DNA from: a virus
Direction: 5' to 3' (one strand)
IMG/VR virus record: IMGVR_UViG_3300030090_000892
Coordinates: 1-25,347 of that record
DNA length: 25,347 nucleotides
The stretch's first letter is position 1. Every line of letters starts with the position of its first letter. Below the pieces are notes generated by a model. That model was given only the letters and a program-made list of their open reading frames with translations. It searched no databases and was not told the origin of the DNA. Positions 1 to 25,347 of the stretch are shown piece after piece. The position numbers were made by a program, and so were the translations under genes.

Positions 1-85
1 TCTCCATTAAATCATTGATTGCGGAAACTGCGCTTTTTGCTCCTTTGTATGCCGCCACCGCAGCCGCCAGTGTCACTGGTTCCAT
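1..85 (-). CDS. Partial small virion-type protein, cut by left window edge
   Basis: Only the first 28 codons are present; the gene runs off the left end. It begins MEPVTLAAAVAAYKGAKSA and continues with a short helical stretch ending ISNDLMEK-like residues (AINDLME is what is visible). Short Ala/Lys-rich starts of the type M-x-P-x-T-L-A occur in small structural or hypothetical proteins downstream of tail fibre genes in marine podoviruses, as far as I recall. The start is supported by a purine-rich AAGGCGGG stretch 4-11 nt upstream. Function unknown; the call rests on position and the visible N-terminus only. Confidence 0.6.
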   Translation of the reverse strand, partial: MEPVTLAAAVAAYKGAKSAVSAINDLME

Positions 86-122
86 AGTCCCGCCTTTTTT
101 TCATTTCACTGGTGAGCGCATA

Positions 123-138
123 GCGGCGCAACCGCCGC
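123..138 (-). promoter_or_regulatory. Perfect GC-rich hairpin in the leader of the left-edge gene
   Basis: GCGGCG and CGCCGC form a 6-bp stem with a 4-nt loop in the 118-nt spacer between the 193-residue fibre-associated gene and the partial gene at the left edge. No T-run follows on either strand, so it is not a standard intrinsic terminator. It could be an RNA processing or stability element. I see no convincing promoter in this spacer. Confidence 0.3.
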
Positions 139-203
139 ATCTGTGACGCTAGTTTGAATTGAGATTGCGGGAGATAAATCGCGCCAACTTTGATATACAG
201 ACA

Positions 204-785
204 CTAGGAGCCTAATTCGGGCCAATCGTAAAGAATACCACTTTTTGTCTGCTTGCCGTCACTATCCACTGTGTATTTAAGAAATAACGCTTCCACCGCG
301 TCTGTGTTTGCAGCGTTATCAATAGCCGTTTCCATCTCCGTTGCTTTAGTTCTTATAGCGTCACGCCATGTTTGAATATTTGATGGGATAGCCGTGCCTT
401 TATCAGCCTTCCTCACTATCGCCCAATCGGTTTGAGCAAGAAGCGAACCTTGCTGGCTTTTTACTTCGTTTTTAAGATTACTCTTAACACCTAAATTAAC
501 AACTTGGTTTCCGTCGCTATCAAGAATTGCTTTCCCGTCCTTATCGACCGAATTAACATCCGTTAAAGACTTCGCCGTAGATGCCACGCTCCCATCGGCA
601 TTATGCGAAGAATTATAAAGCCGCTGATCTGGGAATGGCTGCAAAACAATTTCGGAAATACCAGCCGCTTTCTTTTCATCCTCCGACCAAATATTCCAGT
701 TTTTAGGCTGAAGCGTTCCATCAGAATCTCGCCAAGCCCGTCCAGGCCGAATTGTCTGGTCACCGACCTTAAAGATCGAAGTCAT
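204..785 (-). CDS. Tail-fibre-associated phage protein (193 aa)
   Basis: The 193-residue product starts MTSIFKVGDQTIRPGRAW. Its C-terminal half carries a segment (QGSLLAQTDWAIVRKADKG, then TAIPSNIQTWRDAIRTKATE, about residues 112-150) of a type common in phage tail-fibre-associated proteins, in which a 'LLxxTDWxxxRxxExGTxxP...W..YR..LR' signature is repeatedly seen. It lies directly downstream of the LamG/SPRY fibre gene with a 22-nt gap and has a good Shine-Dalgarno (GGAGAAAAGAC before ATG). Most likely it is a fibre accessory, chaperone or virion component; which one cannot be decided from sequence. The stop is TAG. Confidence 0.7.
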   Translation of the reverse strand: MTSIFKVGDQTIRPGRAWRDSDGTLQPKNWNIWSEDEKKAAGISEIVLQPFPDQRLYNSSHNADGSVASTAKSLTDVNSVDKDGKAILDSDGNQVVNLGVKSNLKNEVKSQQGSLLAQTDWAIVRKADKGTAIPSNIQTWRDAIRTKATEMETAIDNAANTDAVEALFLKYTVDSDGKQTKSGILYDWPELGS

Positions 786-807
786 GTCTTTTCTCCGTTG
801 TTAAAAA

Positions 808-3069
808 TTATTCCGCTCTATTATTCAGCGGAAATGGCGTACCGATAGAAATGCCACAGGTTGTTTGCCCGTCTGTTTGATGCCATGCTCCTTGACCGGG
901 GCTGGCCTCACGAACTTTAAATCCCGCACCTAAAATATCCGCACTTCCAGTTATTTCGTTAGTGCTAATATTGTGTATGCGAGTGCATTTCGTCCAAGGG
1001 TTGTATGGATTGTGCGTACCACTCCAAGCTAGGTATTGCCCGTAACCGCCACCAGTTTCTGTCATTTGTCCCCAAAGCATCCACTCTGGCTTGTTATTGG
1101 TATGAACATATGAACTGTCTGTGCCGCTAGAATTTTTATAACTGTAAAAAGAAACGAGATCATTTTCTGCAAAGACAATGTATCTATAAGTAGCTGTTGG
1201 AGCCGCGCTTTTTACCACAGCATTTGAGCTAGTGACCTCTGCATAATACTTAGAGCTTTGCTGGCCTTCAGAACCACCTTGTGCAAGCCGAATATTGTTA
1301 TTGGCTGTCATATCGGGGTGAAACCAAAACCAACCATCATGGCCTGACGTTGCTTCAGAGCTAATAAAAATAGAGAACCGACTTGTTGAACTTGATAGTC
1401 CATGTGCCGCACTCGTATCACTTCCATTACTATGTGACATTGTTCCCGTAGCAATTCCCGTGGTAGCCCCTGTTGCAATAGCGCAACCCGTCCAATTATT
1501 TGATCCAGCTAACGTAGGAAACGAATTTTTTCCAAGAACGCCATCGTCTGCAAAAGGAATATAATTAGACGAGTCATCACTAGCATAAAAAATTCGTTGC
1601 TCACTTGCATCACGATTATAAAGGATACTAATCCAGTTGCTGAAACTGTGTGCTCCCTCAGTCGTAGATTTTATATTGGCTTCAGTTGCATTAGTCGTAA
1701 CGATTGCGTCAGACAGGGAGCCAGTATAGCCAGATGTTAAGTTAGCAGAGTTGAGAGCTAAAGCCCCACTTGGCGGCGTATAAGTAAAACCTTTTTGTCC
1801 GAAATTCAAATCCCAGACAGTAGACGCATTTGCATTCTGTGTCGTCGCAAAGCACTGTGTCGTGAAGGCAGAGCCACAAGTGCCTTGAGAAGAATTGTTT
1901 TTGTAAAATGTAACTTGCCCATCGTCTATATAGACGCCGATAACATCACCAGAGGTATAAGTCGCATTATAACTTGCCCAAGACGAACCTAGAAACTTAG
2001 TCCCATCTTTTGCATACAGCACAACAACCTTACTCCCATACTCACTCATTTGATCGGCTAACGCTTCTGCAACTCCGACAGAATCTTTGTCAGAACCTGT
2101 CGCTGTCAATGTGGCTTCAAAATACCATTTTCCACTAAGCGGAATAGCCATCGTAGAAAAATTATCTTTGCCATTTCCTGACGCTTTAAGGTTGCCATTA
2201 CTCAAACCACCTTTTCGGGTTGACGAGGCAATAGGGTTAAGCGTTGCGTAGTTTCCAATATCATTATTAGAATCATTTGTCGGTGAGTCAGAAACTTGCT
2301 GAGTTGTCGCCATCGACCCATTAACAGTAAAATTATTTCCGTTGCCACTGGTATCCGCACCTAAATTTGATGCATCAGAAAAATTCAATTTAAAGCCGCT
2401 GGTGCCGTAACTACCTGCATACTCCTTGGGTATCCATATGCCGTTGTCAGACAGTTCACCAAACTCACTTCCATCAGCCGAGGCTATGTTGTCCAATAGA
2501 ATTACTTCGGCCATTCCCCCGTTGTAAAATACTTGTGGGGTACTGTTATAACCATTCATACCAATGGCCATTTCTGTGCCAGATGTTAGCCACTGAGTAA
2601 CTTGGTTTTGGCTAGGATAAACGTGAGCGTCTAAATTGCCGTATCCATTTTCAACAACTTTCGTTCCATTAATCATGTAGAAAATGCTTGAACCGCTAGG
2701 CGTTGAAACGGTGGAATCATAAACTAGAATGAGATTAAACCACGCTGTCGGGTCTAAATATTTACTTTCAGTGTGCAAGTCACTGTGCCGACTCCCACCA
2801 ACGTCGGAAAATAAATCTAAAAACCCAGTGTCTTCAAATGAGATGCCACTCCGATTATTATTGTCCGTCCATGCACTAAAAATAGTTCCAGATGTTGAAA
2901 CGCTTGCCCTTTTCAACCAACAACTAAACGTAAACTTTTTATTTCCAGTGGTTGAGGAAGGCGAAAACGCTAAATAGTCATCTGATCCGTCGAACCAAGC
3001 GGAGTCTTCAATAACAAATCCAGACGAACCCGCCGCTGAACCAAAAAACGCTGGTGACCATATAGGCAT
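808..3069 (-). CDS. Tail fibre/receptor-binding protein with LamG-like and SPRY-like domains
   Basis: A 753-residue modular adhesin. Residues about 20-235 look like a concanavalin/LamG fold (FDGSDDYLAFSPS, then KFTFSCWLKR, AWFNLILVYD and FYNGGMAEVILLDN), the module phages use for glycan binding. Residues about 310-425 look SPRY-like (GKWYFEATLT, GDVIGVYIDDGQVTFYKN). The C-terminal 300 residues are Ser/Asn/Gly-rich with aromatic patches (KPEWMLWGQM) typical of marine phage adhesin tips. Its ATG shares one base with the TAA of the preceding fibre gene (TAATG), so the two are translationally coupled. It is probably a host-recognition protein at the fibre end. Codon choice is AT-richer than in the head genes, which would fit exchange of fibre genes, but I did not quantify this. 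Confidence 0.8.
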   Translation of the reverse strand: MPIWSPAFFGSAAGSSGFVIEDSAWFDGSDDYLAFSPSSTTGNKKFTFSCWLKRASVSTSGTIFSAWTDNNNRSGISFEDTGFLDLFSDVGGSRHSDLHTESKYLDPTAWFNLILVYDSTVSTPSGSSIFYMINGTKVVENGYGNLDAHVYPSQNQVTQWLTSGTEMAIGMNGYNSTPQVFYNGGMAEVILLDNIASADGSEFGELSDNGIWIPKEYAGSYGTSGFKLNFSDASNLGADTSGNGNNFTVNGSMATTQQVSDSPTNDSNNDIGNYATLNPIASSTRKGGLSNGNLKASGNGKDNFSTMAIPLSGKWYFEATLTATGSDKDSVGVAEALADQMSEYGSKVVVLYAKDGTKFLGSSWASYNATYTSGDVIGVYIDDGQVTFYKNNSSQGTCGSAFTTQCFATTQNANASTVWDLNFGQKGFTYTPPSGALALNSANLTSGYTGSLSDAIVTTNATEANIKSTTEGAHSFSNWISILYNRDASEQRIFYASDDSSNYIPFADDGVLGKNSFPTLAGSNNWTGCAIATGATTGIATGTMSHSNGSDTSAAHGLSSSTSRFSIFISSEATSGHDGWFWFHPDMTANNNIRLAQGGSEGQQSSKYYAEVTSSNAVVKSAAPTATYRYIVFAENDLVSFYSYKNSSGTDSSYVHTNNKPEWMLWGQMTETGGGYGQYLAWSGTHNPYNPWTKCTRIHNISTNEITGSADILGAGFKVREASPGQGAWHQTDGQTTCGISIGTPFPLNNRAE

Positions 3070-4319
3070 TATGCGAACGCCAACTGAGCAGCACCCAACT
3101 GAATAGATGCGTCTGCTTTTACAACATACGGCACAACATCAACCGCTGACGCCGCCGTTGAGATTGTCAGCCCTGACCCTCCCGCTGTCTCGTAATCGGT
3201 TCCCAAACCAAGCGTTCTGCTTCCCGTTCCATCTTGAATAATGATAATAAACCCAGATTGACCAACTGCTTCAGTTGATGGATTGGCAAGCGTCACGTTC
3301 CCGGTAAACGTCAAAACAAAGTTTTGGTAGGTCTGAAAGTCTAAAACCGTACTTCCTGAGATTGAGGCCGTCTGTGTAGAACCCACCGCCGCATGGCTAA
3401 ACTGTGTTACTTGATTCTCATCAATCGCAAACGCCACATTACTACCGACCGTTGACCCCTGACCAAATACAAGATCATCAGCGGAATCATCCAGCCCTAT
3501 GTAAAAGTCTTGAGCGTTTCCATCAAATACGACCTTGGTATCAACCTCTGCCCCATCACCTATAGTTACAGCGTCATCGTCCAGGGTCATTATGGCGTTT
3601 GTGCCTACCGTTGAACCAACCCCAACCACCAGCTTATCGGCACTGTCATCTAGCCCTACATAAAAGTCTTTCGCATTCCCGTCATAAACCAGTTTTACGT
3701 CTGTAGTCGCGCCAGCCCCTAAAGTGAGGTCAGCATCAAACTTCACATTCCCCGCATCAACCCATAGAGCATAATTACTTGACCCCTCAGACGGTGCGCC
3801 AGAGACATACAAAGATGCCGCTGCCGTAACCGTTCCCGTAGCCGTAATATTTGGCTCGTTTATCTCTAAGGAGGAAACCACCGCAGTAGTTCCCGAAGGC
3901 ACTGTAACCGCACCCGCAGGGGCTACATTAACGTGTGCGTAAGCCGTATTTGCTTGCGCCGTTAAAGCCGCTGGAGCGACAAGGTGAAAGGCACTGGAGT
4001 TCGTGGAATCATGTCCAATACGCTCTGTAATTGAGTTTCCAACAGTGATGTCAATTCTATCGTCAGCCGTTGCGCCGATCTTTGTATCTGCATCAGCATC
4101 CAACTCAATATTTTGACCATTAAGGTCAAACGCCCCCGTCATGTAGTTCTCGCCGTTCTTGGCGATACACGCATTGATCCCATCACTCAGGTCTTGGTCA
4201 TGGGTATCATGCCTATTAGAAACAATTTTGGTTCCCGCGTCCTTGTCCTGAGTCCACACTGTTGATCCTGTGTGAGTCCCGTTGGTTCTTGAAAACGCAC
4301 CACTTCCATTCCACGCCAT
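3069..4319 (-). CDS. Tail fibre, virion-anchor type N-terminus, with internal repeats
   Basis: The 416-residue product starts MAWNGSGAFSRTNGTHTGST, followed by AGTKIVSNRHDTHDQDLSDG and INACI. This N-terminal module is widespread in podovirus fibres and is thought to attach them to the tail. The middle is a Thr/Ala/Val-rich beta fibre. Two copies of a roughly 43-residue unit with a 53-residue period (residues 207-249 and 260-302, core DGNAxDFYxGLDDSAD) suggest a repeated shaft module. The C-terminus (FVLTFTGNVTLANPS, then SGFIIIIQDGTGSRT) resembles a distal fibre beta domain. The gene follows an intrinsic terminator, with SD GGAG, and is coupled to the next fibre gene. Confidence 0.82.
   Translation of the reverse strand: MAWNGSGAFSRTNGTHTGSTVWTQDKDAGTKIVSNRHDTHDQDLSDGINACIAKNGENYMTGAFDLNGQNIELDADADTKIGATADDRIDITVGNSITERIGHDSTNSSAFHLVAPAALTAQANTAYAHVNVAPAGAVTVPSGTTAVVSSLEINEPNITATGTVTAAASLYVSGAPSEGSSNYALWVDAGNVKFDADLTLGAGATTDVKLVYDGNAKDFYVGLDDSADKLVVGVGSTVGTNAIMTLDDDAVTIGDGAEVDTKVVFDGNAQDFYIGLDDSADDLVFGQGSTVGSNVAFAIDENQVTQFSHAAVGSTQTASISGSTVLDFQTYQNFVLTFTGNVTLANPSTEAVGQSGFIIIIQDGTGSRTLGLGTDYETAGGSGLTISTAASAVDVVPYVVKADASIQLGAAQLAFA
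3414..3701 (-). repeat. Two-copy repeat inside tail fibre gene
   Basis: Two coding repeats at 3573-3701 and 3414-3542 encode near-identical segments around YDGNAKDFYVGLDDSADKL and FDGNAQDFYIGLDDSADDL. The period is 53 codons (159 nt). Such units commonly vary in copy number in phage fibres. Confidence 0.85.
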
Positions 4320-4333
4320 GTCTTTACTCCATT

Positions 4334-4356
4334 AAAAAAACCCGCCGAAGCGGGTT
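4334..4356 (-). terminator. Intrinsic terminator T3 with TTCG tetraloop
   Basis: On the minus strand AACCCGC-TTCG-GCGGGTT forms a 7-bp stem with the extra-stable UUCG loop, followed by a run of T (seven T in total, two of them in the stem). It lies between the end of an ejection-type gene (4381) and the fibre gene start (4319). The T-run ends 15 nt before the fibre ATG and abuts its Shine-Dalgarno. Confidence 0.92.
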
Positions 4357-4380
4357 ACTCGTCATTACTTGTTAATTGAA

Positions 4381-5862
4381 TTAAACACCACCACCGCGCC
4401 CATAAAACCACCGCTTATAAGCCTCTTCCCTTCGCCGCTCTAACTGACTCTTTGGCCTGTTTTCTGAAAGACTTTTAGGCTGTTGCAATGCCCTTCCCAT
4501 TTCCATCAACGCCGCTCGTCCCCCTGCCCGACCCGGCACTCTAAGATACTCTCTTGGCGCATATTGACTTACTGGGCCGCCCCCTCCAGCGGGAGACCGT
4601 GACCGAACCAAATTGTCTAACTTCTCAAGCTCCCTGCGGCCTAAGTAATTTGAAGCATTGCGTAAACTAGTTCCTAATGTTGCGGGAATCATCGCCCCTA
4701 ATGCTGTGGTGGTAACATCTCCCCCCATGTTAAACCCCGCCAATCCACCACCAGCCATCTTTAGTGATTGGGCCATGCCACCGCCGCCGCCCAATAAATT
4801 GCTCAAATATCGTGCTGCGTTTTTTGTAGGACTGCCCCGCACTACATCACGCATCGCCTCTTTTTCCGTTGCGTTAAACCCACGCATTTTTTTATCGTTT
4901 AGCAACAGGCTGGCTATTTTCTGTCGTATCGTGTTATCAACATTTAACCCGCTGTGAGAACCACCGGAGCGTAACTCTACCGCGTCCTCTAACTTTCTAA
5001 TCGCATCGGAACGGAACCCCGCCGCCGCGTTAGCTCTTGCTGGAACGATTGCTTTGGCGGCAAGTTCTGCGGCTCCGCTTGGGGAACGGGGGCCAGCCAT
5101 AGAAGGCGTTTTGCCAGCCGCTTCAATAAAGTCATCAACAGCCTTAATTCCGATTGAGGCAGCGGCTGATATTGTATTGTCCGGGTTGCCTTGGAGGGCA
5201 GACATCCTTCTTCGGAACGCATCAAGGGAAGTGATTGGGACGGCAACGCTATTTTTTGGCACCCTAACAAGTTTTTTAATAAGTTCATGCACACCACCTG
5301 TAATTGGCTCAATAAAACCTTCCGCATCCAAGCGGCCTTGAAGGTTCTGAGCGAACTCTTTTATTGCAGGGACGCTATATTCTGCGCCCGAGTCCTTCAC
5401 TGCTTTATACCCTTCTTGTGCGGCCTCTTGTAACGCCTCTCTAGTCGGCGCAGTCGGAACCATTGTTCTGTATGCCCTAGAAGCTGCCCGACTTGCCGTA
5501 GGCATAGGACTAGCCATAAGTGCTGTTTCTAGTAATTGTTCTGGCGGTGCCTCGCCTCGCAACACAGCTCCCGGAGCTTCAATTCCTCTTTTTAAACCTC
5601 CAACTATTCCCGCGTTAGGGTCAAAGCTAACATTGCCATAAACATCATCTGACACAGGAACAACTGCCATCTGACCCAACCGCTCATCTTGAGTCAAAAC
5701 TTCTGTTTCTTCAAGTTCTGGAGAAGTCATTTCCTCAATTTGAGCTGCTAATATCCTTGCAGCCGCTGCCGCTTCCTCATCGCCTTCTTCTGCTCTTTTG
5801 ACAGCGTTTAAGAACGCATCTTGAAGCTGGTCAAGCGTTACGTCTGGAACACCAGTAGCCAT
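4381..5862 (-). CDS. Probable internal-virion/ejection protein (493 aa)
   Basis: The N-terminal 60 residues are acidic and Ala/Glu-rich and predicted helical. Residues about 200-255 carry a helical module (PITSLDAFRRRMSALQGNPD). Residues about 276-355 match a segment I recognise from many phage and prophage proteins: ARANAAAGFRSDAIRKLEDA, then ELRSGGSHSGLNVDNTIRQK and MRDVVRGSPTKNAARYL. A Gly-rich, moderately hydrophobic stretch follows (about 357-395). The C-terminus is strongly basic (SQLERRREEAYKRWFYGRG). Position after the tail genes and before the fibres suits a DNA-ejection or internal capsid protein. The start has a good SD (GGAAGG) with a 6-nt gap from the preceding gene; the gene ends just before terminator T3. 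The exact function is not established. Confidence 0.65.
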   Translation of the reverse strand: MATGVPDVTLDQLQDAFLNAVKRAEEGDEEAAAAARILAAQIEEMTSPELEETEVLTQDERLGQMAVVPVSDDVYGNVSFDPNAGIVGGLKRGIEAPGAVLRGEAPPEQLLETALMASPMPTASRAASRAYRTMVPTAPTREALQEAAQEGYKAVKDSGAEYSVPAIKEFAQNLQGRLDAEGFIEPITGGVHELIKKLVRVPKNSVAVPITSLDAFRRRMSALQGNPDNTISAAASIGIKAVDDFIEAAGKTPSMAGPRSPSGAAELAAKAIVPARANAAAGFRSDAIRKLEDAVELRSGGSHSGLNVDNTIRQKIASLLLNDKKMRGFNATEKEAMRDVVRGSPTKNAARYLSNLLGGGGGMAQSLKMAGGGLAGFNMGGDVTTTALGAMIPATLGTSLRNASNYLGRRELEKLDNLVRSRSPAGGGGPVSQYAPREYLRVPGRAGGRAALMEMGRALQQPKSLSENRPKSQLERRREEAYKRWFYGRGGGV

Positions 5863-5868
5863 TAGAAT

Positions 5869-7014
5869 TTACCTTCCATATTTTCGAAGAGCATCAGCAA
5901 CGCCCGGTTTTAATACTGGAGCTTGTGATTTCCTGTTAAACACAGGCGGCTTGTACGGAGTAAACGGCCCAACGGTGTATATATCTTTATACGGGGCAAA
6001 ACCTGGCATTTTACTAAATCGCGATAGATCATCAACATGGTCATCGTATTTAGCTTTCTCAACTCGCGCTGCGACATCAAGAATCGTTTTTATTTCTTGC
6101 TGCGTCATGTCTCCAATCTCGCCCGATTCTGCTTTAGCTAATAACGCTTGTTCGCCCTCAGTAACTTGGCCTTGACCACGCAGTTTGGCTCGTCCAGCCA
6201 AAGTAAGTTTTGACAACCCTTGTATAACCTTTCTGGTTTCGACTAATCGCTGCTCAACATTTTGGCCTCCCACCCCAAGAGTAACTCCTATTCTGTCTAA
6301 TAGGCTTAATGCAGAACTGCCGGGGCCAGTGGTTGCCTCTGGCAACGCAGCCGCAATTCTGTTTATAGTCTCCATATTTTTGCCTGTGTCTCTAGCCAAC
6401 GTATAACTTTCGTCCATTCTGTCAGCCGTTCTAGAGATTATGTCTCCTCCAGTGTTAAACGTCATAGAGCTAGGAGGAGGTGAGTCACCTAGCCGCCGCC
6501 CTAACCCTGTCGAAGAAGTAGGATCAAGTTCATAAATACCCGCTTTGGTTTTAACGGTTTTTGGTGACTTGAACCCCGCTTTTACTTCCTCTAATTCCAA
6601 CGCCCTTGTGTGCGCGAGATCAGACGCCTCTGCCTTTCGCCTCGCCGCTGCTTCGTGACCTTGCAATAATATCGCCGTATCTGCTAAATCGGGATGCGCG
6701 GCAAGCGTCTGAATTGCACCGGGCATATCTGATTGCATTTTATACTTCGGCACTGCGCCGATTCTTGGAGCGTCAGAGCCGACCATGACTTGTTTAGGTT
6801 GCATCTGATTTAACGCTTCTGATAGCGCGGTAGTTTTACCTTTTAACCTTTTGTCATACAAATCCCCTGCCTTATTTGCCATTTTTAACCCCATATAGGT
6901 ATTGGCTAGATTAGAAATTGCATTCCACGGGTTTTGAATAGGCTGGTTGGCATTCGCCATAAGCATTCTAGCAATAGCCATTTTTCGGGCGGCTGGCCCA
7001 TACGGATTAACCAT
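5869..7014 (-). CDS. Probable internal-virion protein (381 aa)
   Basis: A 381-residue, largely helical Ala/Lys/Gln-rich protein. The N-terminus (ARKMAIARMLMANANQPIQN, then NLANTYMGLKMANKAGDLYD) resembles the starts of phage virion proteins that sit between tail and fibre genes. Residues about 190-330 read as a helical domain (RTADRMDESYTLARDTGKNM, LTLAGRAKLRGQGQVTEGEQ) similar in style to a domain found in several podovirus ejection proteins. Its ATG shares one base with the TAA of the previous gene (TAATG). No catalytic motif is visible. Function is inferred from position and composition. Confidence 0.6.
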   Translation of the reverse strand: MVNPYGPAARKMAIARMLMANANQPIQNPWNAISNLANTYMGLKMANKAGDLYDKRLKGKTTALSEALNQMQPKQVMVGSDAPRIGAVPKYKMQSDMPGAIQTLAAHPDLADTAILLQGHEAAARRKAEASDLAHTRALELEEVKAGFKSPKTVKTKAGIYELDPTSSTGLGRRLGDSPPPSSMTFNTGGDIISRTADRMDESYTLARDTGKNMETINRIAAALPEATTGPGSSALSLLDRIGVTLGVGGQNVEQRLVETRKVIQGLSKLTLAGRAKLRGQGQVTEGEQALLAKAESGEIGDMTQQEIKTILDVAARVEKAKYDDHVDDLSRFSKMPGFAPYKDIYTVGPFTPYKPPVFNRKSQAPVLKPGVADALRKYGR

Positions 7015-7988
7015 TATTTAAACGCCCCCATCGCACCCATAAGTCCTACCCCACCCAAACTTGTTAAGCCGCCAAGTGCCGCATTTTGCTGGCCCATCTG
7101 TTGGGCGTAATTTCCTTGAGCAAGACCCGAAGCCAACCCATAGGCTCCTGTGACATCCGTAGGCGCGACATTTACCGCACCACCGCCCATCGGCTGCGGA
7201 CCTTGTATTGCTGGCGAACCCTGGAGCAATGCCGCCAACTCGTTTATGTTTTGATTTCGGGCCATAAGCTGTTCATTGAGGTATTGCTGACGGGCTTGGT
7301 TTGCCGCGTTCATGTCGAACGTGCGCTCACCCAACTGTTGCCCTCTGGTCTGTAAGGCGTTGGCAAATAGCCCCTGCCTCATGGCCTCACCCGCAGAAAT
7401 AGCATCATAACCCGCCGCTATCCCCGCGTCTGACCTACGGCGCGAAAAGTCATCCATTGCATTCGTATACGCATCAGAACCAAGCATAAATCCTTGATTG
7501 GCTAACTGTGTCTGCAAAGCCTCTTGTTGCTGGTCAAACTGCGGATTTAACCTATCCATCACTCTGTTAAACGCCGCATCTGATGCCGCCTGTCTCGCAG
7601 ATTCAAAATCACCCGCCCCCGGTATGGCTTGCAACCCTGAGTAATCAATTCCCGTCTGGTAAGCTGGTGCGCCTTCAAGAGAAAAAGCATCTGTCGGAAG
7701 ATTGCCCATTGCACCTTCAGCCAGACCCAACATCCCCTGACCAATATTAAGCTGCTGGTCATAAAGAGCCTGATTCTCAGGCGATAGCGTCTGATTGACT
7801 TGCCACCGATCATCACCCAAGTCCGTATATGTTACCGACCCAAATGGCGTATATGTATCCATACGGTTAAGATTGGCTTGCAACCTTGCCGTTGCTTCAT
7901 TTGAAGCACCCTGTGCCGCAGCTAATGCCGCTGGATTTGGCGCAGCGGGTGCGCTTGGAGATGAGAATAGGTTTTTAATAAAACTCAT
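7014..7988 (-). CDS. Probable tail/ejection protein, Gln/Ala-rich (324 aa)
   Basis: The start chosen is the ATG reading MSFIKNLFSSPSAPAAPNPA, because it has a strong SD (GAGGAAAG) and an ATGA overlap with the preceding stop. An upstream extension of 19 codons would lie inside that gene. Residues about 25-65 (GASNEATARLQANLNRMDTY, then TPFGSVTYTDLGDDRWQVNQ) are a signature of a widespread podovirus structural family. The body is Gln/Ala-rich helix (RLNPQFDQQQEALQTQLANQ) and the C-terminus is Gly/Ala/Met-rich (GGLTSLGGVGLMGAMGAFK), possibly membrane-active. This composition fits a protein ejected with DNA. Confidence 0.68.
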   Translation of the reverse strand: MSFIKNLFSSPSAPAAPNPAALAAAQGASNEATARLQANLNRMDTYTPFGSVTYTDLGDDRWQVNQTLSPENQALYDQQLNIGQGMLGLAEGAMGNLPTDAFSLEGAPAYQTGIDYSGLQAIPGAGDFESARQAASDAAFNRVMDRLNPQFDQQQEALQTQLANQGFMLGSDAYTNAMDDFSRRRSDAGIAAGYDAISAGEAMRQGLFANALQTRGQQLGERTFDMNAANQARQQYLNEQLMARNQNINELAALLQGSPAIQGPQPMGGGAVNVAPTDVTGAYGLASGLAQGNYAQQMGQQNAALGGLTSLGGVGLMGAMGAFK

Positions 7989-8338
7989 AATTCTTTCCTC
8001 ATTAATACAGCCACTTTCTCGTATCCTTCCAAGACCCTCTCCCAACCGGGACGGCCCATTATTTCTAACCGCTCAAAACCTTCTGCTCTGGCGTAGATTT
8101 CAATCTCTGTTTCAATTTCTAAAAGTTCGTATATATCGCCACCCGCTAAACCTATGCGGAGCGTGTCCCCATCAGCCGCAACAATCGCCGCGCTGTTCTC
8201 TCTGCTAAAGAATGAAAACTCTCCACTATGCAGGGCTTGCCGTACTTCTTCTTTCTGTATTCCATCGCCCATTTGCACGGCCCTCTCCAAGAGAGGCCAT
8301 GCGCTATCGAAGTCCAGACCCGGTGATATACTGGACAT
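7985..8338 (-). CDS. GNAT-like small phage protein
   Basis: About 117 residues from the chosen ATG (MSSISPGLDF); a GTG 21 nt upstream is an alternative, and neither has a clear SD. The layout matches a GNAT-fold family commonly found among tail genes: an N-terminal helical pair (DSAWPLLERAVQMG, EEVRQALHSGEFSFF), a central strand pair ending in LRIGLAGGDIYELL, a helix (IETEIEIYARAEGFERLEI) and the diagnostic MGRPGWERVLEGYEKVAVL with a RKEL end. No acetyl-CoA pyrophosphate loop of the classical RxxGxG type is obvious, so acetyltransferase activity is doubtful. The 5' end overlaps the tail gene by 35 nt. Confidence 0.72.
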   Translation of the reverse strand: MSSISPGLDFDSAWPLLERAVQMGDGIQKEEVRQALHSGEFSFFSRENSAAIVAADGDTLRIGLAGGDIYELLEIETEIEIYARAEGFERLEIMGRPGWERVLEGYEKVAVLMRKEL

Positions 8339-9815
8339 CTGTAGCGTGCCAAGCGACACTTTGGTTTGTCGTTGACGTTCTAATTCTTATCGCCGCGTTG
8401 TAGCCTACACCCGTCACTGAACGCCACGTTTGTATCGGCTCAGAGGCCGAAGCCCACTCCGCGTCATCCCACGTTGCCGTGTCCCACGCCGCACCCTCAC
8501 TCGTTACAGATGAAGGCGTATAAACGCTTGTCCCGTTTTTAAAATCTACGTCAAAACCTATGCTCACAGGCAATGCCCCGTCAGAGGCGATAATTGGCCT
8601 TATGAGGGTGAATTGTTTCAAAGCCCCCCTACCACCAAAGTATTGGAAAGATGTCTTTCCATTGCCCTCTATGGCCGTCCCAGAGTCGTTTGCTCCCGTA
8701 TCTGCCAAAAGAACTGCCCCAGACGCTCCAAAATACAGATTTCCCTCATGCACAACCCACGCATTTCCATTCATCCCGGTAAATCTGCACCAAGAGCCTG
8801 TCGTTAGGTTGACCACATACTGGTGATAATCCCGAACCGTTGAGTTTGGCACGTTAAACAGCCCGAACCCGCCTTTCGGATAGAGAACGGTCTGCCAACC
8901 AAAGGTCGACTTGAAACTTCGGGCAGCTTCCTTCACCGAACCCGATATTTTATCAGAAATAGCTTGACTTGGCGCGGAAAGTCCTAACGGAAGCACCTTG
9001 GACAAAGGCAAGAACCCGTTTTCCGTTGTTACAATGAGGTCAGCCCCCACTTTCTCAACGCAACGCCTTCCTATTGGCCTTCCTATGTTAAAAACACCCA
9101 CCAAACTCCAAGCATCGGCACTTCCAGGGTTTGTTCCCGCGTAAACTATGGCCTCGCCTTCACTGGTAAGGAAGACAGCGAGATCGTCCGAACCATCACC
9201 GCCATCCCGTGTCCATGTTCCAATAGCTGACAAAGTGCCGCCCCGTGTCGCTATCGAAGCGAGATCAAAGGTTGCCACCGTTCCCGCTATGCTTGCCACG
9301 GGCAGATAACCAAACTTGAGGCTATTGGTTAAAACGAAAAATAACCGCGTTTTATGCGCCGTCACATTGACGATTGTGCTACCCGTCACACCACTTATCG
9401 TTGGCGTTGCCCACGAAGTCCCGTTGTAATGCCTTGGCGAATCCGCTCCGTTGCATATCCAGAGAAAATTACCCGCAGACGTTCCAAAGTTTACATATTG
9501 AAACTGTCCGTTAGATAAACTTGATACTACCGCAGAACCTACAGACCCCGAACTTGTTACATCGTAAATATTGCCGCCCGTAGTCGCTGCAAACATCTTA
9601 CTCGCCGCACCCGACTTATACGACATGAGAGACTCAACATCATGCGTTAAGCCTGTGGCATGGGACGAACTGCCCTTCCGTAAACGCACCTCGTTCTCGT
9701 CTGGAAAGAAGTTATCCAAAACCACCGCATCGGCTGGCCCCATCATGTCCACCGCATCACGGGAGTTCCAGCCCCCTATAGGTGCGGGGATCGAAGTGCC
9801 TTGTGCCTGACGCAT
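8304..9815 (-). CDS. P22 gp10-like tail protein (packaged-DNA stabilisation, beta-propeller)
   Basis: The 503-residue product starts with GTSIPAPIGGWNSRDAVDMM followed by DAVVLDNFFPDENEVRLRKG, the recognisable opening of the gp10-like tail hub family. The body consists of repeated beta hairpins with YNGTSW-, FVLTNSLKFGYLP- and NGFLPLSKV-type blades, consistent with a beta-propeller. The length is close to P22 gp10 (about 470). Position after the adaptor and before the ejection proteins supports a role in sealing the portal and building the tail. A WDxxxWDxAEW motif lies near the C-terminus (8454-8486). The start has SD AGGA 6 nt upstream. The stop is TAG. Confidence 0.8.
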   Translation of the reverse strand: MRQAQGTSIPAPIGGWNSRDAVDMMGPADAVVLDNFFPDENEVRLRKGSSSHATGLTHDVESLMSYKSGAASKMFAATTGGNIYDVTSSGSVGSAVVSSLSNGQFQYVNFGTSAGNFLWICNGADSPRHYNGTSWATPTISGVTGSTIVNVTAHKTRLFFVLTNSLKFGYLPVASIAGTVATFDLASIATRGGTLSAIGTWTRDGGDGSDDLAVFLTSEGEAIVYAGTNPGSADAWSLVGVFNIGRPIGRRCVEKVGADLIVTTENGFLPLSKVLPLGLSAPSQAISDKISGSVKEAARSFKSTFGWQTVLYPKGGFGLFNVPNSTVRDYHQYVVNLTTGSWCRFTGMNGNAWVVHEGNLYFGASGAVLLADTGANDSGTAIEGNGKTSFQYFGGRGALKQFTLIRPIIASDGALPVSIGFDVDFKNGTSVYTPSSVTSEGAAWDTATWDDAEWASASEPIQTWRSVTGVGYNAAIRIRTSTTNQSVAWHATDVQYITGSGLR

Positions 9816-9830
9816 TATTTTCCTCGTAAT

Positions 9831-9850
9831 TTTTGCTACATTTTGCTATA
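9831..9850 (+). repeat. Tandem 10-bp direct repeat at the moron promoter
   Basis: TTTTGCTACA and TTTTGCTATA lie head to tail, 9 of 10 bases identical, with a period of one helical turn. The second copy supplies most of the -10 element. It could be an operator or simply an AT-rich promoter coincidence. Confidence 0.5.
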
Positions 9851-9852
9851 AT
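9845..9852 (+). promoter_or_regulatory. Extended -10 promoter of the plus-strand gene
   Basis: TGCTATAAT (9844-9852) is a perfect sigma70-type -10 with the TGn extension. No good -35 is present at 16-18 bp spacing, as is typical of extended -10 promoters. Transcription would start near 9859, giving a leader of about 20 nt with SD GGGAGAG before the ATG at 9879. The element lies in the only divergent intergenic gap of the window (9816-9878). Confidence 0.75.
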
Positions 9853-9878
9853 CTATGGCTTTGTAAGGGAGAGATTTA

Positions 9879-10097
9879 ATGCCTGTTCAAGACCAAGAAA
9901 AAGCTATTTCTGACACTTACAATACACTAGAACGCCTTGCCCACAGTGCTTTAGACACCCACGGGGCAAAGTGCTTTGCCGAACTTCCTGATGACACCAG
10001 AAACTCTTTATTAAACGAACAATCACGGTTATTTGCCCTACACGGCATATCCCGTGACCATTACCTTGGCGATTCAGAGTTTATTGCTATCGATTAG
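9879..10097 (+). CDS. Plus-strand moron-like small acidic protein
   Basis: A 72-residue product starting MPVQDQEKAISDTYNTLERL. It is acidic (13 Asp/Glu against 6 Lys/Arg), mostly predicted helical, with no membrane segment, signal peptide or recognised domain. It is the only credible plus-strand gene: it has its own extended -10 promoter, a strong SD (GGGAGAG, 5 nt spacing) and an ATG start. Its 3' end overlaps the 3' end of the convergent ART-like gene by 11 nt and both stop with TAG. Inserted between two structural genes in the opposite sense, it fits a moron expressed independently of the late operon. Inhibitor, repressor, superinfection or host-takeover roles are all possible; I recognise no homologue. 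Confidence 0.78.
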   Translation: MPVQDQEKAISDTYNTLERLAHSALDTHGAKCFAELPDDTRNSLLNEQSRLFALHGISRDHYLGDSEFIAID

Positions 10098-12390
10098 ATT
10101 CTAAATACCTCATCACGCCTGACAACCATTCATCATTGGTAGGCTGCAAGACAGGAGTCATCTGAAACGCTCTATTGTCACTCGCCATTGGCGAATTGCT
10201 TTGCCGCCGCAAATTATACCATTCGGGGAACAGAACACTTCGTGGAACCGCCCTCTCTAACCCTCCAAGATAGTCACCCGCAAGGTCAACAGAATATGTG
10301 CCGTGAGGCATACTTAGTTCACTTGTTGGCCTTTGAGTACCAGCGGCATCCATTCGCGCTATAGATTGCCCTGCATATTGTTCCACGCCAGCGGGTAAAT
10401 CTCTAAGCAATGGGTCTTGAATAGCATACCGTGCTTGCGTAATGTTTGGGAAGCCTTTGTCGCGCCACTCAGCCTTATCCATAAATTTAAATAATGCCGC
10501 CCTTCGCGTTCCAGACTTGTCCAGCCAAGCATTAAGTTCTGGCGAATCTAGCCCCGGAAAATCTTTTGTTAGAGCTTCTGATTCCTTTTGCTTTCTAAAC
10601 CTTTGGTTAAAATCTTTAACATCTTTTTTACGCAAATCTTTAGGATCAAAATTTCGCAACGCAACATCTCGCGTCATGTTTGCAAAATCTGAGCTTGTTC
10701 CGCTCATAGCGTTATAAGTGCCATATACAGGCTGGCCCTCTGCCGACTGTACCTTTTTACTCAATGACCTAATAACATTAGGATCAGATGCCCATGCCCC
10801 CGTACCTTTACCACGCATATACCCCATGCCACCTTGTAACGATATGGGAACGTCTAGGTCTTCGCCTAGTAACCGCGTAATGTTTCCAACGTCTGTCCTA
10901 TCGCCAACTAAATTTAAGAGATAGCCGTCACTTGCTAGGTCTTCTGGCGATATTGTTTTGGTCGGCACATAATCAGACGTTTGCTTAACTGTTGTCCCTC
11001 TTTTTAAAAGTTCTGGCAAACCGGGATCAATTTTATAATTTGAGTATGGCGCATCGTACAATAATTTACGCTCTCCGCTTTTCATCAACAACCCAGGCAG
11101 TGCGGCGGTTGGGCCTTTGTTGGCTCCCAATGTAACGCCGTCGCGTTCCAGCATCTTGCTACGGTCGAGAACGTCTTGATCCCACGTGACGTAATTGCGG
11201 GTGCGGCCATCTATTTCATCAGCCGCAATTCTTGCCGCTTTCATTGTGTCAAAAGTGCCAACAGGTCGCGGATCATTCCCCCAAAAAACTTGGAACCCTG
11301 CATCAGATTTTTCTATTCTGGGCGCGGGGCCGCGACTATCCTGATCGAAATACTTGAGGCCGGGGATGCCAGCTTTGCGGAGGGCTTCGGATGCGGCTTG
11401 GTCGCCCCCTAAATCTTTTGCTAACCCTCTGTAAAACATTTCCCCCGTAATTTCGGGGCGTAAATTGCCACTCGCTGATATTATTCTTGATAAGTTACTA
11501 TCTGTTCCAGTGCTTGGATCATACCCCCTTGCATTGAGGATCATTGGTTTAATTTTTTCCAAAATTCCTTTTGGCTGCTCACTTAGCGGCTTGTCATAAT
11601 CAAGATACTTGGCAACGTCAGCGTCGGGGATGTCGAGCTTGTAGAGAGTGCCTTGCCCAGCCCCTATATCTCGCGCACCATCTATGGCCTTAACTGCTTC
11701 ATCAAATGTGATGTTGCCGCCGTACTTGCCCAACATCATTTCCATGATCTTAGACGTGCTTTGACCCTGTTCCATCAAATCAAACGCAAACTCTGTTTTC
11801 GGGTCCATTTGCCCCGTTAAACGCTGATATGAGCCTTCCGGCGTTTTATATGTTTGAGCAACCCCCGGCGCATCGGCACTGTAAAACCCATAACCATACG
11901 CCTGATGGCCTTCGCCCGTTCCCATCTTATCCAGCCTTGGCCGTCCATGCGGAAAGTCAGGCTCTGGCGACCATCTGTGCGGCCCACCATGAAATACGTT
12001 AGCCCCCAACACCGCACCCCGTGGAACCGCGCCCGTAGCACCAGAAAGCAAACTACCCATAAGCGGGGCATCTACCGCAGCATTTGTAATAATGTCAGGG
12101 TTAATCTTCATATCACCCGTTGCCATCGCGCCTACTTTTGCCATGCTACTTAGAGGGTCATAGAGCAGTCCAGGGACTGCTAATTCCAGCGGCCCCTCAA
12201 ATTCACTTATATCATCGCCACCAATGTCAGGAACAACCCGCCTCATTAACGGCAATACACCGCCACGATTGGCTATCGTTCCCTCATACTGTAATAACTT
12301 GTCAATCCCCGTTGGGGCCATGTGTTCCCCACCCATCACAGAAGCATACAACGCATCGGCCACTTCTTGACGGTTGTAACCCCGTTTCAT
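10087..12390 (-). CDS. Large virion-associated protein with ADP-ribosyltransferase-like domain
   Basis: A 767-residue multidomain protein. Residues about 131-181 contain NVFHGGPHRW and GTGEGHQAYGYGFYSADAPG, the signature of the ART-like domain frequent in phage 'polyvalent' proteins (YHGSPH ... GTGEGxQAYGxGxYfA). The domain continues through GTLYKLDIPDADVAKYLDYD, GIPGLKYFDQDSRG (341-354) and TRNYVTWDQ (397-405). H134 and Y170 are plausible NAD-binding residues by analogy with H-Y-E transferases. Residues about 355-396 look like a small insertion. The second half (about 455-767) resembles a conserved domain of unknown function in such proteins (DVPISLQGGMGYM, ASDPNVIRSLSKKVQ). Position among neck/tail genes suggests it is packaged and ejected. 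The ATG directly follows the adaptor's TAA. Confidence 0.72.
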   Translation of the reverse strand: MKRGYNRQEVADALYASVMGGEHMAPTGIDKLLQYEGTIANRGGVLPLMRRVVPDIGGDDISEFEGPLELAVPGLLYDPLSSMAKVGAMATGDMKINPDIITNAAVDAPLMGSLLSGATGAVPRGAVLGANVFHGGPHRWSPEPDFPHGRPRLDKMGTGEGHQAYGYGFYSADAPGVAQTYKTPEGSYQRLTGQMDPKTEFAFDLMEQGQSTSKIMEMMLGKYGGNITFDEAVKAIDGARDIGAGQGTLYKLDIPDADVAKYLDYDKPLSEQPKGILEKIKPMILNARGYDPSTGTDSNLSRIISASGNLRPEITGEMFYRGLAKDLGGDQAASEALRKAGIPGLKYFDQDSRGPAPRIEKSDAGFQVFWGNDPRPVGTFDTMKAARIAADEIDGRTRNYVTWDQDVLDRSKMLERDGVTLGANKGPTAALPGLLMKSGERKLLYDAPYSNYKIDPGLPELLKRGTTVKQTSDYVPTKTISPEDLASDGYLLNLVGDRTDVGNITRLLGEDLDVPISLQGGMGYMRGKGTGAWASDPNVIRSLSKKVQSAEGQPVYGTYNAMSGTSSDFANMTRDVALRNFDPKDLRKKDVKDFNQRFRKQKESEALTKDFPGLDSPELNAWLDKSGTRRAALFKFMDKAEWRDKGFPNITQARYAIQDPLLRDLPAGVEQYAGQSIARMDAAGTQRPTSELSMPHGTYSVDLAGDYLGGLERAVPRSVLFPEWYNLRRQSNSPMASDNRAFQMTPVLQPTNDEWLSGVMRYLESNR

Positions 12391-13107
12391 TTAACTTCCG
12401 TAGCTTGTTGAGGGAACATTGACCCCAAGATAACCGTACTCAACCCCGCCCATGTCTATATTGGGCTTGGCTCCATCCTGACCTCTAATGATTTCCAATC
12501 TCTCCCGGTAATGCGCCAGCGAGGTTGAGAAATCCAAGCCCCTGCCTTGCAACCACCTAAACGTAACCCCAAGGGTCATAAGTTCCTCATCAAAAACAAC
12601 CGTATTGGCATCGTTGTTGAAGTCCGAACCGTCTGCCGCCGCAGGGGTAGCTCCCGAATTAAGGTCAACCCAATTCTTTGAATAATACTCAAACTTCACC
12701 GACTGACTCGCCGCAGGGCTAGGGTGGAATAAAAGCGTCCCGCCGCGTATCCGAAACCAGTTTGTCACTCCGCTAGTGACATCAGCCTTCACTCTCTGCC
12801 ACTGGACATCCGTAAGCGGCCCAAACACCTTTTCGCTGGTTGTTCTGTTCCACATGGTATCATTGGCAAATCGGTCAAAGTCTGATGCTATGGTTGTCAT
12901 CACACCCTGGCTCTCTTGTGCCGCCGTAGTAACCGAACCCTCTTTTTGTAATATCTCCCAATCATAGACGCTGGCTAAATGCTTGCCCTCTTGCGAAGCC
13001 GCACGAAGCAACTGACGCACTTGAGGGTCAGTGTTTGATATAACGGTAGCGGGTCGCTCTATGCCGATCTCGTCGGCTGCGCCCTCTATGATTGTCAATA
13101 ACGTCAT
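12391..13107 (-). CDS. Head-tail adaptor, P22 gp4-like
   Basis: The 238-residue product has a helical N-terminus (MTLLTIIEGAADEIGIERPA, then PQVRQLLRAASQEGKHLASV) followed by YDWEILQKEGS and a beta-rich middle (FGPLTDVQWQRVKAD, WFRIRGGTLLFHPSP, FEYYSKNWV). It ends with a helical segment (DEELMTLGVTFRWLQGRGLD). This order and length match the phage adaptor/connector proteins that sit below the portal in P22-like tails. It overlaps the HhH-protein gene by ATGA and is followed directly by the ART-like gene. Confidence 0.8.
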   Translation of the reverse strand: MTLLTIIEGAADEIGIERPATVISNTDPQVRQLLRAASQEGKHLASVYDWEILQKEGSVTTAAQESQGVMTTIASDFDRFANDTMWNRTTSEKVFGPLTDVQWQRVKADVTSGVTNWFRIRGGTLLFHPSPAASQSVKFEYYSKNWVDLNSGATPAAADGSDFNNDANTVVFDEELMTLGVTFRWLQGRGLDFSTSLAHYRERLEIIRGQDGAKPNIDMGGVEYGYLGVNVPSTSYGS

Positions 13108-13484
13108 GGCGCGACAGAGGCCACGGGTTCTGGAGTCAGGCCAAGCAAGTCTCTCGCGTTCTGCCTATGAGTGTATCCACTCATCCCTACAGCATCCAAC
13201 CCACCGTCATTCACAACGGCTAATTGTTCCGCTGTATGAATCCCGTTGGACTTCATCTTTGCCGCAAGTTTCTTTCCAATGCCCTTAACGTCAGTCAATG
13301 GAGTGCCTTCGGGTTCTACTTCTTCCCGGCCTTGCGTAAACGCTTCCCACTCTTGGGCGAACTGCTCCTTGTGGGCGTCGGTGGGCTTCTTAACAACTGT
13401 CGATGGATCACCCACGATTGAGACTTCAAGCATGACAATCCCACGCTCGTCCTCAAAGAAGATTGCTCTCAGGTTCTTTGCCAT
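13104..13484 (-). CDS. Small structural protein with helix-hairpin-helix motif
   Basis: A 126-residue protein. The N-terminal 60 residues contain a KEQFAQEWEAFTQG block like that in small podovirus neck-region proteins. Residues about 61-105 form a clear helix-hairpin-helix pair (PLTDVKGIGKKLAAKMKSNG, then IHTAEQLAVVNDGGLDAVGM), a non-specific DNA-contact module. Its ATG shares its A with the TAA of the tiny basic-protein gene, and its TGA overlaps the adaptor ATG. It could contact DNA at the portal exit or be a completion protein; this is inference from the motif and neighbours. Confidence 0.72.
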   Translation of the reverse strand: MAKNLRAIFFEDERGIVMLEVSIVGDPSTVVKKPTDAHKEQFAQEWEAFTQGREEVEPEGTPLTDVKGIGKKLAAKMKSNGIHTAEQLAVVNDGGLDAVGMSGYTHRQNARDLLGLTPEPVASVAP

Positions 13485-13609
13485 TACGCTTTCCTCGTTT
13501 TTGGTTTTGAATTTGCCCTGCGCCGCTTAATTGCCGCAGCCATTTTCTTGCCCTTCTTTGTATATGGAAGGTGAACCGTTTTGCCCGTTGACGTTTTAAC
13601 TTTTGGCAT
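13484..13609 (-). CDS. Tiny, highly basic phage protein (41 aa)
   Basis: An ATG with a near-perfect SD (GGAGGG, 4-nt spacing) opens a 41-codon gene starting MPKVKTSTGKTVHLPYTKKG and ending in a KRRRANSKPKTRKA tail. It has 15 Lys/Arg and no acidic residue. The stop TAA shares its last base with the next ATG. A longer overlapping frame (13453-13641) has no SD and is a shadow. Small basic proteins of this style occur next to capsid and neck genes of podoviruses and may bind DNA. The gene begins immediately after terminator T2. Confidence 0.82.
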   Translation of the reverse strand: MPKVKTSTGKTVHLPYTKKGKKMAAAIKRRRANSKPKTRKA

Positions 13610-13620
13610 TTTGCCCTCCA

Positions 13621-13650
13621 AAAAAGAAAGGGGGGACGCAAATCCCCCCA
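13621..13650 (-). terminator. Intrinsic terminator T2 downstream of capsid genes
   Basis: On the minus strand GGGGGG (13650-13645), an 8-nt loop and CCCCCC (13636-13631) form a 6-bp G:C stem followed by TTTCTTTTTT (13630-13621). It lies 12 nt after the decoration-like gene. The T-run runs directly into the SD of the next gene, leaving no promoter space. Confidence 0.92.
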
Positions 13651-13662
13651 ATCTCCAATCCG

Positions 13663-14118
13663 TTAGAACGGGAAATCGCAGACGATTTCTTTATCAGAAA
13701 TATCGCCAGCAATCGCGCAGACGTTATCCGTCACCGCCCCAGAGACATCCAGCGTACCATCGCCAGACCCCGTGGGAGTGAGAGGATCACCATCCGCACC
13801 CGCTGTTAGAGCTATAGACAAGGTTGCCGCACCCTTGACTTGAATCCAGCAATATTGCCCGTCCGTAGGAGCCGATTTAAGAACACCCGCGCCGATCTCT
13901 ACTGAGTCCGACAAGTCACTGGTGACTTGGCTATTCTTATACCCGTCCAAAGTGTAGTAGTAAGCAACCTGTCCAGAAACAGCCGCAACTGAACCCGAAC
14001 CCGTGTCATACTGCACCCACTTGTAAACGGCTGCGCTCCCATCATTCATTCCCAACTGACCCAACTTGAAGTCGCAAGTGTCGGAAACGAGAGTTTCGTC
14101 AATACCTAACTGATACAT
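13663..14118 (-). CDS. Head decoration-like protein downstream of capsid
   Basis: A 151-residue, Gly/Ser/Val-rich, beta-type protein (MYQLGIDETLVSDTCDFKLG, YKWVQYDTGSGSVAAVSGQV, YCWIQVKGAATLSIALTAGA) ending SDKEIVCDFPF. It directly follows the major capsid gene (10-nt gap, SD AAGGAGGG) and precedes a strong terminator, the usual place of a highly expressed head decoration protein. No named family is certain. Confidence 0.65.
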   Translation of the reverse strand: MYQLGIDETLVSDTCDFKLGQLGMNDGSAAVYKWVQYDTGSGSVAAVSGQVAYYYTLDGYKNSQVTSDLSDSVEIGAGVLKSAPTDGQYCWIQVKGAATLSIALTAGADGDPLTPTGSGDGTLDVSGAVTDNVCAIAGDISDKEIVCDFPF

Positions 14119-14128
14119 CAGACCCTCC

Positions 14129-15082
14129 TTATGCTACGATAACGCCTTGGACTGAGCGATTGGAACAAGTCATGTTCCCAGCCCAAACCATTGGCATTAC
14201 CATTGCGTCTTGGTTGACAGAAGCCTTCTCACCCAGAGGCACAAATTCACGTCCCGCAGCGGGGCGCATGAATAAGTAGTCTGAGTTCAGCATATACATA
14301 TGCGTGGTGGGAGCTTGGTCATCATAGAACACTGGTGCGTCCATGAAGAGCAAGTTCATAAATCCAGCCGCCGCTTTACGATCCGAAGCAAACCGCTGAT
14401 TGGTCTGCAAACTACTCCAATAGTAATTAAAGTAAGTCGTATCAGCCGTGATAACGTCTGGCTTGTCTGCACCTCTGATGCAAAGCAGCCAAAGCGAGTT
14501 CATGGCATTCTGAATCGTTGTCGCTGAAGCCGTGACACTCTCAGCGGAGAAATCATAAATCTGATTTTTCCAGAAAGTGTAGGTCGAGGAATTAATTCCA
14601 CCAACCGTACCCGTACCAGCGTCAGCCACTAGGCTTTGAAGGCCACCAATTTCCTTGCCGTCCGTACCCGTGCCGTCAGCATACATAGCTGTTGCAAAGG
14701 TGTTCTTTAAGGACTTTTCAAGGTTTTTAATCCGTGACTTGAGAAGGTTGTGAACAGCTTCGCGTCCACTGTTTTGTACTTCTTCAAGACCCGAAATAAC
14801 GACATTACCCGCCAACTGTTTGTAATTAAACTCCGCAGCCGTGAATACATCGCTTGGTGAAGTGTCAAGAGTTTCATATCCAGAATACCACTTGGAAGTG
14901 GAGTTTACTGCATACTCAAGCTCTTGAACGATGGTGCGACCCGTAGCGGGTTGCTTGTTACCCTTATCGTCCATGTGACGCATAAGAGCGTTATGGTTCG
15001 TGACGTTATCCGCTAGGACTTTTGAATAGCCCTGGAGGGTTGTTGTCACGATTTCCGTAAATGAAGAGTTAGGACTCGCCAT
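14129..15082 (-). CDS. Major capsid protein (HK97-fold type)
   Basis: The 317-residue product starts MASPNSSFTEIVTTTLQGYS and contains KVLADNVTNHNALMRHMDDK, TGRTIVQELEY, YSGYETLDTSPSDVFTAAEF, VISGLEEVQNSGREAVHNLL and YADGTGTDGKEIGGLQSLV. This motif order is characteristic of a widespread phage major capsid family. The length is normal for it. Neighbours (portal, scaffold, decoration) confirm the call. The SD is AAGGAG with 6-nt spacing, and a GC-hairpin terminator follows one gene later, as expected for the most abundant virion protein. Confidence 0.93.
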   Translation of the reverse strand: MASPNSSFTEIVTTTLQGYSKVLADNVTNHNALMRHMDDKGNKQPATGRTIVQELEYAVNSTSKWYSGYETLDTSPSDVFTAAEFNYKQLAGNVVISGLEEVQNSGREAVHNLLKSRIKNLEKSLKNTFATAMYADGTGTDGKEIGGLQSLVADAGTGTVGGINSSTYTFWKNQIYDFSAESVTASATTIQNAMNSLWLLCIRGADKPDVITADTTYFNYYWSSLQTNQRFASDRKAAAGFMNLLFMDAPVFYDDQAPTTHMYMLNSDYLFMRPAAGREFVPLGEKASVNQDAMVMPMVWAGNMTCSNRSVQGVIVA

Positions 15083-15115
15083 TTTACACTCCTTAGTCGT
15101 GAGTTTGCCAAATCC

Positions 15116-16201
15116 TTACAAGCCAGCGTTGTCCAAGGCATTCCCTAGAATATCGTCCAGATTGTTCGATTGCACAGTTCCAGCCGGGGGATTTGCTGAT
15201 CTCCTAGTCGGAACCTTTTTGGCTTTGGCAACCGCCTCTTTTCTGCGCTTGTCCTCTGCCGTTTTGACCTTTGTACGCTCTGCCTCTAGGCTTTGCTGAT
15301 ACAAAGAGTCGTCCAGACGCAACGCTTTACCATAAGCGTCATTCAAGTCACTTGCCGCGCCCGACTCTATTAACTGCCCCATTGTTACACGGAGCGAGTC
15401 AAAGTGTGGGTGCGCCAAATTACCTTCGGCATCTGTTTGACTTGCAAATGTGTCAATCTGATTCACAAGCCCCGCCTGTCGTTCTTGCGCGGCCCGTTCC
15501 TCATTGTTTTGAACGTATCCTTGAAGCTGTTGGACTTGCTGTTGCAAGGCGTTTACTTGCGGGTCAGGCTGTTGAACCGTTGCCGCCTGTTGTTCAAGGG
15601 CATCAAGATTTATACCCGCATTTCTTGCAAGCTGTTGGATGGCCCCATACGGGTTCTGTTGTAAATTCCTATCCGCTTGAATCAGTCTAGCCACATATTC
15701 GGCCTCGCTAATTCCAGACTGTTGAAGAGCCTGACGCATAGGATTTAAAACATGATGTAGGGGTTCGTAAGCCTGTCGAATTTGGGCAACATCTTGAGTC
15801 TTGCGCGTATAATCGGCAGTCATAGACTTGTCACGCTCTAGCACATACTCCTGTGCGTCACGCGGCATTCCGCTGAACCGCTCCTTATCCGCTGCCGACC
15901 AATGTTGAGGTGCTTCTAGCGGTGGAACCTCTGGGGTTTCCGCTTTCACTTCTTCATGGTCAGTATCGCCCTCGCTGGCCTCTACGTCTTCGGGTGGAGG
16001 TGCTTCCTCTTGGGCGGTGTCTTCGTCTTGAGCCTCTTTGTCTTCAGAGGTGATCCCGTCATCTTGAGGCTCTTCGGGTTCCTCTGCATATGCTTCGTCT
16101 AGACTCTTTGAAAGCATTTCATCTAATACGTTATCGTCAGCGGTGTCCTTCTCAGGCACATCTTGACCCGCCGACTCCTCTTTGGGAGTGCTGTCAGCCA
16201 T
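15116..16201 (-). CDS. Capsid scaffolding protein
   Basis: 361 residues from the chosen ATG (MADSTPKEES). An in-frame ATG four codons upstream lies within the SD GGAG and is rejected. Residues 1-90 are extremely acidic and disordered. PQHWSAADKERFSGMPRDAQ and YVLERDKSMTADYTRKTQDV (about 95-140) form the conserved core of podovirus scaffolds. A Gln-rich coiled coil follows (about 200-270), and a basic stretch (KRRKEAVAKAKKVPTRRSA) precedes the C-terminus, the usual coat-binding end. It lies between portal and capsid genes. It would direct procapsid assembly and then leave or be processed. Confidence 0.88.
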   Translation of the reverse strand: MADSTPKEESAGQDVPEKDTADDNVLDEMLSKSLDEAYAEEPEEPQDDGITSEDKEAQDEDTAQEEAPPPEDVEASEGDTDHEEVKAETPEVPPLEAPQHWSAADKERFSGMPRDAQEYVLERDKSMTADYTRKTQDVAQIRQAYEPLHHVLNPMRQALQQSGISEAEYVARLIQADRNLQQNPYGAIQQLARNAGINLDALEQQAATVQQPDPQVNALQQQVQQLQGYVQNNEERAAQERQAGLVNQIDTFASQTDAEGNLAHPHFDSLRVTMGQLIESGAASDLNDAYGKALRLDDSLYQQSLEAERTKVKTAEDKRRKEAVAKAKKVPTRRSANPPAGTVQSNNLDDILGNALDNAGL

Positions 16202-16221
16202 TATCTTCTCCATTAGTGAAT

Positions 16222-16235
16222 ACCGCTAACGCGGT
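16222..16235 (-). promoter_or_regulatory. Short hairpin ahead of scaffold gene
   Basis: ACCGC-GTTA-GCGGT gives a perfect 5-bp stem on the minus-strand mRNA in the 37-nt gap before the scaffold gene, about 12 nt upstream of the SD. No T-run follows. It might be a processing or translation-tuning element between a low-abundance and a high-abundance product. Confidence 0.3.
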
Positions 16236-16238
16236 GGA

Positions 16239-16475
16239 TTACTGGTGGCGATTATCCCACCAGCTTGGTTTCTCAGATGAGGTGTAGTCGTTTCCACATT
16301 GTCTCACCTGATGCTTGCGCTCATGCTCCCTGATTTGAGAGCGTGAACTCAAAACTGTGCCGTCAATCGGTGATGTAAAAGGCTCAACGTCACTAATAAT
16401 AGAATAGCCACCTTCAGCATTGCGCTGCCGTTTCTCGACAAGGTTGCCCTTTCTATAAACATAAGTGGTTCGCAT
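16239..16475 (-). CDS. Small conserved phage protein between portal and scaffold
   Basis: The 78-residue product starts MRTTYVYRKGNLVEKRQRNA and contains SIISDVEPFTSPIDGTVLSS followed by SQIREHERKHQVRQCGNDY. Small proteins with an MRTTYVYR-type start, an ISD...EPF..P.DG..L.S motif and a C-terminal H/C/G-N-D segment are commonly found at exactly this place in podovirus genomes. Function is unknown; the H-x3-H/C residues could bind a metal. Its ATG shares one base with the portal TAA. Confidence 0.75.
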   Translation of the reverse strand: MRTTYVYRKGNLVEKRQRNAEGGYSIISDVEPFTSPIDGTVLSSRSQIREHERKHQVRQCGNDYTSSEKPSWWDNRHQ

Positions 16476-18406
16476 TACATCAGCCCTTGTGTGTTTTTCA
16501 TTAATTCAACTTCGGCATCGGTCATTATTTTCTCTCTGGCAATCTCCGCATCTACTGCCATCTTCTCACGGTCAATCTGAGCTTCCTGATTCATCTTGGC
16601 CCGTTCAATCTGCATATCTTGCTGCATCTCTGCCGACTTCAACTGACCCTTTTGTTGCAACTCAGCCTGATCCAACTGCGCTTTTTGCTGAACCATCATC
16701 ATGGCTGGGTCAGGCTGTTGCCCTTGTTGCTGTTGCATCTGTAGGGACTGCATGGCGTTCTGCTTGGCCTCGTCTATGAGGTCTTCAAACTCACGCCCAA
16801 TCTTAAACCCGCGCACCATAAATTCCATTGCTTGAAACGCTATCGGTGTTAATTCGGGAGCCGCCTGGACTACACCCAACGCCTTCTCCATATAAGCCCC
16901 TAGCGTATTCACAAACTCAATACGGCTTTGCCTCTCCATCTGGGCATCTTCAAACACCGTTGAGTCTGTCTCTACATCAATCCGATATGACCGTAGTTTA
17001 TCGGAGCGCATAATCTGAAGCATCTCAGGCGTAACCTGTAGCCCCGTCATATTCTGCAAAATGTAGGGCTGGAAGTGTTCTGCAATCAACTCAGCCCGTA
17101 TTCTATAAAGATCACGGATAAACCTTTGAACGGCATCTTGTCTCTGCTTCAGCCGCATCGAACCAAACTGACCCTTTAACCTCTGAGCCGTAGCCGTTTC
17201 AGTTGGATTCGTTGAACCTCTAATTACGTCACTTATCCCCGTTACCTCGTAAATAGTCTGGATAAGCTGCGCCCTCTGCTGGTAAAGACCTGACAAGACA
17301 CCAGCCGTCTGCGAAATGTCTTCAGTCTGCATTGCATTTGCCAAGCCGCCCTTTTGAGCCAGATTCGCATAATTATCGGCTGGCACGAAAGTATTGTCAG
17401 ATGCCTCTGCAAGTTTTGCCAATTCAGGAACCGAACCATCATAAATACCCCTGCGCCTTAAACCATCCGTCAGCTTTGCAATCCTTGTCGTAATTCTATC
17501 CAGTTCATCGGCTTGGTCTTCATACAGCCGAAACTCTGGAACAGGAACGCCCGTGCCATTTGTCTTAATGGAAACGATGGGTTTAGGAGTCGGAAAGAAG
17601 CCCTCTAATTCATACGGGTCATCTTCTTCCAAAAGCAGGGCATTATACCCTTTAACCACATAGTATCTCTTGCGGGTTGTCTCGCACCAGATTTCCCAAA
17701 CCTCTGCACGTCTGAATACATCGTCAGCCTCGTACTCACTGCCCTCTGACGGACTCCAGTTTAGCGGAACCCTGTCGGCTTGCTCTGGTGTAAGTTCCTC
17801 AAGGTCATCCCGTGTCATTAAATGCCGTCTGGCTTTCCATCTTACATCCTCTGGACGCTTGGCGGGACTTTCACGGTAATCTTCCCAATGCACATACTCA
17901 AAGAAAACTCTTTGGTCACCGATTTCCTCAACCGTTTCGCCTGTTTGAAAACCAAACGCATCAACGGTAGGAACATCAATCATAATGTCCTCTTTTACTA
18001 CCCAGACCACACCCCGCCCCGGTAGTAAGTAATCTTCTATCGCACCCGCAATAATATCCCTCTCGTCATAAACGTCTGAGGAATACTCTAACGCCCTCTC
18101 AAGCATTTCAGAGACTTGCTTGCCAGCGGGGTCACGATCTAAATACCGCCTTCGGATGTCAGGCTTTGCCATCCTTGCAAACAATGCACCCTTTAAAGTC
18201 TCCGTGTTTGACCACAGAATGTTAAACTTTTTTTCTCGACCAACCGCCACCATGTCCCGTCCCGCACGGTAACGGTCAATAACCTCATCGCCTTCCTTGC
18301 GCCACTCTTTCTCCGCATCATCCGCAGCGTTCAACTCAATGTCCCAATACCGGGCCATCCCTGCCGAACCCTGATAGTCATCCATGCTTTCTATTTGTTC
18401 GCTCAT
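16475..18406 (-). CDS. Portal protein
   Basis: 643 residues, a normal length for podovirus portals, starting MSEQIESMDDYQGSAGMARY. A helical N-terminal half (EWRKEGDEVIDRYRAGRDM, NILWSNTETLKGALFARMAK) is followed by the wing/stem region (YLLPGRGVVWVVKED, EYVHWEDYRESPAKRPED, EDQADELDRITTRIAKLTDG). EVTGISDVIRGSTNPTETAT then QRLKGQFGSMRLKQRQ is a near-invariant portal signature. The C-terminal 80 residues are a Gln/Met-rich coiled coil. The dodecameric channel interacts with the large terminase, encoded just upstream. It starts with ATGA overlapping the upstream stop. Confidence 0.93.
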   Translation of the reverse strand: MSEQIESMDDYQGSAGMARYWDIELNAADDAEKEWRKEGDEVIDRYRAGRDMVAVGREKKFNILWSNTETLKGALFARMAKPDIRRRYLDRDPAGKQVSEMLERALEYSSDVYDERDIIAGAIEDYLLPGRGVVWVVKEDIMIDVPTVDAFGFQTGETVEEIGDQRVFFEYVHWEDYRESPAKRPEDVRWKARRHLMTRDDLEELTPEQADRVPLNWSPSEGSEYEADDVFRRAEVWEIWCETTRKRYYVVKGYNALLLEEDDPYELEGFFPTPKPIVSIKTNGTGVPVPEFRLYEDQADELDRITTRIAKLTDGLRRRGIYDGSVPELAKLAEASDNTFVPADNYANLAQKGGLANAMQTEDISQTAGVLSGLYQQRAQLIQTIYEVTGISDVIRGSTNPTETATAQRLKGQFGSMRLKQRQDAVQRFIRDLYRIRAELIAEHFQPYILQNMTGLQVTPEMLQIMRSDKLRSYRIDVETDSTVFEDAQMERQSRIEFVNTLGAYMEKALGVVQAAPELTPIAFQAMEFMVRGFKIGREFEDLIDEAKQNAMQSLQMQQQQGQQPDPAMMMVQQKAQLDQAELQQKGQLKSAEMQQDMQIERAKMNQEAQIDREKMAVDAEIAREKIMTDAEVELMKNTQGLM

Positions 18407-18693
18407 ATCGACTGCACCGAATTAAAATTGTATTTACCTTCAGCCGTCGCAATAGCTTGAAGAGCCTCGTTTATATTTGTGTACCCTTCCGCATTGGCCC
18501 CCCATTCGGCACGATCCCAAACAGAATTATCCCATGCGCTTTGCATAGCATTCTTCCAAGCCAGGAACCGACCTGAGAACGAACCTTGTGCAATATTGTT
18601 TTGGTCAAACAAGGCATTCCAATCGCCCATATAAGTATACGCCGTCCCCGTAAGGTCACGGACGCTCTGTTGAACCATTGATTGATTGCTCAT
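18403..18693 (-). CDS. Small protein B, paralogue of the neighbouring upstream gene
   Basis: The 96-residue product begins MSNQSMVQQSVRDLTGTAYT and ends TNINEALQAIATAEGKYNF then NSVQSI. It aligns end to end with the 80-residue product encoded directly upstream (shared MSNQS, Q-S-R, GD, LAW-N, TNINEA-QA and N-V-SI), apart from an insertion of about 16 residues containing WDNSVWDRAEW. It is coupled to both neighbours by ATGA overlaps. The function is unknown. Small proteins between terminase and portal are probably packaging or virion accessory factors; the WDxxxWDxAEW motif is also present in the gp10-like tail protein. Confidence 0.82.
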   Translation of the reverse strand: MSNQSMVQQSVRDLTGTAYTYMGDWNALFDQNNIAQGSFSGRFLAWKNAMQSAWDNSVWDRAEWGANAEGYTNINEALQAIATAEGKYNFNSVQSI

Positions 18694-18932
18694 ATTGAGG
18701 TCACCGCGTTCCAGTTATTTCGACTCTTGGAAACTGCGAAGGCTTGCATAGCCTCGTTGATGTTCGTGTGGCTTGCGCTCAACTCACCATTGATCCACGC
18801 CAATAGCTTCTCGTTAAAGGTCACGCCGCCCGTAGAAGAATCGGCAAACTCCTTCATAAAGTCACCATTGAAATCCAGCGTTGTGCTTGTCGCACTCCGT
18901 ATGCTGGCTTGTAAGTCCGATTGATTGCTCAA
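18690..18932 (-). CDS. Small protein A, TTG start, tandem paralogue
   Basis: The 80-residue product starts MSNQSDLQASIRSATSTTLD and ends TNINEAMQAFAVSKSRNNW then NAVTSI. The start codon is TTG, embedded as TTGA in the terminase stop, exactly mirroring the ATGA arrangement of its paralogue; the first 14 bases of the two genes are identical apart from the first base. The rare start plus coupling predicts low, terminase-linked synthesis. No domain is recognised. Confidence 0.8.
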   Translation of the reverse strand: MSNQSDLQASIRSATSTTLDFNGDFMKEFADSSTGGVTFNEKLLAWINGELSASHTNINEAMQAFAVSKSRNNWNAVTSI

Positions 18933-20236
18933 AACTCTGTCCTCTTCTCGTCAATGGTTTCAAACAACTCATTGATGGTTAGGGGTTCTGGTTTAATAAA
19001 CTTCGGAACCCTCTTAATAGGCTCTGGCCTGTCTTCCCGATACGCCATACACATATACCGAAACGCATCTGAACTATGTGAAGTCCAATCATGCAGGGGC
19101 CGACTCTTTAAGGTCAAAAGCCGCTCGTCGTAATCTTCCCGATACTGCATTAAGCACTCTAGGAGATACTCACACTTGTCCGAATCAAAGTGCATAATCG
19201 GCAGTAATTCTCTAACCGCGTTGATTCCATCGTCTACTTTATGGGCTGGCACGATCTTCACGTTGCGCTTTTCTCGTCTAAGAACCTCAACCCTAGTAAG
19301 CCCCGTGCCTAATTCTCTCACCCTCGCATCGTGGGGCAACCAATCTATATCCACGGGATAGTCGAGCGATTTGAGCCACTTTACATAATGTGGCAGAGGC
19401 TGGCTGTGGTTCTCATAGTGATTGATTATTCTAATCTCGTTGCCTACTTGCTGCCATAAGACAATGGCAAGGCTGTCTCCAATTCCTAAATCCCAAGCAC
19501 TACTGACAGGCAAGTCAGGGTCATATTCAACCTTTGCAATACGTCCCGCTTTCCGCGCATCGGATATAAGTGCGGCGTAATACGCACCGCCCGTTACAGA
19601 CGCATACTCGCCGTCCCAAATGTGAGCCGCCTTCTCTGGGTCTTGTGAACGGTCCCGGTCCATATCGGCCTTTAGAGCCGCAGGAAACCACTTATTGTCC
19701 CGCCAGTTAGACTCAACAATAATCGAATCCTTTGGCGTGTATCGCCTTAACAGCTTGTCAATCGGGTCTAGCCTGGACACTGGATTCCAGCTAAACCACA
19801 ACTCCGAACCCTCTGCCCGTATGGTAGGGGTTAATAAATCTAAACTGCGCTGGCTAATTGTCTGGGCTTCTTCAAGCCACGCAACTTGAACGCCTTCTAG
19901 TGATTTTATCGAAGCCGCTGTTGAATTGTGTAGGCCACGGAACAAACACGTTGAACCTTGCGGCCCCCGTATTTCTTGCTCAGTTATATCAAACAAACTT
20001 TCCAGCCCATGACGAATAATAACGTCTTCAATAAGCTGCTTTACAGAGTCTTTAATAGAGTTCTGCACTTCTCTGAGACAAACGACCCGCTTGCCTTCAA
20101 GCAACGCTATAACCGTCATTAGGCCAAAGAACCAAGACTTGCCTGACCCACGGCCACCCCATGCGCCTTTGTATCTGGCTGGCTTTATCAGAGGCGCGAA
20201 TACCTCTGGGAAATCAATTTCCAGATTTAGTTGCAT
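18929..20236 (-). CDS. terL: Terminase large subunit
   Basis: A 435-residue packaging motor. The N-terminal ATPase has Walker A GGRGSGKS (27-34), Walker B VAWLEEAQ (118-125, catalytic E) and coupling motif FSWNP (148-152). The C-terminal RNase H-like nuclease has acidic residues in SSAWDLGIGDS (D249), LPHDAR (D303) and HSSDAFRYM (D390). This resembles the Terminase_3/PBSX-like group, suggesting headful-type or related packaging, but the packaging mode cannot be fixed from sequence alone. The first 23 nt overlap the small-terminase gene; SD is weak, so translational coupling is likely. Confidence 0.95.
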   Translation of the reverse strand: MQLNLEIDFPEVFAPLIKPARYKGAWGGRGSGKSWFFGLMTVIALLEGKRVVCLREVQNSIKDSVKQLIEDVIIRHGLESLFDITEQEIRGPQGSTCLFRGLHNSTAASIKSLEGVQVAWLEEAQTISQRSLDLLTPTIRAEGSELWFSWNPVSRLDPIDKLLRRYTPKDSIIVESNWRDNKWFPAALKADMDRDRSQDPEKAAHIWDGEYASVTGGAYYAALISDARKAGRIAKVEYDPDLPVSSAWDLGIGDSLAIVLWQQVGNEIRIINHYENHSQPLPHYVKWLKSLDYPVDIDWLPHDARVRELGTGLTRVEVLRREKRNVKIVPAHKVDDGINAVRELLPIMHFDSDKCEYLLECLMQYREDYDERLLTLKSRPLHDWTSHSSDAFRYMCMAYREDRPEPIKRVPKFIKPEPLTINELFETIDEKRTEF

Positions 20237-20567
20237 TTAACTGGATGCTAACCGCAACGCCGCCAGCGTGTTCTTGAACGCTTGTCTCTTTCCAGCCCAT
20301 TCGTGTCTTGGCCCAGAATATTGCCGCTGACGTGTCTCCGTTGACGGCCTTGTTGAATAACGTGCCGCCTATCTTTGCATTGGCTTTTGTCGCCGCTGTG
20401 TCTAGTTCCTTGCGGAAATGCTTTCTCAGAGTTTTGTCATCAATCCCATCACGGATGACCATCGCTATATTAGACTGCGGTATGCCCACCGCCGACATTT
20501 GTTCAACCAGCTTCCGCTCTTCTTCCGTTGGCTTAAACGTGGGCTTTGTAACCTTTTTAGGCGGCAT
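20214..20567 (-). CDS. terS: Terminase small subunit (putative)
   Basis: 117 residues. A helix-turn-helix-like N-terminal half (TEEERKLVEQMSAVGIPQSN, then IAMVIRDGIDDKTLRKHFRK) is followed by GGTLFNKAVNGDTSAAIFWA and KTRMGWKE, a signature shared by many small terminase or packaging DNA-binding proteins. It sits immediately upstream of terL with a 23-nt overlap, and its start overlaps the end of the ParB-methyltransferase gene by 11 nt. It would recognise the packaging site and load the large subunit. Confidence 0.85.
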   Translation of the reverse strand: MPPKKVTKPTFKPTEEERKLVEQMSAVGIPQSNIAMVIRDGIDDKTLRKHFRKELDTAATKANAKIGGTLFNKAVNGDTSAAIFWAKTRMGWKETSVQEHAGGVAVSIQLNATKSGN

Positions 20568-21795
20568 CGGCCTTTATAGTCGGGAAAATCTCCCCGCTAT
20601 CCTCCAGCTTTGCCTTTTTGCCCGTGAAGTCTTGCCACCGCTTTATAGCCACATCGACGTATGCAGGGCTTAATTCCATTGCGTAAATACAACGCCCGGT
20701 CATCTCTCCCGCTATGATTGTCGTTCCGCTACCAGAGAACGGTTCATATACGGCCTGACCGGGGTCTGAGCTATTCAATATGTAATGCTCAAATAGCTCG
20801 ACAGGCTTCTGACTCATGTGTTCCTTATTCGCCGCGTGTTTGCACTTAAAAGTTTGCGTTGAACTTGCAAGGCGAATTGTCTTTGCCTTTCCTTTAAAAC
20901 AATACAAGGCAAATTCGACATCTTTAAAATACCACCGATTTGGGATGCCGTTTGGCTTCTGCCATATTAGTGTGTTGTGATATTTAAAACCGCTTTCATG
21001 TAACGCTGTTGAAATCTCTGATAGCTTCCTATCATTCGACATTACATAGGCATCACTGTTCTTCGCAAGATGGACAAACGCCAACCCCATCCAATCCTTT
21101 AAGTCGGGAATCTCAAACATCTTCCCATGATTTACAGGGTAACTCTTTGCCATCCACCCCCCGTTTATCATTCCAGGGTTCGTGTAATGCGTTTTCGATG
21201 TTGGCGTTACTTCATAAGGCGGGTCGGTCACCATTAAGTGAGGCTCGACATTCGCTAACAGCTTTGTGACGCTTGTCTCGACCGTGCTATCGCCGCACAT
21301 CAATCTGTGCTTTCCCAACAACCAAACGTCACCCTCTTTTGTAACAGGCTCGTCAGGTAGGTCAGGCACCTCGTCGGGGTCAGTTAAGCCTTCATTCTTG
21401 TCTGCAAGTATTGCCGCCAGTTCGTTGTCATCAAAACCAATCAGCGAAAGGTCAAACCCTTCCTTGTCTAAATCCCCCATCTCTAGGGAGAGCATCTCCA
21501 TATCCCAACCCGCATTTAACGCCAGCTTATTGTCTGCAATGACGTATGCCTTGCGTTGATTTGGAGTCAGGTGCGCCAATTCAATGGTTGGCACTTTATC
21601 TAAGCCTAATTTCCTTGCCGCTAGGACACGCCCATGCCCCGCTATGATGCCACCCGTTTCGTCAACAAGCACAGGGTTATTGAACCCGAACTCCTTTATC
21701 GACGCGGCAATCTGAGCCACTTGAGCGTCATCGTGTGTCCTTGAGTTAGAGGCATAAGGGATTAAACCCGTAACCTCTTTTTCGATTACTTCCAT
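20557..21795 (-). CDS. ParB-like domain fused to DNA methyltransferase
   Basis: 412 residues. Residues about 1-130 form a ParB/sulfiredoxin-type domain (LIPYASNSRTH, IIAGHGRVLAARKLG with GHGR at 53-56, YVIADNKLAL). Residues about 155-390 form an N4/N6-type methyltransferase: GDS at 168-170, catalytic DPPY at 191-194, SQKPVEL at 328-334, the SAM-binding EPFSGSGTT at 351-359 and AMELSPAYVDVAI at 372-384. DPPY before FxGxG marks the beta-type order. Such fusions are frequent in phages, next to terminase genes, and modify phage DNA, plausibly against restriction. The SD is GGAG 6 nt before ATG. It starts 27 nt after the preceding gene. Confidence 0.93.
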   Translation of the reverse strand: MEVIEKEVTGLIPYASNSRTHDDAQVAQIAASIKEFGFNNPVLVDETGGIIAGHGRVLAARKLGLDKVPTIELAHLTPNQRKAYVIADNKLALNAGWDMEMLSLEMGDLDKEGFDLSLIGFDDNELAAILADKNEGLTDPDEVPDLPDEPVTKEGDVWLLGKHRLMCGDSTVETSVTKLLANVEPHLMVTDPPYEVTPTSKTHYTNPGMINGGWMAKSYPVNHGKMFEIPDLKDWMGLAFVHLAKNSDAYVMSNDRKLSEISTALHESGFKYHNTLIWQKPNGIPNRWYFKDVEFALYCFKGKAKTIRLASSTQTFKCKHAANKEHMSQKPVELFEHYILNSSDPGQAVYEPFSGSGTTIIAGEMTGRCIYAMELSPAYVDVAIKRWQDFTGKKAKLEDSGEIFPTIKADAA

Positions 21796-21822
21796 ATTTA
21801 TCTCCGCTGGCCCTAAAGGGTG

Positions 21823-22764
21823 CTAAAGGTAAATTAAGCCTTCTCCCGCTCTGGTGTATCCCGGTTGAGGCATTGTTAAGGCTCTTGCCATTTCTTGCTG
21901 TTGAATGATTGCGTCTGCAATTTCCTCTGGCCTTGCAACTGGCTGACCAACAGGAAAATATTCCATTCCACCATCGCCTCCGTGAATATCTGGCGGGGGA
22001 AGCCCACTGCTTGCTATTTCTTCGGGTGGGTCAAGTGGATTTTGTATAGTATTTATTGGAACGTCTAATTCGTGTAGCGGATCATTATATGTTCCCCATC
22101 CCATTGTGCCGTCAGCGGATAAATTATGAATTGTCCCACGGCTAATGCTTGGCACGTTATCCATTAAACCCGCTACAGAATCCATTGCATTCCAGCCATG
22201 CTGCCCGACTACATTACCACTTGAGTCTATCGTATAGGTAGGCGTTACAAAACTTCCCACCATTGATGCTACTGGGCCACCAAACCAGCCACTAACAGCC
22301 CCCGCAGGGTTTACCTCAACCGTATTCGCTGGCTGTGGCGTATCAATCCCTGCCATTGCTCTTGAAATATCTGGCCCAAACACATCTCGACCCGTAGCTT
22401 CCCAATCCGCTCCAAATATATTTCCAACAACCTCAAGCGGAGCGGTTAGAATTGCTCCTAATAAGCTAGGCTCATTTTGCTGTTGAGGTGGCGGTGGCGC
22501 ACTAGGGTAATTGGCAAACTCATCATCATATATATTGTAAGAGATTCCATAATCACCATCTGGGGTGGGGTCAGGAGACAGCCCGTGGTCTACATCATCT
22601 CCTAGCATAAACTCAGGCATACCCGTCACGGGATTTATTGAACCACCATCAGTCACCGCATCCAGTAACATCGCCTCTTGAGGATTGATATGAGCTAGGA
22701 TGGTATCGCCACCCCTTCCCATACCTTGAAGAAGCGCAGCCATCTCACGGATTTGACCTTGCAT
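21823..22764 (-). CDS. Phage structural/ejection-type protein with GDTILAHINP motif
   Basis: 313 residues from the chosen ATG (MQGQIREMAALLQGM). A start 15 codons upstream would translate the terminator hairpin and is rejected. Residues about 18-52 (GGDTILAHINPQEAMLLDAV, then TDGGSINPVTGMPEFM) match a motif common near the N-terminus of phage tail or ejection proteins (GDTxLAHxxPxEAxLL...NPxTGLPEF). The rest is Pro/Gly/Asn-rich and low in predicted helix. Its place upstream of the terminase genes, rather than with the other virion proteins, is unusual. The SD is weak. The stop is TAG. Confidence 0.65.
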   Translation of the reverse strand: MQGQIREMAALLQGMGRGGDTILAHINPQEAMLLDAVTDGGSINPVTGMPEFMLGDDVDHGLSPDPTPDGDYGISYNIYDDEFANYPSAPPPPQQQNEPSLLGAILTAPLEVVGNIFGADWEATGRDVFGPDISRAMAGIDTPQPANTVEVNPAGAVSGWFGGPVASMVGSFVTPTYTIDSSGNVVGQHGWNAMDSVAGLMDNVPSISRGTIHNLSADGTMGWGTYNDPLHELDVPINTIQNPLDPPEEIASSGLPPPDIHGGDGGMEYFPVGQPVARPEEIADAIIQQQEMARALTMPQPGYTRAGEGLIYL

Positions 22765-22775
22765 GATTTTCCCAT

Positions 22776-22801
22776 AAAAAAAGCCCCACGGGTTGCGGGG
22801 C
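22776..22801 (-). terminator. Intrinsic terminator T1 between replication and packaging modules
   Basis: The minus strand forms GCCCCGC-AACCC-GTGGGGC (7 bp including one G.U) followed by seven T. The wobble pair becomes an A.C mismatch on the plus strand, so it acts on minus-strand transcripts. The T-run ends 12 nt before the ATG at 22764. Confidence 0.93.
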
Positions 22802-22825
22802 GGGTTCAATATATTGTGATGTAAT

Positions 22826-22999
22826 TTATCTCAGCTTATCTTTTTGTACTACATTTGGTTGCAACTCTTCAACCTTTTTTTCACCATCACAACAATCTAA
22901 GAGGGTATTCCTACAGACCGGGCAACTGTAGTGACCCCGTATCGGTTCTAAATACGAGGTATAAACCCCGCACCATTCACACTCTTTTTCATATCGCAT
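22826..22999 (-). CDS. Small zinc-ribbon protein (57 aa)
   Basis: An ATG at 22999 opens a 57-codon gene: MRYEKECEWCGVYTSYLEPI, then RGHYSCPVCRNTLLDCCDGE and a polar tail. CEWCG and CPVCR form two CxxC knuckles 15 residues apart, the geometry of a one-zinc ribbon, with an extra CC pair at 36-37. The gene overlaps the upstream stop by 11 nt, like its neighbours, and terminator T1 follows 25 nt later, so it is the last gene of the operon. It is probably a DNA-, RNA- or protein-binding accessory factor. Confidence 0.85.
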   Translation of the reverse strand: MRYEKECEWCGVYTSYLEPIRGHYSCPVCRNTLLDCCDGEKKVEELQPNVVQKDKLR

Positions 23000-23438
23000 A
23001 ATGATCCGCTAGGTTATCTAGAACGATCCTTAACGCCCCCAATATTTCACGGACATCAACCTTTTGCTTTCCTAACCCTTTACTTACGGGTCTTTCCAAC
23101 CCGACATAATCCCACAAATAATCGCTGCCAATCGAACCCACGGCCTTCAATGCTTCATTAACTCGATTCCTAGCTTCCAGGGTTTTGACCGCAATGTGAT
23201 CCGAAGCCATTACTCTCGCCACCTTTTCTAAATCCACAATGGCGTAATTGTCTCCAAAGTTTGCAGTTTCAAAATCAAAATTAAACATTCTTGCAGCGGT
23301 GGCGTGACGCTGTTCTAACTTTCCCTCACGATGCCAGCGTTCAAAAACACTCAACCGCCGCTGCCTATAGACTCCCGCCTTCGGGGTTTCTTCAATTACT
23401 ACTGGCTCACCGGGGTCAATTTTAAGAGCGTTTTTCAT
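22989..23438 (-). CDS. DUF6456-like protein
   Basis: A 149-residue protein. The N-terminal part (AGVYRQRRLSVFERWHREGK) is basic. The central part includes HATAARMFNFDFETANFGDN and a helix (VKTLEARNRVNEALKAVG). The C-terminal 45 residues (DYLWDYVGLERPVSKGLGKQ, then DVREILGALRIVLDNLADHY) follow the pattern of DUF6456: a 'Vcc...lke.E' segment, then K...LR.ALD.LA.HY. That family is found mainly in Alphaproteobacteria and their phages. Coupled to its neighbours by ATGA and by an 11-nt overlap. The role is unknown, probably DNA-related. Confidence 0.65.
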   Translation of the reverse strand: MKNALKIDPGEPVVIEETPKAGVYRQRRLSVFERWHREGKLEQRHATAARMFNFDFETANFGDNYAIVDLEKVARVMASDHIAVKTLEARNRVNEALKAVGSIGSDYLWDYVGLERPVSKGLGKQKVDVREILGALRIVLDNLADHYAI

Positions 23439-24151
23439 AACTCTAAAACCCTTTGTTCAATTTTATTAGGCGGCTCAACAAACAAATCGGGTTGCTTATA
23501 TACGTCCTCAATCCGCTGACAAGCTACGTCAAAATACTTTGGCTCTAGTTCTATTCCGATAAACTTACGGCCCAGTTTTGCACAAGCGACTCCTGTTGTT
23601 CCGCTACCCATAAACGGGTCAACAGTTTCATCAAGGTCAACCCATTCAACCAGACGATGCATTAAAGCATCAGGCTTGCCCCATGCGCCCAACGGCCCCG
23701 ACATATTGCGCGGGAAAATCTGAACACTGTTTAGGTGCTTGCGTAAATTTGGAGTGTAAGTTCTGTTTCCAAGGCAATCTTTGCCAATAGAAGACTTCCC
23801 TTTTTTTTGAGGCTCCACTTCTTGAAATGGGCCAACGGCGGCTTTTCCAGCTAATCCGTACAAATAAATGTAATCGTGGGTCACTCTTGGAAGATTAGGG
23901 CTTACCCATCTGCCGTCTGCAAAATGCCAGACAAGCTCACAACGTGGTTTTCCAAGTTTCCGCTCAACCGCGTACCTCGACGGAGGAGAACAGAATGCAA
24001 TAATACTTTGGGCATTTGGAATTGACAATGTTGCCCAATCCTCAAACGGTGGATCAAGAATTAACGACTCTATTGGCCCAAGCGTTGGAATGATCTCAAG
24101 GCAGTCGCCTTGATATAACGTGCAATCTCCTATTTGGACTTTATTGACCAT
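23435..24151 (-). CDS. Beta-class N4/N6 DNA methyltransferase
   Basis: 238 residues. Catalytic motif LILDPPFEDW (DPPF at 33-36) precedes the SAM-binding motif DPFMGSGTTGVACAKLG (178-194) and FIGIELEPKYFDVA (197-210), with WGKPDALM (157-164) between them. This is the beta-class order, and D-P-P-F suggests adenine-N6 methylation. It is a stand-alone enzyme without a restriction partner in the window, so probably a phage orphan methyltransferase protecting or marking phage DNA. The start overlaps the preceding stop by 11 nt. The target sequence cannot be deduced. Confidence 0.93.
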   Translation of the reverse strand: MVNKVQIGDCTLYQGDCLEIIPTLGPIESLILDPPFEDWATLSIPNAQSIIAFCSPPSRYAVERKLGKPRCELVWHFADGRWVSPNLPRVTHDYIYLYGLAGKAAVGPFQEVEPQKKGKSSIGKDCLGNRTYTPNLRKHLNSVQIFPRNMSGPLGAWGKPDALMHRLVEWVDLDETVDPFMGSGTTGVACAKLGRKFIGIELEPKYFDVACQRIEDVYKQPDLFVEPPNKIEQRVLEL

Positions 24152-24323
24152 CGAACCGCCTCGATGCTTTGCATTCTCTTGCCAACCTCAAAAGGTCTTC
24201 ACCCAATTTAATAGCTTGGTCATCCGATACTTTAACCATCGAATAATCACTCCTATCCTCACCCTCGCCTTGGAGACAAATCCCGACTTTTCCATTTTCA
24301 TACCTCGCCCAAATTAATCTCAT
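24141..24323 (-). CDS. Small unknown protein (60 aa)
   Basis: The 60-residue product starts MRLIWARYENGKVGICLQGE and ends KLGEDLLRLARECKASRRFD then GQ. Beta strands are followed by a C-terminal amphipathic helix. No family is recognised. The case for it being real is the tight coupling: its ATG overlaps the preceding TGA (ATGA) and its TAA overlaps the methyltransferase ATG by 11 nt. Confidence 0.7.
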   Translation of the reverse strand: MRLIWARYENGKVGICLQGEGEDRSDYSMVKVSDDQAIKLGEDLLRLARECKASRRFDGQ

Positions 24324-24559
24324 ACGACTTCACGCCGCTTGCGATATGCCGCTGTTTTGCAAGCTCCGCTACACCATTTTCTACTTTTTCTTGGCACAAC
24401 ATAATTAGAACAGCCTTCACAAGAGCATTTCGTAATCCCCAACAAACCACGCATCAAAAACATAACCTCATCGCGATCTTCGTCATTACGTTTGTTCATT
24501 AAGCTAACAACATCTTTTAACCTTATTCTTCTATCAATGGTCTCAACCTTCTTAGTCAT
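24320..24559 (-). CDS. CGNR-like zinc-finger protein
   Basis: A 79-residue protein with a basic helical N-terminus and a C-terminal zinc-finger-like segment: CSCEGCSNYVVPRKSRKWCS followed by GACKTAAYRKRREV. The C-x4-C ... RxSRKWCSxxCK..A..RK pattern resembles the CGNR/FxD.SR.RRxWCS finger of small phage and actinobacterial DNA-binding proteins. It is the first gene after the long spacer with the candidate structured RNA. The SD is strong (GGGGAG, 8-nt spacing). Likely a nucleic-acid-binding regulator. Confidence 0.75.
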   Translation of the reverse strand: MTKKVETIDRRIRLKDVVSLMNKRNDEDRDEVMFLMRGLLGITKCSCEGCSNYVVPRKSRKWCSGACKTAAYRKRREVV

Positions 24560-24604
24560 CTATTTCTCTCCCCTAGTTTGACTCTTGGTGAGTGTCTGAA
24601 GCTA

Positions 24605-24770
24605 AAGGCATAGCAAGACCACCCTGATAAGAATCAAGGCGGTGCCAGCCTAAAGCGTAAAGTTTGACTCCCGGAGCCGCGCCTTCGCTTTCGGCCCATT
24701 GCGTCAGATAGCTCCGCAACGGTTTGTGTCTGCTTCCGACCTTGCTATCAGGCCGCTAACCGCCCCCACA
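24605..24770 (-). ncRNA. Candidate structured RNA/leader in gene-free spacer
   Basis: The spacer 24560-24837 has no credible gene. Minus-strand RNA shows long-range pairings. Fold B: ATAGCAAG (24748-24741) with CTTGCTAT (24617-24610), 8 perfect pairs, extended outward by GGC/GCC and AGC/GCU with bulges. Immediately adjacent is an 11-bp hairpin 24643-24633/24628-24618 with a 4-nt loop and two G.U pairs. Fold A: GGCGGT (24764-24759) with ACCGCC (24643-24638) and GCCTGA[T]AGC (24753-24744) with GCTTTAGGC (24656-24648). The two folds share bases and exclude each other. An internal CGGAGC/GCTCCG stem is possible in both. The G.U pairs favour the minus strand. It lies upstream of the zinc-finger/methyltransferase genes. 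No known class is recognised, and chance pairing remains possible. Confidence 0.4.
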
Positions 24771-24837
24771 CATTTCGCACCGGGCTTGCCCTTGGTTAGA
24801 CCCCACAGTAGGGCTTTAAATTGAGGTGCTGCCGTTT

Positions 24838-25182
24838 TTAGCCGACCACACTCAATCGAGGCTTCTCCATGCGCTCTAACAAAGTACGCATCTTGTCAGC
24901 CAGTTCTTTACGTTCATCTTCGTCTTGGTCTTCAAATCTCGCTTGGTTTAACCAAGTCGATGGCATTGGAATAAATCGCTCTTCTTGTTCTTCTTCGATC
25001 CGCATTTTCCAACGGAACGCCAAAGCCGCCTCTACCAATTCCTCTGGGGTAGCCTTCGCCAGAATCTTTACGCCACAAGTAGAAGTCATTTTCCCGCCGC
25101 CCGTGATCTCATCAAAGGTCGCACGGGCCACCGCTTTCTGTGACTTGCGAGGGTAGGCTTTCCAGAAATCTTCAAACGACAT
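24838..25182 (-). CDS. Replication-type small protein with FWKAYPRK motif
   Basis: 114 residues from the chosen ATG (MSFEDFWKAYPRKSQKAVAR). A start 32 codons further upstream would lie within the preceding gene and lacks an SD, whereas this one has AGAGGT 6 nt upstream. FEDFWKAYPRK, then a TPEELVEAALAF helix and RFIPMPSTWLNQARFEDQ, is the pattern of the C-terminal domain of phage and plasmid replication proteins (FWxxYPxK ... PxxWLNxxRWxD). Here it occurs without the usual N-terminal winged helix, so it is a stand-alone version. Its ATG overlaps the upstream DnaA-like gene. Confidence 0.75.
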   Translation of the reverse strand: MSFEDFWKAYPRKSQKAVARATFDEITGGGKMTSTCGVKILAKATPEELVEAALAFRWKMRIEEEQEERFIPMPSTWLNQARFEDQDEDERKELADKMRTLLERMEKPRLSVVG

Positions 25183-25347
25183 TCGGCACCTCTGCAATGT
25201 TAAGGGCTTTCTCGCATCGGCGTATTGCGCGACTAAAATCTTGGCACTTGTTCCAACGATCAAATTGTGAAAGTGCATGAGAAACAGTAGAATGATCTTT
25301 GTGAAAAAAGCGGCCTATTTTGGCTGGCCCTGCCCCATTGTACTTGT
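25172..25347 (-). CDS. Partial protein with DnaA domain IV-like DNA-binding motif
   Basis: The 5' part lies beyond the right edge; 57 codons plus stop remain. They read KYNGAGPAKIGRFFHKDHST then VSHALSQFDRW. The I-G-x-F-x-x-K-D-H-S-T-V-x-H-A signature is that of the DnaA C-terminal domain, which reads DnaA boxes. No evidence for the AAA+ part is available here, so it may be a full DnaA-like initiator or a small phage protein with only this domain. The stop overlaps the ATG of the next replication-type gene by 11 nt, which suggests the two act together at the replication origin. Confidence 0.8.
   Translation of the reverse strand, partial: KYNGAGPAKIGRFFHKDHSTVSHALSQFDRWNKCQDFSRAIRRCEKALNIAEVPNVV

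What the first reader, a model, noticed from the sequence alone, without database searches (positions are those of the whole stretch)
24560..24837. Gene-free spacer with two mutually exclusive long-range RNA folds (candidate new riboswitch-like or ncRNA element)
In an otherwise gapless genome this 278-nt spacer stands out. The 3' strand of an 8-bp perfect helix (24748-24741 with 24617-24610) begins exactly where an 11-bp hairpin (24643-24618) ends, a coaxial arrangement typical of real junction RNAs. The ACCGCC of that hairpin can instead pair with GGCGGT at 24764-24759, backed by a second 9-bp bulged helix. A CTCACC segment (24592-24587) could also mask the GGGGAG SD of the downstream zinc-finger gene with one mismatch. 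It heads an operon with a SAM-using methyltransferase. What it senses, if anything, is unknown; any chance-paired sequence of this size also has some structure.
Basis: partly seen in the sequence, partly recalled or inferred. Interest (0 to 1): 0.62.

Follow-up and report, generated by a model that had tools for sequence, protein, structure and literature searches.

The report
Phage noncoding RNA with duplicated end
The gene-free stretch encodes a real, intricately folded noncoding RNA shared by many phages, genomic islands and bacteria; it belongs to a larger, barely studied RNA group in which a short segment near the end appears twice, and it is not the riboswitch first proposed.

Summary
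The spacer is real and is an RNA gene, not a riboswitch. It lies on the minus strand, about 24578-24857, starts inside the 3' end of the upstream gene and ends before the downstream gene. In this fold 97.1% of cells pair and 19 pairs change on both sides; slid controls give 0-3. Across 24-27 divergent lineages P1, P3 and the kissing loop beat every permutation. Rfam RF02932 (Betaproteobacteria-1) matches below threshold (32 vs 49.4 bits). A model trained without the window or its kin finds the window (E 2e-16) and the short RF02932-type RNAs. New here: both classes carry a 3' part outside the Rfam model in which an ~8-nt, lineage-specific segment X is duplicated (GGCUCC-G-X1 ... UCACC-A-X2). 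Over 34 lineages 249 of 272 positions are identical, and 15 of 23 differences are G in X1, A in X2. Function is unproven. I favour a trans-acting RNA whose X copies serve one partner.

The parts
24578..24857 (-). Whole structured RNA (long class), from the 5' strand of P1 to the end of X2
   Evidence: Conserved block in 11 phage relatives; held-out covariance-model hit over its 5' part, 60.8 bits, E 2e-16
24818..24856 (-). P1 hairpin with near-invariant GGUCGG (24847-24842) and ACGGCAGC (24835-24828); the stop codon of the upstream ORF (24840-24838) lies in its loop
   Evidence: Covariation 3 of 9 pairs changed on both sides; permutation z 11.5; RF02932 alignment
24788..24814 (-). P2 (24814-24811 with 24791-24788) enclosing invariant UACUGUGGG (24810-24802) and the 5' strand of P3
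   Evidence: Permutation z 10.2 across 24 lineages; invariant among close relatives
24756..24799 (-). P3, 24799-24794 with 24761-24756, forms a pseudoknot with P2
   Evidence: 5 of 6 pairs changed on both sides, 100% paired; permutation z 10.4
24762..24785 (-). P4 hairpin, 24785-24782 with 24765-24762
   Evidence: 2 of 4 pairs changed on both sides, 100% paired
24725..24772 (-). Helix K: P4-loop strand 24772-24768 with 24729-24725 (second pseudoknot)
   Evidence: 1 of 5 pairs changed on both sides; permutation z 4.7
24737..24755 (-). P5 hairpin; loop GAUAGC (24749-24744) is one half of the kissing loop
24696..24722 (-). P6 hairpin; loop GCUAUC (24712-24707) is the other half of the kissing loop
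   Evidence: P6: 6 of 8 pairs changed on both sides; loop-loop pairing in 27 sequences z 11.8, 0 of 5000 permutations
24664..24678 (-). unit1: GGCUCC (24678-24673), G (24672), X1 = GGAGUCAA (24671-24664)
   Evidence: Direct-repeat analysis
24606..24651 (-). 3' hairpin domain H3; apical hairpin 24643-24618
   Evidence: Permutation z 9.7 across lineages
24578..24591 (-). unit2: UCACC (24591-24587), A (24586), X2 = AGAGUCAA (24585-24578); the homologous RNA of the class ends here
24838..25278 (-). Upstream replication-initiation-like gene; its last codons overlap P1. Relatives start at MSFEDFWK, residue 33
   Evidence: PHROGs replication initiation protein, E 1e-10; relatives

Best explanation
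The spacer is a gene for a complex structured noncoding RNA of about 280 nt. It is the long class of a superfamily whose short class is Rfam RF02932. Shown: a conserved fold with P1, two pseudoknots (P2/P3 and helix K), a P5-P6 kissing loop and a 3' hairpin, flanked by two copies of one recognition unit. Inferred: it acts in trans as a folded RNA or ribonucleoprotein rather than as a switch for the next gene. The two X segments are read by the same partner. X1 is held in a small hairpin by the preceding GGCUCC and X2 is presented at the 3' edge; the copies can also compete for GGCUCC, so that one is sequestered while the other is exposed. My confidence in the RNA gene and its relationship is about 0.9; in trans action about 0.65; in the competing-copy mechanism about 0.25.
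For: Covariation: 97.1% of 680 cells paired, 19 pairs and 58 cells changed on both sides, no shuffle reaches it, slid controls 0-3 pairs. Within-lineage against cross-lineage pairing: P1 z 11.5, P2 10.2, P3 10.4, K 4.7, H3 9.7; kissing loop z 11.8 in 27 sequences. Model R1, built from 23 sequences without the window or its kin, hits the window at E 2e-16, Bacteroidetes copies at 2e-9 to 8e-15 and most RF02932-type RNAs at about 1e-7 to 5e-10; two chance pattern hits score only 17.6 and 14.6 bits. Short-class RNAs pass the RF02932 cut-off. X1 = X2: 7.33 of 8 matches against 2.93 for permuted partners, 0 of 5000; 249 of 272 positions identical over 34 lineages. X1 pairs with GGCUCC better than shuffled X (p 3e-4) and better than X2 (p 0.004). 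Trans action: neighbours vary among phages, and chromosomal copies stand alone, 1-4 per genome, with a promoter-like GTATACATA about 40 nt upstream of GGUCGG in Paraburkholderia/Caballeronia.
Against: No transcription or probing data. MFE alone is unremarkable. No promoter- or terminator-like site was found on its strand in the window, so it may be cut from an mRNA. No partner for X is found in cis, and no trans partner is identified. Positions of X not paired with GGCUCC are also identical, which competition for GGCUCC alone does not explain. Some relatives (L179, L180, Cupriavidus copies) lack a clear repeat. Parsing picked the CACC that gave the best repeat, so the repeat statistics are somewhat inflated, although an unconstrained search found the same register.
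Confidence: 0.72

Rival explanations
1. Cis-acting leader or riboswitch controlling the downstream gene through alternative folds and SD masking.
For: The element precedes a gene on the same strand in the window, and X1/X2 can compete for GGCUCC.
Against: The named helices and SD mask are not conserved. The next gene, its strand and its distance vary. Chromosomal copies need no downstream gene.
Confidence: 0.06
2. Guide-like RNA: X1 is an internal copy of the flank X2 and pairs with the template-strand DNA at X2, making an R-loop at its own locus for replication priming or an RNA-guided transaction.
For: Copies drift together while X itself differs between lineages. 15 of 23 differences are X1=G/X2=A, as rG.dT wobble would allow. 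DNA just after X2 is AT-rich, 0.61 against about 0.4-0.5 further away. Several phage copies lie next to replication genes.
Against: Eight base pairs are few for an R-loop. No RT, IS110 or tyrosine recombinase is found in the window's virus record, and RT and IS110 are absent from all RNA-bearing viral records searched. The G/A bias is also explained by X1 pairing with GGCUCC.
Confidence: 0.12
3. Two sites for one sequence-specific, co-evolving RNA-binding protein, with no strand exchange.
For: The repeated unit is bipartite (two nt, a C.CC core, 8 nt) with a fixed offset and X has a loose NNRRGCAN-like preference.
Against: No linked conserved protein gene was seen, and free variation of X would require a rapidly co-evolving protein.
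Confidence: 0.25
4. A DNA element (origin, attachment or single-strand hairpin site) rather than an RNA.
For: Compensatory changes cannot by themselves tell RNA from ssDNA. Copies lie in islands near recombinases, flanks are shuffled and some copies are 3'-truncated.
Against: GU pairs are tolerated in helices; a promoter-like box precedes chromosomal copies; RF02932 is curated as an sRNA; the window's virus record carries no detected tyrosine integrase.
Confidence: 0.1

Closest known systems
Rfam RF02932, Betaproteobacteria-1 RNA (function unknown)
   Same: Same P1 with GGUCGG/ACGGCAGC, same CUGUGGG segment, P2/P3 and P4/K architecture in the same order
   Different: The window scores 32 bits against a cut-off of 49.4. 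The long class inserts a P5-P6 kissing-loop domain. The GGCUCC-X1, 3' hairpin and CACC-X2 part lies outside the 120-nt Rfam model in both classes.
Large ornate phage and bacterial RNAs GOLLD and ROOL (PMC12286853; compared from that abstract and my own knowledge)
   Same: Structured noncoding RNAs of unknown function, often carried by phages, with loop-loop contacts
   Different: This RNA is about 280 nt, gives no Rfam match to them, has intramolecular kissing loops, and has the duplicated X segment
IS110 bridge RNA and TnpB omega RNA (comparison from own knowledge)
   Same: A short internal segment matches DNA at the edge of the element
   Different: X1 is a contiguous direct copy of X2. No IS110 transposase was found in 18 viral records, and no TnpB-like domain above the cut-off.

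Membership tests
RF02932 Betaproteobacteria-1 RNA | Covariance-model score at or above the gathering cut-off, 49.4 bits | tested here: not met
   32.0 bits for the window, 38.8 for L002
RF02932 Betaproteobacteria-1 RNA | P1 with GGUCGG/ACGGCAGC followed by CUGUGGG | tested here: met
   24847-24842, 24835-24828 and 24808-24802; alignments
Superfamily of long- and short-class RNAs (defined here) | Hit by a model trained without the sequence or its kin | tested here: met
   Window 60.8 bits, E 2e-16; short class mostly E about 1e-7 to 5e-10
Superfamily of long- and short-class RNAs (defined here) | Direct repeat X after GGCUCC-R and CACC-R | tested here: met
   GGAGUCAA/AGAGUCAA in the window; 62 elements
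Riboswitch | Conserved association with one downstream gene or pathway | tested here: not met
   Downstream gene differs in nearly all relatives
Riboswitch | Conserved alternative folds or SD mask | tested here: not met
Riboswitch | Ligand binding | not testable with these tools
   Needs in-line probing or a similar assay
Known RNA families (tRNA, tmRNA, group I/II introns, GOLLD, ROOL and others) | Rfam match at the gathering cut-off | tested here: not met
   No match in the window; RF02932 alone is significant at relaxed threshold
IS110 bridge RNA | Linked IS110 transposase | tested here: not met
   0 of 18 viral records
Retron or DRT template RNA | Linked reverse transcriptase | tested here: not met
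   0 of 24 viral records match PF00078; records may be fragments

The most novel reading that the evidence does not exclude
A new mobile-element-borne RNA system in which an internal segment (X1) is a wobble-tolerant copy of the RNA's own 3' flank (X2) and guides the RNA to its own DNA or a complementary strand, without a known recombinase or reverse transcriptase.
Probability: 0.1. Interest if true: 0.9.

Novelty: new variant of a known kind. Interest (0 to 1): 0.62.

Why it matters
An RNA family known only as a 120-nt orphan in betaproteobacteria proves to be the short form of a larger group spread over phages, genomic islands, Alpha- and Betaproteobacteria and Bacteroidetes, with an intricate tertiary architecture. 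The co-varying duplicated segment is a sharp, unexplained constraint that gives a direct handle on function: swapping X1, X2 or both predicts clear outcomes. At least one annotated phage (Paracoccus phage Shpa) carries it mislabelled as two hypothetical proteins.

Tried and rejected
MFE against shuffles: only z -1.57, because the real fold has pseudoknots. Anti-X partner in cis: none consistent within -400 to +700 nt or at any anchored offset; in Paraburkholderia X2 can pair with a downstream GAAUGC, but this is not general (read). RT template jumping: no RVT_1 in 24 viral records. IS110 and TnpB guides: not found. Tyrosine integrase: in 5 of 18 records including L001's virus, not the window's, so not required. 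Whole-region DNA search in annotated phages: no match; only a long-class query found Shpa. Plasmids: no match for the Paraburkholderia copy. Literature on RF02932/Betaproteobacteria-1: nothing in the held library; the primary paper was not held.

Full report
What is there. The spacer 24560-24837 lies between a replication-initiation-like gene (24838-25278, minus strand; PHROGs E 1e-10) and a 79-aa ORF. It contains no long or conserved ORF, and single-base indels between relatives break every frame. As a single sequence the fold is not remarkable: MFE -96.3 against -88.4 +/- 5.04, z -1.57, 11 of 200 shuffles as good.

Relatives found independently. Searching with the upstream protein gave three phage contigs with the same gene followed by the same spacer (L001-L003), although the following gene differs. 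Window and L001 are about 97-98% identical in the spacer. L002 and L003 differ in blocks that compensate each other, for example CUAACC/GGUUAG to UCUGAC/GUCAGA and GUUGCG/CGCAAU to AACAC/GUGUU. Conservation of those three motifs in pattern-found loci is by construction; everything else is not. Of these, 62 elements (37 viral, 25 genomic) could be parsed with the full layout. The others are chance hits, truncated copies, copies cut off by a contig end, or variants with another core.

The fold. In 11 close relatives the structure P1, P2, P3 (pseudoknotted with P2), P4, K (P4 loop to a strand 3' of P5), P5, P6, the P5-P6 kissing loop and H3 pairs in 97.1% of cells, with 19 pairs and 58 cells changed on both sides. 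Shuffles give 12.4 pairs and 18.6 cells, and partners slid by 1-3 columns give 0-3 pairs. Across 24 divergent lineages the longest complementary run within a lineage exceeds that of permuted partners for P1 (z 11.5), P2 (10.2), P3 (10.4), K (4.7) and H3 (9.7). With loops delimited, the kissing interaction gives z 11.8 in 27 sequences, 0 of 5000 permutations.

Relationship to known RNAs. Rfam gives no match at gathering cut-offs. At relaxed threshold RF02932, Betaproteobacteria-1 RNA, aligns to the first ~95 nt with 32.0 bits (38.8 in L002; cut-off 49.4). RNAs of the short class found by the pattern pass that cut-off at 84-96 bits in phages and up to 110 bits in Paraburkholderia and relatives. 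The Rfam model ends just before GGCUCC. Model R1, trained on 23 long-class sequences without the window or its kin, finds the window at 60.8 bits (E 2e-16), short-class RNAs at 27.7-51.8 bits, and Bacteroidetes copies at 37.9-55.6 bits. Two loci that merely match the pattern score 17.6 and 14.6. So the window is not a member of RF02932 as curated, but it is homologous to it. RF02932 is the short form of a wider superfamily and the window belongs to its long form, which adds the P5-P6 domain.

The duplicated unit. Both forms continue past the Rfam model with GGCUCC-R-X1, a hairpin domain, and (U/C)CACC-R-X2. X1 and X2 are direct copies in a fixed register. In the anchored scan this repeat is by far the strongest signal (z 17.0 long, 10.6 short), and it extends weakly upstream to the two bases before GGCUCC and UCACC. 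Over 34 lineages 249 of 272 positions agree; 15 of the 23 differences are G in X1 and A in X2. Permuting partners gives 2.93 of 8 matches against 7.33 observed. Parsing chose the best-matching CACC, so these numbers are somewhat inflated. X1 tends to pair with the preceding GGCUCC more than shuffled X does (p 3e-4) and more than X2 does (p 0.004), which accounts for part of the G/A bias. No conserved complement of X was found in cis.

Setting. In phages it often lies next to replication genes: replication-initiation-like gene here, primase/helicase in L018, L043, L047, L054 and L067 (my reading of their sequences), primase in Paracoccus phage Shpa, where it is annotated as two hypothetical proteins. 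Downstream genes vary. Several long-class chromosomal copies lie near what look by sequence like site-specific recombinases or type I restriction genes (L117, L181, L120, L162, L143, L159; my reading, not confirmed by a family search), one per genome in the 12 searched. Paraburkholderia and relatives carry 1-4 copies with a promoter-like GTATACATA box about 40 nt upstream of GGUCGG, in different flanks. The 20-70 nt after X2 are AT-rich. Reverse transcriptases and IS110 transposases are absent from the viral records searched.

How it most likely works. Shown: a conserved, compensating tertiary architecture, a duplicated segment whose copies agree, and independence from any one downstream gene. 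Inferred: a trans-acting folded RNA or RNP whose two X copies are recognised by one partner, with GGCUCC able to sequester one copy. The asymmetry G(X1)/A(X2) is also what pairing of X1 with the strand complementary to X2 would allow, so guide-like pairing with its own locus cannot be excluded. The riboswitch reading fails its own refutation tests, apart from 'no covariation', which is clearly answered in favour of a real RNA.

Limits. No expression data; virus records are fragments; the covariance model used here holds only 8 base pairs; metagenome contigs could not be scanned; the primary description of Betaproteobacteria-1 was not held in the library.

Noticed in passing
L212:3997-4392 (Paracoccus phage Shpa, KR072689.1 33048-33443): Annotated hypothetical proteins gp47 and gp48 overlap the RNA and are probably spurious gene calls; X1/X2 there are GCCAGCAA/ACCAGCAA.
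   Followed up: partly
L079/L191, L147/L148, L107/L172, L105, L125, L167, L098 (Burkholderiaceae chromosomes): Copies of the RNA gene lie in different flanks. Upstream and downstream neighbours are shuffled between genomes, some copies are 3'-truncated at different points, and L107 and L112 hold a second 5'-lacking copy 4-5 kb away.
   Followed up: partly
L136, L077, L152 (Bacteroidetes): Same RNA with another core before X, and stronger G-to-A asymmetry (GGGGGGAAGCAAGC against AGGAAAAAGCAAGC in L136).
   Followed up: partly
L081, L094, L134, L174, L184, L189 (Cupriavidus): Variants without recognisable GGCUCC/CACC units, followed by repeated GGATATCCTCAC/GTGAGGATATGC and GGTTATTCC/GGAATAACC inverted repeats.
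   Followed up: no
L069, downstream of X2 of the RNA (minus strand, below position 500): Tandem GTTACTGTA and GTTACCTA repeats follow X2 closely, iteron-like.
   Followed up: no
window 25172-25345 (-): Open-ended ORF with a DnaA domain IV-like motif (IGRFFHKDHSTVSHAL) upstream of the replication-initiation-like gene; the window ends at an N run in the assembly (L006).
   Followed up: no
window 20557-21795 (-): Fused ParB-like N-terminal domain and DNA methyltransferase; a second methyltransferase lies at 23435-24151.
   Followed up: no
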